From contig NZ_QGDO01000001.1 of assembly GCF_003149185.1 (NCBI RefSeq), forward strand, positions 992,001-1,056,000: DNA of 64,000 nucleotides, given 5' to 3'. The translations under genes and the position numbers were made by a program. Positions 1-64,000 of the stretch are shown one piece after another; the stretch's first letter is position 1, and every line of letters starts with the position of its first letter. The notes beneath the pieces were generated by a model that saw nothing but the letters and a program-made list of their open reading frames with translations, was not told the DNA's origin and ran no database searches. Origin of the DNA: Sediminitomix flava. Its GTDB lineage: Bacteria; Bacteroidota; Bacteroidia; Cytophagales; Flammeovirgaceae.

Positions 1-809
1 TGATCTTCAGACATCTGTATCTCTTCCATACGCTGCTGCTTTTGCTGCATACGCTGTTGTTTTTCTTCTTCCGCTTTTTCCTCTTCAGATTGCTCAGGTT
101 GTTGCTCTTTTTCGCTTTCAGATTCTTTTCCTTCCTGATCCTGATTTTCCTTCTCTTCGGCGTCTTTTTCGTCATCAGACTTATCAGACTCCTGTTCTTT
201 ATTCTCTTTCTCAGATTCCTCTTTTTCTTTAGATTCATCTGAGTCTTCATTTTCTTTATCCTGATCGGAATTCTCCTTATTCTCCTGTTCTTTATTCTGC
301 TCGTCTTGGTCTCCTTTTTCGTCTTTATTTTGATCGTCTTGGTTCTGCTGATTTTGCTGTTGCTGATCTTGCTCCTCCTTCATTTTCTTGACAATCTCAT
401 AATTTTGGCGAGTGACCTCATTCGTTGGGTCAGCCTTCAAAGCTTCTTTAAATGAAAAAATAGATCTTTCCAGATCTGGTTTTTCACCTTCCACAGCCAT
501 CATTCCCAATTGGTGATAAGCCGCCGACTTCACCATATTATCATTATTCCTACTCAACTGCTCATAAAGCGGTTTTGCACTATCCTTTTGCCCTGCTTTG
601 TAATAAGCATGAGCTAAATTTAAAAGTACAGCCGCATCTTCCACTTCTTCAGTGTAAACCAGATGTTTGTATTTTTCTATGGCAGTATTATAATCTGAGG
701 CGAGAAAAGCTTCTTTGGCAGCTTCTTTATACTCATTAATACGAGCAATCTTAGTAGGATCAACAGACCCTAGCATTGTCAAAAGTAAGATAGCAAGTAA
801 GTGCTTCAT
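1..809 (-). CDS. BatC-like TPR protein with acidic/Gln-rich tail (3' end cut by window)
   Basis: The reading frame opens at an ATG at 807-809 and runs off the left edge, so at least 269 residues are present and the stop is missing. It begins with a hydrophobic signal-like stretch (residues 1-15), followed by TPR-type helices (about 20-130) with the pattern LLNLAHAYYKAGQ and a second repeat ending in LKADP. From about residue 142 it is a long low-complexity tract of Gln, Glu, Lys, Asp and Ser. This layout is that of BatC, the TPR member of the Bacteroidota Bat (aerotolerance) operon, which is thought to act in the periplasm with the von Willebrand-domain proteins BatA and BatB. Here the gene starts its own transcript because its upstream neighbour is divergent; any batD would lie beyond the window. 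The BatC label rests on architecture, so another TPR protein is possible. Confidence 0.65.
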   Translation of the reverse strand, partial: MKHLLAILLLTMLGSVDPTKIARINEYKEAAKEAFLASDYNTAIEKYKHLVYTEEVEDAAVLLNLAHAYYKAGQKDSAKPLYEQLSRNNDNMVKSAAYHQLGMMAVEGEKPDLERSIFSFKEALKADPTNEVTRQNYEIVKKMKEEQDQQQQNQQNQDDQNKDEKGDQDEQNKEQENKENSDQDKENEDSDESKEKEESEKENKEQESDKSDDEKDAEEKENQDQEGKESESEKEQQPEQSEEEKAEEEKQQRMQQKQQRMEEIQMSED

Positions 810-1049
810 GATTTAAAAAGAATAAAAATGATTGACAGTACGATGTATAGACCATATTTCGGACTGTATACTAATGTGGAATATACGACTTCGGATATCT
901 TTAGTAAAATGTCTTTTTGTTTGAGAAAGGATTTTTAAGATAGTTTAAGAATAGTAATCAACACATTCATATTATTCTATTTCCTTCTCATATTCATGAT
1001 TAAAGTGAATGAAGGAAAAATTCCTATTTTAAAAGCTATCAAACTAGCT

Positions 1050-1057
1050 TACCTTTG
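1050..1057 (+). promoter_or_regulatory. Bacteroidota-type -7 box for the glycosyltransferase gene
   Basis: TACCTTTG matches the TAnnTTTG -7 element of Bacteroidota promoters. It lies 32 bp before the ATG at 1089 and inside the longest possible reading frame from 996, so it argues for the later start. The -33 element is weak. Confidence 0.5.
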
Positions 1058-1088
1058 TACAACAGCACGAATTCGATCAGGGTATCAG

Positions 1089-2186
1089 ATGAACAAGAAA
1101 TCTATTTTTTTAGCTTCTACACAAAAACCTATCAATGATAGTAGAATGTTTGAGAAATTTGCTTTATCGCTCTCTCAACATTTCCGACTAAGCGTTTTTG
1201 GATGGAATGCACCTGTCCCTAATGTTCCCGAGATTGAATTTATCTGCCTTCACACCACTCAACGTTTACAATGGTATAAAGAGTTTTGGAAAAGTCTTCA
1301 CACTCAAAAACCAGACTATATCATCGTTCATCATCCCGAATTATTGCCTGTCTCTCTCGCCTATAAAATCAAGCACCCTAGTGTTTGTTTATTTTATGAT
1401 ATGCAAGAGAATTATTTTCGGAATTTCCATTATCAAAATCTGTATCCCAAAGGCATAAAAACCATACTTGGTATAGGCTTTAGAACTCTGGAATATTTAT
1501 CACTACCATTTCTTCAAAAAATCTTCTGTGCCGAAAAGTGCTACCCCAATGAAATTCCATTTATAAAAAAGAAAGCGCTCGTTCTTGAAAATAAATACAA
1601 GAGTCTCTATCCTTCTGAAAAAGATAAAATCAAAGAACCCTTAAAACCTAAAGTCCTTAAACTGCTTTTGTGTGGTACAATTTCTAAAGTTTTTGGAGCA
1701 GAAAGAGCCATTGAATTTGTTGAACGTCTAAACCAAGAATCAACTTTGGTTCAGCTTAAAATAATTGGAAAAGGAGTTGAAGAAGATTTAATTTCTGAGA
1801 TCAAGGAAAAAGCAGAGAAACTAGATTATATCACAATTGAAGGTATTGACCAACTCGTAGCTCATCAGCAAATTATAAATGAAATGAAAAAAGCTGATGC
1901 AATACTTCTTCCTTACCTTCCAAACAAAAGTACGGAAAACTGTATTCCAACGAAGCTCTACGAAGCTATGGCTTTGGGGATTCCTATGTTAATTCAAAAA
2001 AATAAACTGTGGGAAACAATCATTAAGAAACACCAGGCAGGACTTATGATCGACTTCCATTCTACTAACACTCAAATCGTTAATACATTTCTGGAACAAT
2101 CTTTTTACCCCAACGGTATTGTGAAAGAAGCTTATTGGGAAAATGAGGAGAAAAAATTATTGAAAGTCATGAGAGAAATACGCTAA
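1089..2186 (+). CDS. Glycosyltransferase, GT4-type (group 1)
   Basis: This is a 365-residue soluble protein with a GT-B fold. The C-terminal donor-site signature is clear: a short LLPYLPN segment followed by PTKLYEAMALGIPML, the E(x7)E-type region that binds the nucleotide sugar in GT4 enzymes. The middle region (IEFVERLN, then VQLKIIGKG) is the usual start of the second Rossmann half. It probably transfers a sugar to a polysaccharide or lipid, but donor and acceptor cannot be read from sequence. The frame is open back to 996. I chose the ATG at 1089 because a TAnnTTTG promoter box lies at 1050 and because residues after it (MNKKSIFLAS) form the expected first beta strand. The gene for a DtxR-type regulator follows after 30 bp on the same strand. 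Confidence 0.8.
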   Translation: MNKKSIFLASTQKPINDSRMFEKFALSLSQHFRLSVFGWNAPVPNVPEIEFICLHTTQRLQWYKEFWKSLHTQKPDYIIVHHPELLPVSLAYKIKHPSVCLFYDMQENYFRNFHYQNLYPKGIKTILGIGFRTLEYLSLPFLQKIFCAEKCYPNEIPFIKKKALVLENKYKSLYPSEKDKIKEPLKPKVLKLLLCGTISKVFGAERAIEFVERLNQESTLVQLKIIGKGVEEDLISEIKEKAEKLDYITIEGIDQLVAHQQIINEMKKADAILLPYLPNKSTENCIPTKLYEAMALGIPMLIQKNKLWETIIKKHQAGLMIDFHSTNTQIVNTFLEQSFYPNGIVKEAYWENEEKKLLKVMREIR

Positions 2187-2216
2187 TTGCAAACCGTTTG
2201 TATAAAAAATTTGACC

Positions 2217-2885
2217 ATGATTAAGCACGACTTCAGTCATTCCGAAGAGAATTATATCAAAACCATATTTCATTTATCAGAACAAGAGCAAAATGTATCG
2301 ACCAATGCTATTGCTGATGTTTTGAAAACAAAACCTGCTTCGGTTTCAGATATGTTGAAAAAACTTTCTCAAAAGGAAGTGCTCAATTATGTAAAATATA
2401 AAGGTGTTTCACTAACGGAAGAAGGCCGTAAAGTTGCACTTTGGATTATTCGAAAGCATCGACTTTGGGAAGTTTTCTTGGTTGAAAAACTGCATTTCAG
2501 TTGGGATGAAGTTCATGATGTAGCCGAACAGCTAGAGCATATCAAATCTACTCGAATGATTGAACGCTTAGACGAGTTTTTAGGCTTTCCTAAATTTGAC
2601 CCACACGGCGATCCGATTCCTGATGCTGATGGAAACTTCCAAGAACAACAAACAATTTTACTGTGTGAAGCTACACTCAAAAAAGGCTATAAGGTCGTAG
2701 CTGTAAAAGATACAGAGAAAGCATTGCTTCAATACCTGGATAAAATAGGAGTAGGTATTGGTAGCAAAGTCGAGGTTTTAGATAAAATTGAGTATGATGG
2801 TTCTTTAGAATTAGATATTGATGCCCGTAGCCGAAAAATAGTTTCTAAACAGGTTGCTGAAAATATCTTGATTTTGGAAAACTAA
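2217..2885 (+). CDS. mntR: DtxR/MntR-family metal-dependent transcriptional regulator
   Basis: The product has 222 residues. An N-terminal winged helix (about 5-65; EENYIKTIFHLSE and KPASVSDMLKKL) binds DNA. A dimerisation/metal-binding domain (about 66-140) contains the family hallmark EHIKSTRMIERLDEFLGFP followed by DPHGDPIP. A C-terminal FeoA/SH3-like domain (about 150-222) completes the full-length DtxR plan. Members repress metal-uptake genes when loaded with Mn2+ or Fe2+; which metal is used here is not certain, so the symbol is tentative. A TTG-started extension from 2187 is possible, but the ATG at 2217 gives the usual family N-terminus. No metal transporter lies next to it, so the target genes are elsewhere. 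Confidence 0.85.
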   Translation: MIKHDFSHSEENYIKTIFHLSEQEQNVSTNAIADVLKTKPASVSDMLKKLSQKEVLNYVKYKGVSLTEEGRKVALWIIRKHRLWEVFLVEKLHFSWDEVHDVAEQLEHIKSTRMIERLDEFLGFPKFDPHGDPIPDADGNFQEQQTILLCEATLKKGYKVVAVKDTEKALLQYLDKIGVGIGSKVEVLDKIEYDGSLELDIDARSRKIVSKQVAENILILEN

Positions 2886-2906
2886 GGTTCAAATAACCTA
2901 ACAATA

Positions 2907-2952
2907 AAAAAGGTCTTGATAAAAGTAGAAATACTCTTATCAAGACCTTTTT
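2907..2952. terminator. Bidirectional intrinsic terminator
   Basis: A 16-bp perfect stem (2907-2922 with 2937-2952) has an A run on one side and a T run on the other. It lies between the convergent mntR and ttcA genes and can serve both. Confidence 0.9.
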
Positions 2953-2974
2953 CTTTATCTAAATACGCTGAAAT

Positions 2975-3784
2975 CTAAGAAATCATAAGTCCCTCTTCAG
3001 GAATCTTAGATTCTAAATTATCAAAGTCATAAAGCTCTCTATCCATCAAATGAGAAGGTGATACATTCTTGATCGAATTAAAGATCACTTCCAATCTATT
3101 CGGATTCTTTTCTTCCCATTCTTGAAGCATCTGTTTGATATTCTGACGCTGTAAACCTTCCTGCGAACCACAAAGATTACAAGGAATAATCGGGAACTGC
3201 TTAATCTCAGCAAATTCCTCAATGTCCTTCTCCTTACAATAAGCCAACGGACGAATGACAACATGCTTTTCATCATCCGTTCTATACTTTGGTGGCATCG
3301 CTTCCAATTTACCACTGAACATCATGTTCAAGAACAATGTCTCAATAATATCATCTCTATGATGTCCTAAGGCAATCTTAGTTACACCTTGCTCTTCAGC
3401 AAAAGTATAGAGTGTTCCTCTTCTCAAACGAGAACAAAGACTACACATCGTTTTACCTTCTGGAACCTTGTCTACAACAATACTGTAGGTATCTTTCTCC
3501 AATATATGATAATTGACATTGATGCTGTCAAGATAGTTTGGCAAAACATCTTCAGGAAAACCTGGCTGTTTTTGATCTAAGTTTACGGCAATGATCTCAA
3601 ACTTATACTTTCCCGTTTTCTGAATGTGCATCAAGATATCAAGCATAGTATAACTATCCTTTCCTCCCGAAAGACAAACCATCACTTTATCTCCATCCTC
3701 AATCAAAGAATAATCTGCAATTGCATTCCATACAGATTTCCTTAATCGTTTTGTCACTTTCAAATCATCAATTTCCGATACCAT
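2975..3784 (-). CDS. ttcA: tRNA 2-thiocytidine biosynthesis protein TtcA
   Basis: This 269-residue PP-loop ATPase carries SGGKDS at residues 39-44, where ATP adenylates the target cytidine. It also has two Cys pairs, CSLC and CNLC, which in TtcA hold the [4Fe-4S] cluster used for sulfur transfer. It thiolates C32 of certain tRNAs in the cytoplasm. Length and motif order match TtcA rather than the related TilS, which lacks the Cys pairs. It is transcribed alone, convergent with mntR, and is the last gene before their shared terminator. Confidence 0.9.
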
Positions 3785-3883
3785 AACAGTTAATTATTAC
3801 GCATTTATTTTCAGACAATTCGTAAGTTAAGGAAATAATTTCAGAGGGCTTACAATTCATTCACTGATATTCGAGAATCGCTA

Positions 3884-4792
3884 TTAAGATAAGTGACTCA
3901 GAATACTCCCACTTTCGTTGACTTCAATACTAATTTCACAGCCCAATACCAAAGGATAATTAGGCTGTTCGTGTCCTATTGCAAAGTTGAAAGCTACAGG
4001 ATAATCAAATTCCTTTACTTTTTCAGTAATAATTTCTTCTGGAGTAAGTGGAAACTCATTCTCATCGTTCTTTCTCGTATCAGTAATCTGACCAATTACT
4101 AAAGCCGCCAAATGATCTAGTTTCCCACAACGCTTCAAATGTGTCATCATCCGATCTATGGTGTAACGGTATTCCCCTATTTCTTCAATAAAGAGAATTT
4201 TGCCTTTCATATCAATGTCTACCAAAGAACCTACTTGATCATTTACAAGGGCTAAATTTCCACCGACAACTACTCCTTGTGCACTTCCAATTCTGTTCAA
4301 CGGAGAAGCTTCGGCTAAAAGAGGCTCTAAACCTTCACCAAATAAAAATTGCTTTAGATTTTCCCTAGAAGGAAGAGAATCTTCTAAACCCATTTGAGCT
4401 AACATACAAGCATGCAAACTCTGTACATTTTCGCTATTGATTTTATAATGTAGGGCAGTAATATCGCTAAAACCAATAAGCCACTTTGGGTTCTCTACAA
4501 ATTTGGTCATATCAATTTGATCCAAAATTCTAGTTAGCCCATAACCACCTCTTGTACATAAAACAGCTTTTACCTCAGGATGGTCAAATGCCCACTGAAT
4601 ATCTTCAAGTCGTTGTTCATCTGTAGCGGCAAGAGAACCATAACTATCTCGGATATACTTACCCTCCAGTACATTAAGCCCCCAAGATTCTAAATAAGAA
4701 AAACCGGCCTCAATTTTGTTTAATGGCGCAGGACTAGACGGGGCAATAATCGCAATTGTATCGCCTTTTTTTAAAAAACTGGGTTGTTTCAT
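3884..4792 (-). CDS. ldcA: LD-carboxypeptidase (peptidase family S66)
   Basis: The 302-residue protein has the S66 plan: an N-terminal IAPSSP strand, RGGYG at 81-85, the nucleophile Ser109 in IGFSDIT, the acid around Glu203-Glu204 in FIEEIGEY, and His274 in AIGHEQ. These match the Ser-Glu-His triad of LdcA. The enzyme removes the terminal D-Ala from murein tetrapeptides during peptidoglycan recycling. There is no signal peptide, so it is cytoplasmic. It lies about 80 bp downstream of the ompH genes but beyond their terminator, so it is probably transcribed separately. Confidence 0.88.
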   Translation of the reverse strand: MKQPSFLKKGDTIAIIAPSSPAPLNKIEAGFSYLESWGLNVLEGKYIRDSYGSLAATDEQRLEDIQWAFDHPEVKAVLCTRGGYGLTRILDQIDMTKFVENPKWLIGFSDITALHYKINSENVQSLHACMLAQMGLEDSLPSRENLKQFLFGEGLEPLLAEASPLNRIGSAQGVVVGGNLALVNDQVGSLVDIDMKGKILFIEEIGEYRYTIDRMMTHLKRCGKLDHLAALVIGQITDTRKNDENEFPLTPEEIITEKVKEFDYPVAFNFAIGHEQPNYPLVLGCEISIEVNESGSILSHLS

Positions 4793-4814
4793 CTTGAATT
4801 AAAATAGTTAGTTC

Positions 4815-4848
4815 AAAAAAAACCTGTCATCAGTGTTGATGACAGGCT
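4815..4848 (-). terminator. Intrinsic terminator of the bamA-ompH operon
   Basis: A 10-bp perfect stem (4823-4832 with 4837-4846) and a four-base loop are followed on the minus strand by a T run (complement of 4815-4820). It lies just after the last ompH gene. Confidence 0.85.
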
Positions 4849-4871
4849 TCATATTGAATATTGCAAAAATA

Positions 4872-5378
4872 TTATTTAGCTACTTTCACTTTCTCAATCA
4901 CTTTACCAGTGATATCGTCTTTTCCATTATTGAAAAGAAGCATTGTAATTGGTAATACTTGAGAGTATCCCGCTTCTTTAGCGACATCCTCAATACCTTT
5001 TACAGCTTTTTGTTGCATTGGAATAAGCGCTGCTTGCTCTCTTTGCATCATATCTTGTTGCGACTTTTGTTGGAACTCTTTCAAGCTTGCATCCAATTGT
5101 TGTAACTCTCTTTCTTTTTCTTGAAGAACTAAAGGTACCCAAGTCTCTCTGTTTGCAACGTATTCTTTATACTTTGCTTCAAACTCTTTTTGTTTATTGA
5201 TAAATGAAGCTTCCAATTGCTTACCGTAACTCTCTAATTGAGTCATTTGTGTTTGGTACTCAGGCATTGCTCTGATTACACTATCCAAATCTACATAACC
5301 AAATTTTGTTTGTGCAGAAGCAGAACCCATACCCACTGCCAAGAAAGCTACTAAAGCAAAAATAAATCTAAGTTTCAT
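4872..5378 (-). CDS. OmpH/Skp-family periplasmic chaperone (third copy)
   Basis: A 168-residue protein with a clear signal peptide (residues 1-22, ending in SASA-Q) and the OmpH start motif KFGYVDLDSVIRAMPEY. The middle (about 45-125) is a long charged, Gln/Glu/Lys-rich coiled coil, as in the tentacles of Skp, which hold unfolded outer-membrane proteins in the periplasm. It is the last of three tandem OmpH genes downstream of bamA and sits before a terminator. The division of labour among the three copies is unknown. Confidence 0.88.
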   Translation of the reverse strand: MKLRFIFALVAFLAVGMGSASAQTKFGYVDLDSVIRAMPEYQTQMTQLESYGKQLEASFINKQKEFEAKYKEYVANRETWVPLVLQEKERELQQLDASLKEFQQKSQQDMMQREQAALIPMQQKAVKGIEDVAKEAGYSQVLPITMLLFNNGKDDITGKVIEKVKVAK

Positions 5379-5416
5379 TGTATATAGTCTTTTAAATATT
5401 TCGAAATAATATTGGC

Positions 5417-5917
5417 TTAGTTAAGCATTTTATCGATAATCTTCTGTGTATAATCCTCCACATCAGATCCGTATAAAAGAATCGTAGAAGGAAGCACCAC
5501 ATCAATACCTTCAGCTTCTGCTACAGTTTTGATACTTGCATCCATCTTTTCTTTGATAGGCTTCAATAACTCTTGCTCTTTTTTCAATACTTGAAGTTGA
5601 GCTTCTTGTTGCAATTGGTAAATCTCTTGCTCTAGAGCTTGAAGTCCTCCAATTTCCTCTTGAAGTTGTTGAGGCGTCATAGATTGTTGTTGCACTTGAA
5701 GATTCTGCTGCTTTTGCTGAAACTCCTTTACTTTAACATCTATACGACCTTGGAATTGCTTTTTATATACTTCTAATCTTTTCTGCGAATTTTTAAACTC
5801 TGGCATCGCTACCTTGATGCTGTCCATGTTTACATAAACTGCTTTTTGCGTTTGAGCAAAAGAAACAGTAATGCTCATGATCATTACAGCAAAAAAGCTG
5901 TATAAAACTTTTTTCAT
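5417..5917 (-). CDS. OmpH/Skp-family periplasmic chaperone (second copy)
   Basis: A 166-residue protein with a signal peptide (1-21, ending SFA-Q). The OmpH opening is AVYVNMDSIKVAMPEF, followed by an especially Gln-rich coiled coil (about 55-120). It is the same family as both neighbours, separated by 38 bp from the third copy and 113 bp from the first. The conserved C-terminus (VVLPSTILLYG) resembles that of the third copy (VLPITMLLFN), so these two are closer to each other than to the first copy. Confidence 0.88.
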   Translation of the reverse strand: MKKVLYSFFAVMIMSITVSFAQTQKAVYVNMDSIKVAMPEFKNSQKRLEVYKKQFQGRIDVKVKEFQQKQQNLQVQQQSMTPQQLQEEIGGLQALEQEIYQLQQEAQLQVLKKEQELLKPIKEKMDASIKTVAEAEGIDVVLPSTILLYGSDVEDYTQKIIDKMLN

Positions 5918-6030
5918 GCTTATAAAAAACTTAATTGGTTAAATCCTTCCTCCTAAAAATTCGAATTAGCGCTACGAAAATACTAATTATGAATTATAAC
6001 TTCCCACTTTTTTTAAGACAACTACTTCTT

Positions 6031-6561
6031 TTATTTCGTTGTGTCTTCAGGGTCACCTAAATCTAACTCTTCCAATACAAAATCTGTGTAATTGTGCTTA
6101 GGATCAGAATAGATCATGATAAGATCAGCAGATTTATCAAATAAAAATTGTAGCTTTTTTTTCTTACAAACAGTTTCTGCTGCTTTCGCAATCTGATCTT
6201 GTATTGGTTTTACTAGTTCTTGGCGCTTCAAAAAGAGGAGTCCTTCATAGCCAAAGGCATTGTTCTGATACTTATAAAGCTCATCTTTAACAGTGGCTAT
6301 TTCGGCTAATCGCTCTTCTTTCATTTCTTCAGTGAGTAGAATCTCATCTTGGAGGTACTCACGTTCCATGTCATCGATCTTCTTTCTACGATCTTTAATT
6401 TCTTGTTTCCACTCACTCGCAAACTCATCAAGCATCTTCTGAGCTTCCTGATATTCGGGCATTTGATCCATGATCACTTGCGTATCAATATATCCGAACT
6501 TCTGAGCATAAGCAGAAATTGAAATCGAAAAGGTAAAAAGGAGAAGAAATAAAGATTTCAT
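6031..6561 (-). CDS. OmpH/Skp-family periplasmic chaperone (first copy)
   Basis: The protein has 176 residues from the ATG at 6559-6561; the frame extends upstream to 6666, but only the later start gives a normal signal peptide (MKSLFLLLFTFSISISAYA). The OmpH signature KFGYIDTQVIMDQMPEY follows, then a charged coiled coil. The C-terminus ends in an acidic DLGDPEDTTK. It lies next to bamA, the conserved bamA-skp pairing, and probably keeps BamA substrates soluble in the periplasm. A hairpin between bamA and this gene may lower its expression relative to bamA. Confidence 0.88.
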   Translation of the reverse strand: MKSLFLLLFTFSISISAYAQKFGYIDTQVIMDQMPEYQEAQKMLDEFASEWKQEIKDRRKKIDDMEREYLQDEILLTEEMKEERLAEIATVKDELYKYQNNAFGYEGLLFLKRQELVKPIQDQIAKAAETVCKKKKLQFLFDKSADLIMIYSDPKHNYTDFVLEELDLGDPEDTTK

Positions 6562-6663
6562 ATCTTTTTTAATATTGATCGAGAAGCATTTTAACAAAAA
6601 AAATTCAGATATAAGAATGATCGTATAAGTGAAAACTGAATTTTTGGAAAATTTATGATAAAG

Positions 6664-6691
6664 CAATAAAAAAGCCCCTCAATAGAGGGGC
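6664..6691 (-). terminator. Hairpin terminator after bamA
   Basis: An 8-bp GC-rich stem (6673-6680 with 6684-6691) with a three-base loop is followed on the minus strand by a T run. It lies 20 bp beyond the bamA stop and before the first ompH gene, so it may terminate or attenuate transcription into the chaperones. Confidence 0.8.
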
Positions 6692-6711
6692 TATATATAA
6701 TATTTCTAAGT

Positions 6712-9261
6712 CTATCTGAAAGTCTGACCAATTGTAAAGTGGAACTGGCTTCCTCCGATATTCCCTGTTCCAGGAACATCATCAAATCCGTATCCCCAGT
6801 CAATCCCCAGCATACCAAATGCAGGCATAAAGATACGAGCACCAAAACCTGCCGAGCGCTTCAAGTCAAATGGATTGAACTCATTAAATGTCGCCCAGTT
6901 GTTTCCTGCCTCAGCAAAACCTTGTACATAAATAGTAGCTGAAGGGTTTAGAGAAACAGGGTAACGTAATTCAAGTACATATTTGTTATAAACGGTACCA
7001 CCTTCTCCATTTGTTGATGGAGGAATAATCGAACCGTTAGGATAACCTCTCAAACCGATAGTCTCTGTACCTAACAAATAGTTTTGGTAAGTAATACCGT
7101 CACCACCCAAAATGAATCTTTCAAATGGACCTAAGCCTTTTTCATCGTTATAAGAACCTAGGAAACCAAGGTGTGCACGAGTTGCCAATACCAAATCACC
7201 CACTAGCTTTTGATACCAGAAGTTATCAAACATCCACTTATGGTACTCAACTAGTTTGAATCGGTCATCATTTGTAATCTCTGGATCGCTAAAATCTTTA
7301 TCAGAGAATACAGAATATGGAGGAGTCAAACTGATTTGCAATTGCATCTGAGAACCTTGTCTTGGATAAGTTGGGTTATCTACAGAGTTACGTGCAAATG
7401 TTGTATTGAATGCTAAGTTGTACGAACGTCCTGTATCATAAGAACCAAATCCTGTAGCTCGGAAGTTATCCAAGTTGTAGATACGGTAACTGATCGAGTT
7501 ACTCATCGTAAACCAGTCATCTGGCCATGTCAGACGTCTACCTAAACCAACTGTAATACCTCCAATTCCAAGAGATCCTGTTACATTGTTACTTGCGTCA
7601 AACAATCTCTCAACTGAATACTGGAAACTCACAGACAATGAGTTTGGTTTTCTACCTCCTAACCAAGGCTCTACAAAACTCAAAGAATATGTTTGGTAAA
7701 CTTTACCGTTTGCTTGAACTCTCAATGAAAGCTGCTGACCATCACCTGAAGGAAGTGGTCTCCACTTACTAAAGTCACCTACATTTCTTAGAGAGAAGTT
7801 ATTAAATACAAGACCTACTGTACCTACAAATCCGTAGAAACCTCCCCAACCACCAGAAAGTTCAATCTGGTCATTTGGTTTTTCTTCCAAACTATAAGCA
7901 ATATCTACAGTACCTGTTGACATGTTTGGAAGTGGATTGATACCAATTGTCTCAGGGTTAAAGTACCCCATTTGCATCAATTCACGTTGTGTACGAATCA
8001 ATAAAGAACGGTTGAACTTATCACCAGGAAGTGTTCTCACTTCACGGTGAATAACGTGGTCACTTGTCTTTGTATTACCCGATACTAAAATCTTACTGAT
8101 TGATGTTTGCTCCCCTTCTGAAACTCTCATTTCAATATCAATTGAATCTTCTTCAACCAATACCTCTACAGGAGTAATTCTTGAGAACAAATAACCATCA
8201 TCCATATACAATGCTGATACGTCTCTTCCTTGAGGGTTAAATGTAAGACGAGTCTCTAGCTCACTCTTATTATATACATCCCCTTTTTTGAAACCTAATA
8301 CAGCTGCAAGTTGCTCATCTGTATACTTATAGTTACCAACCCAGTTAATATCTCTGATATAGAAACGTTGACCTTCATCGATCTCCATTTCTACACGTAC
8401 CATTTCTTTTTCGTCTACAATAATATCAATTACTGTATCTCTAACGATTTGGGCATTTCTATATCCTTCTTCGTTATAGAAATCAATAACATTGGCTTTA
8501 TCTGTTTCGTATTCTTCAAGAATGAACTTTGAAGGTGTAAAGATTCTGTAGAAGCGCTTTTCCTTTGTCTTCTTCATCTTACGTTTTACAACCTTCTCTT
8601 CAATTTGCTCTACGCCATCCAGTTTGATTTCATCAATTTTTACTTTCTTTTTCTTATTGACTACAAACTTTAGAATAATACTATTTGAAAGTACTGGATC
8701 TTTCTCCTTAATGACTTTTACCTCACAATTTTTAAATCCTTTTTCAGCATAGTGCTTCTGGATAATATTTACTGAGTTTTTCAACATTGGATCAGTCACA
8801 ATACGACCTCTCATCAAGTTGATTTTGTCTTCAAGTGTACTGGCTTGTCCTTTTGGAATGCCTTCAAAAGAATACTTTGAAAGTTTCGGACGTTCACTAA
8901 GTTCAATCTGAAGGTAAACATCAGATCCTTTAATTTCTGATACAGAGATGGATACATCTCCCACAATACCAAGACGCCAAAGCTTTTTAATGGCATTTGA
9001 TATATCTTCTCCCGGTATCTTTATTTTGTCTCCTACTTTAAACCCTGCAATATTGATCAAAGCGTTTTTGTCATTGAATTGAGCTCCAACAACATTCACA
9101 CCTGCAATCGTATATTCAACGGGAGCGGCATAGCTAATTCCATAATCGCTTCTATAAGATTTGGTATCTAGACCAAATTGGGCAAAGGCATTGCCGGATA
9201 CCAAAGCAAGAAGCAGCGGTAATAAAAGATACTTAAAAAGTCTCAAACCGTTTTGATTCAT
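6712..9261 (-). CDS. bamA: Outer membrane protein assembly factor BamA
   Basis: The product is 849 residues from the ATG at 9259-9261; a GTG four codons earlier is possible. It has a signal peptide ending NAFAQF (about 1-28), then POTRA repeats (about 50-440; each ends in the pattern seen in VVDIIVDEKEMVRVEMEI-like strands), then an Omp85 beta barrel to the end. The loop-6 motif is GLRGYPN, the equivalent of VRGF/Y. The last residue is a barrel-terminal aromatic context (FHFTIGQTFR). It inserts beta-barrel proteins into the outer membrane. It is downstream of uppS and upstream of ompH genes, a classic arrangement. Confidence 0.95.
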   Translation of the reverse strand: MNQNGLRLFKYLLLPLLLALVSGNAFAQFGLDTKSYRSDYGISYAAPVEYTIAGVNVVGAQFNDKNALINIAGFKVGDKIKIPGEDISNAIKKLWRLGIVGDVSISVSEIKGSDVYLQIELSERPKLSKYSFEGIPKGQASTLEDKINLMRGRIVTDPMLKNSVNIIQKHYAEKGFKNCEVKVIKEKDPVLSNSIILKFVVNKKKKVKIDEIKLDGVEQIEEKVVKRKMKKTKEKRFYRIFTPSKFILEEYETDKANVIDFYNEEGYRNAQIVRDTVIDIIVDEKEMVRVEMEIDEGQRFYIRDINWVGNYKYTDEQLAAVLGFKKGDVYNKSELETRLTFNPQGRDVSALYMDDGYLFSRITPVEVLVEEDSIDIEMRVSEGEQTSISKILVSGNTKTSDHVIHREVRTLPGDKFNRSLLIRTQRELMQMGYFNPETIGINPLPNMSTGTVDIAYSLEEKPNDQIELSGGWGGFYGFVGTVGLVFNNFSLRNVGDFSKWRPLPSGDGQQLSLRVQANGKVYQTYSLSFVEPWLGGRKPNSLSVSFQYSVERLFDASNNVTGSLGIGGITVGLGRRLTWPDDWFTMSNSISYRIYNLDNFRATGFGSYDTGRSYNLAFNTTFARNSVDNPTYPRQGSQMQLQISLTPPYSVFSDKDFSDPEITNDDRFKLVEYHKWMFDNFWYQKLVGDLVLATRAHLGFLGSYNDEKGLGPFERFILGGDGITYQNYLLGTETIGLRGYPNGSIIPPSTNGEGGTVYNKYVLELRYPVSLNPSATIYVQGFAEAGNNWATFNEFNPFDLKRSAGFGARIFMPAFGMLGIDWGYGFDDVPGTGNIGGSQFHFTIGQTFR

Positions 9262-9318
9262 TATTCCCAACACTGTAACTTTTACATCTATTCTGTAGGA
9301 TCCAAAAAAATGATTCTA

Positions 9319-10056
9319 TTAACTACTCACTTGTTCGCTTGTCATCCCAAATCGTCTTTCTCGATTTTGATAAGCATACAGTGCTTCGTGCAGCGTGTGC
9401 TTACGAAAATCAGGCCATAGGGTCTCAGTGAAATATAATTCAGAGTAGGCTAATTGCCAAAGCATGAAATTACTAATACGTTGTTCCCCACTGGTACGAA
9501 TCAATAATTCTGGATCAGGTATATTACGAGTACTTAAATTTTCGGTGATAGTGTCAAGGTCAATCGCATCTTCCTCAATCAAACCTGCTGCAACCTTTTT
9601 AGAAATATTTTTGATTGCATTGAGCATGTCCCACTTCCCACTATAATTCAAAGCAAGAATGAGGTTGAGTCCTGTGTTATTAGCAGTCATTGACATGGCT
9701 TCTTTTAAGGATTTTTGACAATTCCTTGGCATGGCCTCAAGATCACCAATAACTGATAATTTGACTTTATTCTCGTGAAGGCTACTGATTTCTTTATCTA
9801 TAGTTTTAACTAACAGTTGCATTAAGGCATCTACTTCCAATTTAGGACGATTCCAATTTTCTGTAGAAAATGCAAATAGTGTAAGGTATTTCACCCCTAG
9901 TTCACCACACCCCTCTGTTACTTCTCTGACCGCTTTAATAGCACTCTGATGACCAAAAACACGTCTAGCGCCTTGTTTTTTAGCCCATCGTCCATTCCCA
10001 TCCATGATTACGGCTATATGCTCCGGGATATTTGTCAGATCAATCTTCTCTTTCAT
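9319..10056 (-). CDS. uppS: Isoprenyl transferase (undecaprenyl diphosphate synthase)
   Basis: The 245-residue protein contains MDGNGRWA (catalytic Asp19), FAFSTENW, and the C-terminal RTSGEQRISNF and AYSELYF motifs of cis-prenyltransferases. It makes undecaprenyl diphosphate from farnesyl diphosphate and isopentenyl diphosphate, the lipid carrier for peptidoglycan and surface glycans. It is the first gene of an operon with bamA, 57 bp away. A strong Bacteroidota-type promoter lies about 50 bp upstream. Confidence 0.95.
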   Translation of the reverse strand: MKEKIDLTNIPEHIAVIMDGNGRWAKKQGARRVFGHQSAIKAVREVTEGCGELGVKYLTLFAFSTENWNRPKLEVDALMQLLVKTIDKEISSLHENKVKLSVIGDLEAMPRNCQKSLKEAMSMTANNTGLNLILALNYSGKWDMLNAIKNISKKVAAGLIEEDAIDLDTITENLSTRNIPDPELLIRTSGEQRISNFMLWQLAYSELYFTETLWPDFRKHTLHEALYAYQNRERRFGMTSEQVSS

Positions 10057-10103
10057 TTATACTACAGTCTTAGTTAATGCTTACACATTTTGCTAATGAT
10101 CAA

Positions 10104-10134
10104 CAAAAATAGTCTTATAAGTTAGTTTCACAAA
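10104..10134 (-). promoter_or_regulatory. Promoter of the uppS-bamA operon
   Basis: On the minus strand TTTG (10131-10134) is followed after 19 bp by TATTTTTG (10104-10111). This is an exact fit to the Bacteroidota TTTG-N19-TAnnTTTG consensus, about 50 bp before the uppS start. Confidence 0.65.
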
Positions 10135-10289
10135 ATAGTTCCTTCATTTCGCCTTGATCTATCAATAATTTCTTAATAAAAATTTATTCACGTTTATTCG
10201 AAATTTATAAATCCAAAGTTACAATGTTTCAGTTTTCACAAACCTTTTCTTTCATTTAAGAAGATTTAACTGCAAAAGATAATTTTGAT

Positions 10290-12242
10290 TTACCTATATG
10301 GGATTATTTCTGGACGCCTACTTTCAAAACCTTTAATCTCAAAAGGGATACTAGTACTCAGCCGTATACTAAACTTCGACTGTTCGGGTATATCATTGGG
10401 TATATAGCCTATTTCTAACTCCAAAATATTAATTGACAAGTTTTCATTTAGTGTCCGAAGTCCGAAGCCAAGACTATGGTACCTAGGAGATTTAAAAATA
10501 CTGTCAGATGTATTTTGTGCAATCGTACCAACACTCCAAAATCCAAAAAACGCAATCTTAAAGCCATAAAACTGATAAGGGCTGAAGAATACAATTTCAG
10601 GCTCAACTACAGCTCTTTTTTTTCCAAAAAGTTCACGTGATCTCACATTATTCAAACCTACATCTCTGTTCAAAATGACAGAATCACTTTCAAAGCGATT
10701 AATTCCATTTAAATAATTGAGATTGATGAAGTAGCGAAAATTCCAGTCTCCTTTTCTAAAAAGTCTAGAGAAGTGAACAAGCTCTACATTGATCACCCCT
10801 TGATCTAAACGAGCACTATCTATAAAACTTCCTAAATTGAGTTCTGCCCGATAATACCCCCCTTTCTTATTTTTTTGACCAGAAGCAACAGTTACAGCAC
10901 CATAATAGCGGTCTTCAAATTCTCCATTTTCATATCCGCCTGTAAATTGAAGAAGGTGCCCGAGTGGAATATCCTCTGTTCTACCAAATCCACGTACTAA
11001 AGAAGTGACATAGAATTTACGATCAGACACACCAATATTTGCCAAATACTGATCATAATTATGATAATTGTAATTGAGGTTTTCCTCAACAGCAGGTCTA
11101 ATCGTATAATTCTGCCGATTAAAACCAACTGAAGTGATCAAGCGATAATTATATTCATTGCTAAGTTTATATGCTCTACCAAACCATGCATCTGCAAAGG
11201 TACCTTCAGTATCCATCCGATTACCTAAAGTATCAATTTCTAAGGCCCGTCTTCGCAATTCATAGCGTCCTCCAACACCTCCTGCATATTTAGTGAGTGG
11301 AGAGAAAAACTCTCTTTCTAAGCGAATCCCTTGCAATTCCCGATCTGCATGCGACTCATAATCACCTTCTAGTCTGATAAATGAACCTCCAATATTTACA
11401 ATTTCATACTCAATATCTACGCCTAAATTTGGTGGTTCATCTCCTCTATAAACTCCTTCGAGTGTAAGGCGGTGTCCTAAACCTGCAATATTGCCATGTC
11501 TCAATCCGAAATCAAACCTAGAAGTAGAGCCGTAAGAGCCAACAGGAATAATAGCCCATTGATCTTTTGTCACAATTTGTAAAGACACAGAATCTTCTGA
11601 TTGGGTAGGAAAAAGGTTGATACGGGCATCTTTAATAAATGACAATTGACGGATAAGACGCTCACTGTCATACATTTTAGCAGCAACGACCTTTTCACCT
11701 TTTTTTACGATCAAGTTATTTCGGACAACATGCCTTCGCGTTAGCGTATGAATTTTATTAGCCCAAGCCTCAAAACGATCGACACTTGCCCTACTATAGC
11801 CATCTACACTTGTACCAAAAGGGGGAAGCCGTATAATCTCAACATCTTTAATAATTTTTCCTTCATATGCAGTCCAATATTCTTCCCTCCGAGAATCTCG
11901 AACTTTAGCCGGTTTGTTATTACTTCGATCAAAAAACCAAGAATACAACTGTCTTCCAACTCTACTCTGATCCGCTTTAATCTTCAAAGAATCTAAAAAC
12001 TGCTCTGTTCGTTCCACATCCAAAGAGTCAAAACTGTACTCCATATCTACAGGGACTTCTAACACAGTATCTCGCTCAAAAGAGTAGACACTATCCCCGA
12101 TTACGATAGACTGATATGCTCTCACTCGAATTGTCTGATAAACCTTTAGGGAATCGTCTTGAGCAAAACCTAAAAGTGTTTCAAACAACAGAATAATCAG
12201 CAGTATTATTTTTTTAGAGCTTTTGAAACTCAAGCTATTCAT
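10290..12242 (-). CDS. BamA/TamA-like outer-membrane barrel protein with POTRA-type region
   Basis: The 650-residue protein has a signal peptide (1-27, LLGFAQ). A soluble region (about 120-225) contains one POTRA-like unit (LIRQLSFIKDARINLFP, then VSLQIVTKDQW). The rest is a predicted beta barrel of alternating aromatic strands with many Tyr/Asn/Arg. The plan is that of the Omp85 superfamily, but with fewer POTRA units than BamA and no VRGF-like motif that I can place. It probably sits in the outer membrane, either moving a protein or lipid or serving as a structural barrel. It is upstream of uppS-bamA on the same strand but separated by 233 bp and that operon's own promoter. A specific function cannot be assigned. 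Confidence 0.7.
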   Translation of the reverse strand: MNSLSFKSSKKIILLIILLFETLLGFAQDDSLKVYQTIRVRAYQSIVIGDSVYSFERDTVLEVPVDMEYSFDSLDVERTEQFLDSLKIKADQSRVGRQLYSWFFDRSNNKPAKVRDSRREEYWTAYEGKIIKDVEIIRLPPFGTSVDGYSRASVDRFEAWANKIHTLTRRHVVRNNLIVKKGEKVVAAKMYDSERLIRQLSFIKDARINLFPTQSEDSVSLQIVTKDQWAIIPVGSYGSTSRFDFGLRHGNIAGLGHRLTLEGVYRGDEPPNLGVDIEYEIVNIGGSFIRLEGDYESHADRELQGIRLEREFFSPLTKYAGGVGGRYELRRRALEIDTLGNRMDTEGTFADAWFGRAYKLSNEYNYRLITSVGFNRQNYTIRPAVEENLNYNYHNYDQYLANIGVSDRKFYVTSLVRGFGRTEDIPLGHLLQFTGGYENGEFEDRYYGAVTVASGQKNKKGGYYRAELNLGSFIDSARLDQGVINVELVHFSRLFRKGDWNFRYFINLNYLNGINRFESDSVILNRDVGLNNVRSRELFGKKRAVVEPEIVFFSPYQFYGFKIAFFGFWSVGTIAQNTSDSIFKSPRYHSLGFGLRTLNENLSINILELEIGYIPNDIPEQSKFSIRLSTSIPFEIKGFESRRPEIIPYR

Positions 12243-12436
12243 TTAAAACTATCGGCCTTTGGTTTTTAGTGATAAAAAGCTTCCTCTTTTCAATTCTGTA
12301 AACAGTGAATTTATATGGTTTAGCTTTAGTCAAGCTATTAAAAAAGCTATATGCTGAGGAAATTGTATTATATTTATTTACAAAAAAGCTAATAATTGTT
12401 CAATACCAACACAATTTCCAATAAACAATCTTTAAT

Positions 12437-12955
12437 ATGCTGAAAAAATCAATTTTATACTTTTCACATACTATCCAAAAGCTGAATGAACATATTGGAA
12501 AAGCGATCTCTTGGCTTGCTCTTCTTTTAGTTTTACTAATCTGTCTAGATGTATTTCAGCGCTACGTTCTGAGTTACTCCACACCTGCTATTGCTGAACT
12601 TGAGTGGCACTTATTTGCAATTCTTTTTCTTATTGGAGCGGCTTACACCTTAAAACACGATAAACATGTTCGAGTAGATGTGTTTTACAATCGTTTTTCA
12701 CCTAAAAACAAAGCACTCGTAAATATCTTTGGTACTATTCTTTTTCTCTTTCCATTTGCGTGGATTATACTCAAGGCTAGTATTCCATATATTGAAGCAT
12801 CTTACGCCATCAACGAAAGCTCTACTGACCCAGGTGGATTACCTGCTCGTTACCTGATCAAATCAAGTATTTTTATTGGTTTTACACTATTGCTCCTTCA
12901 GGGATTTTCTCTAATCATCAACTCCATGTTAGTCATTTGGAATCAAGAAGATTAA
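12437..12955 (+). CDS. dctQ: TRAP transporter small permease (DctQ family)
   Basis: A 172-residue membrane protein with four hydrophobic segments (about 20-40, 52-68, 92-112, 135-160). It contains the DctQ-typical EWHLFAILFLIGAAYTLKHDKHVRVD and a loop with DPGGLPARYLIK. It is the small subunit of a sodium-driven tripartite (TRAP) importer. The large subunit follows after 31 bp. No DctP-type periplasmic binding protein is encoded next to it or anywhere in the window. Confidence 0.9.
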   Translation: MLKKSILYFSHTIQKLNEHIGKAISWLALLLVLLICLDVFQRYVLSYSTPAIAELEWHLFAILFLIGAAYTLKHDKHVRVDVFYNRFSPKNKALVNIFGTILFLFPFAWIILKASIPYIEASYAINESSTDPGGLPARYLIKSSIFIGFTLLLLQGFSLIINSMLVIWNQED

Positions 12956-12986
12956 ACACATCACATCAAGCTAACTTTACTAAATC

Positions 12987-14291
12987 ATGATTGTCCTTTT
13001 ACTTTTTGCTACCTTATTCATTGCCTTACTTTTTGGCTATCCTGTTGCTTTTACATTAGCAGGTGTTTCTATTATTTTCGGATATTTCGTTTTTGGGATA
13101 GACCTTTTCTACCTTCTTCCATTACGTATTTTCGGTACGATGAGTAATCAGTTACTGATGGCTGTTCCGCTATTTGTATTTATGGGGGTAATGCTTGAGA
13201 AATCCGGTATAGCAGAACGACTACTGAATATTATGAGCCTTTTGCTTGGGCGTTTGAGAGGGGGACTCGCTATTTCAGTCATTTTGGTAGGAACGATGCT
13301 CGCTGCTTCCACAGGAATAGTAGGCGCGACAGTCGTTACTATGGGTTTGCTCAGTCTGCCTATTATGCTGAAAAAAGGATACAGACCTGAGATAGCAACA
13401 GGCGTGATTGCTTCATCGGGGACACTCGGGCAAATCATACCTCCAAGTATTGTACTTGTTCTTCTAGGAAGTGTTATGAATGTTTCTGTCGGAGATTTAT
13501 TTATAGGTGCTGTCATTCCTGGCATTTTGCTAGTCGGACTTTATATCGCTTATATTTTTATTTTGAGCATTGTCCGACCAAAAGATATCCCATCAATCTC
13601 AACCGATGCTTTAACTGAATTCAAAAATCAAGAAGGCTTTGTAAAAACTATTATCAGTGCTTTTGTTCTTCCGTTCTTACTTGTCTTAGCGGTATTAGGC
13701 TCCATTTTCACAGGTATTGCCTCTCCTACTGAGGCTGCTGGAGTTGGTGCTTTTGTTGCGACTTTACTGACTGCATTTGAGAAAAAATTAAATCTCAACA
13801 TTCTAAAAGAAGTCATGCGAGAAACTACATTTCTCACGAGTATGGTATTTCTGATTCTAGTAGGGGCAACTTCTTTTGGTCTTGTTTTTAGAGGTATTGG
13901 TGGGGATGAAATTTTAATTTCGTTTATTCATTCTTCAGAATTATCACCAATAGGATTTTTACTCATTGTCATGCTGGGGATGTTCATTCTTGGCTTCTTT
14001 ATCGACTTCATAGAAATCGTTTTTATTTTCATGCCTGTAGTCACCCCTATTTTCCAAGCTTATGACATGAATTTAGTTTGGGTAGCCATCTTGGTTTCTC
14101 TGAATTTGCAAACCTCATTTCTGACTCCTCCATTCGGATTTTCATTGTTTTATTTAAAAGGCGTTGCGCCGCCATCGGTTCGAACGTCTCACCTGTACAG
14201 AGGTATCATCCCTTTTATCCTAATCCAATTATTGGTACTTAGTATCGTGATGTTTTTCCCAGAAGTAGTTACTTTTTTAGGTTCTCAATAA
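12987..14291 (+). CDS. dctM: TRAP transporter large permease (DctM family)
   Basis: The 434-residue protein has about 12 transmembrane segments. It shows the DctM motifs FVFMGVMLEKSG, the repeated GxxxPPS-type hairpins (GQIIPPSIVLV at about 150 and LNLQTSFLTPPFGF at about 375), and SPTEAAG. It forms the transport channel of a TRAP importer, probably for an organic acid. The substrate would be set by a DctP protein, which is missing locally. The gene is co-transcribed with dctQ. Confidence 0.92.
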   Translation: MIVLLLFATLFIALLFGYPVAFTLAGVSIIFGYFVFGIDLFYLLPLRIFGTMSNQLLMAVPLFVFMGVMLEKSGIAERLLNIMSLLLGRLRGGLAISVILVGTMLAASTGIVGATVVTMGLLSLPIMLKKGYRPEIATGVIASSGTLGQIIPPSIVLVLLGSVMNVSVGDLFIGAVIPGILLVGLYIAYIFILSIVRPKDIPSISTDALTEFKNQEGFVKTIISAFVLPFLLVLAVLGSIFTGIASPTEAAGVGAFVATLLTAFEKKLNLNILKEVMRETTFLTSMVFLILVGATSFGLVFRGIGGDEILISFIHSSELSPIGFLLIVMLGMFILGFFIDFIEIVFIFMPVVTPIFQAYDMNLVWVAILVSLNLQTSFLTPPFGFSLFYLKGVAPPSVRTSHLYRGIIPFILIQLLVLSIVMFFPEVVTFLGSQ

Positions 14292-14409
14292 AACGTGATC
14301 GTATCCTAACAAGCTCAAACATAAGCTAATTTGCAAATCTTGTTGTTCTATAAGTATTACTTTCGTTGATGTAGTAAATACACCTCGATATAAAAATCAC
14401 AAAATACTT

Positions 14410-15588
14410 ATGGCAAAACTTAAAGGGATAAAACTTGGGCTTCTCCCCAAGCTCATCATTGCAATATTTATAGGAATCGGCTTAGGTAACTTAGATTATT
14501 TCTGGATCATTCGCCTCTTGGCTACTTTCAATGAGATTTTCGGGAATTACCTAGGCTTCATGATTCCACTAATCATTATCGGATTCATTGTACCAGGAAT
14601 TGGAGATTTAGGAAGTGGAGCAGGGAAACTACTAGCCCTTACCGCTGGTTTAGCGTACTTATCCACAATCACGGCAGGTGCTATAGCTTATGGTGTGAAT
14701 TCGGTGGTCTTACCCAATTTATTGGAAACAGGTTCCTTTTCATTAGAGTCTTTCTCAACCTCAGAAGGCGGCATTACTCCTTATTTCACTGTTGAAATGC
14801 CTCCACTTATGGGAGTAATGTCGGCTTTGTTATTAGCATTTACACTTGGACTCGGGATCACTATTCAGAAAGGGAATGCATTAAAAAACATAGCAAATGA
14901 GTTCCAATTGATTATAGAGAAAATAATTACACTAATTATCATTCCTCTACTTCCGTTTCACATTGCTGGTATTTTCGCCCAGATGACTTACACTGGTCAA
15001 TCCACTTTAGTCTTATCCGTATTTATCAAAGTATTTCTAGTGATTTTTGCACTTCACTTTATAATGCTTTCTATCCAATATACCATTGCTGGAATCTTAA
15101 GTAAACAATCGCCTCTAAAACTATTAAAGACGATGCTTCCTGCATATTTTACGGCCATTGGTACACAATCTTCGGCAGCGACTATTCCTGTTACGCTTCG
15201 ACAAGTCATCAAGAATAATGTAAGAGAAGATATAGCAGACTTTACGGTTCCATTATGTGCCACAATTCATTTGTCTGGTAGTACGATTACACTTACAAGT
15301 TGTGCAATGGCTATTATGATGCTTAACGGTATGCCTACAGAATTTGGGGCTATCTTCGGTTTTATAATGATGCTAGGTGTGACCATGATTGCAGCTCCGG
15401 GTGTTCCTGGTGGTGCTGTAGTGGCTGCACTTGGCTTGCTCGAAACCATGTTAGGTTTCCCGCCTACCTTAACTTCTCTGATGATTGCTCTTTATATGGC
15501 TCAAGATAGTTTCGGTACAGCTTGTAATGTCACAGGAGATGGTGCAATTTCTATTATGGTTGACCAACTTTCTGGAACGAAAAAATAA
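14410..15588 (+). CDS. Dicarboxylate/amino acid:cation symporter (DAACS family)
   Basis: The 392-residue protein has about eight membrane segments plus re-entrant loops. The family signatures are QSSAATIPVTLRQV (the serine-rich HP1 hairpin), VPLCATIHLSGST (TM7 region), and a GVPGGAVVAALG HP2 hairpin near residue 335. It imports a dicarboxylate or acidic amino acid with Na+ or H+. It lies 118 bp after dctM on the same strand. Two organic-acid importers side by side suggest a shared substrate class. A strong terminator follows. Confidence 0.9.
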   Translation: MAKLKGIKLGLLPKLIIAIFIGIGLGNLDYFWIIRLLATFNEIFGNYLGFMIPLIIIGFIVPGIGDLGSGAGKLLALTAGLAYLSTITAGAIAYGVNSVVLPNLLETGSFSLESFSTSEGGITPYFTVEMPPLMGVMSALLLAFTLGLGITIQKGNALKNIANEFQLIIEKIITLIIIPLLPFHIAGIFAQMTYTGQSTLVLSVFIKVFLVIFALHFIMLSIQYTIAGILSKQSPLKLLKTMLPAYFTAIGTQSSAATIPVTLRQVIKNNVREDIADFTVPLCATIHLSGSTITLTSCAMAIMMLNGMPTEFGAIFGFIMMLGVTMIAAPGVPGGAVVAALGLLETMLGFPPTLTSLMIALYMAQDSFGTACNVTGDGAISIMVDQLSGTKK

Positions 15589-15610
15589 TTTCCAACATAT
15601 TATGAATAGA

Positions 15611-15650
15611 AAAGGTCAATAGAATTTAAGTTTCTATTGACCTTTTTTTG
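15611..15650 (+). terminator. Intrinsic terminator after the DAACS symporter gene
   Basis: A 14-bp perfect stem (15611-15624 with 15632-15645) is followed by a T run. The stem is symmetric enough to serve the convergent OmpA-like gene as well. Confidence 0.88.
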
Positions 15651-15670
15651 AATGAGGAAAACTATAGTCT

Positions 15671-17689
15671 TTAAATCTCTAAAACCTTAAATTCAACCCT
15701 TCTATTCATCTTTTTTGACTTATAATCTCGTTTTTGGGTAAGTGGCTTTGTACTTCCAAAAGCCTGTGTCTGAATACGATTCTCTTCAATACCATTATCT
15801 TTAAGGTATTTCTTCACCGTCTGAACTCTTTGTTCCGAAAGCGCTAAATTAATTTCAGGATCACCATCTAAATCCGTATGTCCTTCCAATAAGATTTTCA
15901 AGGTCGGATTTCCTTCTAGAACAGCCAACAATCGTTGTAATTCCGTCACTGACTCATACATTACCTCCGCTTTACTTTGCACAAAAATCAAATCCTTTAA
16001 ATTAATTCGTTGTCCAATTTTCAGTGGGTGCAACACAAGGTCAATCTGAGCATACGAACTCTCACCAGAAAGCTCCACTTTTTGCTCAGAAAGGTAATAT
16101 CCTTTCACATCAGACTTGAAAGTAAAACTTTGAGAAGCAGGTAAAATCACCTTAAACTCTCCCGTTTTCAGATTAGGAGTGAAAAAACCCTCTGTCTTAC
16201 CTTCACGGTTCTGATACATGACTTGAGCAAAGATATTTTCATTTGTTTCTGCATCATAAATTCTTCCACGCACTTCTACTACTTTCTTTGGGGCTAAATT
16301 TTTAGGTACATTAAACGTATAGATATCAGCTCCTTTCCCTTCTGTATCTAAGCTCACATAAAAGCCTTGTTTCCCTTTCGCATCCATACAGAATGAAACC
16401 TGAGAACCTTCATTATTGACTTTCTTTCCTAAATTCACTGGTTTAGACCAATTCTCCCATGTCTCATCCAAACGCTTACTCATATAAATATCAGCCTGTC
16501 CGTAGCCGCTATAACCTGTAGAAGAAAAGTATAGTGTTTCTCCATCAGGGGCCAAGAAAGGTGTCATTTCATGAGATGCTGTATTGATCGAACTGCCAAG
16601 ATTTAAAGGAGCTGACCACTTTCCACCTTCACCTCTAAAACTCACATAAAGATCTCTTTCGCCAAACGAATAATCTGTTTGTTGAATAGACATAATCATC
16701 ACCCGATTATTCGTTGCTAAATAGAAGTCTCCAATATTTGAATTATTCTGAAAATCTGGAATTTCAAGAGGAACAGGTAATCGATCTGAGTTTTCATTTG
16801 CTATAGAAAGTCCTTTCGCCATTTCTCCATTCTCTAAATACACATTACCCAATAGCATATTCCCATTGAGATCAATTGCACAGACATAATTATTCCCTGT
16901 ATTATTAATCGGAGGACTTAATAATTTAGGTGTACCCCAATAGTTTCCTTTTCGGTCAACATACCAAATATCATCCATTTTTTTGTCACCATAATTTTTA
17001 GGATGACCTCTTCGTACAAAGTACAATCTATTCCCGTCAGGACTAATGACTGGGTTGATTTCATCGAATGATGTATTTAAAGCGCCCTTTACTTTCTCTA
17101 CCTTAAACTCCATCAACTCTTTCCCCTCATAAACAACAATTTTAGGCTTCACCTCACTATCAGAAATTCCTATGGCATCAATATGATTAAAACCTTTCAC
17201 CTTTGAAGTTGACAGGAGAACCTTCACTTCTTTTACTTTATAATCGGTGAGTTCGGGCAACATATAAGAATATAATCCTCCTTTTGTTTTTGAATTTTTG
17301 AACTCGTCTTTTGTATAAACAACATGATATCCATTCCCTTCATCGATAAACATGATTTTAGATACAGCTCCTGGGTTATACGTTTCTGCAACCAATACTT
17401 GTTTTACTGCTTGCGCTTCAGCAAAACGTACATGAATCCATTCGGGAAAACTTGAAGAAGGAGAAGCTGGCGACCAAGCGCAACTAGAATTTCCTATTGC
17501 AGGTAATTTATTAGGTTCGCCTAAAGCTTGTGTTGCTTTATATTGGGTATTAATCTTTCCTTTTAATTTATACTCAGTAGAAACGCCTACCACTTCACTA
17601 GCCCACTGAACTTTTTGAGCAATAGAATATGGTATAGCGAAAACTAATAAACAGAGAAAAAGAATAAGTTTAGGTAATTGTGGTTTCAT
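15671..17689 (-). CDS. OmpA-family protein with PD40 beta-propeller and N-terminal sandwich domain
   Basis: The product is 672 residues from the ATG at 17687-17689, which opens a signal peptide (MKPQLPKLILFLCLLVFA, ending SIAQ); the upstream extension to 17788 has no signal. Residues about 25-180 form a beta-sandwich-like region (QALGEPNKLP, FPEWIHVRF) resembling discoidin-type binding domains. Residues about 200-470 carry PD40/WD40-like repeats (NPVISPDGNRLYFVR, MTPFLAPDGETLYFSS). A CnaB/CarboxypepD_reg-like domain (about 475-560) follows. The C-terminal OmpA domain (about 570-672) has the murein-binding GHTDLDGD and LSEQRVQTVKKYL. It probably anchors to peptidoglycan from the outer membrane. 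PorE of the type IX system has a similar set of domains, but it also has TPRs, which I do not see here. Confidence 0.85.
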   Translation of the reverse strand: MKPQLPKLILFLCLLVFAIPYSIAQKVQWASEVVGVSTEYKLKGKINTQYKATQALGEPNKLPAIGNSSCAWSPASPSSSFPEWIHVRFAEAQAVKQVLVAETYNPGAVSKIMFIDEGNGYHVVYTKDEFKNSKTKGGLYSYMLPELTDYKVKEVKVLLSTSKVKGFNHIDAIGISDSEVKPKIVVYEGKELMEFKVEKVKGALNTSFDEINPVISPDGNRLYFVRRGHPKNYGDKKMDDIWYVDRKGNYWGTPKLLSPPINNTGNNYVCAIDLNGNMLLGNVYLENGEMAKGLSIANENSDRLPVPLEIPDFQNNSNIGDFYLATNNRVMIMSIQQTDYSFGERDLYVSFRGEGGKWSAPLNLGSSINTASHEMTPFLAPDGETLYFSSTGYSGYGQADIYMSKRLDETWENWSKPVNLGKKVNNEGSQVSFCMDAKGKQGFYVSLDTEGKGADIYTFNVPKNLAPKKVVEVRGRIYDAETNENIFAQVMYQNREGKTEGFFTPNLKTGEFKVILPASQSFTFKSDVKGYYLSEQKVELSGESSYAQIDLVLHPLKIGQRINLKDLIFVQSKAEVMYESVTELQRLLAVLEGNPTLKILLEGHTDLDGDPEINLALSEQRVQTVKKYLKDNGIEENRIQTQAFGSTKPLTQKRDYKSKKMNRRVEFKVLEI

Positions 17690-17979
17690 ACAACTATCAA
17701 TTGACGGTTTGAATATCACCAAAGAATCATCTGGCTTAAAGTATTGAAAGATGTAAAAAAACACATTTGAAAAAATGTCAATTCGCAACTGTATCTCACA
17801 CAGTTACCTTTTACTAGCATAATACATTTTCTAAGTTCAGGCATTTTCATACATAGGCGATAATACATCACTTTACTAAGAAAAGTCACTTTAAATAAGT
17901 ACAATGCTTAATTGATTAACCTCTATCGTCTATTTTATACTTCCCTTTTTAACCCATTATTCACCCAATATCAATTATT

Positions 17980-20310
17980 TTGACTCCAAAAATTATACTT
18001 CAAGCCAAAACGCTATTCTTAAGCCTTTTATTCTTCATCTCATTACAGAATATTTCAGCTCAAGTGGGATGGGTTAATGAAATTCATTACGACAACAATG
18101 GTAGCGATAGTAACGAAAACATTGAAATAGCCGTACTTACAAGCTCTATTTCAGACTATAACCTTCTCAATCTACACCTAATAAATGGAGCAGATAATCA
18201 GATTTATGCTTCTGTAGACATAGGAGTCAATTATAGTTCAATCTCTACAAATGGAGCGTACACTATTCTGACTTGGGAAAAATCTGGTATCCAAAATGGT
18301 AGCCCCGATGGTGTATTGCTCACCTACAATGATATTCTTCTAGACTTTATCAGCTACGAAGGGAGTTTGAACAACATTTCTGTAGCGGGATTCACTGATA
18401 TTTCATCTACTGATATAGGAGTCGAGGAATCCAATACAACTCCCTCCAATTACTCACTCCAAAGAACAGGGATTGGAACTGATGCCACATGGACCACTCC
18501 TTCAGCTGCTTCTTTAGGAACTGAAAATAGCGCAGTCGGGCAAAACCTTAATGCGACTCCTAGAATACAAGAGTACAGCCCAAATGAAACAGCTATTTAT
18601 TACCAAGCTGAAACTGAAATCACACTCACATTCTACAATGAAGTAACACTTACGGATGGTTGGTTTGAGCTTCTAGGAAGTAGCCAAGGAACAATTCTAT
18701 GTGAAGCTTCTACCTCTGATCAAAAAAGCTTTACACTCAGCCCTCAAGAAAGTTTTGATTATGGACAATCCATTACAGTAAACTTATATGCAAATAAAAT
18801 TGCGAATGCTGATAACCCAACTCAGTTTATGGATGAGGATATTTCTTTTTCTTTTGATATCACTCCCAAAGTTCTTATCAATGAAATATTAGCCGATCCT
18901 CACAACTCTCTTTCCTTTGGAGATAGCAATATAGATGGCATTCGAGATGCTTATGATGATGAGTTTATCGAATTTGTTAACCCCACTCCTATTGATCTTG
19001 ATATTTCTAATTGGACAGTTACAGATGCTGAACTTGAGAGGCATGTTTTTGAAGATGGAACCACCTTAAAGGCAGGAGAAGCAATTATTGTTTTTGGAGG
19101 GGGAAACCCAAATGCAAATTTTGGTTGTGCTCAATATGTAATTTCATCAAATGGCTTTTTAGGCTTGAACAATACCGGTGATATCATTAGTATCAAAGAT
19201 GAAAATGGGAATTTAATTGATCAAGTCACTTACGGAAGTGATGCGAACTCAGATCAATCCATCACAAGACAAAGAGATGCACTCGGAAAGACTTTTTCAA
19301 CACATTTATCCATTAGTGAAGACTACTTTTCTCCTGGCGTTCAAACGGATCTCACTCCTTTTGCAGATAATAATTGTCCATCTATTTCATTTACAGCTGA
19401 TACTTTTGAAGTTACAGAATCGAACTCTGAGTTATTTGAAACTAACAATATCGTAAAAGTGAAAAGAGATGGAGACCTTTCTGGCGCTCTAACAATTGAA
19501 ATACATGACTTAGAAAGCGGTGACGCCACTGGAGGAAATAATCCTGATTTAGGGATTGATTATGACAATAGCGAATTCCCAATAGAAATAATTTTCTCGA
19601 ATGGTGAAGGAGGTGAAAAAGCAATCAATATCCCAATTCATGGAGATACTGAACTTGAAAGCAATGAAACCATCCATCTTTCAATTCAAATAAAAGAAGC
19701 TGAAACACTCCCATATATTTCTCCTGTTGAGACTGTATCACTCTCTATCATTGATGATGAAAATATCACACTTCCTATTCAATTGATTTCCTTTAAGGGA
19801 GAAATAGAGAACTACAATTTGTCTTTGAATTGGGCGACAGTCTCTGAAGTAAATATCAAATCCTTTGATATTGAGACTTCGGAAAACGGAATAAATTGGA
19901 TGTCAATAGACAGAGTAAATGCAAATGGTTTTGAAGCTGCTATTCAAAAATACCAATGGAGAAAAAACGTATTTCCTAGTAACCCCAAATATGCTAGACT
20001 CAAGATTAAAGAATCCGATCATCAATATTCCTACACAGATATTCTTCCACTTACCAACACTCAAAAGGCTAATATTTTAGTTTACCCATCACAGATAGAA
20101 AGTGGCCAGCTCATTCATATTCAAAGTCCCTCTGTAGCACTTCAAGAAACTGAGATTTACAACTTATTTGGTCAACTCATTTACTACAGAAAATTTACTG
20201 AGAACATTTTTAAAATACATCTTGATATTCCTTTACAAAATGGCTTTTACCTTATTCATACTATCGATCAGCTTGGAAAAAGGCATATCCAAAAGATTAT
20301 AGTAGAATAA
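17980..20310 (+). CDS. Secreted lamin-tail-domain protein with Calx-beta domain and T9SS sorting tail
   Basis: The 776-residue protein starts at a TTG at 17980; there is no nearby ATG, and the TTG gives a good signal peptide (ending NISAQ). Domains in order: a lamin-tail (LTD) domain, about 28-165 (GWVNEIHYDNNGSD); a SbsA/Ig-like domain, about 190-290; a second LTD domain, about 300-440 (VLINEILADP, DDEFIEFVNPT); and a Calx-beta-type domain, about 475-595. Then comes the linker LPIQLISFKGE typical of type IX substrates, and a C-terminal sorting domain ending RHIQKIIVE. It is probably exported through the type IX system to the cell surface. LTD proteins often bind or act on nucleic acids or polymers, but no catalytic domain is visible. 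Confidence 0.83.
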   Translation: MTPKIILQAKTLFLSLLFFISLQNISAQVGWVNEIHYDNNGSDSNENIEIAVLTSSISDYNLLNLHLINGADNQIYASVDIGVNYSSISTNGAYTILTWEKSGIQNGSPDGVLLTYNDILLDFISYEGSLNNISVAGFTDISSTDIGVEESNTTPSNYSLQRTGIGTDATWTTPSAASLGTENSAVGQNLNATPRIQEYSPNETAIYYQAETEITLTFYNEVTLTDGWFELLGSSQGTILCEASTSDQKSFTLSPQESFDYGQSITVNLYANKIANADNPTQFMDEDISFSFDITPKVLINEILADPHNSLSFGDSNIDGIRDAYDDEFIEFVNPTPIDLDISNWTVTDAELERHVFEDGTTLKAGEAIIVFGGGNPNANFGCAQYVISSNGFLGLNNTGDIISIKDENGNLIDQVTYGSDANSDQSITRQRDALGKTFSTHLSISEDYFSPGVQTDLTPFADNNCPSISFTADTFEVTESNSELFETNNIVKVKRDGDLSGALTIEIHDLESGDATGGNNPDLGIDYDNSEFPIEIIFSNGEGGEKAINIPIHGDTELESNETIHLSIQIKEAETLPYISPVETVSLSIIDDENITLPIQLISFKGEIENYNLSLNWATVSEVNIKSFDIETSENGINWMSIDRVNANGFEAAIQKYQWRKNVFPSNPKYARLKIKESDHQYSYTDILPLTNTQKANILVYPSQIESGQLIHIQSPSVALQETEIYNLFGQLIYYRKFTENIFKIHLDIPLQNGFYLIHTIDQLGKRHIQKIIVE

Positions 20311-20342
20311 AAAAACGGGATAACTCTAATGAGTTATCCCGT
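20311..20342 (-). terminator. Intrinsic terminator of gyrB
   Basis: A 12-bp perfect stem (20315-20326 with 20331-20342) is followed on the minus strand by a T run (complement of 20307-20314). It sits between two convergent genes and favours gyrB. Confidence 0.85.
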
Positions 20343-20368
20343 CAATATCTAATTAAATACGAAGTTGA

Positions 20369-22315
<1,947 letters not shown>

Positions 22316-22330
22316 TCAAATAAATACGGC

Positions 22331-22361
22331 TAAAGGTACAATTTTAACTGCATATTTTCAA
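22331..22361 (-). promoter_or_regulatory. Promoter of gyrB
   Basis: On the minus strand TTG (22359-22361), 20 bp, then TACCTTTA (22331-22338). This differs from the consensus -7 box by one base and lies 25 bp before the gyrB start. Confidence 0.55.
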
Positions 22362-22496
22362 GCTATAAACCGCCTTTAAACGACTCAAATCATTGCATTT
22401 TTCATTTCATAGCACAAGTTCTGAGAATACAGCTCAAAAATGTGCTAATAGTACTTTTCCTTTAACTTAATTCTCTTCTGAAATTCGGTATTAAAA

Positions 22497-22535
22497 CAAA
22501 AAAACGGCTAATCTTTGGTAGGAGATTAGCCGTTT
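22497..22535 (-). terminator. Intrinsic terminator of the RND exporter gene
   Basis: A 13-bp perfect stem (22502-22514 with 22523-22535) is followed on the minus strand by a T run, 23 bp beyond the stop. Confidence 0.88.
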
Positions 22536-22557
22536 CATTTATAAATGGAAATAATGA

Positions 22558-24975
22558 TTACTCATTATCTCTTCTTTTTTCTGCACGAATCTGATTGAGG
22601 TCTATTTCCTCGTCTTCGTCTTCCAAATAGAAATCTTCTACTACCTCAAAAATTGGTGTAAACCTCATTTGTTGCCTTCTTACTTCAAAAGTATAAAGCA
22701 AACAAGGAAGAAGAACTAAGTTGGTCAACATGGCAATCAGCAGTGTAATAGAAGTCAAAAGACCTAAAGCTACTGTACCACCAAAATCAGATGCTGTGAA
22801 AATCACGAAACCAAAGAACAGTACAATAGAAGTATAGAACATACTCGTACCTGTTTCTCTGATACTGATATGAATTGCATTTATAGGATTGTATCGGTGC
22901 ATTACCAATTCTTGTCTGTATTTCGCCAAGAAGTGAATAGAGTCATCTACAGATATACCAAATGCAATACTAAATACAAGTGCAGTACTTGGCTTTAAAG
23001 GGATATCAAGATAGCCCATAATCCCTGCCGTAATCAAGAGCGGAATCATATTAGGAATCAAAGAAATCAAGATCATTCTCAAATTCCCAAAAAGAAGTCC
23101 CATGATTATCGCAATCAAGAAGAATGCTAAGAACATACTGTTCTTCAAATTCTCAATCAAGAAATCATTACCCTTGATAAATACTCTTGTCGTACCTGTA
23201 ATAGCGGCACTCAAACGAGAATCCTCAGTAATTTCATCAAGCCCAGGCCTAATTTTCGTATCAATCAATGAATCCATCTTGATAGAACCAATATCAGCCA
23301 TACGCATTGATATTCTCAAATAACGTCCTGTTGAATCTACAAAGTTTTTAGACAGGTCAGAACCGCCATTTTCACCAGAATTCTTGAAGTATTTATTGAT
23401 TGTTGCTAACTCCATTTTTGAAGGCAATCGATAATCTATCGTATCTCCTCCGTTATAAGCTTGATTGGCTGCTTTTAAGAAAGTAGCCATAGAAATAGCA
23501 GGTGAAACCTCGTCAATAGAAGATACAAAATCACTTATCTCCTCTATTTTTTCAAAAGTACCTTTTCTTCTATACCCTTTCTTACTGCCTGTATCTACTA
23601 TAATTTCTAATGGCATTACACCACTAAAATTATCTTCAAAAAATGCCAAATCTTGTCTTACACTAAAACCTTCTGGAAGGTCATCTACCATGTAAGAATT
23701 AGATTTCACTTTCATCAGTCCTACAATACTTGCGATTACAATCACAAAAGTGGTAGCGTATACCCAAGTCCTTTTGGTTGTTACTACTTGGTCAATACCA
23801 TTGATTAACTTACCAGTAGGTGTAAATTCTAAGTGCTTTAGCTGCTTTGTCGTTGGGTCTGGCAAATATGAAAGCACTGCAGGAATGTAAGTCACACTGA
23901 TCACGAAAGTAGCGAAGATGTTAATCCCTGCTACAATACCGAACTCCATCATTCCTTGAATACCTGTGAAGATCAATACCATAAAACCAATAGCCGTTGT
24001 TGTATTGGTAATTAGCGTTACAAAACCGATTTTCTTAATCATTCTTGTAATCGCCTTGATCTTATTCTGATGGTGACTGTATTCTTGATGGAATTTATTG
24101 ATCAGATAAATACTGTTTGGTATACCTATGACCACCAATATTGGTGGTAGCAATCCTGTCAGAATCGTAATTTTATAGCCTATGAGCCCTAATGTTCCTG
24201 TCACCCAAACGATCAGAATACCGATCATCATTAGTGCCACGATCACAGGTGTAAATGATCGGAAGAATAGGAACATTACTAGTACAGTAACACCGATTGA
24301 GATACCCAAGAAAAGGCTCATCTCTTTCTTCACCTTCGTAGATGTGATATAGCGGATAAAAGGCAATCCCGACCTGCGAATGTGTAATCCTGTTTCTTCT
24401 TCAAAACGATCACATTCCTGAAAAATCTCATCCATCATCGGGAATCGTTTTTCAGAGTTCAGGTAGTCACTCTCAAAAGCTATAACGACTAATGAAGCCC
24501 CCGTTTCGGCATTAAATACTTTATTCTCATAAAACTTTTGCTGGCTGAACAGTCCTCTCAAACTATCCAATTCAGCTTGCGACTGAGGCGACTTGTCAAA
24601 GACAGGCTTCAGTTCAAATTTCTTTTCGTCTCTGTTTACTACTAATTGTGGAAGGTTGGCTACACTAATAACACTGTTAACACCACTAATCCCTTCAACC
24701 TTTTTAGTAAAGCCTTCAAAAGCTTTGTAATTCTCAAACTCAAAGATCTTATCGTCTTCGAAACCTAAAATCAATGCATTGGCATCCTCTCCAAATGTTT
24801 CCAAAAATTGGTTGTAATAAACCATTTCGGGATCTGTATCGGGAATGATACGTAAGAATTCATAGGACATTTCAGCCTTTCGCCCTTGCCATCCCATAAA
24901 AACGGTAAACAGCAAGAGAGAAATGATAATAAATAAGCGATTTCGGAGAACGACTCTTGTAAATTTTGTCCACAT
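22558..24975 (-). CDS. RND superfamily exporter (MMPL/sterol-sensing type)
   Basis: The 805-residue protein has two halves, each with one TM segment, a large extracytoplasmic loop and a block of five TMs. The first loop spans about 35-205 and the second about 425-610. The TM4 region of each half is the sterol-sensing-like core (ILTGLLPPILVVIGIPNSIYLINKFHQEY in pieces; and IAFGISVDDSIHFLAKYRQE). The C-terminus is acidic and cytoplasmic. This is the predicted-exporter branch of the RND family (MMPL/HpnN-like), proton-driven and usually moving lipids or other hydrophobic molecules. No membrane-fusion protein or outer-membrane factor lies next to it, as is usual for this branch. Confidence 0.88.
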   Translation of the reverse strand: MWTKFTRVVLRNRLFIIISLLLFTVFMGWQGRKAEMSYEFLRIIPDTDPEMVYYNQFLETFGEDANALILGFEDDKIFEFENYKAFEGFTKKVEGISGVNSVISVANLPQLVVNRDEKKFELKPVFDKSPQSQAELDSLRGLFSQQKFYENKVFNAETGASLVVIAFESDYLNSEKRFPMMDEIFQECDRFEEETGLHIRRSGLPFIRYITSTKVKKEMSLFLGISIGVTVLVMFLFFRSFTPVIVALMMIGILIVWVTGTLGLIGYKITILTGLLPPILVVIGIPNSIYLINKFHQEYSHHQNKIKAITRMIKKIGFVTLITNTTTAIGFMVLIFTGIQGMMEFGIVAGINIFATFVISVTYIPAVLSYLPDPTTKQLKHLEFTPTGKLINGIDQVVTTKRTWVYATTFVIVIASIVGLMKVKSNSYMVDDLPEGFSVRQDLAFFEDNFSGVMPLEIIVDTGSKKGYRRKGTFEKIEEISDFVSSIDEVSPAISMATFLKAANQAYNGGDTIDYRLPSKMELATINKYFKNSGENGGSDLSKNFVDSTGRYLRISMRMADIGSIKMDSLIDTKIRPGLDEITEDSRLSAAITGTTRVFIKGNDFLIENLKNSMFLAFFLIAIIMGLLFGNLRMILISLIPNMIPLLITAGIMGYLDIPLKPSTALVFSIAFGISVDDSIHFLAKYRQELVMHRYNPINAIHISIRETGTSMFYTSIVLFFGFVIFTASDFGGTVALGLLTSITLLIAMLTNLVLLPCLLYTFEVRRQQMRFTPIFEVVEDFYLEDEDEEIDLNQIRAEKRRDNE

Positions 24976-25017
24976 AATTAAAACTAGAAAGACAACCCTC
25001 TTTTGTTAATCTTCACC

Positions 25018-25045
25018 CAAAAAATAACCCCCAACTCTTGGGGGC
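25018..25045 (-). terminator. Intrinsic terminator of ribH
   Basis: A short GC stem of five to six C:G pairs (about 25028-25043) has a T-rich run after it on the minus strand. It lies 10 bp beyond the ribH stop. Confidence 0.75.
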
Positions 25046-25054
25046 TTTCAACTT

Positions 25055-25537
25055 TTATTGATTAAAGCCTAGCATTTTTACGGCTGCCATTGCTGCTTCA
25101 ACACCTTTGTTACCATGCTTTCCTCCTGCACGATCCAATGCTTGTTGCATTGTGTTTGGTGTAAGAACTCCAAAAATCACAGGTTTATCATATTTCAAAG
25201 AAACATTGGTTAAGCCTTGTGCTACAGCATGACAGATAAAGTCAAAGTGTTTTGTTTCTCCTTGAATCACACAACCTAAGCAGATTACTGCATCTACCTC
25301 GTCAAGTTGTGCCATATACTGAGAAGCCAAAGTCAACTCATAAGTACCAGGAGCATACTCTTTGAAGATATTTTCTTCTTTTGCACCTTCTTTTAGTAAA
25401 GTTTCAACTACACCATTGAACAATGATTCTGTGATGTCAGTGTAATAATCAGACACTACAATCGCAAAACGCTTGTTCGAAATATCAATATCTTTATTTT
25501 TTACGTACTCGCTTAAGTTTTTCAGTGATGATGCCAT
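25055..25537 (-). CDS. ribH: 6,7-dimethyl-8-ribityllumazine synthase
   Basis: The 160-residue protein has all lumazine-synthase signatures: a VVSDYYTDIT opening, the EYAPGTYELTL loop, VICLGCVIQGETKHFDF with the catalytic His, and GVLTPNTMQQALDRAGGKHGNKG for phosphate binding. It joins 5-amino-6-ribitylamino-uracil with a four-carbon phosphate in riboflavin synthesis. It is not next to other rib genes. No FMN riboswitch is visible upstream. Confidence 0.96.
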   Translation of the reverse strand: MASSLKNLSEYVKNKDIDISNKRFAIVVSDYYTDITESLFNGVVETLLKEGAKEENIFKEYAPGTYELTLASQYMAQLDEVDAVICLGCVIQGETKHFDFICHAVAQGLTNVSLKYDKPVIFGVLTPNTMQQALDRAGGKHGNKGVEAAMAAVKMLGFNQ

Positions 25538-25791
25538 CTTGTACTATCTTAATTTTATCTATGTCAATACCGTGCAAATCTAATAAACTTAATGAATTTG
25601 ATCGCCTATCTGATTTCTTTATCCTAAGATTTTTTGTAATAAATACAGAATTCTTTTCTATCTTCTTAAGATTCCCGACCTTTTGAATACTAGACTGTGT
25701 GTTTACCAACTTAAGTAACACATTATTCCTCAGAATCTAAGCTTGGATGTTAAGTCTAATCTGAAATCGTATTTTTTTAAAGAAAAAATTC

Positions 25792-26637
25792 ATGCAGCAA
25801 AAAGAAATCTCATACAATACTCCAGATGGACAGGCCTTTTATGCTTACCAATGGAGCCCCGAACAGAAACCCAAAGCTGTTCTTTGCTTGGTACATGGTT
25901 TTGGAGAACACATCCATCGTTACGAACACGTGGCCAAGTTTTTTGTAGACCATCAAATTGCACTTGTAGGTTTTGACCTTAGAGGGCATGGACGTACTGA
26001 AGGTAAAAGAGGGATAGTCAGTTCATACGATCAATTAATGGATGATATTTCATTTTTTATTCAGCAGGTAAAAAATGAATTCCCAGACTCATCTTATATT
26101 TTGTACGGACACAGTATGGGTGGTAACCTTGCATTGAATTATTTATTGGCAAAATCAAACGAATTTGAAGGGGCTATTATCACGAGTCCTTGGCTAAGCC
26201 TTGCTAGCCCGCCCCCTTCTTTTGTTGTTTCTATCGCAAAATTTATAGGTAGTATTTTCCCTAACTTCACTGTGCAAAGTAAATTAGACGAAGAAGGTTT
26301 GTCTCGTGATTTAACGGTAGCTCAAGCCTACAAAGCTGACCCTTATGTACATGGCGTAATGGGTACTCAATTATTCACAGGAGTATCTGCTACAGGAAAA
26401 TCTATAATAGAAAAAGGAGCTAATTTCTCCCTTCCCATGCTTCTTATGCATGGAAATCATGATACCGTAACATCTCACAAATCATCTCAGCAGTTAGCAG
26501 ATAAAGCAAATGAAAATCTTCTATTCAAAGAATGGGATGAAGCAAGGCATGAACTTCACAATGAAACGAACCAAGAAGAAGTGATGAATTATATGCTTCA
26601 GTGGGTTGAAGAGAACATTTTAGTGAAAAAAGCATAG
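25792..26637 (+). CDS. Alpha/beta hydrolase, monoacylglycerol lipase / lysophospholipase type
   Basis: The 281-residue protein has an oxyanion-hole HGFGEH at 35-40 and RGHGRTEGKRG, with the nucleophile elbow GHSMGG (Ser108). The acid is in HGNHDTVT and the catalytic His in EARHELHNE near the C-terminus. This is the Hydrolase_4 (monoglyceride lipase/PldB) family, which cleaves monoacylglycerols or lysophospholipids. It has no signal peptide and is a single-gene unit with its own terminator. Confidence 0.88.
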   Translation: MQQKEISYNTPDGQAFYAYQWSPEQKPKAVLCLVHGFGEHIHRYEHVAKFFVDHQIALVGFDLRGHGRTEGKRGIVSSYDQLMDDISFFIQQVKNEFPDSSYILYGHSMGGNLALNYLLAKSNEFEGAIITSPWLSLASPPPSFVVSIAKFIGSIFPNFTVQSKLDEEGLSRDLTVAQAYKADPYVHGVMGTQLFTGVSATGKSIIEKGANFSLPMLLMHGNHDTVTSHKSSQQLADKANENLLFKEWDEARHELHNETNQEEVMNYMLQWVEENILVKKA

Positions 26638-26652
26638 AAATATTTCCTATTT

Positions 26653-26693
26653 AAAAATCTCCAAATTCATCGATGTGATTTTGGAGATTTTTT
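26653..26693 (+). terminator. Intrinsic terminator of the lipase gene
   Basis: A stem of about 12 bp (26653-26664 with about 26679-26691) around an AATC-rich loop is followed by a T run. Confidence 0.85.
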
Positions 26694-26840
26694 ATTGCAT
26701 TTTATAAAGTCCTCGAAAACCAATATCTTGCGCTCGAAAAAGCGTACTTGTACTTTCTTTGATCTTCATTTTGATAAGAGATCGTAATGACTTTTTCATT
26801 AGGTAATGCACTTCTGTTACTTCATAAACAGATCAACACA

Positions 26841-26848
26841 TACCTTTG
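26841..26848 (+). promoter_or_regulatory. -7 box for the deoxynucleoside kinase gene
   Basis: TACCTTTG fits TAnnTTTG exactly and lies 37 bp before the ATG at 26885, within the longest open frame, so it supports the later start. Confidence 0.5.
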
Positions 26849-26884
26849 TGTAGAGGGGAATATTTAGAGAAAGAAGAAAAAAGA

Positions 26885-27493
26885 ATGAAATTAATAGCTG
26901 TTGAAGCGAATATAGGGGTAGGAAAAAGCACACTTCTACCGAAACTAGCAGATGAAATTGGTTTTACTCCAATTAAAGAAGATGTTGATGACCCAATGTT
27001 TACCAAGCTTCTGAAAGATTTTACAGACAATCCTCATGATACTGAGAAACGTCTTACCTTTCAAAAATACATTACAGAAACCAGAGCTAAGTTACTTAAC
27101 AATATTCCTGAAGGAAATTATCTGATTGAGCGTTCGCTATTTTCAGACCTCATTTTCTCTCAAGTGAATATGTTGGGTATGGAACGCCCTGATGGAAAGT
27201 ATTTGAGCTACTACTACGACATCATTGACGCTTTGAAGGATTACCCTCAAGTAGATGCTATTGTATATTTGCAAGCAGACCCTAAAGTGAGTTATGAACG
27301 CTTGCTTAGAAGAGGTAGAAATGCTGAGGCTGGTACTCCATTTGAGTATATCTTGGACCTTCATAATTATCATGAAGCAGCTTTACCTCAAATCTGTAGA
27401 ACGTATAACACTCCGCTTATTCGTATAGACTGGAATAACTTTGGTAGTGCAAGAGACATTGCTGATAGATTGAAAAACCAAGATATCATCTAA
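26885..27493 (+). CDS. Deoxynucleoside kinase (deoxyadenosine/deoxyguanosine type)
   Basis: The 202-residue protein begins MKLIAVEANIGVGKST, with the P-loop at about residues 9-16. It also has an ERSLFSD motif (the DRS/ERS motif of dNKs), and the LID region is LRRGRNAE. Members phosphorylate deoxynucleosides to monophosphates for salvage. I chose the ATG at 26885 because the P-loop then sits at the usual place and a promoter box precedes it. Which base is preferred cannot be told from sequence. Confidence 0.88.
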   Translation: MKLIAVEANIGVGKSTLLPKLADEIGFTPIKEDVDDPMFTKLLKDFTDNPHDTEKRLTFQKYITETRAKLLNNIPEGNYLIERSLFSDLIFSQVNMLGMERPDGKYLSYYYDIIDALKDYPQVDAIVYLQADPKVSYERLLRRGRNAEAGTPFEYILDLHNYHEAALPQICRTYNTPLIRIDWNNFGSARDIADRLKNQDII

Positions 27494-27497
27494 AGAA

Positions 27498-27537
27498 AAA
27501 CACCTCAAGCAAACAAAATGCTTGAGGTGTTTTTTTA
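27498..27537 (+). terminator. Intrinsic terminator (also usable by the TonB-receptor gene)
   Basis: A 14-bp perfect stem (27498-27511 with 27520-27533) has an A run before it and a T run after it, between convergent genes. Confidence 0.9.
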
Positions 27538-27555
27538 TATAAACACTATTGAAAA

Positions 27556-29916
27556 TTATAATTTCATAGATACAGAGAACATCACATTTGTTCCTGCCTG
27601 TGGGTAATAATAATTCTCAGTGATCAACTCATTATCCCAATAATAACTAAAGGTATAACCATTCGCCTCGTAAGTATGATTAAAGATATTATTAATCTGA
27701 CAAGCTAGATCAATAGACTTCATGAATCGAGGTTTGATACTGTATGAAAACCTCAGATCATTCACAAAGTAAGCATCTAACTTACGGTTTTCATTCGATG
27801 TATTATCCAAATATTGGTCGCCTACATATTTAGAGATAAAACTCACCTCAAAGTTTTTAAATGGACGGTAATTCAATTGCGCACCACCTACTACACTTGG
27901 ACTAAATGCAATATCTGTATCTTCATAGGTATTATATCTTACAAACTCATCAGTACCCTCTGTGTAATCATAAACAACCTCTGTAAACTCAGCAATTTTA
28001 TTGATGCTCAAAGCCAAATTGGCTGCAATACTTAACTTTGAATTGAAAGCATAGCTACCATCAAGTTCAATACCCATTCGGTAACTATCATCTACGTTTG
28101 TTCTGATATTTGAACCTACATCATTCAATTCACCTGTCACTACAAGTTGGTTAGTATAATCCATCAAATAATAATTCACATTCAATTGTGTATTACTATT
28201 TCTGAAACGGTATCCTAACTCAAAGTCGCGAAGAGTTTCATGTTTTGGTGTTACACCATCTAGCGCATCTACAAAGTCAGAACGTACAGGCTCTCTATTC
28301 CCAATACTATACGAAGCATATAAAGATGAATTTGGTGTCATTTGGTAGTTGATTCCAAACTTAGGGTTTACGAAATTATAAGTTCCTCCCGTATTGATAT
28401 CTACAAGGTCATTATCATTTCCTTCTGTACGGTAATGAATGTAGCGATATTGAAGATCTCCGTATAAATTGAGTTTGTCAGACAACTGATAAGAAGCCTT
28501 TACATAGGTATTTGCTTCTTGCTTTTTTCCTTCATTGAAGTAATAGCGGTCTCCCCATTTTGCAGGACTCGCTGTTTCAGCCCAAATCACTTCTCCAAAG
28601 TGATCGCCCACATACTCATTAGCTGCTCCGCCAATATTTAAACTCAATCGATCAGAAGCATAATTAAGACTTAGCGTAAAACCATAAAAATCATTATCTA
28701 ACCATCTCTGACGAATCAAATCTGTTTCTGCACCAGATTCCGACACCAATTGGTAATGAGCAGGGTCTTCACCTTCTTTATACTCTTCATAATACCCACG
28801 ACCTTTTGTGTAATGCAAAGCACCATTCAATGTCCAGTTATCAGATAAATCTTGCGCCAAAATCAACTGATAATGGTCTTGTTGATAATTATCTGTTTGA
28901 TTTTCGTAAGTATAATAGTTATAAGTTCGGTCTTCTTCCAATAGGTATTCTGGTACTCCCCACCAAGATTGGTATGTTTTTTCTTTTCCTGTCCAAGCAT
29001 TCAACTTAATCATGGTAGACTCTCCGTAGTATCCTCCAGACACCCAAAGTGACTTAAGATCAGAAAAAGCCCTATCTACATAACCATCTGAAGTAATATT
29101 TGATAGTCTGACGTCAAAAGCAAATTTATCATCGATCAGCCCAGTACCTAATTTCACGGTGTTCTTCATCGTATTGAATGTACCGTAAGCATTATTGATT
29201 TCAGCATAAGCATCAGGGTTTACATTTTCAGTCTGAATATTTACTGATGCTCCAAATGCTGCGGCTCCGTTGGTTGATGTCCCGACACCTCTTTGTACTT
29301 GAAGTTGATCTACCGAAGAAGCAAAATCGGGCATATTCACCCAAAACACATTATGAGATTCCGAATCATTCAAAGGGATTCCGTTTACCGTCACATTGAT
29401 TCGTGTAGCATCGCTACCTCTGATACGCATCCCTGTATAACCAACCCCTGCACCCGCATCTGAAGTAACAACCATTGAGGGGGTTTGCGCTAAAAGGAAA
29501 GGCATATCTTGTCCAAAGTTTTGTTTCTCAATAACCTCTTTATCCAAATTGGTAAATGTCATTGCCGTTTTGTCTGTTGCCCTAAGTGCATTGACAATAA
29601 CTTGTTCTGTCATGATTACTTTTTCCTCCAAAGCAATCTCGATCGTTGTATTTTGCTTGAGCGTTAGCTTTTGAGTAAAAGTCTGATAACCAAGAATACT
29701 AACCTTCAGGTCATAGCTTTCAGCAGGAATGTTATCGAAAGCAAAGTTTCCGTCTGCATCCGTAATTGTTCTGTACTTTGTTCCAAGCAATTGAACATTG
29801 GCTGCAATTAATGTTTGATTGTCGTTAGCTGAAGTTACTTTTCCAGTAATACTAAATTGCGCAAAAGCACACACTGGTAATAGCCATACCAGTAAGCCAG
29901 ATAATAATTGTTTCAT
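27556..29916 (-). CDS. TonB-dependent receptor, probably for thiamine
   Basis: The 786-residue protein has a signal peptide (1-19, VCAFAQ), a CarboxypepD_reg-like domain (about 22-105; FSITGKVTSANDNQTLIAA), a plug domain (about 120-225; MRIRGSDATRINVTVNGIPLND), and a 22-strand-type barrel to the C-terminus ending VMFSVSMKL. It takes up a scarce nutrient across the outer membrane using TonB energy. The substrate is inferred from a thiamine-pyrophosphate riboswitch directly upstream and from the adjacent PnuC/PnuT permease and kinase genes. No SusD partner is present, which fits a vitamin receptor rather than a glycan receptor. Confidence 0.9.
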   Translation of the reverse strand: MKQLLSGLLVWLLPVCAFAQFSITGKVTSANDNQTLIAANVQLLGTKYRTITDADGNFAFDNIPAESYDLKVSILGYQTFTQKLTLKQNTTIEIALEEKVIMTEQVIVNALRATDKTAMTFTNLDKEVIEKQNFGQDMPFLLAQTPSMVVTSDAGAGVGYTGMRIRGSDATRINVTVNGIPLNDSESHNVFWVNMPDFASSVDQLQVQRGVGTSTNGAAAFGASVNIQTENVNPDAYAEINNAYGTFNTMKNTVKLGTGLIDDKFAFDVRLSNITSDGYVDRAFSDLKSLWVSGGYYGESTMIKLNAWTGKEKTYQSWWGVPEYLLEEDRTYNYYTYENQTDNYQQDHYQLILAQDLSDNWTLNGALHYTKGRGYYEEYKEGEDPAHYQLVSESGAETDLIRQRWLDNDFYGFTLSLNYASDRLSLNIGGAANEYVGDHFGEVIWAETASPAKWGDRYYFNEGKKQEANTYVKASYQLSDKLNLYGDLQYRYIHYRTEGNDNDLVDINTGGTYNFVNPKFGINYQMTPNSSLYASYSIGNREPVRSDFVDALDGVTPKHETLRDFELGYRFRNSNTQLNVNYYLMDYTNQLVVTGELNDVGSNIRTNVDDSYRMGIELDGSYAFNSKLSIAANLALSINKIAEFTEVVYDYTEGTDEFVRYNTYEDTDIAFSPSVVGGAQLNYRPFKNFEVSFISKYVGDQYLDNTSNENRKLDAYFVNDLRFSYSIKPRFMKSIDLACQINNIFNHTYEANGYTFSYYWDNELITENYYYPQAGTNVMFSVSMKL

Positions 29917-29960
29917 TTGAAGTTGTTTAAAATCTGAAGACTAGGAAACGTCTTCGTTTC

Positions 29961-30038
29961 AACTATCCCCGAATTAGCATTACCTAATCGGGTTGTATGG
30001 GTATACTCTCAGCCCGTTGTATTGAGGCACCCCTAGTT
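29961..30038 (-). promoter_or_regulatory. TPP riboswitch (thi box)
   Basis: Read on the minus strand, the conserved blocks come in order: GGGGTGCC, GGCTGAGAG, ATACCC, ACCCGAT, GGTAATGC, and GGGGATAG. The ends pair (AACTA with TAGTT) as the P1 stem. These are the hallmark segments of the thiamine-pyrophosphate aptamer. It lies 44 bp before the TonB-receptor start, so high TPP should lower receptor expression. No separate terminator hairpin stands out in the 44 bp, so control may be on translation. Confidence 0.93.
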
Positions 30039-30079
30039 GTGAATGTTACGTGATTACAAATGTTTATAAAAAACGGATG

Positions 30080-30087
30080 CAAAAGTA
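30080..30087 (-). promoter_or_regulatory. -7 box before the TPP riboswitch
   Basis: On the minus strand TACTTTTG fits TAnnTTTG exactly and lies about 40 bp upstream of the riboswitch. It would let the receptor be transcribed on its own rather than from the pnuC promoter. The -33 element is unclear. Confidence 0.45.
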
Positions 30088-30092
30088 AGAAT

Positions 30093-30620
30093 TTATTTCG
30101 AATTTAGAAGTAGTTCTATATTATTTATCGCCTTCTCAATTCGCTCTTCCTTCAGTCCGCCTATTATAATGACATTACTACTTAGTTTGTTTAGTTCTTT
30201 TTGGTACATTTCAAATAACTCATTTCTGAAATGCGGGTGTTCTCGCTGAGGATCAGCTTCCCAAGGTAAATCTGGTTTCATCAAAAAAATAAGATCATAC
30301 TGCTGTTTTTGTAGTTGATCAACAATCCAAGCATCCGATCGTCCATACTTCACATCCCCCCAAACTTTGAGTACTGTCATTTCTGTATCTACAAAAAGGA
30401 TTTGATTTGCCATTGGAATCAGCTGCTCTTCTGCTGCTAATTGACCTTTAGCAATGAGAAGAAGGTCTTTTTCTTCATATGGTCTATCCAGTTTTTCGAT
30501 ATAAGTCCGAGCAAACTCAGGAACCCATACCGTCTGATAATGCTTTGCTAAAAGTTCAGCTAAAGTACTCTTCCCACTAGACTCTGGACCTGTAATGGCT
30601 ATACGGTAAGTTTTTGACAT
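30093..30620 (-). CDS. NadR-like P-loop nucleotide/nucleoside kinase
   Basis: The 175-residue protein (ATG at 30618-30620; an upstream extension to 30659 exists) starts with a P-loop, ITGPESSGKST (9-19). The next block, VWVPEFARTYIE, is characteristic of the ribosylnicotinamide-kinase half of NadR (AAA_28). The NMN adenylyltransferase and HTH domains of full NadR are absent. It overlaps the pnuC-like gene by 22 bp, so the two are translated together. In NAD salvage this kinase traps nicotinamide riboside. Next to a TPP-controlled receptor it could instead phosphorylate thiamine; that is inference. Confidence 0.8.
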   Translation of the reverse strand: MSKTYRIAITGPESSGKSTLAELLAKHYQTVWVPEFARTYIEKLDRPYEEKDLLLIAKGQLAAEEQLIPMANQILFVDTEMTVLKVWGDVKYGRSDAWIVDQLQKQQYDLIFLMKPDLPWEADPQREHPHFRNELFEMYQKELNKLSSNVIIIGGLKEERIEKAINNIELLLNSK

Positions 30621-31225
30621 GCTTCTTGTGCTTTCTTTTTCCAAGAGAAATATCCCCAAATAGCTAACAATAGGTAGAAGAAATAAAGTAGGCTACTCAA
30701 GTACCAGCCTTTATAAAAATATAATGGAATGGCTAGAAGGTTTGCCAAAATCCAAAAATGCCAATTTTCAACTTTACGCTTTGCCACAAGCCACATCGCT
30801 ACGAAAGCAGGGGCAGTACTAGAGGCATCCCACCAAGGGACATTCGTATCAGTAAAATGATCGAGAAAAAAGCCCAAGGCTATAAAGCTCAAAAGAGCGA
30901 AACTTATACTTATTAAATTCTCTTTGAAGTCATTGAAAGTGATTGGCAATACAGCATGATTCGAATCTCTACGAGTCCACATGTACCAACCATACACACT
31001 CATCATCACATAATATGCATTGATACCCATTTCAGCATATAAAGCAGAAGTATAGCCCATATACACAAAAATGCCCACACTGATTAAGCCTAAAGGATAA
31101 ACTGCAATATGATTTTTACGTTCATACCAAACACTCATCAAACCTGTCGCGAAAGCTACTACCTCAAACCACTGTAAAGCTTTAGCAGTACTCCAAACGC
31201 TCTCCCAAAATTCTACCCAATCCAT
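30599..31225 (-). CDS. pnuT: PnuC/PnuT-family vitamin permease (probable thiamine transporter)
   Basis: The 208-residue membrane protein has about seven helices and PnuC hallmarks: a YGWYMWTRR loop, WWDASSTAPAFVAMWLVAKRKVENW, and IPLYFYKGWYLSSLLYFFYL near the C-terminus. PnuC family members move vitamins by facilitated diffusion and depend on intracellular phosphorylation to trap the substrate. PnuC proper takes nicotinamide riboside and PnuT takes thiamine. The TPP riboswitch nearby favours PnuT, whereas the NadR-like kinase partner favours PnuC. The symbol is therefore provisional. It has its own promoter and no riboswitch of its own. Confidence 0.8.
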   Translation of the reverse strand: MDWVEFWESVWSTAKALQWFEVVAFATGLMSVWYERKNHIAVYPLGLISVGIFVYMGYTSALYAEMGINAYYVMMSVYGWYMWTRRDSNHAVLPITFNDFKENLISISFALLSFIALGFFLDHFTDTNVPWWDASSTAPAFVAMWLVAKRKVENWHFWILANLLAIPLYFYKGWYLSSLLYFFYLLLAIWGYFSWKKKAQEACQKLTV

Positions 31226-31256
31226 TAATCCGTAATCATATTAAAAATTCAGCCCG

Positions 31257-31264
31257 CAAAGATA
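31257..31264 (-). promoter_or_regulatory. -7 box of the pnuT-kinase operon
   Basis: On the minus strand TATCTTTG fits TAnnTTTG exactly, 32 bp before the pnuT start. It lies between the nuoH terminator and the gene. Confidence 0.5.
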
Positions 31265-31284
31265 GCGTAACTCTTGAAACTAAA

Positions 31285-31315
31285 AAACGGAAGTTGTTTC
31301 TGTACAACTTCCGCT
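31285..31315 (-). terminator. Intrinsic terminator of nuoH
   Basis: A 10-bp perfect stem (31288-31297 with 31304-31313) is followed on the minus strand by a T run. Confidence 0.88.
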
Positions 31316-31344
31316 CTATTCATACCATTTAGATCAGTCTTCAC

Positions 31345-32445
31345 CTAGATCATCATCAATCTCCAAACAGCACTAATAAGTACTAATACAAGTGCCATTG
31401 GTGTCAGGTATTTCCAACATAATGCCATTAACTGATCAATACGCAAACGTGGATAAGTCCAACGAGCTAGCATTTGGAAAAACACCAAAGTAAATGCTTT
31501 TGAGATTAGCCAAAATGCTCCCCAAGCATACCCACTTACTTCACCGACAACTCCACTTGTCCAATCTGCCAAACGAACAGAACCAATATTGGGCAAAGGC
31601 GTATTCCAACTTCCTAAGAAAAGAATACTAGCCAGCAAACTTGCCAACAACATCATTCCATATTCTGAAAGCATCAAGAAGGCAAAACGCATTCCTGAGT
31701 ATTCTACGATATAACCTGCAATCAACTCTGATTCTGATTCAGGTAAATCGAATGGTGTACGATTAGCTTCCGCTAAAGATGCTACGAAGAAAATGACAAA
31801 AGCGAAAAAGAGGAATGGAGAACGGAAAATGTTCCATGTCAAAAATCCTCCAACTTCAGTCACATTTATATTTAAAAACTTTAATCCGAATAAATAATTA
31901 GGATCGGCATTCAATAATTGAGCTGAGAATATACCTTGTTGCATACTCATCTCTTGTAGATCCAAGGTCTGAGAAATCATCACAGGACATAAAATCGTTA
32001 AACTCAGTGGTACTTCATATGAAATCATTTGAGCGGCAGAACGCATTGCGCCATACAATCCATATTTGTTATTAGAACCCCAACCTGCCATCAAAATACC
32101 AATCACATCCATTGAGATGATTGCCATCATGTAAAAAACACCAACAGCGGCAGCTGATCCAACAAAGTTTGGTGCAAAAGGGATAATCGCGAAACCTGCG
32201 AAAATAGAAGTAAAAACAACTACGGGCGCTAACTGAAACAAGGGTTTGTCAGCTGCCGCAGGTCTAGTATCCTCTTTTGTCAAAAGCTTGACGATATCCG
32301 CCAACGTTTGTAGTAATCCGTAAGGACCTGTTACCATCGGTCCGACACGATTCTGAATAAAGGCAGAAACTTTACGCTCTGCATAAACTCCAAAAAGTGC
32401 GAATGTAAGGATAAACGGAAGAACGATAAAAAGTGCAATAGTCAT
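31345..32445 (-). CDS. nuoH: NADH-quinone oxidoreductase subunit H
   Basis: The 366-residue protein has eight to nine membrane helices and strong NuoH motifs: AERKVSAFIQNRVGP near the N-terminus, a conserved GWGSNNKYGLYGAMRSAAQMISYEVP region (about 123-147), AEANRTPFDLPE, and the C-terminal RWTYPRLRIDQLM. It forms the quinone-site membrane subunit of complex I. Unusually it stands alone: no other nuo gene is next to it, and it has its own promoter box and terminator. Confidence 0.95.
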   Translation of the reverse strand: MTIALFIVLPFILTFALFGVYAERKVSAFIQNRVGPMVTGPYGLLQTLADIVKLLTKEDTRPAAADKPLFQLAPVVVFTSIFAGFAIIPFAPNFVGSAAAVGVFYMMAIISMDVIGILMAGWGSNNKYGLYGAMRSAAQMISYEVPLSLTILCPVMISQTLDLQEMSMQQGIFSAQLLNADPNYLFGLKFLNINVTEVGGFLTWNIFRSPFLFFAFVIFFVASLAEANRTPFDLPESESELIAGYIVEYSGMRFAFLMLSEYGMMLLASLLASILFLGSWNTPLPNIGSVRLADWTSGVVGEVSGYAWGAFWLISKAFTLVFFQMLARWTYPRLRIDQLMALCWKYLTPMALVLVLISAVWRLMMI

Positions 32446-32487
32446 ATTCTCTTGGTCTTATTCAACTCTCCTAGCAGAAAGAACTCA

Positions 32488-32495
32488 CAAAGATA
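32488..32495 (-). promoter_or_regulatory. -7 box of nuoH
   Basis: On the minus strand TATCTTTG fits TAnnTTTG exactly, 43 bp before the nuoH start. The -33 element is weak. Confidence 0.45.
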
Positions 32496-32508
32496 ACTAT
32501 TGTTTGAA

Positions 32509-32547
32509 TTATAAAAAGAAAGCCAGACTCGAATACTCAAGTCTGGC
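32509..32547 (-). terminator. Intrinsic terminator of the CoA-transferase gene
   Basis: An 8-bp stem (32522-32529 with 32540-32547), extendable by two pairs, is followed on the minus strand by a T-rich run. Confidence 0.75.
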
Positions 32548-32582
32548 AAATCTGGTCGTATAATTGAATTGGTTTATGATAT

Positions 32583-33242
32583 CTAATCAAGTTGCATTTC
32601 AGGGATTTCTCCTTCTACAATAAGCTTACCTGCTGTTACTTCTTTAATTTCTTCCACACTCACACCTGGTGCTCTTTCCAAGAGCTTAAAACCTCCTTCA
32701 GGTAATACATCAAGTACCGCAAGATTTGTCACGATTTTCTTTACACAGTTTACTCCTGTGATTGGAAGGGTGCATTTAGGCAATAATTTTGATTGACCTG
32801 ATTTGCTACAATGCTGCATAGCAACTATAATATTGTCAGCAGAAGCAACCAAGTCCATAGCTCCTCCCATACCTTTCACCATCTTCCCAGGGATTTTCCA
32901 ATTGGCAATATCTCCATTCTCAGAAACTTCCATTGCGCCTAAAATGGTCAGATCAATATGTCCCCCTCTAATCATCGCAAAGCTTTCAGCAGAACTAAAT
33001 AGGCTAGAGCCAGCCAACATACTTACTGTTTGCTTTCCTGCGTTGATCAAATCAGCATCAACTTCATCTTCTGTGGGAAAAGGACCGATGCCTAACAATC
33101 CATTTTCAGATTGTAATACGACATCAATATCAGATGGGATATAGTTTGCTACAAGAGTCGGGATACCAATACCTAAATTGACATAAAAGCCATCCTCAAG
33201 CTCTTTCGCTATTCGTTTAGCAATTCCGTGTTTATCTAGCAT
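32583..33242 (-). CDS. scoB: 3-oxoacid CoA-transferase, subunit B
   Basis: The 219-residue protein matches the beta subunit of succinyl-CoA:3-ketoacid (or acetate/acetoacetate) CoA-transferase. It has NLGIGIPTLVANYIP near the N-terminus, the catalytic Glu in SENGLLG, GGHIDLTILGAMEVS, and GAMDLVASADNIIVAMQH. It moves CoA between short acyl groups, for ketone-body or fatty-acid use. The active enzyme needs subunit A, usually encoded directly upstream. Here the upstream neighbour is a thioesterase, so scoA must lie elsewhere. Confidence 0.93.
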   Translation of the reverse strand: MLDKHGIAKRIAKELEDGFYVNLGIGIPTLVANYIPSDIDVVLQSENGLLGIGPFPTEDEVDADLINAGKQTVSMLAGSSLFSSAESFAMIRGGHIDLTILGAMEVSENGDIANWKIPGKMVKGMGGAMDLVASADNIIVAMQHCSKSGQSKLLPKCTLPITGVNCVKKIVTNLAVLDVLPEGGFKLLERAPGVSVEEIKEVTAGKLIVEGEIPEMQLD

Positions 33243-33346
33243 GTTGTTGTTTGTGGTTTTTGAGTCTCTATTGACAGCCTCCTCAAGCTGAATAGTAACT
33301 TATTACAATAAGTTAAAACTTAAATCCACAGAATACAAGTATTTTA

Positions 33347-33796
33347 CTAATTCTCTGAAGGAACACTCTTTTCTAAACGGATAATATTATCCCACATTAA
33401 CTGAGGCACGGTGACAGTTTCCCCCAAATTAAAATCGTAATGGATGATTGAAGAACTAAAGAAAGCGACCAAAGTATTGAACTTGGTACTATAAAATTTG
33501 GAGATCATCTTAATTCTCTGATCATCAAACTCCTTTACTTTAATCCCTACTTTCACCTGATCTGGAAAAGTGACAGGATAGACAAAGTTTGATTCCATAG
33601 AAGCCACCATCAAACCTTGGTTTTTGTGTTCTTCATCGGAAGTTTGGAGTCTTCTAAAATATTCTTGTTGGGCTGTCTCAAACCATTTAATGTAGGTTGA
33701 ATGATTGAGATGTTGGTGTGCATTCAAATCTCCCCAAATGACAGGAAACTCTAACCAGATTGGAAATTCTGAAGGAATAAGTGCTGTTGATTTCAT
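33347..33796 (-). CDS. Acyl-CoA thioesterase, 4HBT/hotdog fold
   Basis: From the ATG at 33794-33796 it has 149 residues; an upstream Met at 33826 gives a poor N-terminus. The hotdog-fold 4HBT signature is visible as WGDLNAHQHLNHSTYIKWFETAQQEYF, with Asp and His at the usual active-site places. It probably hydrolyses a short or medium acyl-CoA. It lies 104 bp upstream of scoB on the same strand, so it may act on related CoA esters. The exact substrate is unknown. Confidence 0.82.
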   Translation of the reverse strand: MKSTALIPSEFPIWLEFPVIWGDLNAHQHLNHSTYIKWFETAQQEYFRRLQTSDEEHKNQGLMVASMESNFVYPVTFPDQVKVGIKVKEFDDQRIKMISKFYSTKFNTLVAFFSSSIIHYDFNLGETVTVPQLMWDNIIRLEKSVPSEN

Positions 33797-33837
33797 GTTG
33801 TTTTGATTGTACCTATACTGATGCAATCAAAAAACAG

Positions 33838-33872
33838 AAAGAGATTGTTCCCAAAACGGAAACAATCTCTTT
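33838..33872 (-). terminator. Intrinsic terminator of hldD
   Basis: A 12-bp perfect stem (33838-33849 with 33861-33872) lies just after hldD. On the minus strand it is followed by a short T-rich tract. Confidence 0.8.
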
Positions 33873-33879
33873 TTTATTT

Positions 33880-34845
33880 CTAGTAATATTTCTTTTCAGA
33901 AAGGTAATTTTTCACATAATCTGTGACTCCTTCCTCCAAAGTATGGAAGGCTTTATCGTATCCGATACTTCTTAACTTAGACATATCTGCCTCAGTGAAA
34001 TATTGGTATTTGTCACGAATATCTTCAGGAGTATCTCTAAATGAAATATTCTCTGCTTTATCCATTGCTGCAAAAGTAGCTTTTGTAAGGTCTAAGAACG
34101 TACGTGCTGTTCCTGTACCCAAGTTGTAAAGTCCTGAGTTCTTACGGTGATGCATCAAGAACATCATCACTTCCACTACATCTTTTACATAAACAAAGTC
34201 TCTTGACTGATGTCCATCTGCAATTCCTTCTTTGTGCGAACGGAACAATTGCATTCCTTCAGTCTCTCCGATTTGTTTGTGAGCGTGCATAATCACAGAT
34301 GCCATACGTCCTTTATGGTACTCATTAGGTCCGTATACATTAAAGAACTTCAAGCCTGCCCAGAAGAAAGGTTTCTTCTCTTCTTTCATTGCCCACTTAT
34401 CAAAATCATTCTTAGAGACACCATAAGGGTTTAATGGTTGTAATTGCTCAATGATGTCCTCACTGTCAACGTAACCATGCTCACCTAATCCATAGGTTGC
34501 AGCCGAAGAAGCATATACCACAGGAATGGCATGTTCACAACATGCTTTCCAAACTTTTTTCGTGTATTCTGTATTTAGGTGGTTCAACACGTCCATATCG
34601 AACTCAGCCGTGTTTGTACGAGCCCCCATGTGGAAGATAAATTCAACCTCTAGGTGATTTTTATCTAACCAATCAAAGAAATCTTCACGATCTACTTTTT
34701 CAATAATTCTTTTGCCATCCAGATTTTTATTTTTTTCTGGATTAGAGAAATCATCAACTGCAACCACGTGGTTGAAGTTATCCTCATTCAAGCGGCTGAC
34801 CATACAGCTCCCAATGAAGCCTGCTGCTCCCGTTACTACAATCAT
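33880..34845 (-). CDS. hldD: ADP-L-glycero-D-manno-heptose-6-epimerase
   Basis: The 321-residue short-chain-dehydrogenase-type protein has the NAD(P) motif TGAAGFIG (5-12), the YASSAATYG strand and the catalytic NPYGVSK (Tyr-x-x-x-Lys). The HldD-specific blocks are HMGARTNTAE, FFNVYGPNEYHKGRMASV-like, SHKEGIADGHQSRDFVYVKDV and SFRDTPEDIRDKYQYFTEADM. It makes the heptose precursor of lipopolysaccharide inner core. It is a single-gene unit. Confidence 0.93.
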   Translation of the reverse strand: MIVVTGAAGFIGSCMVSRLNEDNFNHVVAVDDFSNPEKNKNLDGKRIIEKVDREDFFDWLDKNHLEVEFIFHMGARTNTAEFDMDVLNHLNTEYTKKVWKACCEHAIPVVYASSAATYGLGEHGYVDSEDIIEQLQPLNPYGVSKNDFDKWAMKEEKKPFFWAGLKFFNVYGPNEYHKGRMASVIMHAHKQIGETEGMQLFRSHKEGIADGHQSRDFVYVKDVVEVMMFLMHHRKNSGLYNLGTGTARTFLDLTKATFAAMDKAENISFRDTPEDIRDKYQYFTEADMSKLRSIGYDKAFHTLEEGVTDYVKNYLSEKKYY

Positions 34846-34885
34846 TATTTAAGAATTTATAAAGTCGATCAAATGAATTTGAGGG

Positions 34886-34893
34886 CAAAGTTA
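34886..34893 (-). promoter_or_regulatory. -7 box of hldD
   Basis: On the minus strand TAACTTTG fits TAnnTTTG exactly, 41 bp before the hldD start. No clear -33 element. Confidence 0.4.
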
Positions 34894-34926
34894 ATTATTT
34901 CAAAGAAAGAAATAACTTCTAAGTGA

Positions 34927-35556
34927 TTAGATTTTAGGAATGTTTTGTGAGATCAAATCTTGCGTTTGAAGCCACTGCAATCCGATAATTGTCTTGGCAT
35001 CGTGTATTTGCCCTTCTTCAAGCATTTTATAAAGGGTCTTTTTATCATAAAATTCCAAGGCAATATCTTCATATTCACAATCCAATCCACCGCCTTCTTC
35101 TATTTTAGATGCATTGTCTACTTCTATATAGAATAAATGGACTTTCTCATAAGTATTGCCTGGTGTAGAAAAGAAAGAACAAATGAACTCCGTCTTCTGA
35201 GCTTTATACCCAGTTTCTTCCAAGACTTCTCGTTCAATGGCTTCAAATTTACTTTCTCCTTTATCCAAAATTCCAGCTACGGTTTCTGTAAGCCAAGCAT
35301 TTCCACTTTGCATGATTGGGAAACGAAATTGCCTTACCAAAACCACTTTCTGTAAATCCTTGTGCCAAAGAATTGCGGTTACGGCTTCTCCTCTATCGTT
35401 AAAAATACGAGTTATGGTATCTGTCATCCCTCCATCAAACTTCTCATGACGAAGCGTCCCTTTTCTGATCTTAAGAAAATCGTCATAGACGGTTTCTTCT
35501 GACAGAATCTCTACTTTTTGAGGATGTTTATTGATTTTTTTTCCTTTTAGGTACAT
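34927..35556 (-). CDS. Nudix hydrolase (NudK / ADP-ribose pyrophosphatase-like)
   Basis: The 209-residue protein has a complete Nudix box: GILDKGES, then EAIEREVLEETGY (G-x5-E-x7-REUxEExGU). An N-terminal arm (about 1-50) and the flanking VLVRQFRFP and FFSTPGNTYEKVHLF place it with the NudK/ADP-ribose-pyrophosphatase group, which are dimers that cleave nucleoside-diphosphate sugars. It lies upstream of hldD on the same strand. It may recycle nucleotide sugars, but the substrate is not proven. Confidence 0.85.
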   Translation of the reverse strand: MYLKGKKINKHPQKVEILSEETVYDDFLKIRKGTLRHEKFDGGMTDTITRIFNDRGEAVTAILWHKDLQKVVLVRQFRFPIMQSGNAWLTETVAGILDKGESKFEAIEREVLEETGYKAQKTEFICSFFSTPGNTYEKVHLFYIEVDNASKIEEGGGLDCEYEDIALEFYDKKTLYKMLEEGQIHDAKTIIGLQWLQTQDLISQNIPKI

Positions 35557-35658
35557 GATTTCAAGGTATCTGATACTCAGTTTATAAACAAAACTTAAAG
35601 CAAAAGGATATAATCATGTATCTGATTTCTTGATAGAAAGGAAGTTATTCTTAGAATT

Positions 35659-36243
35659 TTAGTGCAATGGTTGTCGAATAATCACAGTTTTGTCAGATGG
35701 CGTCTTTCCCAAATAGATTTCATGGTGAAATTCCTTTGGTCGTCGTCCCAATTGACGGATGTAACGAAACATTTCTCCTATCGGAATATCTGTATTACTA
35801 GACATATGCCCTTTACCTAACATCTGAACACAATCACCATCTTCATATTCAAAAATACTGATCCCATTTACAGAAGAAGTATTCCCATCGCTATGATAGC
35901 TCTGAAATAAAGAAATAAGAGAATCTTTAAATTTTAGAGGAATTCGTAAAAGTAGTTTCCATGCCCAACGCGTATGGAGTTGACTTTTATCTTTAGCACT
36001 CTGATCTAACTCCCAAAGAGTCTCTAGCCTTGGGATACTAAATGAAATCTGATGTTCTTTGAGGGCGTAGTTTGCAAATTCCTGTGCAAATTCTAGAAGC
36101 AATTTAGATTTTGATTGAAATTCATTATGGTCAGGCTCACCAATTCCATTGATACTCAGGTATAATTTTTTATCAAAGGAAATAAATTCCGGGGTATTCT
36201 TAGCATTGTAATAATTAGGATCTATAGCTTCTATATCAAGCAT
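35659..36243 (-). CDS. GyrI-like small-molecule-binding domain protein
   Basis: The 194-residue protein has the GyrI-like layout of stand-alone family members: an N-terminal KLYLSINGIGEPD strand, a long middle region and a C-terminal EFHHEIYLGKTPSDKTVIIRQPLH. The nearly fixed HHEIYL and ILRQP-type tail is characteristic. There is no HTH, so it is not a SOBIR-type regulator by itself. Stand-alone GyrI-like proteins are thought to bind or hydrolyse toxic small molecules. It is a single gene with no obvious partner. Confidence 0.75.
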   Translation of the reverse strand: MLDIEAIDPNYYNAKNTPEFISFDKKLYLSINGIGEPDHNEFQSKSKLLLEFAQEFANYALKEHQISFSIPRLETLWELDQSAKDKSQLHTRWAWKLLLRIPLKFKDSLISLFQSYHSDGNTSSVNGISIFEYEDGDCVQMLGKGHMSSNTDIPIGEMFRYIRQLGRRPKEFHHEIYLGKTPSDKTVIIRQPLH

Positions 36244-36363
36244 GATAAGGATTGGTTTCTTCTTGAAATTAAAAAATAGTGATTTTAAAAAAACAGTTCC
36301 ATCAAATAATAGGTGATTTCTCTAAATCTTAAAAATTTGTTATGAAATATTTATAACTAACTC

Positions 36364-36396
36364 TTTGAATCTCACTCTAAGATTATCTTACTTTTG
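36364..36396 (+). promoter_or_regulatory. Promoter of the small secreted-protein gene
   Basis: TTTG (36364-36367), 21 bp, then TACTTTTG (36389-36396). This is a full Bacteroidota consensus pair, giving a leader of about 70 nt before the ATG at 36470. Confidence 0.65.
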
Positions 36397-36469
36397 CTAA
36401 AGGAAGGTATGTGATATCTTAATTTACCTTACCGCTTTTTTGTTTCTCATTTCCTCATATATTTAGTCT

Positions 36470-36877
36470 ATGAAAAAATTAGTAAGCATTATTTCTTTCA
36501 TTAGTTTTATTTTATTGAGTGCCTATACTCCTATCGACTCTTTTGACAAACCTGTTGTATTGTTGAAAGTTACCGTTTTAGATGAGACGGGTAATACTCA
36601 AAAAAATGCTAAGATCAGATTATATGAATCTTTGACTGACTTTCAATTTGATGATAATGTAGTCGTAGAAGGAACGACTAACGATAAAGGGAAAGCCACA
36701 TTCAAAGGTCTTGCACCAAAGAGTTATTTTGTAAAAGCTTGGAAAGGTAATAAAGTTTCTCCAGAAGCTGGATTAAAAACTAAGAAGTTACAAAAGAATA
36801 ATTTGAATAAGATAAATGTGATCATTTCAGAAGCTAATGAAATGGCAATTCCAAAAGTGAAGAAAGAAGGTAAATAA
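36470..36877 (+). CDS. Small secreted protein with Cna-B/SpaA-like domain
   Basis: The 135-residue protein has a signal peptide (1-25). A single beta-sandwich follows: VVLLKVTVLDETGNTQKNAKIRLYE, then TNDKGKATFKGLAPKSYFVKAWKGNK, the pattern of prealbumin-like Cna-B or carboxypeptidase-regulatory domains. There is no catalytic motif. It is probably periplasmic or surface-exposed and structural. It has its own near-consensus promoter and a terminator. Confidence 0.72.
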   Translation: MKKLVSIISFISFILLSAYTPIDSFDKPVVLLKVTVLDETGNTQKNAKIRLYESLTDFQFDDNVVVEGTTNDKGKATFKGLAPKSYFVKAWKGNKVSPEAGLKTKKLQKNNLNKINVIISEANEMAIPKVKKEGK

Positions 36878-36902
36878 TAGACCTTAGACTTCTAAAACAA
36901 AG

Positions 36903-36934
36903 AGCCTTACAAATCATTGTAGGGCTTTTTTTAT
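36903..36934 (+). terminator. Intrinsic terminator
   Basis: A 10-bp stem with one G:T pair (36903-36912 with 36917-36926) and a four-base loop is followed by a T run. Confidence 0.85.
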
Positions 36935-37066
36935 TTGCCATTGCATTATTTCTACTCCGAGTAAAACAAATCAAACTATATTCTAAGATAAATAGACTGA
37001 AATTAGCACTACAAGAAACATCTCTCTATACTTACGACATCTAAAGGTTCATCAAATCACTATTAC

Positions 37067-37630
37067 TTGTCCAAAAATCTCAGATATATAGATCGAAAAA
37101 TCATTGCAGAAGGACTCAAGCTAAAATTAAGCAAAGCTGAGATTGCAGACACCTTGAAGGTCTCTGTGACTACCATCTACCGAGAATTGAACCGAAACAC
37201 CCGTAAATCTGGTACTTACGATCCAAAATATGCCCACAAATTAGCATTAGCCCGTAAAAAACGGGTAGGAAGCATTGCCAAGAAAAAGTCTGTACAGACA
37301 AAAAAGAAAGCTTATACACTTTATGCTGATCGTCGTTTGATAAAATGGTTTTCGGACACGACAGAAGGAAGAAAACCTAAAAACACTTTTCTTACTCCTT
37401 TAAAATGGGGAAGTGCGTATCAGGTTATACTTTCAAAGAAAGTATTCCATTTCTACAACGATTTCGCATTATTCGCCTTACTCTATTATCATGAAGGTTG
37501 GAACTTCCCAACAATCATTGATGTACTTTACAGTTCATTTCTACCCCATCTAACATCCAACTCAACTTTTGTTTCAAGTACAAAAGCCTTCACTCCTATA
37601 AACTTTATCCAAAAAAATACAGCTGCTTAA
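37067..37630 (+). CDS. Orphan protein with IS30-type helix-turn-helix, no transposase core
   Basis: The 187-residue frame contains no methionine codon at all and would start at a TTG at 37067. Residues about 8-50 form the HTH_38 domain of IS30-family transposases: KLSKAEIADTLKVSVTTIYRELNRN, then the GTYDPKYAHKLALARKK block that follows it in those enzymes. A basic linker follows. The remaining 100 residues (WFSDTTEGRKPKN, LYYHEGWNFPTIIDVLY) do not show the IS30 DDE catalytic core. It could be a domesticated DNA-binding protein, a truncated transposase fused to other sequence, or a decaying gene. No inverted repeats flank it that I can see. Confidence 0.5.
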   Translation: MSKNLRYIDRKIIAEGLKLKLSKAEIADTLKVSVTTIYRELNRNTRKSGTYDPKYAHKLALARKKRVGSIAKKKSVQTKKKAYTLYADRRLIKWFSDTTEGRKPKNTFLTPLKWGSAYQVILSKKVFHFYNDFALFALLYYHEGWNFPTIIDVLYSSFLPHLTSNSTFVSSTKAFTPINFIQKNTAA

Positions 37631-38077
37631 TCCTATTCTCCCATTTTTTTAATTGCTCAATTGGAAAAGTCACTACACCTATGATCGGAAATTGAAAATG
37701 CTTCAATTTTGCAGCCTCAAGAGGTTAATTCTAACTTAGAAAACCTTCATCTTTTTGAGCTTAGTTTCTTTTTTGCATTTGCTCACGAATTGTATTTGAT
37801 CTTCAATTTTAACTAAATGGACTTCTATTCACCTATAAAGTTCATTAATCAAAAAAACGTGTAAAACTAAAAAAGCATCAAGCTACAAAAGCCCAATGCT
37901 AATAAATTTCACCCTAGTATAAATCTGTGACGTTATAGTAGGGCTAACATTACGAAGTTTAGAGAGTTGATTATTCCTCATCTTGATCACTCAATTAGTG
38001 CTAGAACGCCAAACTGCAGCTTTGAATCCTATAGGTTTAACTTGGGATATTAATTTTTGAAAATGCCTTTAGTCATT
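37631..38077. other. Intergenic gap of 447 bp between the HTH orphan and the flavodoxin gene
   Basis: I find no complete gene. A short frame at 37816-37863 (MDFYSPIKFINQKNV) weakly resembles the end of the preceding gene (TPINFIQKN), which may mean a small duplication or a decayed transposase tail. At 37912-37943 an 11-bp inverted repeat with one mismatch (37912-37922 with 37933-37943) could form a hairpin, but no T run follows it. Confidence 0.4.
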
Positions 38078-38725
38078 CTACAAGTCTGTTGAGATGCTCA
38101 ACTGAACCAATTGTTCCAATATTTGCTTTTCTAATTCTTGCGTGTCTATCTGTTGTCCCATTCGTCCTCTGTTCACTGCTATATGCCCCATAAACACTCC
38201 TCCTTTTGCTCGAACTGAATCTGCAAAATCGTCAATATACTGTTGCTCAAATTTACTATTGTAAGTATTGAATAATATGACCTTGGTTCCTCTCAAATCA
38301 TTTGATCTAATGAACTCCCAAATAGGTGGTGCGGGACTATACCACCAAATAGGGGATCCTATATAAAGCGTGTCTATTGTATTGAAATCAACAGGATTGT
38401 AATTAATTTCCGCTTTTTGCTTTCGTGCATCTTGATTGGCATTTATCCAACCATTGAGTCCAATCTTATAGTTTTCAGCTTCAATAGGAAGAAGCATTGC
38501 TTTTTTATGCTTTGCAATAGTCTTGGCTGCTACCTCTGTATTCTTGGATCGACTAAAATAAGCGACAACAGTTTTTGAACCGTTTGTATTTTCTTGAAAG
38601 GGGAAAAGCGCATTGTCCTTATATTGCTTATGTTCAGTACTTACAACGAATACTGCAAAACCAACAAGGGATAACAATAATGTTCCAATTAGTCCGAGGA
38701 GAATGTAAATCACTTTCTTTTTCAC
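38078..38725 (-). CDS. Membrane-anchored flavodoxin-like protein
   Basis: The 215-residue protein has an N-terminal membrane anchor (about 5-28) and a flavodoxin fold: VVAYFSRSKNTEVAAKTIA (the FMN phosphate loop), then LYIGSPIWWYSPAPPIWEFI and VILFNTYNSKF. This is the Flavodoxin_4 branch, often a quinone or disulfide reductase with FMN. The anchor places it on the membrane; the topology is not certain. It is the last gene of a run that begins at the hydrolase gene at 40648 and may belong to the same transcript. Confidence 0.8.
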   Translation of the reverse strand: MKKKVIYILLGLIGTLLLSLVGFAVFVVSTEHKQYKDNALFPFQENTNGSKTVVAYFSRSKNTEVAAKTIAKHKKAMLLPIEAENYKIGLNGWINANQDARKQKAEINYNPVDFNTIDTLYIGSPIWWYSPAPPIWEFIRSNDLRGTKVILFNTYNSKFEQQYIDDFADSVRAKGGVFMGHIAVNRGRMGQQIDTQELEKQILEQLVQLSISTDL

Positions 38726-38813
38726 TGTCTAAAACAATACTTTATATTACTCAAATCAAGCCACGTTTGATCATATCTATGTGCATTAACAACACCATAT
38801 TTCTGCTTGTTCA

Positions 38814-39197
38814 TTAATCCAGTACAGGGACAAGTTCCATAGTTCTTTCCATAAAACGTTTTCCTGTCATTTTATGAGCAATTTCAGGATAATGATTCAG
38901 ACGTGTATCATATTTTTCGATATACGCCCTATTGATTTCCTCTCCCAAAGCTTCTAGATCATCAGGAATAATTCCTTTTACTCGAATCTCAATTTGCCCA
39001 CATTTGATATGCCCCTTTGGATCATTTTGAAAGCTGGTATACCAGCTTCGTTCAGCAAAAGCGTACTGCCTACAGAATATTCTATTATAAGCCACCACTA
39101 GCCAAATATCATTGAATCTATGTATTTCCCCTGCCTTAATTTGAGGAGTTTTGGTCTCATGAACCAAATTTAGGATTTCATTCTTTGTCATGTTCAT
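38814..39197 (-). CDS. DUF2255 family protein, cytoplasmic copy
   Basis: The 127-residue protein has the DUF2255 pattern: IWLVVAYNRIFCRQYAFAERSWYTSF, KGHIKCGQIEIRVKGI, IPDDLEALGEEINRAYIEKY and a C-terminal MERTMELVPVL. Function is unknown; related proteins are thought to be small-molecule-binding or oxidoreductase-linked. It has no signal peptide, unlike its neighbour. It begins 16 bp after the neighbouring copy and is clearly co-transcribed. Confidence 0.72.
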   Translation of the reverse strand: MNMTKNEILNLVHETKTPQIKAGEIHRFNDIWLVVAYNRIFCRQYAFAERSWYTSFQNDPKGHIKCGQIEIRVKGIIPDDLEALGEEINRAYIEKYDTRLNHYPEIAHKMTGKRFMERTMELVPVLD

Positions 39198-39213
39198 TCC
39201 CTTTAAGAATTAG

Positions 39214-39690
39214 CTATGGTCTAGTTGCTATTACCTTCAACTCCAGTGTCCGCGCCATCCTTTCTGCTTCGATCATTTGTTTGGCAATTTCGGGATGATC
39301 TCCATCTCCATACTTTTGTATATAAGCTGTATTGATTTTCTCATTGATAGCATCGAGATCATCAGGTATTATACCTTCAATTTGATAGAACTTATCGCCA
39401 CATTGTATCGCTCCCTTTTTATCTTCCAAAAACTTATAATACCAACCCTTTGGATCGCCTAGCCATGACCTTGAAAAAATTCTATCGTCTACAACGACCA
39501 TCCACATGTCAATAAATGGGTGGGTGTCACCCTGTCTGATGGTGGTAATGGGTGTGGCATTAATACAATTTATAAGATCTACATAGTCTTGATCTGCAAT
39601 ACTATGGATCTTGTTTTGCTGTGCATAAGAAAATTCCCCCATCAGTATTGACAGAGGAAAAATCATAATCAGTATTTTAAAGGCTTTCAT
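39214..39690 (-). CDS. DUF2255 family protein, exported copy
   Basis: The 158-residue protein (ATG at 39688-39690) has a signal peptide (MKAFKILIMIFPLSILMG, ending SYAQ). Its mature part is a DUF2255 domain: MWMVVVDDRIFSRSWLGDPKGWYYKF, GAIQCGDKFYQIEGIIPDDLDAINEKINTAYIQKY (given in pieces), and a C-terminal RTLELKVIATRP. It is a paralogue of the next gene, one form exported and one not. It overlaps the upstream hydrolase gene by 14 bp. Function is unknown. Confidence 0.72.
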   Translation of the reverse strand: MKAFKILIMIFPLSILMGEFSYAQQNKIHSIADQDYVDLINCINATPITTIRQGDTHPFIDMWMVVVDDRIFSRSWLGDPKGWYYKFLEDKKGAIQCGDKFYQIEGIIPDDLDAINEKINTAYIQKYGDGDHPEIAKQMIEAERMARTLELKVIATRP

Positions 39691-40648
39691 TAAATAATTG
39701 ATGAATTTTATCAATAGCTATGCTTACTGCTTCCTCAACATGATATAAATCGATATGCGATGCACCCTCTACGATGAATAACTCACCTCTTCCTTCATTG
39801 GTGTAGCTAATCGCTTCGTCACTAAGTGGACCAGTCAGTGCGATTTCACCCCTGATAGCAAGTAATGGACGATCATTCAGGTATTTTAGCATCGGATTCA
39901 CATTCATCATATATCGAATGTCTATGGATTGTGCGTCTCTGTAATCACCATTGGTCACTTTATACCATCCACGATTACCACCTTCTCTGTAATAGTGACT
40001 GGCTTGCTTCCAAAATTGATTTCTTGTTTCCCATTGGCTTTGATCTTCTGCAAAATCCGTTTCACCATACCAAGCATCTACATATTGCTCCTCATTAGTA
40101 AGGTAATAATGCTTACGTGCTTTAATGGACGTCTCCAGCATTTCATCAAAGGGTAATGCGCCTGCAGTAGTTACCCAGCCCGCAAAATCAAAAATTCCTG
40201 ATACCGTGGCGACTTTTTTGATTCGTGGATCAAAAGCGGCAGCATAAGCTACATAGCCTGCCCCAGAACAAATCCCTAATCCTACAATGTTATCTTCATC
40301 CACACTCTGAAGACAGCTTAAAAAAGTCACTGCATTTTTAATATCATAAACCTTCATGAAAGGGTCTTCACGGTATCTAGGCGTTCCTTCACTTTCTCCA
40401 AAAGTTCTGTGGTCAAATGATAGCGCGATATACCCTAGGCTAGCGAGCCTTTCAGCATATAAACCTGTCGATTGCTCTTTTACTGCTCCTGCTGGTGTTG
40501 CAGTCACGATAGTCGTATACTTTTTCGTTGCATCAAAATTTGCTGGAGTGAATAAATTACCTTGTAACTTATAGCCTTCACTCATAAACCAAACTGGATT
40601 TTTTCCAGCCTTTAATGCTGTGGAGTATTTGATTCCAAAATTCTTCAT
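39677..40648 (-). CDS. Alpha/beta hydrolase (dienelactone hydrolase / S15-like)
   Basis: The 323-residue protein has an oxyanion region (VTATPAGAVKEQS), a FDHRTFGESEG motif, the nucleophile elbow GLGICSGAGY (Ser within G-x-S-x-G), and a late His in VEGASHIDLYH. This matches the YcjY/DUF1100-type hydrolases. It has no signal peptide. It heads an operon with two DUF2255 genes and possibly the flavodoxin gene, and lies just downstream of an AraC-type regulator. The substrate is unknown. Confidence 0.78.
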   Translation of the reverse strand: MKNFGIKYSTALKAGKNPVWFMSEGYKLQGNLFTPANFDATKKYTTIVTATPAGAVKEQSTGLYAERLASLGYIALSFDHRTFGESEGTPRYREDPFMKVYDIKNAVTFLSCLQSVDEDNIVGLGICSGAGYVAYAAAFDPRIKKVATVSGIFDFAGWVTTAGALPFDEMLETSIKARKHYYLTNEEQYVDAWYGETDFAEDQSQWETRNQFWKQASHYYREGGNRGWYKVTNGDYRDAQSIDIRYMMNVNPMLKYLNDRPLLAIRGEIALTGPLSDEAISYTNEGRGELFIVEGASHIDLYHVEEAVSIAIDKIHQLFNESL

Positions 40649-40674
40649 TGCTACTTTTTTAAAATTTGTTTCTG

Positions 40675-40682
40675 CAAAACTA
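40675..40682 (-). promoter_or_regulatory. -7 box before the hydrolase-DUF2255 operon
   Basis: On the minus strand TAGTTTTG fits TAnnTTTG exactly, 27 bp before the hydrolase start. The -33 element is poor, as expected if an AraC-type activator is needed. Confidence 0.4.
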
Positions 40683-40743
40683 TAGTGTAGCTGAATCTTG
40701 AAAAGATACTTTTTCGGAGATTATGGGTAAAAATTAGAGATTA

Positions 40744-41613
40744 CTAAGATTTTCGGTATTGGCTTGGGCTTAAGTCCGTTTCAGCTTTAAATACCTTTGC
40801 AAAATAGTTAGGGTATTCAAACCCAAGACTGTAAGCAATATCTGATACCGATTGATTACTATTTTTAAGCAATTGTTTAGCCGTCGCTATAATATGTTCT
40901 TGTATATGTTTTTTAGCCGTTTTAGAGGTATAGGTCTTTAATAAATCACTCAAATAGTCGGGGGTTATACTCAGTTGATCAGCGAAATCATTCACCTGTG
41001 GCAGCTGTACTACTTCTTGATTATTGATATAATAGGTTTTCAATAAGTGATGAAATTTTTCTACGATAGCATTATACTGTAGTTTCCTTTGATTGAACTG
41101 TCTTTCATAAAATCGATCAATATAATTAAACAGTAGATTGGAATAGCTAATGATAATCTCTGTATCTGCTGGTGAATTTTTATACTCAGCATGCATCTGC
41201 TCAAAAAGGGTTGTTATCCTAAGTTGTTCAACTTCCTTTAAAAACAAAGCCTCATGGTTTCCATAATAAAGGAATGAGTATTTCAAATGCGGATTTTCCT
41301 CAATTACTGAAGGTAATATTTGAAGGTAATAGCCGGTATAATCCTCTTCGGTATCCCATTCCAATACCTGATTTGGACTTGTGAAATACATAAATCCTTG
41401 GTTTTCCTCCTCTGGCTGAGCGCCAAATTGACTTGGATTACTAAAGTTGTGCTTTAAGGAAATTCTATAAAAGTCTAAATATACAGGCGGGGAAGTCAAA
41501 CGCAGCTGCTCCGAATCTTGATATCTTCCTACATCAATTACAGTGTTTTTATTGGGTATTAAACCTGCATATTCATTATAATTTTGTATGGTTTTGAATT
41601 GATTCTTCTTCAT
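40744..41613 (-). CDS. AraC-family transcriptional regulator
   Basis: The 289-residue protein has a C-terminal AraC/XylS DNA-binding domain (about 190-289): FADQLSITPDYLSDLLK for the first HTH and SVSDIAYSLGFEYPNYFAKVFKAETDLSPSQYRK for the second, in pieces. The N-terminal part (about 30-160) is a cupin-type sensor region of the kind seen in Bacteroidota. It lies 95 bp upstream of the hydrolase operon on the same strand and is its likely activator. The signal molecule is unknown. Confidence 0.9.
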   Translation of the reverse strand: MKKNQFKTIQNYNEYAGLIPNKNTVIDVGRYQDSEQLRLTSPPVYLDFYRISLKHNFSNPSQFGAQPEEENQGFMYFTSPNQVLEWDTEEDYTGYYLQILPSVIEENPHLKYSFLYYGNHEALFLKEVEQLRITTLFEQMHAEYKNSPADTEIIISYSNLLFNYIDRFYERQFNQRKLQYNAIVEKFHHLLKTYYINNQEVVQLPQVNDFADQLSITPDYLSDLLKTYTSKTAKKHIQEHIIATAKQLLKNSNQSVSDIAYSLGFEYPNYFAKVFKAETDLSPSQYRKS

Positions 41614-41757
41614 GATATATATTAGACTTTTGACTAGTCTCTAAGACATTTAATGTTGTCAAAAATAGGCTTATCGACCTAGGTTTAGTATCCCAATTCC
41701 CCAAAGGTATCAATAACTAATAGCCAATCTTTCTAACCTCACCTATGTATGATATAT

Positions 41758-41796
41758 AAAAAGAGCTTAAACCATAATATGGTTTAAGCTCTTTTA
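41758..41796 (-). terminator. Intrinsic terminator of ftsH
   Basis: A 16-bp perfect stem (41760-41775 with 41779-41794) with a three-base loop lies 24 bp after the ftsH stop. A short A-rich tract on the left gives Ts on the minus strand. Confidence 0.85.
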
Positions 41797-41817
41797 AAAT
41801 TTTATTTCAGCTTGTGA

Positions 41818-43857
41818 TTATTCCGAATCAGTTTCTTTAGATTCTTCTTTTTTCACATCCTCTTTTACTTCTTCTACTGTCTCAGCACTTTGAGTAGCTT
41901 CTTTTTGCTCTTTAGCTTCAGTAAACTTTTGGTAAGTTGTCTTTTGCTCAAAAGGGCGTTGTCCGATTAACTTCTCAAGGTCTGATTGATAAAGAATTTC
42001 TTTATCCAATAGTTGCTGTGCCAAAATTTCAAGCTCTTGTCTCTTGCTGTTCAAAAGATCAATCGTTCTAGCGTAAGCGTCTTGAATGAACTTCTTCACC
42101 TCTTCGTCAATCTTTTCAGCTGTTGCTTCAGAATAAGGACGAGAACCGAATTCGCTACGGTTAGGATCATAGAATGAGACATGACCAATCTCTTTGTTCA
42201 TACCATAGATAGAGATCATGCTGTAAGCCATTTTAGTCGTTCTTTCCAAGTCACTTAAAGCTCCTGTAGAAATCTTCCCGAAGACAATTTCTTCAGCTGC
42301 ACGACCACCAAGTGTCATACAAATTTCGTCTAGCATTTGCTCTGTAGTGTGCAAGAACTGTTCTTTTGGCAAGTATTGGGCATATCCTAATGCTGCAACA
42401 CCTCTTGGTACAATACTTACTTTTACCAATGGATCGGCATGCTCCAAGAACCAACCTGCTACAGCGTGACCAGCCTCATGGTAAGCCACAATTTTCTTTT
42501 CATCTGGAGAAATGATTTTATTTTTCTTCTCAAGACCACCGATCACACGATCGATCGCAGCTTGGAAGTCTTCCATTTCAACCGCATTTTTCTCTTTACG
42601 AGCTGCAATAAGAGCTGCTTCGTTACAAACGTTGGCAATCTCAGCACCCGCAAAACCTGGTGTTTGAGCCGCAAGCTCTTTTGGTTTTACGCCTTCAGCC
42701 AACTTGATTGGCATAAGGTGTACCTTAAAGATTTGCTCTCTACCAATAATATCTGGTTTATCTACACTGATTTGTCTGTCAAAACGCCCTGGACGAAGAA
42801 GTGCATTATCCAATACATCAGGACGGTTAGTCGCTGCAAGAATAATTACACCCGAGTCAGTCGCAAAACCATCCATTTCTACCAATAGAGAGTTCAATGT
42901 ATTTTCTCTCTCATCGTTAGAACCTGGCATTTGCCCTTTTCCTCTTGAACGACCAATCGCATCGATCTCATCAATAAAGATAATTGCTCTACCTTTTTCT
43001 TTTGCTTGCTTGAATAAGTCTCTCACACGAGCAGCACCTACCCCTACAAACATTTCAACAAAGTCAGAACCTGAAAGACTGAAGAAAGGCACTCCAGCTT
43101 CTCCTGCTACTGCTTTTGCCAAAAGAGTTTTACCTGTACCCGGAGGGCCTACTAGTAGAACTCCTTTAGGGATTTTACCACCAAGATTAGTGTACTTCGA
43201 TGGGTTTTTAAGGAATTGAACAATTTCTTCAACTTCCTCTTTAGCCTCATCAAGACCTGCTACATCATTGAAGGTTATCTTAACTTTATTTTCAGCATCA
43301 AACAGTGCCGCTTTTGATTTCCCAATGTTAAAAATCTGACCGCCAGTACCACCGCCAGCCATACGACGCATCAAGAACCAGAAACCGAAAAGGAATGCAA
43401 TAATAATTGACCAACTCAAGAATTGGCTTCCTAATTCTCCACGATTGTTATCTGCCTTTACAATTACTTGTTTGTCTGCAGGAACATCCGCTTGAATCTG
43501 ATCTAGTTTTTCTAAGAACTGATTTGCATCTACAATTTGAAACGTAAAATGAGGACCATAAACGCCTGAGAAAGGACGATCATCTAACTGATCCTTATAC
43601 ATTGGCTTTTTGAATGCCTCTGTATCAAGAGTAACTTCTACAAAGTCTTTGTTTACAATGGTAATTTCTCTAACGTCTCCCTCTTTTACCATCTTTTCGA
43701 ACTCAAATAGGCTAATATCAGAGGCGGAGCCTTGGCTATTCATCCAAGTAATACCAAGTACACCGACAATGAGTGCCAATAACAACCAAACTTGAAAGTT
43801 GCCCTTTGGTGCGCTATTGGGGTTCACCCTATTGTTCTTTTTCGGATTTCCTGTCAT
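41818..43857 (-). CDS. ftsH: ATP-dependent zinc metalloprotease FtsH
   Basis: The 679-residue protein has two TM helices (about 21-39 and 148-163) around a short periplasmic domain. The AAA+ module carries Walker A GPPGTGKT (237-244), Walker B IIFIDEID and the second-region-of-homology RPGRFDRQ. The M41 protease domain has the zinc site HEAGH (460-464). The acidic, Lys/Glu-rich C-terminal tail (about 640-679) is common in Bacteroidota. It degrades membrane and unfolded proteins and LPS enzymes. It lies downstream of rsfS, 50 bp away, on the same strand. Confidence 0.97.
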   Translation of the reverse strand: MTGNPKKNNRVNPNSAPKGNFQVWLLLALIVGVLGITWMNSQGSASDISLFEFEKMVKEGDVREITIVNKDFVEVTLDTEAFKKPMYKDQLDDRPFSGVYGPHFTFQIVDANQFLEKLDQIQADVPADKQVIVKADNNRGELGSQFLSWSIIIAFLFGFWFLMRRMAGGGTGGQIFNIGKSKAALFDAENKVKITFNDVAGLDEAKEEVEEIVQFLKNPSKYTNLGGKIPKGVLLVGPPGTGKTLLAKAVAGEAGVPFFSLSGSDFVEMFVGVGAARVRDLFKQAKEKGRAIIFIDEIDAIGRSRGKGQMPGSNDERENTLNSLLVEMDGFATDSGVIILAATNRPDVLDNALLRPGRFDRQISVDKPDIIGREQIFKVHLMPIKLAEGVKPKELAAQTPGFAGAEIANVCNEAALIAARKEKNAVEMEDFQAAIDRVIGGLEKKNKIISPDEKKIVAYHEAGHAVAGWFLEHADPLVKVSIVPRGVAALGYAQYLPKEQFLHTTEQMLDEICMTLGGRAAEEIVFGKISTGALSDLERTTKMAYSMISIYGMNKEIGHVSFYDPNRSEFGSRPYSEATAEKIDEEVKKFIQDAYARTIDLLNSKRQELEILAQQLLDKEILYQSDLEKLIGQRPFEQKTTYQKFTEAKEQKEATQSAETVEEVKEDVKKEESKETDSE

Positions 43858-43906
43858 GTGTATCTATCTAAAGTGTATCTCAAGAAATTTCAATTAAAAA
43901 GAAAGC

Positions 43907-44284
43907 CTAATCTAGGTTTTCAAAACGAGTGACTTTGGCGTCACCCCATAAATCTTCCAAACCAAAATATTCTCGACGGCTTTTTTCAAAAATATGAACT
44001 ACAACGTTAATATAATCTAATATAATCCATTGTTTTTGCGTATAGCCTTCTCTATGATGCGGAAGCTCGTTTTTTGCAATTTTTATGATTTCCTCAACAC
44101 TATTCTGAATTGCATCCACTTGCGTATCGGTATTACCCGTAGCAATCACAAAAAAGTCTGCGACTGCATTTCCTGTCTTTCTCAAGTCAAGTAAAACAAT
44201 ATCCTTGGCCTTTTTCTCCTGCATCCCTTTCACCGCAAGTTCGGCAAGCTCTTTCGAGTCTAATTCAGTATTTTTTCTTTCCAT
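43907..44284 (-). CDS. rsfS: Ribosomal silencing factor RsfS
   Basis: The 125-residue protein has RsfS motifs: VLLDLRKTGNAVADFFVIATGNTDTQVDAI, the HHREGYTQKQWIILDY strand, and VVVHIFEKSRREYFGLEDLWGDA at the C-terminus (given in pieces). It binds ribosomal protein L14 and blocks subunit joining in starvation. It is divergent from birA, a pairing common in Bacteroidota, and probably shares a transcript with ftsH. Confidence 0.94.
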   Translation of the reverse strand: MERKNTELDSKELAELAVKGMQEKKAKDIVLLDLRKTGNAVADFFVIATGNTDTQVDAIQNSVEEIIKIAKNELPHHREGYTQKQWIILDYINVVVHIFEKSRREYFGLEDLWGDAKVTRFENLD

Positions 44285-44317
44285 TCTATTTTTTTAGAAA
44301 TCTTTCTAGCTATTGTG

Positions 44318-44325
44318 TAATTTTG
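44318..44325 (+). promoter_or_regulatory. -7 box of birA
   Basis: TAATTTTG fits TAnnTTTG exactly. It gives a leader of about 40 nt before the TTG start at 44372. The -33 element is weak. Confidence 0.4.
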
Positions 44326-44359
44326 TCTGATAGATAGTCAGTTGTTTTACCTATTCATA

Positions 44360-44391
44360 CAAAACTAAGAATTGTATAAAAACTTTACCAA
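44360..44391 (-). promoter_or_regulatory. Promoter of rsfS-ftsH
   Basis: On the minus strand TTG (44389-44391), 21 bp, then TAGTTTTG (44360-44367), 76 bp before the rsfS start. It overlaps the start of birA on the other strand, so the two divergent promoters interleave. Confidence 0.45.
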
Positions 44392-45148
44392 CACTTATTT
44401 CATTGGCAAAAAAGTAACTTATCTGCCAACTTGTCATTCAACCAATGACATCGCTTCCGAGATCATCCAAAAAGGAGAAGCTATCGATGGTCAATGTGTT
44501 ATTACCTCATACCAAACGAAAGGTCGTGGTCAACGTGGAAATTATTGGGAGTCGGAAGAAGATAAAAATATTATGCTCTCACTGATTCTCCGTCCGTCAT
44601 TCTTAACTGCCTACGAACAATTTCAACTTAATATAGCAATCTCTTTGGGCATTTTTGATGTTTTATACAACTATACTGGCGATGGCTTAACTTTAAAATG
44701 GCCAAACGATATCTATTTCAAGAAACAAAAGCTTTGTGGTATCTTAATTGAAAACTGTATTAAAGGTTCAAAGATTGACACCACAACTATTGGTATGGGA
44801 ATAAATATCAACCAGTGTAATTTTAACCATCCAGAAGCCATTTCTGTTTCTCAAATTACAGGGAAACTGTTCAATTTGGAAGAAGTAATTGCAGATTTAC
44901 TGAAAGGGATTGAAAAAAGATACTTTCAGTTACTCAACGGTAAAAAAGACCTACTCAAACAAGACTATTTGAGTAAACTACTGAATTACCAAGTGTTTGC
45001 ACAATACCTTGATATGAGAAAAGACCCACCAGAACCTTTTGAAGGAAATATTTTGGGGGTAAATGACAAAGGACAGTTAGCCGTACAAAGAACCAATGAA
45101 ATCGATTATTTCAACTTCAAAGAAGTGAAATTTGTTATTAACCGCTAA
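44372..45148 (+). CDS. birA: Biotin--[acetyl-CoA-carboxylase] ligase
   Basis: The 258-residue protein has the catalytic motif KGRGQRGNYWES (about 50-61), the HSTND substrate motif (22-26), LKWPNDI and KLCGILIEN. The N-terminal DNA-binding domain of E. coli BirA is absent, so this is a ligase only. Translation must start at a TTG, because no ATG precedes the conserved FIGKKVTYLPTCHSTND segment, which fits the family start. It attaches biotin to carboxylase carrier proteins. Confidence 0.93.
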   Translation: MYKNFTNTYFIGKKVTYLPTCHSTNDIASEIIQKGEAIDGQCVITSYQTKGRGQRGNYWESEEDKNIMLSLILRPSFLTAYEQFQLNIAISLGIFDVLYNYTGDGLTLKWPNDIYFKKQKLCGILIENCIKGSKIDTTTIGMGININQCNFNHPEAISVSQITGKLFNLEEVIADLLKGIEKRYFQLLNGKKDLLKQDYLSKLLNYQVFAQYLDMRKDPPEPFEGNILGVNDKGQLAVQRTNEIDYFNFKEVKFVINR

Positions 45149-45159
45149 ACTTTAATGAA

Positions 45160-45195
45160 AAAGTCATCCCAATTTACTTGAGATGACTTTATTTT
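45160..45195. terminator. Terminator between birA and thrC
   Basis: A 9-bp stem (AAAGTCATC with GATGACTTT, about 45160-45168 and 45182-45190) is followed by a T run on the plus strand. A matching A run on the left lets it serve both genes. Confidence 0.78.
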
Positions 45196-45213
45196 TTCAT
45201 ACCGTCTTAGAGA

Positions 45214-46527
45214 CTATTTTTGGCTCATTGCCATTTCTAGAAGATACTCTTTTAATTCAGAGAATTCTGTTCCCATAGAAATTGCTTGCTTTTCACGCTC
45301 AATCAATTCTTTCAAACGTTGAGGCATTTCAATTTCTTTGCTCAAGTTATCTTCAACTATATCTTTGAATTTCACAGGGTGTGCTGTTCCTAACACAATT
45401 CCTGTTACATCTTCTTTTGTTTCTTTCAAGTAATCTTCCAATCCGTAGTACCCAACGGCTGTATGTGGACACATTACATATGCTGATTCTTGGTAAACCT
45501 CTTTCATTTTTTCTAAGGTTTGCTCATCGTTATAAGCATAACCTTTGATTCTTGAAGATACTTTTTCGTAAGAGTCTTCATGAAGTGCCATCAAACGAGG
45601 GAAGTTACTAGGGTTACCCACATCCATTGCATTAGAAAGTGTCTTCACGGAAGGACGAGGAGTAAACTCCTTTGTTTTTAAGTAAGTCGGAACAATGTCA
45701 TTCGCATTTGTAGATGCGATAAACTGATGTATAGGTAATCCCATTCTTTCAGCAATCAATCCACCACAAAGGTTTCCGAAGTTTCCACTTGGTGTACAGA
45801 ATACGACAGGCTTACCCAATGCTTTTGTTTGTGCATAAGCATAGAAATAGTAGAATGATTGAGGAATCAATCTACAAATATTAATAGAGTTGGCTGAAGT
45901 CAAGTGTAAATGAGCATTCAACTCTTTATCCAAGAATGCCTCTTTTACCATTCGCTGACAGTCATCAAAGGTACCATCAATCTCAAGAGCTTTAATATTC
46001 TGACCGTTTGTTGTCAATTGCTGCTCTTGAATGAAACTTACTTTTCCTTTAGGATAAAGGATTGTCACATCAATGCCATCCATCCCTAAGAAACCTTGAG
46101 CTACGGCACTACCTGTATCTCCAGAAGTTGCCACTAGAATATGTACTCGCTCACCTTCTTCCAAATAATGTTGCATGATGCGCCCCATGAAACGCCCACC
46201 AAAATCTTTAAAAGCAAGTGTTGGCCCATGGAAAAGCTCTAAGACATGTTTGTTGTCTTTTACTTTTACGACTGGTGCATCAAAATTTACAGCATCATCA
46301 ATAATGGTTTTTAACTTATCCTCTGCTATATCATTTTGAAGCAATGTTTTTGCAACCTCGAAAGCAATTTCTTTGAAGCTTAAGTTTTCAATATTTTCAA
46401 AGAAAGAACTTGGCAGACTTGGAATTTCTGTAGGCATATACAAACCATTGTCTGCTGGAAGACCACGGAAAAGTGCTTCTTTTAAACCTACTTCTGGAAC
46501 CTGTTTATTGGTACTGTATAATTTCAT
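45214..46527 (-). CDS. thrC: Threonine synthase
   Basis: The 437-residue PLP enzyme has the lysine motif GPTLAFKDFGGRF (Lys107), the phosphate-binding VATSGDTGSAVAQG, and the class-I features of long bacterial threonine synthases. It turns phosphohomoserine into threonine. No thrA or thrB lies next to it. Confidence 0.95.
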   Translation of the reverse strand: MKLYSTNKQVPEVGLKEALFRGLPADNGLYMPTEIPSLPSSFFENIENLSFKEIAFEVAKTLLQNDIAEDKLKTIIDDAVNFDAPVVKVKDNKHVLELFHGPTLAFKDFGGRFMGRIMQHYLEEGERVHILVATSGDTGSAVAQGFLGMDGIDVTILYPKGKVSFIQEQQLTTNGQNIKALEIDGTFDDCQRMVKEAFLDKELNAHLHLTSANSINICRLIPQSFYYFYAYAQTKALGKPVVFCTPSGNFGNLCGGLIAERMGLPIHQFIASTNANDIVPTYLKTKEFTPRPSVKTLSNAMDVGNPSNFPRLMALHEDSYEKVSSRIKGYAYNDEQTLEKMKEVYQESAYVMCPHTAVGYYGLEDYLKETKEDVTGIVLGTAHPVKFKDIVEDNLSKEIEMPQRLKELIEREKQAISMGTEFSELKEYLLEMAMSQK

Positions 46528-46625
46528 AAAAAAGTCGTTAAGTTGAGCGCAACGTTAATTATCGATTTATCTAAATTACAATGAACACTAAAGCAGAGCT
46601 TTAGCAAAAGTGAAGATATGTTTCT

Positions 46626-47411
46626 CTATAGACCTAGTTTCTTAGCCTCATTCCACAAGGCATCCATATCTTCTAAAGAAACATCTTCAAATGATTTATT
46701 TTGTGCTATCAGCTGTTCCTCCACATAGTTGAAACGTCTGATAAACTTCTTATTCGTTTTCTCTAAAGCTGTTTCAGGATTTACATCTATGAATCGGGCA
46801 TAATTGATTAGAGCAAAAAGAAGATCGCCATATTCTTCTTCTGTTTTCTCGGTGTTTCCTGTTACTTCTATTTCGTGTTCGAGTTCTTTAATCTCTTCCA
46901 CTACTTTATCGAAAACATCTTTTCTTTTATCCCAATCAAAACCCACTCCGCTGGCTTTATCTTGAATTCTAATGGCTTTCAGAAGAGCTGGCTGAGATTT
47001 TGGAACACCTCCTAATACTTTCTTTTTTTTGTTTCCTTTCTCTTTGAGCTTTATCAACTCCCAGTTCCTTTTAACCTCTTCTTCATCTTGAACTTCTACG
47101 TCGCCATAAATGTGAGGATGACGTTCTACCAATTTGTCAGAAATACTATTCAATACATCTGTAATGGTAAAAGCCTCTTTTTCAGAACCTATTTTAGAGT
47201 AAAAAACAAGGTGAAGCATTAAGTCTCCGAGTTCTTTTTTCACCTCCTCCAAATCGCCGTCTAGTATAGCATCGGAAAGTTCATAGCTTTCTTCCAATGT
47301 CAAGTGACGAAGTGACTCCATTGTCTGCTTTCGATCCCAAGGACATTTCTCCCTCAACTCATCCATGATATCCAATAGACGCTCAAAAGCCTCTAATCTT
47401 GCATCTGCCAT
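46626..47411 (-). CDS. mazG: Nucleoside triphosphate pyrophosphohydrolase MazG
   Basis: The 261-residue protein has two MazG domains. The first carries CPWDRKQTMESL and EESYELSDAI, ELGDLMLHLVFYSKI (metal-binding Glu/Asp). The second, near 175-235, has VGFDW and EEYGDLLFALINYARF. It hydrolyses (d)NTPs to monophosphates, a housecleaning role. It stands alone, upstream of thrC by about 100 bp on the same strand. Confidence 0.94.
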   Translation of the reverse strand: MADARLEAFERLLDIMDELREKCPWDRKQTMESLRHLTLEESYELSDAILDGDLEEVKKELGDLMLHLVFYSKIGSEKEAFTITDVLNSISDKLVERHPHIYGDVEVQDEEEVKRNWELIKLKEKGNKKKKVLGGVPKSQPALLKAIRIQDKASGVGFDWDKRKDVFDKVVEEIKELEHEIEVTGNTEKTEEEYGDLLFALINYARFIDVNPETALEKTNKKFIRRFNYVEEQLIAQNKSFEDVSLEDMDALWNEAKKLGL

Positions 47412-47487
47412 ACTTTTTCTCCTAAATTTCCCTTATTTTGAATTAAGAATGCCGATGAATCCCGTAAATTCACGCTTAGTAAAGAAA

Positions 47488-47495
47488 CAAAGATA
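47488..47495 (-). promoter_or_regulatory. -7 box of mazG
   Basis: On the minus strand TATCTTTG fits TAnnTTTG exactly, 77 bp before the mazG start. Confidence 0.42.
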
Positions 47496-47590
47496 AAAAC
47501 TAGCTTGATACATTTTTAAATATATCAACAAATAATCCCTATTTATTGATAATTTTTTAAAATTTAAGCGGTGAAATAGATTATGTATTA

Positions 47591-48232
47591 ATGAGAGCGC
47601 GAATTTCTGAACAATTAGCTAAATATCTTCCAGCTTCAGCTGTCGAATTATGCACTGATTGGGTGATCAATTATAAAATTCAGGTAAAAGTAGCTGCTCC
47701 TCGTAGTACTAAAAGAGGAGATTACCGACACCCATTCCAAAATAGAGGGCATCGTATTTCAGTAAATGGAGATTTAAACCCTTACAGTTTCTTAATCACC
47801 TTCACACATGAAGTAGCTCATCTTATTGTTTGGAATAATCATAGAAACAGTGTTCTCCCTCATGGGCTAGAGTGGCAACAGACATTTGCTGAACTGCTCA
47901 GACTTCTCTTAAAGATGGATATCTTTCCTTCTGACATAAAAACTGCTCTTCTCAATTACATTAGAAAGCCAAAAGCATCTACTGCTTCCGATGCTGAATT
48001 ATTCAAAGTTTTAGAAAAATACGAAGAACCAGACCCTGCATTGGAAGGCTTAGAACTTTATTATGTAGAGGAATTGAACGATGGGACTATATTTAGAATG
48101 GAAAATGGGCGAATATTTAAAAAAATTCACAAGCTCAGAAAATATTTTTTATGTGAAGAAATCCCTTCAAAAAGCCTATTCAGAATCAATCCATTAGCCC
48201 GAGTGGTTGTCTGCGAAAATATGAATCATTAG
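47591..48232 (+). CDS. SprT-like zinc metalloprotease domain protein
   Basis: The 213-residue protein has the SprT core: the zinc motif HEVAH (with ITFTHEVAHLIVW), and a third ligand in PHGLEWQQTFAEL. The N-terminal region (about 20-80) is the usual SprT lead-in. The C-terminal half (about 115-213) is poorly conserved and lacks the Cys pairs of a zinc ribbon. SprT relatives cleave DNA-protein crosslinks, but this is unproven in bacteria. It is divergent from mazG, and the tRNA array begins 100 bp after its stop. Confidence 0.85.
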   Translation: MRARISEQLAKYLPASAVELCTDWVINYKIQVKVAAPRSTKRGDYRHPFQNRGHRISVNGDLNPYSFLITFTHEVAHLIVWNNHRNSVLPHGLEWQQTFAELLRLLLKMDIFPSDIKTALLNYIRKPKASTASDAELFKVLEKYEEPDPALEGLELYYVEELNDGTIFRMENGRIFKKIHKLRKYFLCEEIPSKSLFRINPLARVVVCENMNH

Positions 48233-48274
48233 GCCTGTATTGAACATTTTCAAGTAATAAAATAGAAAAATACA

Positions 48275-48306
48275 TTTGCCTAGTATTAAAAAAATCCGCA
48301 CCTTTG
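48275..48306 (+). promoter_or_regulatory. Promoter of the tRNA array
   Basis: TTTG (48275-48278), 20 bp, then CACCTTTG (48299-48306), one base from the TAnnTTTG consensus. It ends 27 bp before the first tRNA gene and is the only good promoter before the array. Confidence 0.6.
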
Positions 48307-48332
48307 CATCGCTTTTTACGAAAGCGATCAAC

Positions 48333-48414
48333 GCGGATGTGGCGAAATTGGTAGACGCACTAGACTTAGGATCTAGCGCCGCAAGGCGTGGGGGTTCGAC
48401 TCCCTCCATCCGCA
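48333..48414 (+). tRNA. tRNA-Leu(UAG), copy 1
   Basis: Acceptor GCGGATG pairs with CATCCGC, and the anticodon loop CTTAGGA reads TAG. A long variable arm (CGCCGCAAGGCGT) marks it as class II. The discriminator is A, and CCA is not encoded. Confidence 0.97.
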
Positions 48415-48425
48415 CATAATTACTA

Positions 48426-48498
48426 GGTGCTGTAGCTCAGTTGGTAGAGCATCGGACTGAAAATCCGTGAGTCGGTGGTTCGAATCCACTCAGCACCA
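48426..48498 (+). tRNA. tRNA-Phe(GAA), copy 1
   Basis: Acceptor GGTGCTG pairs with CAGCACC and the anticodon loop CTGAAAA reads GAA. The 73-nt body lacks CCA. The first anticodon-stem pair would be T:T in every copy. Confidence 0.97.
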
Positions 48499-48533
48499 CA
48501 AATGATCGTCTTCATAAAAAGCAGCCTTTTAAA

Positions 48534-48606
48534 GGTGCTGTAGCTCAGTTGGTAGAGCATCGGACTGAAAATCCGTGAGTCGGTGGTTCGAATCCACTCA
48601 GCACCA
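48534..48606 (+). tRNA. tRNA-Phe(GAA), copy 2
   Basis: Identical to copy 1 over all 73 nt. It is preceded by a 35-nt spacer. Confidence 0.97.
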
Positions 48607-48641
48607 CAAAATGGTCATCATATAAAAGCATTACTTTTAAA

Positions 48642-48714
48642 GGTGCTGTAGCTCAGTTGGTAGAGCATCGGACTGAAAATCCGTGAGTCGGTGGTTCGAA
48701 TCCACTCAGCACCA
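48642..48714 (+). tRNA. tRNA-Phe(GAA), copy 3
   Basis: Identical to copy 1. Its 35-nt spacer is related to but diverged from the one before copy 2. Confidence 0.97.
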
Positions 48715-48750
48715 CAAGATGATCATCATATTAAAAGCATTCTTTTAAAA

Positions 48751-48823
48751 GGTGCTGTAGCTCAGTTGGTAGAGCATCGGACTGAAAATCCGTGAGTCGG
48801 TGGTTCGAATCCACTCAGCACCA
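48751..48823 (+). tRNA. tRNA-Phe(GAA), copy 4
   Basis: Identical to copy 1. This is the last of the consecutive Phe genes. Confidence 0.97.
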
Positions 48824-48880
48824 CAAGTCTTTTTAGCAGCTTAAGACTAAAAACATAATCTGCGAAGCATTAGTAAAGAT

Positions 48881-48962
48881 GCGGATGTGGCGAAATTGGT
48901 AGACGCACTAGACTTAGGATCTAGCGCCGCAAGGCGTGGGGGTTCGACTCCCTCCATCCGCA
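48881..48962 (+). tRNA. tRNA-Leu(UAG), copy 2
   Basis: Identical to Leu copy 1. It begins the first of three near-identical Leu-Phe units. Confidence 0.97.
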
Positions 48963-48973
48963 CATAATTACTA

Positions 48974-49046
48974 GGTGCTGTAGCTCAGTTGGTAGAGCAT
49001 CGGACTGAAAATCCGTGAGTCGGTGGTTCGAATCCACTCAGCACCA
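48974..49046 (+). tRNA. tRNA-Phe(GAA), copy 5
   Basis: Identical to copy 1. It is only 11 nt after the Leu gene. Confidence 0.97.
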
Positions 49047-49103
49047 CAAGTCTTTTTGGCAGCTTAAGACTAAAAATATAATCTGCGAAGCATTAGTAAA
49101 GAT

Positions 49104-49185
49104 GCGGATGTGGCGAAATTGGTAGACGCACTAGACTTAGGATCTAGCGCCGCAAGGCGTGGGGGTTCGACTCCCTCCATCCGCA
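49104..49185 (+). tRNA. tRNA-Leu(UAG), copy 3
   Basis: Identical to Leu copy 1. It is preceded by a 57-nt spacer nearly equal to the one before copy 2. Confidence 0.97.
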
Positions 49186-49195
49186 CAAATTACTA

Positions 49196-49268
49196 GGTGC
49201 TGTAGCTCAGTTGGTAGAGCATCGGACTGAAAATCCGTGAGTCGGTGGTTCGAATCCACTCAGCACCA
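49196..49268 (+). tRNA. tRNA-Phe(GAA), copy 6
   Basis: Identical to copy 1, 10 nt after the Leu gene. Confidence 0.97.
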
Positions 49269-49324
49269 CAAGTCTTTTGGCAGCTTAAGACTAAAAACAT
49301 AATCTGCGAAGCATTAGTAAAGAT

Positions 49325-49406
49325 GCGGATGTGGCGAAATTGGTAGACGCACTAGACTTAGGATCTAGCGCCGCAAGGCGTGGGGGTTCGACTCCCTCCA
49401 TCCGCA
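49325..49406 (+). tRNA. tRNA-Leu(UAG), copy 4
   Basis: Identical to Leu copy 1. It opens the last Leu-Phe unit. Confidence 0.97.
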
Positions 49407-49416
49407 CAAATTACTA

Positions 49417-49489
49417 GGTGCTGTAGCTCAGTTGGTAGAGCATCGGACTGAAAATCCGTGAGTCGGTGGTTCGAATCCACTCAGCACCA
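49417..49489 (+). tRNA. tRNA-Phe(GAA), copy 7
   Basis: Identical to copy 1. It is followed within 20 nt by the array's terminator. Confidence 0.97.
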
Positions 49490-49505
49490 CTTTTAATAGT
49501 ATCGC

Positions 49506-49542
49506 GAGGCTATCTCATTTCATGAGTTAGCCTCTTTTTTTA
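49506..49542 (+). terminator. Intrinsic terminator of the tRNA array
   Basis: A long stem with one mismatch (49506-49518 with 49522-49534) and a three-base loop is followed by eight Ts. Confidence 0.92.
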
Positions 49543-49653
49543 TTTAAGCTCTAAAAGCTCAATTTTATTGACTTTATTTATAGTCTCTTTTTATCTATTA
49601 CACATCTTTTATAGACAAATCATTCACTATTCAATTCTTTAATTTCTATTGAT

Positions 49654-50343
49654 ATGAAAATTGTAGTCTTAACAGGAGCAGGCATAAGTGCTGAAAGTGG
49701 AATCCCTACCTTTAGGGCGTCTGATGGATTGTGGGCAGGATATGACATTAATGATGTGGCAACTTATGACGCTTGGAGAAAGGACAAAGAACTTGTCTTA
49801 CAATTCTACAATGAGAGAAGGCAAAATGCGAAGCAAGCAGCTCCAAATAAAGGACATTTACTTTTAGCCGAATTAGAGAAAAAACACGAAGTAACTGTCA
49901 TTACTCAGAATGTAGATGATCTTCATGAACGCGCTGGTTCGTCTAAAGTAGTTCATCTTCATGGCTCTTTATTTGAAGCCAGAAGTACACTCGATGAAAG
50001 ACTGGTTTATGATATAGAAGGGGATATTCTGATTGGAGATAAATGTGAAAAAGGCTCACAACTACGACCAAACATCGTATGGTTTGGTGAAGCTGTACCA
50101 ATGATCGAAAAAGCTGCAGAGATTACAGAAGAAGCCGACATATTTCTTATTGTTGGCACATCTATGCTTGTTTATCCTGCCGCAGGTTTGATTCACTCTA
50201 CCAAACAAGAGACTCCAATCATTGTAGTGGATCCTAACAAACCCGATATAGGCGGTGTGTTAGGGATTCATTTTATAGAAGAAAAAGCGAGTACAGGTAT
50301 GCTAAAAGCAATTGAAATTATAGATCAACTTTCTAAGAATTAA
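49654..50343 (+). CDS. cobB: NAD-dependent protein deacylase (sirtuin, CobB type)
   Basis: The 229-residue protein has the NAD-binding GAGISAESGIPTFR (8-21), TQNVDDLHERAG (84-95), the catalytic His103 in HLHGS, RPNIVWFGE and the GTSMLVYPA motif. Tyr52 and Arg55 (FYNERR) match the Tyr/Arg pair that lets class III sirtuins such as SIRT5 and E. coli CobB remove succinyl and malonyl groups. The four zinc cysteines expected between about 110 and 135 are not there; only one Cys remains (131). It is a single gene after the tRNA array. Confidence 0.92.
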   Translation: MKIVVLTGAGISAESGIPTFRASDGLWAGYDINDVATYDAWRKDKELVLQFYNERRQNAKQAAPNKGHLLLAELEKKHEVTVITQNVDDLHERAGSSKVVHLHGSLFEARSTLDERLVYDIEGDILIGDKCEKGSQLRPNIVWFGEAVPMIEKAAEITEEADIFLIVGTSMLVYPAAGLIHSTKQETPIIVVDPNKPDIGGVLGIHFIEEKASTGMLKAIEIIDQLSKN

Positions 50344-50653
50344 GCTAAACACAAGTAGGTGGGCATCTATTTCGAGATAAAACTTAACTGTTCTTAGAGT
50401 TTTTTCTCTAAGAACTCACAAATGGATAGAGAGGCGGAAGCAGTTCTTCAGACTCAAATTTTTAGCCAATTTTGAAGTCTAAAGACTCCAGCTTTCACCG
50501 AGAAATCCTTAGATCACTTCGTTAACTCTAAGGATAGCTACACTCGTTCTCTTTTGTCCTAGTACTGATCAGGTATATATAAAAAAACCTTCTATCAGAA
50601 ACTTTAAGTATTTCTAATAGAAGGGGTTTATTTTTGCTGTTCTCTTAAATTGG
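50344..50653. other. Intergenic region of 310 bp with a series of inverted repeats
   Basis: No gene is visible. Three consecutive palindromic segments follow cobB: a perfect 10-bp repeat around six Ts (50390-50399 with 50406-50415), an imperfect one (about 50448-50483), and a perfect 9-bp one (50505-50513 with 50527-50535). None has a good T run downstream except the first, whose loop is Ts. The symporter's terminator occupies the right end. Confidence 0.6.
50574..50623 (-). terminator. Intrinsic terminator of the sodium symporter gene
   Basis: A 14-bp stem with one mismatch (50587-50600 with 50610-50623) is followed on the minus strand by a T run (complement of the A run ending at 50586). 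Confidence 0.85.
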
Positions 50654-52117
50654 TTAACTCCTTAATTCTTTTCGACTTGACACTATCCAAAGTCCTATCA
50701 TTGTAAAGACTGCATTTACTAACAATATTTCAAAACCAAATTGGTATCCCCAGAACAACTCTTGTGAGTAAGTATTCAGTACCCAAGAAAGTAAGGGTGA
50801 TAAAATACAAATCAGAGGCACCCACTTATCTTTGATTACTCGTTTATTAGACAAACCGAATGCAAATAAGCCCAACAAAGGTCCGTAGGTATAACCTGCC
50901 ACCTTAAATACAGTAGTTACCACACTATCATCTTGTAGAATTCTAAAGATGACAATCACTGCAAAGACCAAGGCGGAGAAACCAACATGAACCATTCTGC
51001 GTACCTGCACTTCATGTTTACTTGGTTTATAGCTATGGTTTAAGAAATCTACACAGAAAGAGGTGGTCAGTGCTGTCAATGCAGAATCCGCACTAGAGAA
51101 AGCCGCAGCAGTAATCCCAAGTAAAAAGAGGATTGCAATACTTTCTCCAAAGTAATTCATGGCTAAAAACGGGTATATTTCGTCTGTTTTCGTAGGCAAT
51201 TGAATCTGAAAAGCATCACCATATTGATACAAGAGTACACCTAAGGACAAGAATAAAATAGTTGCTACAAAAAAGGCTAAAGAGAACCAAATGATATTTC
51301 GTTGGGCATCTTTCATAGAACGACATGTCAAGTTCTTTTGCATCACATTCTGATCTAAGCCATTCATTGCAATTGCTATAAAAACACCTGCAATAAATTT
51401 CTTCCAAAAGAAGTTCTTAGATCTCCAATCCCAATTGAAAATCGTGGATTCTTCTCTTGAAGAAATGCTTTGCCATAAATGATCAGACAATTCCAATTTA
51501 GAAGCTAAAAATACAATGGTTAATACAACTGCCGATAATAGAAAAAATGTTTGAAGGGTATCTGTCCAGACTATTGTTTTTATTCCTGATTTGTAAGTAT
51601 ACAACCAAATCAAAAGCAATGTCATTAAGACGGTCATCCAGAAAGGAATGCCAAAATGATCTGAAATGGCAATTTGAAGTACACTAGCTGCAAGAAAAAG
51701 TCGGAAAGAAGCTCCGATCGTTTGGGAAAGTAAAAAATAGAAAGAACCTGTTTTATAGCTAGACACGCCAAATCGTTCTTTCAGAAACTCATAAATAGAA
51801 ACCAATTCTAATCGGTAAAAAATAGGTATAAGTACCAAAGCAATAAGCCAATATCCAACTACATTACCCATGACAAATTGTAAATAATGCCATGACGAAT
51901 TCCCGACTTCACCCGGTACCGAAATAAAGGTTACACCCGAAAGTGAAGCTCCAATCATCCCGAAAGCAACCAAATACCAAGGCGATTTTCGATTCCCTGT
52001 AAAGAATGTAGCTTCATCAGAAGACCTACTCGTCCAGTATGAAATCCCCAATAAAAATAAAAAATAACATACAACCACTCCAATGGTTAAGCTTGGTGAA
52101 ATCTGTTGTAGCTCCAT
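50654..52117 (-). CDS. Sodium:solute symporter (SSS family)
   Basis: The 487-residue protein has about 13 TM helices. The family core is visible in GMIGASLSGVTFISVPGE (TM1-like, about 53-70), a GYTYGPLLGLFAFGL segment near 405 and AAAFSSADSALTALTTSFCVDF (about 325-346, the sodium-site helix). It imports a solute with Na+. It is the last gene of the operon with the NamZ-type muramidase, so a MurNAc or muropeptide-derived substrate is plausible but not shown. Confidence 0.9.
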   Translation of the reverse strand: MELQQISPSLTIGVVVCYFLFLLGISYWTSRSSDEATFFTGNRKSPWYLVAFGMIGASLSGVTFISVPGEVGNSSWHYLQFVMGNVVGYWLIALVLIPIFYRLELVSIYEFLKERFGVSSYKTGSFYFLLSQTIGASFRLFLAASVLQIAISDHFGIPFWMTVLMTLLLIWLYTYKSGIKTIVWTDTLQTFFLLSAVVLTIVFLASKLELSDHLWQSISSREESTIFNWDWRSKNFFWKKFIAGVFIAIAMNGLDQNVMQKNLTCRSMKDAQRNIIWFSLAFFVATILFLSLGVLLYQYGDAFQIQLPTKTDEIYPFLAMNYFGESIAILFLLGITAAAFSSADSALTALTTSFCVDFLNHSYKPSKHEVQVRRMVHVGFSALVFAVIVIFRILQDDSVVTTVFKVAGYTYGPLLGLFAFGLSNKRVIKDKWVPLICILSPLLSWVLNTYSQELFWGYQFGFEILLVNAVFTMIGLWIVSSRKELRS

Positions 52118-52174
52118 AATTAAAAATTAGATTAGAAGTATTTTATGTTTGTTTGTCAATTCTAAAAAGTCGGA

Positions 52175-53383
52175 CTAATTAGGGTAAAGAAGGTATTTTT
52201 CTCTCATCTGATTGTAAGCTGCAAGGTCAGAAGTCCAAGAATCTTCAATTTCTTTTAAAGAAGTTCCCGACTCTATTTGCTTCCTCAATACATCTGTACC
52301 AGCTAATAAATCCATAAACTTCGGACGATCTATAAATTTCTCATGCCCTAGACTATCCATTTTTTGATACCAATCCATAAAATAAGAAAGCGTAAACTTA
52401 GCGTCTCCAGAATTGCGAAGATCTAGCCCATAACACTTTTTATCTTGAAGTTTCGGATACATAGACGCTCCTTTTATTGGAATAGGTGTAAAGCTAAAAT
52501 CACCAAGATTTTCATCGGGATAGCCAATAACTTGAAAAGGGAAATTTGTACCTCTACCAATACTTACCACTGTAGGCTCAAAAAAGCACAAAGACGGATA
52601 AAGTCTGATCGATTGATGATTTGGAAGATTTGGTGAAGGTTTAATAGGAAGAATGTATTGCTTCTGATGGTCGTAATTTTGGACTTTTACAACTTCTAGG
52701 TCACATTTAGCTTCTGTTTCCATCCAGTTTTCCCCATTGATCATTTGCGCAAGCTCGCCAACTGTAAGCCCATGTACTACAGGTATGGGTACAATCCCTA
52801 CAAAAGATTTGAAATCGGGATTTAAAATAGGGCCTGCGGTATAGTCTCCTAATGGATTTGGTCGGTCTAAAATGAGTAGTTTTTTCCCTTGCTCGGCACA
52901 AGCCTCCATTACATAATACATGGTACTTATGTAAGTATAGAATCGAACTCCTACATCTTGGATGTCAAAGATGACTAGATCAATATCTTTCAACATCTCA
53001 ATAGAAGGCTTTTTCAGCTTTCCATAAAGAGAAATAATAGGCAAACCTGTTTCAGGGTCAAGACTGTCATTTACTTTCGCACCTGCATCAGCTTTTCCTC
53101 TAAAACCATGTTCTGGGGCAAAAATGGTTTTGATTTTTACTCCACGACTTAGTAAAGTATCGACAAGATGTGTTCCATCCACTACTGAGGTGTGATTCAC
53201 AACTAAAGCTACCTTTTTTCCTTCAAGAGAAGGGAGATAAACATCTAGCTGATCTGCTCCACAAATAATCTCAGACTCACGTTCGTCAGTGACCTCTACC
53301 GTAGCTCTATTTTTTGTTTGCTCTTGACAAGCCCAACCCAAAAAAGAGAAAAGACTTAGTACAAACAGTAATTTCGTATACAT
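52175..53383 (-). CDS. namZ: Exo-beta-N-acetylmuramidase NamZ-type (DUF1343, GH171)
   Basis: From the ATG at 53381-53383 the protein has 402 residues and a signal peptide ending in FLGWAC, a weak lipobox, so it may be a lipoprotein. The DUF1343 motifs are all present: VALVVNHTSVVDG, IFAPEHGFRG, LVIFDIQDVGVRFYTYISTMYY, DRPNPLGD, VPVVHGLTVGELA, and SPNLPNHQSIRLYPSLCFFE with GRGTNFPFQVIG. The family releases terminal MurNAc from peptidoglycan fragments. A longer start at 53452 would overlap the upstream gene and lose the signal. Confidence 0.9.
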   Translation of the reverse strand: MYTKLLFVLSLFSFLGWACQEQTKNRATVEVTDERESEIICGADQLDVYLPSLEGKKVALVVNHTSVVDGTHLVDTLLSRGVKIKTIFAPEHGFRGKADAGAKVNDSLDPETGLPIISLYGKLKKPSIEMLKDIDLVIFDIQDVGVRFYTYISTMYYVMEACAEQGKKLLILDRPNPLGDYTAGPILNPDFKSFVGIVPIPVVHGLTVGELAQMINGENWMETEAKCDLEVVKVQNYDHQKQYILPIKPSPNLPNHQSIRLYPSLCFFEPTVVSIGRGTNFPFQVIGYPDENLGDFSFTPIPIKGASMYPKLQDKKCYGLDLRNSGDAKFTLSYFMDWYQKMDSLGHEKFIDRPKFMDLLAGTDVLRKQIESGTSLKEIEDSWTSDLAAYNQMREKYLLYPN

Positions 53384-53396
53384 GTGTTTTCGAAAG

Positions 53397-54320
53397 CTAT
53401 TGAACCATAAAATTGGACTCTCCGATTTTAGACTCTTTAGAATAAAGCTCAACTGTATATTTACCTTTAACTAATAATGTTCGGGTACAGTCAAGGCCAA
53501 ACTCATTATTCAAAGTATTCGGATATTCAATTTTTTTCTTGTCGGTATAAAATAGCTCCTTCTCCTTCACCTTAAATTTACCAGATGAATTCTGCTGATA
53601 AATCACAGCTCCTCCTGGCTCAATAAGTCTGAGAATAATTTCTTTCGGCCCTTGATCAATCAGTGGGTTTTGTTCGAGTGTAAATAGAATTTTGATCAGT
53701 TCAGTTTTTCTAGGGTTGAAAACATCTGCGTCAAAGAAACTGCCTTTGTTATTTTTACCCGTAAACTGAATAGCTGTCGCTCTCAAAATAGAAGCTTCCT
53801 CTACTAATTGTGTCAGATGACTATTTTCAGATTCCAACTCTTTGATTTGAGCCTTCATATTACTTTGAGCAATTTTCAATGAATCATTCTCATCTGTCAG
53901 TTGCTGGAATCTATGATTTAAGGATAGGATATCTTTTTCTTTTTGCAATAGAAGGGCTTCGTAGTGCTGAACTTTCAGCCTGATATTTTCAAATTCTTCA
54001 GAAGTGAGGTTTTGTGAGACTTTTAGGGTTTGCTTTTCTTTCTCCAAATCTTCCTTAATCATCATCAGCGCATCCACATTTCCATTAAGTTCCTCAATTT
54101 CTCTGATTTTGGCATGAAGTTCATTCGAGATAGAGTCTAATTTATCATAGGTGTTAACAAGCTCTAGCTCTTTGTTTACAAGTATCTTTTCATCCTCTAA
54201 CTGAAGATAATCATTATAAAACCATTGCATTCCATTAATGAGTAATAATACTGCAATTAGTAGAATCAAAATATTGGTTTTTCCTTTAACAATTTTCTTA
54301 TCCTCTTGATTAGTCTTCAT
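53397..54320 (-). CDS. Single-pass membrane coiled-coil protein
   Basis: The 307-residue protein has one TM helix (about 16-33), a long coiled coil (about 40-180; heptads rich in Glu/Leu/Lys), and a C-terminal beta-rich domain (about 195-307; IKILFTLEQNPLID, then KGKYTVELYSKESKIG). I do not recognise the family by name. The TM anchor and large extracytoplasmic part place it in the periplasm. It starts the operon with namZ (14 bp away) and the symporter, so it may organise that cell-wall function. The role is unknown. Confidence 0.65.
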   Translation of the reverse strand: MKTNQEDKKIVKGKTNILILLIAVLLLINGMQWFYNDYLQLEDEKILVNKELELVNTYDKLDSISNELHAKIREIEELNGNVDALMMIKEDLEKEKQTLKVSQNLTSEEFENIRLKVQHYEALLLQKEKDILSLNHRFQQLTDENDSLKIAQSNMKAQIKELESENSHLTQLVEEASILRATAIQFTGKNNKGSFFDADVFNPRKTELIKILFTLEQNPLIDQGPKEIILRLIEPGGAVIYQQNSSGKFKVKEKELFYTDKKKIEYPNTLNNEFGLDCTRTLLVKGKYTVELYSKESKIGESNFMVQ

Positions 54321-54545
54321 ACTTTATTATGTTTAAAAACATAAACATTAGAAGTTCACCTCTCCCATGCTTCCCAAAAAAGTCTTTTTTCTTAATATCA
54401 GTATTATTTAAGATACTTCTACTGTATATAACTAAGAAATGAATCCACAAATTATATTGATAAGTAGTATCTTCCAAAAGCTTTTCGAAATCCTTCAAAA
54501 ATTACTTATAAAAAGTCATATTCAGCTCAAGTTAAATAGAATAAC

Positions 54546-55682
54546 ATGAATATCTTAATTGCCATAGACAGCTTTAAGGAATGTTTGAATTCTTCCGAAA
54601 TATCAGAAGCTATTGCTACAGGCATCTCTAAAGTGGATAGCTGTATTTCTATTACCCAAAGAAGCTTAGCTGATGGTGGTGAAGGAACTTTAAATGCGTT
54701 TAATGACAGTTTAAAAAACAGAGTTAAGCTATCGACACTCGATCCTCTCGGACGAAGAATCGATGCTGAATATGGAATTCTAAAAACTAACACCGTCATC
54801 ATTGAACTAGCACAAGCTTCGGGTTTGGAGTTACTTACCAAAGAAGAACAAAACCCTCTGATTACCTCTACTTTTGGAACAGGTTTGCTCCTAAAAAAAG
54901 CAATAGAAGAAGGATATCGCAATTTTATCATTGGCTTAGGAGGAAGTGCTACAAATGATGCAGCTACAGGTTTATTGAAAGCTCTTGGGTTTCAATTTCT
55001 AGATCATGACAAATCAGTCATCGAAAAAGAAGGTGGGCAAATTTTGGAAAGCATTTGCTACATAGATAATTCTCAAGTGATTGAATATTTAGATGAATGT
55101 ACTTTCACACTTGCTTGTGATGTTCAAAACCCTTTCAGTGGAAAAAATGGTGCTGCATATATTTTTTCACCTCAAAAAGGTGCAACAAGAGAAGACGTTG
55201 AAATACTTGATCGAGGTCTGGTTTCTTTTTCAGAAGTCATTAAAAAAGAAATTGGAATTGACATTAATCCGATTGAAGGTGCTGGCGCTGCTGGTGGAGT
55301 TGGAGGAGGATTAGTCGCATTGCTCAATGCAAAGATCAAATCGGGAATTGAGCTAATTATTGAGAATATAGGCTTAGAAGAGCATATAAAAAACGCAGAT
55401 TTGGTTTACACAGGAGAAGGTAAATTAGACAAACAAACCTTGCAAGGTAAAGTACCTGTCGGAATTGCTAAAATCTGTATGAAACACAATACACCTGTCA
55501 TCGGAATTGGAGGGGTAATTGACCTTGATGCTATTGAAGGATTAAATCAACATTTTACAGCATTATTTTCCATTCAAACAGAACCTTGTTCAAAAGAACT
55601 TGCGATGCAGCCAGATTATGCAAAACAACGATGTGAAAATATCGGAATGCAAAGTTTTAAATTAGTCAAAGCATTTAAGTAA
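54546..55682 (+). CDS. glxK: Glycerate kinase (GlxK family)
   Basis: The 378-residue protein has the glycerate-kinase I motifs: DSFKECLNSSEISEAIATG near the start, LADGGEGTLNAF, the glycine-rich FIIGLGGSATNDAATGLLKALGF (about 120-140, in pieces), and the C-terminal TGEGKLDKQTLQGKVP. It phosphorylates D-glycerate in glyoxylate or serine breakdown. Its end is only 7 bp from the end of the convergent DUF1835 gene, leaving no room for a terminator. Confidence 0.93.
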   Translation: MNILIAIDSFKECLNSSEISEAIATGISKVDSCISITQRSLADGGEGTLNAFNDSLKNRVKLSTLDPLGRRIDAEYGILKTNTVIIELAQASGLELLTKEEQNPLITSTFGTGLLLKKAIEEGYRNFIIGLGGSATNDAATGLLKALGFQFLDHDKSVIEKEGGQILESICYIDNSQVIEYLDECTFTLACDVQNPFSGKNGAAYIFSPQKGATREDVEILDRGLVSFSEVIKKEIGIDINPIEGAGAAGGVGGGLVALLNAKIKSGIELIIENIGLEEHIKNADLVYTGEGKLDKQTLQGKVPVGIAKICMKHNTPVIGIGGVIDLDAIEGLNQHFTALFSIQTEPCSKELAMQPDYAKQRCENIGMQSFKLVKAFK

Positions 55683-55689
55683 GCTCATG

Positions 55690-56613
55690 TTATTTATCTA
55701 AAGTCTCAGTCATCGGATTGTATGAATAGTCATCGGCTGGAAAAGGGTAATCTTTCATCTTATCGAAAATAAATTTCTCTCCATTCAACACTTTAAGACC
55801 AAGCTCATTCAAAGAAACCTCTTCATCTTTTTGATCAAAAAACACAGCTAACTTATCCATATAATTGAAATACTGAAGATCACCTAAACCATATTGATCT
55901 TTGGTCAAAAGCATTTCTCGGACAATTTTCCTATCGGGTATTCCATTATGTTTCTGAACAAAAGTCAGCATCGAATTTTCTAACTCACTTAAACCATTAA
56001 CTACCGATGGATACCTCTTCATTTGAAGTTTGAGCGCTGGAATTAAGTATGGAAAACTAAGCTTGCACTCATTTTCTAAATTAAAAATAGCTTTATAGTC
56101 TTGTGCTAAATAATACTTCCAAACTCTTGAAATAAGCTGAAGGTCAGCCATAGAAATTTCAAGGCTGTTACTCATTAATTTTGAATATGCTTTAGGAGAA
56201 AAATCACTCAGTGTCTTCCATTTATTTTCTGATTCATCATAGCCCGTACAAATCAATTGAAGGCTTACTCCCTCCTTTAAATTTTCAGCTATGAAAGCCA
56301 AAACAGCTAGCATATTCATCTGACAGAATAAATCATACTCAAACCATAAATAAACCTGCTGATAATCATTTATATGATGCAGATTCTTAAATGTCTCACT
56401 GCTTTTTGCTACATATTCTAGTGCATCAACCTCAAAGTAATCTTGAAAGAAATTTGATCTCATTTCCCAAAATGGACGATCAAAAAGTTTTTTACTCAAT
56501 GGCCCATCGCACAATACTTCTCGACAAACACAAATATCTCCTTCAATCGCTGTTTGCTTGAAAATTTCAGCAGTAGAATCTCCATTAAGAATATGTAGTG
56601 TTGTCTGTTTCAT
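55690..56613 (-). CDS. DUF1835 domain protein
   Basis: The product has 307 residues from the ATG at 56611-56613, which follows the upstream stop by 5 bp; an earlier Met at 56631 would overlap the upstream gene. The N-terminal DUF1835 pattern is LHILNGDSTAEIFKQ, then REVLCDGPLSKKLFDRPFWEMR. A C-terminal helical DUF3658-like region (about 210-300) follows. Function is unknown; it is usually cytoplasmic. It is co-transcribed with the 158-residue unknown protein. Confidence 0.75.
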   Translation of the reverse strand: MKQTTLHILNGDSTAEIFKQTAIEGDICVCREVLCDGPLSKKLFDRPFWEMRSNFFQDYFEVDALEYVAKSSETFKNLHHINDYQQVYLWFEYDLFCQMNMLAVLAFIAENLKEGVSLQLICTGYDESENKWKTLSDFSPKAYSKLMSNSLEISMADLQLISRVWKYYLAQDYKAIFNLENECKLSFPYLIPALKLQMKRYPSVVNGLSELENSMLTFVQKHNGIPDRKIVREMLLTKDQYGLGDLQYFNYMDKLAVFFDQKDEEVSLNELGLKVLNGEKFIFDKMKDYPFPADDYSYNPMTETLDK

Positions 56614-56618
56614 AAGGC

Positions 56619-57095
56619 TTATTTTTTCCAACGATTAAAAACAATATCTGAAATGTATTTTGGCTCATAAAATGCAAATTCGGCAAATTCGATATCAGCC
56701 AAATCTTTTACTAACTGAACACAAGTAGGATGATGTCCGTTGACGGGAGTTTCAAGAGTAGCTTTTGAAAGTACTTTTACAGATTTCTGAAAAAATGCTT
56801 CCACCAACTCTGGAATATCCAAAAACTCAAAACTTCCAAAGTTATTTTTGGAAATAGCCATCACAGGAAAATATTTATGACTCAACAACAACAAAGCGAC
56901 ATCATCATACTTAAACTTCACCAAAATATAGGTATGATCACTGCTTTGCCGATCGATTACAGCTTTTGAAAAATCAATTTTAGAATCTGTAAATACTTGT
57001 TGAAGAAATTTATCTAGATCAAAAGGTTCCTTTTCGTAATCTTGCGGGAAAAATCCTGATATGTAGGTTGGCAAAGGTTTTTCAAAAACTTTCAT
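56619..57095 (-). CDS. Uncharacterised 158-residue protein
   Basis: I do not recognise this protein. It has no signal peptide, TM helix or known motif. It shows a mixed alpha/beta pattern (TYILVKFKYDDVALLLLSH), a HHPTCVQLVKDLA helix, and a basic C-terminus (FNRWKK). It begins a two-gene transcript with the DUF1835 gene, 5 bp away, so the two probably act together. Confidence 0.55.
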   Translation of the reverse strand: MKVFEKPLPTYISGFFPQDYEKEPFDLDKFLQQVFTDSKIDFSKAVIDRQSSDHTYILVKFKYDDVALLLLSHKYFPVMAISKNNFGSFEFLDIPELVEAFFQKSVKVLSKATLETPVNGHHPTCVQLVKDLADIEFAEFAFYEPKYISDIVFNRWKK

Positions 57096-57295
57096 AAGAA
57101 TTTGGGCTAAATCACTTTTTTGAGAATGTTTAAATGCATTGAAAGTTGAGTGAATTTCGGGTCAAATTTTCAATGATTATTAATCCCAGCTAAAATACTT
57201 TAAAATGCATGGACACTTTGCTATTTTTTCTGTGAATTATCACTATAAATCTGCATATTTGTCAGTGTCATTTAGTCAGATCAAAATTAATAACC

Positions 57296-58609
57296 GTGTA
57301 CGATCAAGAAATACAATCCGTTAAGCAGCGTTTCGGAATTATCGGAAACTCACCCAAACTCAATCATGCTATTCAAGTAGCTGTGCAAGTGGCTAGTACT
57401 GACCTTACAGTTCTCATCACTGGTGAAAATGGTAGTGGTAAGGAATCCTTTTCCAAAATAATACATCAGCTTGGTCAGCGCAAACATGGACAATTTATCG
57501 CGATCAACTGTGGAGCTATTCCTGAAGGAACAATAGACTCAGAGTTATTTGGACATGAAAAAGGCGCATTTACAGGTGCTCAAGAAGCTCGTAAAGGATA
57601 TTTTGAGGTAACTAATGGCGGTACAATTTTCTTAGATGAAATAGGCGAAATGCCACTCAAAACGCAAACACGTTTATTGAGGGTTTTAGAAAATAAAGAA
57701 TTCATTCGTGTCGGTTCTTCAAAAGTTCAAAAGACAGATGTACGTGTGGTTGCTGCCACAAACCGTGATCTGATGGAACAGGTTGAAAAAGGGAAATTTA
57801 GAGAAGACCTTTACTACCGACTTAATACTGTACCTATCATAGTTCCTCCATTAAGAGAACGAGAAAACGATATATTATTACTGTTTAGAAAGTTTGCTAG
57901 TGACTTTGCCGAAAGATATCGCGTAAAGCCAATTATGCTGACTGACGAGGCAAAAGAAATAGTTTTAAACTTCAGATTTCCTGGAAACATTCGTCAGCTA
58001 AAAAACTTAGTTGAACAAGTTTCTGTACTCGAAATCGATAGAAATATAGATGCGACTACCATCAGTAAATACTTACCGAGTGAATCGCGTAGAATGATGC
58101 CTGCCTTAGTTCCAAACAAGGAAGAAGACAAAGGGCTCAATGAACGTGACCTGCTATACAAAGTTCTGTTTGATATGCGAAAAGACATGACAGAACTTAA
58201 AAAGATGGTATTGCAGATGGCGCAAGAAGGAGGACAGGCGGCTCCACAACTGATTAAAGATAATCATCACCTTTTCAACGATATTGAGACTGATGATGCT
58301 TACGATTCAAATCATCTGATAGAAGAAGTACCAACGGTTCAACCAACGACACCTTCTCTTCCTTCAACTTACATGATTCAACCTTCTGAAGAGCGTATCG
58401 AACCACGTAAAGCGGTAGATTACGACAAAGTTGAAGATATCATTCATGAAACTGAGGACGAATCTTTCTCTCTTCAGAAACAAGAGAAAGAGATGATTGT
58501 AAAAGCACTAAGAAAGAATAACAACAAACGAAAATATGCGGCTAGAGATCTTGGTATCTCTGAACGTACGCTATATAGAAAAATCAAACAATATGAGATT
58601 GAGGATTAA
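57296..58609 (+). CDS. Sigma-54 interaction-domain transcriptional activator without sensor domain
   Basis: The 437-residue protein starts at a GTG. A AAA+ sigma-54 activator domain begins almost at once (about 13-250): Walker A GENGSGKES, the sigma-54 contact motif GAFTGA (90-95), Walker B GTIFLDEIGEMPLKTQTRLL, and the RVVAATNRDL sensor. A variable linker (about 265-385) precedes a C-terminal Fis-type HTH (KRKYAARDLGISERTLYRKIKQY). There is no N-terminal receiver or PAS domain, so control must be by expression or by other proteins. It lies directly before lptE (1 bp apart). Confidence 0.92.
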   Translation: MYDQEIQSVKQRFGIIGNSPKLNHAIQVAVQVASTDLTVLITGENGSGKESFSKIIHQLGQRKHGQFIAINCGAIPEGTIDSELFGHEKGAFTGAQEARKGYFEVTNGGTIFLDEIGEMPLKTQTRLLRVLENKEFIRVGSSKVQKTDVRVVAATNRDLMEQVEKGKFREDLYYRLNTVPIIVPPLRERENDILLLFRKFASDFAERYRVKPIMLTDEAKEIVLNFRFPGNIRQLKNLVEQVSVLEIDRNIDATTISKYLPSESRRMMPALVPNKEEDKGLNERDLLYKVLFDMRKDMTELKKMVLQMAQEGGQAAPQLIKDNHHLFNDIETDDAYDSNHLIEEVPTVQPTTPSLPSTYMIQPSEERIEPRKAVDYDKVEDIIHETEDESFSLQKQEKEMIVKALRKNNNKRKYAARDLGISERTLYRKIKQYEIED

Positions 58610-58610
58610 G

Positions 58611-59144
58611 ATGAAGAGGCTAAACCACTTTTTTAAATACTTCACCTTTATCGGAATTTTATTGCTGTGCAATGCTTGTACAGGATTCCGATTCACGTTT
58701 TCTGGGGTAAACCTAGACCCGAACGTAAAAACATTTTCTGTTGAGACTTTTGACAACAGAGCACCCGATGGACCATCAAACATGGGAATTGTATTTTCAG
58801 ATGGTTTTAGGGATTATATGGCCAGAAATACGCCACTTACCCTAGTTCCACAAGGCGAGCAAGGAGATCTTCAGTTTGAAGGAACAGTAACAGGTTACAG
58901 AATTACACCAATTTCTCCTGGTGCGAGTGAATTGGAAAATGCCGATTTTCAACGTTTGACCATTACAGTAAAAGTAAATTTTGTCAACAATTATGACGAT
59001 CAGGCAAACTTTGACCAAAACTTCTCGTTCTATTTCGACTTTGAAGCAAGTCAGAATATTACATCGGTTGAAGCAGAGGCCTTAGACGTAATCTTCGAGC
59101 AAATTTACTTCGATGTATTCAACGCATCGGTTGCTACTTGGTAA
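58611..59144 (+). CDS. lptE: LPS-assembly lipoprotein LptE
   Basis: The 177-residue lipoprotein begins MKRLNHFFKYFTFIGILLLCNAC with the Cys at about residue 23. The LptE (DUF) pattern is a short beta-rich domain: FSGVNLDPNVKTFSVETFDN, and LTITVKVNFVNNYDDQANFDQNFSFYFDFEASQNI in pieces. It works with LptD to place LPS in the outer leaflet. It starts 1 bp after the sigma-54 activator gene, the conserved Bacteroidota order activator-lptE-TPR-secG. An earlier start inside the activator gene is unlikely. Confidence 0.88.
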   Translation: MKRLNHFFKYFTFIGILLLCNACTGFRFTFSGVNLDPNVKTFSVETFDNRAPDGPSNMGIVFSDGFRDYMARNTPLTLVPQGEQGDLQFEGTVTGYRITPISPGASELENADFQRLTITVKVNFVNNYDDQANFDQNFSFYFDFEASQNITSVEAEALDVIFEQIYFDVFNASVATW

Positions 59145-59315
59145 GATTAACGAACGAAGAAGACACTGTTTCTTTATTGTAACTGTTTTATTATCAAGTC
59201 ATGATACTGAAGTAGTAATTTTTGAGATTTCTTTATGCAAAAGAATCTCACAAAATTACTATTTTAGTATTTTGTACTTTCTTTCGCTTCAGAAACTATT
59301 AAAATAGGTTGGCTC

Positions 59316-60509
59316 GTGGACAGATTACTTTTTTCAGAATTGCTGATGAATCCTCAGGATGTATCACTTGAACATAAAGAAGATTTAGTTAAACTGACTA
59401 AAAAATACCCTTATTTTCAAGCCCCTCAAGTTTTATTGGCTTTATCTGACCGAACTGATACAGATCAGATCAAGAAAGCTGCTGCTTACTCAGTCAATCG
59501 TTCGGCATTAAAGGCACTTATCAACGAAGATTTTAATGCAAATGTAAACCTTCACAATGTTCAAAAACTGGACATTCAGACGGAAAGCATTAATGCATTC
59601 GAAAGATTGGCCGACAATTCTAAAGTACAAACCCAAGAAAGTACAGTACAAGAAAAAGAAGTTACTACTCTGGTAGAAGAACATGTAGAAGCGTCTTCCA
59701 CTACAAGTCGTGAAAGTGAAAATCATTCGGAGCAAACATCTGCTTCAGAACCCTCTGAAGAAGGTGGTGTTTTAGCCTTTTTACTTTCAAATGTAGAAGA
59801 GGAAGAAAAGTCAGAACAAATCCGAACATCTCTTTTTGAAGAACAAGAACCTGAAGCAATCGAGGAAAACATTCCGACTTCTACTCCTAGTCCTGTAGAA
59901 GAAGAAAATGATGAACTCGTTGTCAAAGATGATGATATTGGAGAAATTTGGGCTTCAGATATGGTCAACCGCTTGAAAGGTCTCGAAATGATGCGAGAAG
60001 AACTCAAAGCGGAACAGTCTGAGGATGTAGATAAAGAAATAAACGGAACGGAAACTAAAACAGAACAACTTTCTGAGGAAAGTGAAGAAGAACTTCCATT
60101 GTTTAATCCATTTGGTAAAGGGAGTTCAGTTGATCATAAAAAATTGAGCACAGATGATTCGTGGGCATTTGAACTTCATAAAGAAATGTTCCCTGAACAT
60201 TTGGAAGAATTAGAGGAAAAAGAGGAGAAAATGGAGATGGAAGAAAAAAAGGTGATCATTAATAATTTCATTAATGAAAAACCTAGGATTAACATTGATA
60301 GAGATGAATTGAAAAAAGACATTCAAGACTTAGCTGGTCAAACTTCAAATCATTTTATGTTTAATCCATCCGAAAATTTTGCAAAGATTTTAGTTAAACA
60401 AAGAAAATATAAAGAGGCTATACACATTTATGAGGAATTAATCTTGAAAAATCCCGATAAAAAGTCTTACTTTGCAAGCTGTATATCAGAAATTAAAAAG
60501 GAAAGTTAA
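59316..60509 (+). CDS. Acidic low-complexity protein with short C-terminal TPR
   Basis: The 397-residue protein starts at a GTG; the next Met is at residue 11. The N-terminal part (about 1-60; LMNPQDVSLEHKEDLVKLTKKYPYFQAPQVLLALS in pieces) has the YPYFQ motif of a conserved Bacteroidota domain. The middle (about 95-320) is Glu/Asp/Ser-rich and likely disordered. A single TPR-like pair ends the protein (ENFAKILVKQRKYKEAIHIYEELILKNPDKKSYFA in pieces). No signal peptide. It lies between lptE and secG in a conserved context, but its role is unknown. Confidence 0.75.
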   Translation: MDRLLFSELLMNPQDVSLEHKEDLVKLTKKYPYFQAPQVLLALSDRTDTDQIKKAAAYSVNRSALKALINEDFNANVNLHNVQKLDIQTESINAFERLADNSKVQTQESTVQEKEVTTLVEEHVEASSTTSRESENHSEQTSASEPSEEGGVLAFLLSNVEEEEKSEQIRTSLFEEQEPEAIEENIPTSTPSPVEEENDELVVKDDDIGEIWASDMVNRLKGLEMMREELKAEQSEDVDKEINGTETKTEQLSEESEEELPLFNPFGKGSSVDHKKLSTDDSWAFELHKEMFPEHLEELEEKEEKMEMEEKKVIINNFINEKPRINIDRDELKKDIQDLAGQTSNHFMFNPSENFAKILVKQRKYKEAIHIYEELILKNPDKKSYFASCISEIKKES

Positions 60510-60532
60510 TTTTTTAGATTAACATTATATAT

Positions 60533-60877
60533 ATGACAACTTTCATCATCGCAGTAATTATTGTAATTGCTGTTTTACTCGTATTGGTCGTGTTGGCTCA
60601 AGATTCTAAAGGCGGTGGATTAACCGGTATGGGTGGTGCCACTCAGATGATTGGAGCACGTAGAACTATGGACGGCATTGAAAAAGCAACTTGGGTGCTT
60701 GCTGCTCTTATGATGGTTCTTTCTGTAGGCGTAAACATGTTTATCGATCCTACTGAAAGCGGAAACGTAAACGTCTCTAACACTATTGAAAGTGTTGAAG
60801 CACCAGCCACTAGCTTGGAAGTTCCAACTACTGGTGAGGAAACTCCAGCAGGGGAATCAACACAAGACGCTGAATAA
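60533..60877 (+). CDS. secG: Preprotein translocase subunit SecG
   Basis: The 114-residue protein has two TM helices (about 2-23 and 55-73) joined by a short SecG loop (LAQDSKGGGLTGMGGATQMIGARRTMDGIEKATW in pieces). The C-terminal tail is acidic and Thr/Pro-rich. It is the small stimulating subunit of the SecYEG channel. It follows the acidic TPR gene by 23 bp. Confidence 0.95.
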   Translation: MTTFIIAVIIVIAVLLVLVVLAQDSKGGGLTGMGGATQMIGARRTMDGIEKATWVLAALMMVLSVGVNMFIDPTESGNVNVSNTIESVEAPATSLEVPTTGEETPAGESTQDAE

Positions 60878-60899
60878 GCTGAAAAAAGATCAAAATATT

Positions 60900-60932
60900 A
60901 AAGGCTCACTTCTCCGGAAGCGAGCCTTTTTT
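60900..60932 (+). terminator. Intrinsic terminator after secG
   Basis: A 7-bp plus 4-bp stem with one mismatch (60900-60911 with 60916-60927) is followed by a T run. Confidence 0.9.
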
Positions 60933-61063
60933 TATTTCCCAAGCCTCAATGTTCATTTCATTTAACAAGTTCTAGTGCCTGAAAACCCATAAATGCCACG
61001 ATTTTTCGTAAAATTGCAGTTCATAACGTAAGAACAAGAACAGTTTACGATTCAATTCATCCT

Positions 61064-61705
61064 ATGAATACACTTGCTAACAAAGCACTCGAAAAGTATG
61101 TAGACGATCATACATCGCTTCAAGATGAAGTACTTCGAAAGTTAGAAAGAGAAACCTATCTTAAAGTAACTCAAGCCCATATGGTTTCTGGGCACTTACA
61201 AGGGCAACTACTTACAATTTTAGCTAGGAGCATGAATGCAAAACGCATTCTGGAAATTGGTACATTCACGGGCTATTCTGGAATTTGCTTGGCACGAGGA
61301 TTATCAGAAGGTGGAAAATTGTACACTCTTGAAGTCAATGAAGAATTGGAAGAAATGATTCGTAAATACTTTGAAGAAGCTAAACTCTCTGACAAGCTAG
61401 ACCTTCGTTTCGGAAATGCCCTAGACATTCTTCCTGAAATTGACGATACCCTTGACCTTGTTTTTATAGATGCAGATAAAGGAAACTACGACAAATACTT
61501 TGAACTAGTAATTGATAAAGTCCGCACAGGTGGGCTGATTATTGCAGACAATGTGATTTGGAAAGGAAAAGTTTACGATGAAAATGCAAATGACAAAAAA
61601 ACACAAGTCATCAGAGACTTCAACAAGAAAGTTCAAGATGATCCTCGTGTTGAAAATGTTTTCCTTCCAATCAGAGATGGCTTACTGATTGCATGTAAAA
61701 AGTAA
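61064..61705 (+). CDS. O-methyltransferase (CCoAOMT-like, Methyltransf_3)
   Basis: The 213-residue protein has the SAM motif ILEIGTFTGYSG, a metal-binding pair in FIDADKGNYDKYF and DNVIWKGKV (Asp, Asp, Asn), and the C-terminal FLPIRDGLLIACKK typical of small-molecule O-methyltransferases. It needs a divalent metal and methylates a catechol-like hydroxyl; the substrate is unknown. Confidence 0.9.
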   Translation: MNTLANKALEKYVDDHTSLQDEVLRKLERETYLKVTQAHMVSGHLQGQLLTILARSMNAKRILEIGTFTGYSGICLARGLSEGGKLYTLEVNEELEEMIRKYFEEAKLSDKLDLRFGNALDILPEIDDTLDLVFIDADKGNYDKYFELVIDKVRTGGLIIADNVIWKGKVYDENANDKKTQVIRDFNKKVQDDPRVENVFLPIRDGLLIACKK

Positions 61706-61779
61706 ATGCATCTGTTACTTTTACCAAAGGTAATAAAAGCTAAAACGAACCATTTAAGATCTTAAGCGGACAACTTCTT

Positions 61780-64000
61780 ATGAAAAGTTTTTTATCGACC
61801 CTTACTTTTATTCTATGGGCAACACTAACATGGGCACAGTTACCAACAGTACCAGTACCTCCTGTTGTTCAATTTGCTGACGTAACTTTAAGTTTAAGCC
61901 CTGGAGCACGCGAACGCATCAGCCATAAAGTAAACTCCTTAATGAAAAGCGAGCGTCATTTTATGGAATACGTAAGCCGATGCGATCGTTACTTCCCATA
62001 TATCGAAGCAATTTTTGCAGAAGAAAACATTCCAGACGATTTCAAATACCTAGCTCTTCAAGAAAGTGCGCTTTTACCTTATGCAATTTCTTCAGCAAAT
62101 GCGGTAGGTTTTTGGCAATTCAAAGACTTTACAGCTTTAGAGAATGGTATGCGTGTCGATAATGTCATTGATCAACGTAAAAATATCGTCTCTGCAACCT
62201 ATGGAGCGGCTTCTTACCTAAGAAAAAACAACAATGTGTTAGATAACTGGCTTTATACTTTACTCTCTTATAACCTAGGACTAACTGGAGCTAAAAGAAC
62301 AGTAAGAGAACAAGAACTACTTGCTAGACATATCACTTTAGATAAAAACTCTCATCAATACATCATTCATTTCTTAGCTCATAAGATTGCATTTGAGCAT
62401 TATGTTGGCAGAAGAGAAAACACGCCAACAGTACAGCTTCTGATCTACCCTAATGTTTCTGGAAAGTCTATTAGTTCAATAGCCAAAGAGACCAAGATCA
62501 ACGAAGCAACGATTAGAGATCATAACTATTGGTTGTTAAAGGGAAAAGTACCTTCAGATCAAGATTACTACTTCATTTTACCCGTAGAGGTTAATGATAT
62601 CGCTAAATACAAACAAAAGCATAAACTACTAGATGCTTCAGATATTTTTGGAACTCCTCGTTCTCAAGATTATTATGTAAGCAATGAGGTGGAAGAAAAT
62701 ACTAACGATGGTTTCGAATATATTTTTGAAGGCGATGCATATCCAGACCTACAATCTGTTGAAGTTATTGAGCTAGGAGGTATACAAGTTGTAAGAGCAT
62801 TTGCCAATGGTTTACCAGCTATCATTGCTCAAAAAGGACAAAAACTACAAGATATCTCTAAAGCTGTAGGTGTTTCAATTTCTAAACTTCGTAAGTACAA
62901 CGAATTGGAGAAGTTTGATGAGCTACAAGCAGGACAAATTTATTATTTGAAGCGTAAGCGTCGTAAAGGACTTACAGACTTCTTCACTGTCACAGAAGAC
63001 AAGGGCTTATGGATGGTCTCTCAACGATTGGGTATTCGTAAAAAGAAATTGGTCAGAAATAACCGTATGCTACCACATGAACTCATCAAGAAAGGTAGAG
63101 TTCTTTGGTTGAAAAAACGCCGTCCATCTAGTGCTCCAATTGAGTATGAAGAAATTGAAGAAGAAACGGTTGAGGGAGAAGTTATCACACAAGAACCTTC
63201 AAATGACTCCCAAAAAGAAGAAGATACAATTCTTAGAGTTGAAGAAGATGTAGAAGAGGTTGACTTAAATGCAACTTATCACACTGTTAAAACAGATGAA
63301 AACCTTCTTTCTATCTCAAGACTTTACAATGTCACGATCATTGACCTCAGAGCTTGGAATAAAGACGAGTTAGGCGAAGATGGCGGTGTTGCTGTTGGGC
63401 AAAAAATTAGAGTTAAAGCTCCATCGAATTTTCAAAAAGATGAGCCTACGGGAAATGCTATCTTCATTGAAGAAGTTGAGAATGAAGTATTGGCTGACGG
63501 CACAATCATTCATATTGTAAGAGATGGTGAAGATTTGAATTCAATTGCAGCTCATTACGAGGTAAAAAGCTCTAAAATCATCATGTGGAATAGCTTACAA
63601 AGCCGACAGGTGAAAAAAGGAGATAAACTCATCGTAAAACCAATGAGTTCAAATAGTATTCCTTCAGCTTCTGAGCCAAAAGAAAAAGTAGAGGAAACAA
63701 TTGCCGAAGAAGGGGAAAAGACAACAGCACCAAAGCAAGAGGAGAATAATGTAGTAGAAAAGCCAAAAGTCAATGCAAAAGATTTCCATATTGTACAAAC
63801 AGGAGATACCTTCTATGGTATTGCAAGAAAGTACAATAAGAAGCCTGCAGATTTGATGAGGCTAAATCCTAACTTGAATCCGTCTTCATTGAGCCTTGGC
63901 TCTAAGGTTTACCTCACAAAGCAAGGAGAAAAAGTGACTAAGCCTAAAACTGAAGAAATAGCTAAACCAAATTACCACATTGTAAAACGTGGTGAAACTT
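61780..64000 (+). CDS. mltD: Membrane-bound lytic murein transglycosylase with at least four LysM repeats (3' end cut by window)
   Basis: The frame opens at the ATG at 61780 and runs off the right edge, giving at least 740 residues and no stop. It has a signal peptide (1-19, WATLTWAQ). The SLT domain (about 60-215) has the catalytic Glu in LALQESALLP, then GFWQFKDFTA and AATYGAASYLRKNNN-type lysozyme-like motifs. LysM repeats begin near residues 498, 575, 668 and 731 (each opens with YHTVK, IHIVR, FHIVQ or YHIVK). Between them are acidic linkers. It cleaves glycan strands of peptidoglycan. LysM domains bind the wall. Confidence 0.9.
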   Translation, partial: MKSFLSTLTFILWATLTWAQLPTVPVPPVVQFADVTLSLSPGARERISHKVNSLMKSERHFMEYVSRCDRYFPYIEAIFAEENIPDDFKYLALQESALLPYAISSANAVGFWQFKDFTALENGMRVDNVIDQRKNIVSATYGAASYLRKNNNVLDNWLYTLLSYNLGLTGAKRTVREQELLARHITLDKNSHQYIIHFLAHKIAFEHYVGRRENTPTVQLLIYPNVSGKSISSIAKETKINEATIRDHNYWLLKGKVPSDQDYYFILPVEVNDIAKYKQKHKLLDASDIFGTPRSQDYYVSNEVEENTNDGFEYIFEGDAYPDLQSVEVIELGGIQVVRAFANGLPAIIAQKGQKLQDISKAVGVSISKLRKYNELEKFDELQAGQIYYLKRKRRKGLTDFFTVTEDKGLWMVSQRLGIRKKKLVRNNRMLPHELIKKGRVLWLKKRRPSSAPIEYEEIEEETVEGEVITQEPSNDSQKEEDTILRVEEDVEEVDLNATYHTVKTDENLLSISRLYNVTIIDLRAWNKDELGEDGGVAVGQKIRVKAPSNFQKDEPTGNAIFIEEVENEVLADGTIIHIVRDGEDLNSIAAHYEVKSSKIIMWNSLQSRQVKKGDKLIVKPMSSNSIPSASEPKEKVEETIAEEGEKTTAPKQEENNVVEKPKVNAKDFHIVQTGDTFYGIARKYNKKPADLMRLNPNLNPSSLSLGSKVYLTKQGEKVTKPKTEEIAKPNYHIVKRGET

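Follow-up and report, generated by a model that had tools for sequence, protein, structure and literature searches.

Why does a bacterium hold eleven tRNA genes of only two kinds side by side, and does the arrangement answer to a particular need? The question is raised by a locus of Sediminitomix flava that lies in the window, the whole 64,000-nucleotide stretch of contig NZ_QGDO01000001.1 that was analysed. The features of the locus are given below; each tRNA gene was placed by ARAGORN, Rfam and exact comparison.

47591-48232, + strand: SprT-like gene, upstream neighbour and marker of the common locus in relatives (open reading frame; weak Pfam match)
48275-48306, + strand: putative promoter of Bacteroidota type, TTTG (48275-48278), 20 bases, CACCTTTG (48299-48306) (motif position and recurrence)
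48333-48415, + strand: tRNA-Leu(UAG) copy 1
48426-48499, + strand: tRNA-Phe(GAA) copy 1
48534-48607, + strand: tRNA-Phe(GAA) copy 2
48642-48715, + strand: tRNA-Phe(GAA) copy 3
48751-48824, + strand: tRNA-Phe(GAA) copy 4
48881-48963, + strand: tRNA-Leu(UAG) copy 2
48974-49047, + strand: tRNA-Phe(GAA) copy 5
49104-49186, + strand: tRNA-Leu(UAG) copy 3
49196-49269, + strand: tRNA-Phe(GAA) copy 6
49325-49407, + strand: tRNA-Leu(UAG) copy 4
49417-49490, + strand: tRNA-Phe(GAA) copy 7
49506-49541, + strand: predicted intrinsic terminator, hairpin (49506-49534) followed by a T run (folding and sequence)
49654-50343, + strand: Sir2-family (CobB-like) gene, downstream neighbour (open reading frame and domain match)

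A sequence-only reading of this DNA had described eleven tRNA genes of two kinds, identical by eye within each kind. Both points hold. ARAGORN and Rfam RF00005 (60.3 or 74.2 bits) return the same 11 genes, which all lie on the + strand, span 48333-49490 and have no others elsewhere in the window, and exact comparison gives a single sequence for the four Leu(UAG) copies and another for the seven Phe(GAA) copies. From 5' to 3' the genes run L F F F F L F L F L F (L, Leu; F, Phe), 11 of them in 1158 bp, and CCA is not encoded at the gene ends. Open reading frames read across 41818-56631 place SprT-like, MazG and Sir2-family genes in the flanks. The Pfam match of the SprT-like gene is weak (E 0.00019, 21.7 bits, below the family cut-off of 25.6).

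The array is read as one predicted transcription unit, since a single promoter motif lies upstream, none is present in the ten spacers and a strong terminator follows. The motif TTTG-N20-CACCTTTG (48275-48306), upstream of the first gene, is one that we take to be the Bacteroidota primary-sigma consensus. A relaxed form (TTG, 18-23 bases, [TC]A, 2 bases, TTTG; within 100 bases upstream of a tRNA locus) is present at 21 of 30 tRNA loci, which comprise the 18 multi-gene loci of the genome and 12 single genes, and absent at 9, against 0.22 expected from base shuffles. It recurs in 2 of 73 tRNA spacers of the genome (0.04 expected) and in none of the 10 spacers of the Leu-Phe array. The terminator after the last Phe gene folds at -17 kcal/mol (z -5.1 against 200 shuffles). 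In sequence motifs the array thus has the layout of an operon, with a promoter before the first gene, a terminator after the last and none between. All 10 Phe arrays examined, that of the window and those of relatives, have TTTG-N19/20-CAnnTTTG upstream and a T run downstream. A separate arrangement is seen in G001, where the spacer between two Phe genes (L182, G001:C1:2820500-2826500) resembles a terminator hairpin plus a promoter-like TTTTGCATCA stretch, which would fit duplication of a complete transcription unit.

The high local dosage of two isoacceptors had been regarded as unusual, a view that the rest of the genome does not bear out. The draft (6.60 Mb, 39 contigs) holds at least 103 tRNA genes among the best 150 of 591 candidates scored. 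The Leu-Phe array is not special within its own genome, because 91 of these genes sit in 18 multi-gene loci (ARAGORN on fetched stretches), many of them tandem arrays of one kind. Among the loci are Val x9, Thr x7, Asn x5, Asp x4, Met x4 and x3, Leu(CAA) x4, Pro x3, Ser x3, Gln x3, Trp x2, His x2, Lys x6 (with one Leu(GAG)) and Glu x6 (L038, which contains 110 Ns). Besides the array of the window, mixed loci are Gly-Tyr, Ser-Pro-Arg and Gly-Leu. Among the tRNA matches listed, 17 of 26 anticodons (CAT counted as one) have at least three gene copies, and Phe is no outlier once its share of codons is taken into account. All seven listed Phe genes sit in the array, as do four of the six listed Leu(UAG) genes; the remaining two Leu(UAG) genes stand alone on other contigs and match the array copies exactly. 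Identity within a kind is not universal. In multi-gene loci, 13 of 22 same-kind groups are all identical and 9 have more than one sequence, for example Arg(UCU) with three sequences in four copies. Leu(CAA) at L042 (G000:C1:306000-306900) has four sequences in four copies, in contrast to the array of the window. A 16S gene was not found in the 39-contig draft by a search that also missed it in 5 of 14 control genomes.

The spacers record the order in which the array grew. Start-to-start distances between successive Phe genes are 108, 108, 109, 223, 222 and 221 bp, in line with the two duplication layers proposed from the sequence, a Phe step of 108-109 bp and a Leu-Phe step of 221-223 bp. Likeness differs by layer. 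Phe-Phe spacers are alike in 28/36, 28/36 and 31/36 aligned columns, Phe-Leu spacers in 54/56 columns in all three pairs, and Leu-Phe spacers in 9/10, 10/10 or 9/9. The Leu-Phe layer is the younger, since its Phe-Leu spacers are so much more alike than the Phe-Phe spacers; the earlier suggestion that this unit expanded last is thereby supported. Eight of the ten spacers are distinct sequences. A candidate origin for the inverted repeat of the Phe-Leu spacer, derivation from a Flammeovirga-like Phe-Phe spacer, was rejected; the alignments fell within the range of shuffles and the spacer folded no better than shuffles. The sequences around both solo Leu(UAG) genes were compared by eye for a donor of the Leu gene; the likeness there was too short and AT-rich to point to one.

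Relatives place the Phe part of the array on an older footing than the Leu part. Across 118 genomes of the order, counts of an exact Phe pattern exceed 2 only in the genome of the window (G000, 7), G010 (7) and G002, G008 and G012 (4 each), all of the same family. The pattern recovers the 7 genes of its own genome; zeros elsewhere may be sequence variants, and one of the two matches in each of G037, G041, G070, G075, G089 and G121 looks like chance. A search of 18 family genomes recovered the SprT-like gene in 15. A Phe array adjoins it in 11 of these 15 (G000, G002, G003, G008, G010 and G012-G017), with 2 to 7 Phe copies in the relatives, and no tRNA lies beside it in G001, G004, G007 and G011. 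The Phe array is older than the genome of the window, to judge from its place next to this gene in 11 of those 15. The arrays of the Flammeovirga-like relatives share with the window the locus by the SprT-like gene, the promoter layout and the tandem Phe(GAA) genes. Their units measure 107-112 bp in genus g3 and 137-153 bp in G003. They differ from the window in lacking the Leu gene, and in the relatives read the downstream neighbour is not a Sir2-family gene. Near the Sir2-family gene that in the window is the neighbour of the Leu-Phe array, G010 and G013 have His tRNA arrays of 3 and 2 copies (L185 and L186).

A Leu(UAG) gene next to a Phe gene was found in none of the 17 family relatives, whose listed Leu(UAG) genes number one each and two in G003; ten Leu loci were read, eight of them from relatives. 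An exact pattern for Leu(UAG) just upstream of Phe matched one of 198 sampled Bacteroidota genomes, that of the window, in a sample that holds no other member of the family and with a pattern that misses variants. What is peculiar to the genome of the window is that a Leu gene joined the Phe array and was then amplified as a Leu-Phe pair. The array is thus not the same in all close relatives, a point on which its reading as an expanding array depended: the Phe part occurs in some with other copy numbers, the Leu part in 0 of 17. In six relatives, with the best 150 candidates scored in each, there are at least 42 (G001), 83, 83, 89, 89 and 125 (G003) tRNA matches, and the excerpt of PMC8653839 gives 86, 91 and 99 tRNA genes for three complete Flammeovirga genomes. 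Literature searches found no paper naming these arrays, which is not proof of absence from print.

The sequence-only reading had also offered a recombining array with copies kept uniform, and this fits the variable number of Phe copies at the locus and their grouping by genome. Among 43 Phe copies from 10 of the 11 locus arrays (G015, whose array is split between contigs, was left out), two copies differ on average by 0.18 within an array and by 3.18 across arrays, a contrast reached by 0 of 2000 label shuffles, which ignore phylogeny. Acceptor pair 5:68 is C-G in all seven copies of the window, A-T in all copies of G002, G010, G012 and G017, T-A in all copies of G003, G013, G014 and G016, and mixed in G008. 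G010, G017 and G013 have nearly one leader, yet the pair differs throughout. One of the four Phe copies of G002 is deviant. Since copies are alike within arrays and different between species, the Phe genes are taken to evolve in concert, with greater likeness within than between genomes. As the locus is common to relatives, the copies of each genome would have changed together or been re-amplified; in these data, gene conversion and re-amplification of a single copy would leave the same pattern. Chimeric Phe copies occur in G008 alone, where pair 5:68 runs T-A, A-A, A-A, A-T along the array. They resemble the products of recombination within the gene, but we give them little weight because that genome is a draft in which several Val and Lys copies have odd single changes. 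The A-A mismatch Phe copies and the odd Val copies of G008 (L176, L228) could be recombination in progress or draft errors. Val arrays are uniform in the genome of the window (9/9) and in G003 (8/8) and mixed in G002, G008, G012 and G014. Lys arrays are silent on concerted evolution, because the one Lys sequence found in 5 of 6 arrays read is also shared across genomes.

A demand for Phe and CUN-Leu codons had been suggested as the reason for the array. Codon use was taken from 267 open reading frames (110,623 codons) in the window and 18 other 20-kb stretches, part of the genome, and compared for 17 amino acids with 95 tRNA genes. Met, Ala and Ile were left out, because genes with a CAT anticodon belong to more than one tRNA and the 103 listed matches include neither an Ala nor an Ile(GAU) gene; one weak Gln match (34 bits) was entered as a gene. 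Gene number follows amino acid use, both in the sampled frames (Spearman 0.65, p 0.005) and in a highly expressed set of seven ribosomal proteins and DnaK (1,896 codons; Spearman 0.74, p 0.0007). Phe has 7.4% of these tRNA genes and 6.1% of the codons of the 17 amino acids, a ratio of 1.21 that ranks eighth highest of 17. With its gene share so near its codon share, no special demand need be invoked, and generally high tRNA dosage is enough to account for the array. One figure counts against a dosage reading specific to Phe: Phe makes up 3.5% of the 17 amino acids in the highly expressed set, half its tRNA gene share.

Comparable arrays are known. The array resembles, and is probably the same kind of thing as, the E. 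coli K-12 cluster lysT-valT-lysW-valZ-lysY-lysZ-lysQ (NC_000913.3, 780554-781652), which likewise has two kinds only (5 Lys, 2 Val), a repeated Val-Lys pair, one strand and a position between chromosomal protein genes. Like that cluster, the array of the window repeats two kinds of intact tRNA gene in tandem, all on a single strand. The E. coli cluster differs in its 7 genes against 11, its other isoacceptors and its unrelated flanks, cpoB and nadA. Within the family, a locus of G003 (L233, G003:C9:1453800-1455400) also alternates copies of a Leu gene with another tRNA, in the order Lys, Leu(GAG), Lys, three Leu(CAG)-Lys pairs, Lys. Unlike the window, it combines Lys with Leu(CAG) and one Leu(GAG), and its three Leu(CAG) copies are not identical.

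We propose that the array is very probably a housekeeping multi-copy tRNA operon, in which an old Phe array was joined by a Leu gene, the Leu-Phe unit was amplified, the copies were homogenised and the dosage was selected. One promoter would give a long transcript of 11 tRNAs, cut by the usual tRNA-processing enzymes and supplied with CCA afterwards. The starting point, as the shared neighbours show, was a Phe array downstream of the SprT-like gene, common to Flammeovirga-like relatives. In the lineage of the window, as the spacers show, a Leu(UAG) gene then entered and the Leu-Phe unit was amplified in tandem. Unequal recombination or gene conversion may shift copy number and keep the genes identical while spacers drift, consistent with copies that group by genome. 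Extra tRNA genes born by duplication have been observed in the laboratory, according to the excerpt of PMC7661048. The copies probably persist through selection for high tRNA dosage in an organism with some 100 tRNA genes. The 9 of 22 same-kind groups with more than one sequence, and the mixed Val arrays of some relatives, speak against uniform homogenisation.

Purifying selection alone, with no recombination between copies, might also keep copies identical; tRNA genes are strongly constrained, and the two solo Leu(UAG) genes match the array copies. We consider this unlikely, given that the Phe sequence varies from species to species, with the change at pair 5:68 carried by all copies. It is slightly harder still to credit that the array meets an exceptional need for Phe and CUN-Leu codons, such as an abundant class of proteins rich in both would create. 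The seven Phe genes are the joint top count among the 118 genomes of the order, and the Leu-Phe pairing occurs in no other of the 198 phylum genomes by exact pattern. Against this, Phe ranks only eighth of 17 when gene share is set against codon share, amplification extends to many other tRNAs, and both codon groups are rarer in the highly expressed set (2.8% of all codons each) than in the sampled frames (5.1% for Phe, 4.5% for CUN-Leu).

An assembly artefact, in the array or in its exact copy number, is very improbable. The copy number does rest on a 39-contig draft whose Glu array contains the 110 Ns; but 8 of 10 spacers are distinct, so the copies are not a single unit that the assembler repeated, and G002, G012 and G014, assembled into 2 to 4 contigs, have comparable Phe arrays at this locus. 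We see next to no chance that this is a mobile tRNA array as on phages or plasmids, possibly with an anti-defence role. The tRNA array units of mycobacteria and phages described in the excerpt of PMC5966550 have a similarly high gene density, and 11 genes in 1.16 kb exceed the 2 per kb of their definition there. That definition also requires 20 or more tRNAs, above the 11 found here, and those units, which are associated with mobile elements, span many isotypes. The array, by contrast, carries the only Phe genes among the tRNA matches listed for the genome, lies between SprT-like, MazG and Sir2-family genes and occupies a locus common to relatives. A plasmid search with the array returned tRNA genes of other bacteria only, and none of the records covered 80% of the query at a single site.

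The housekeeping operon stays our preferred reading. A broader idea, which we hold as speculative and rather doubtful, is that Flammeovirga-like bacteria have much of their tRNA gene set in tandem arrays that recombination turns over fast, with Leu genes repeatedly entering and being amplified as two-kind units (Leu-Phe in the window, Lys-Leu in G003), so that strain-variable dosage dials would tune translation. The Leu-Phe array itself offers a clear natural case of growth in a tRNA gene set, in which an old single-kind array received a newcomer gene and the pair was amplified, the genes staying identical as the spacers drift. Nothing in it calls for a new mechanism, and the family provides material for timing such steps.
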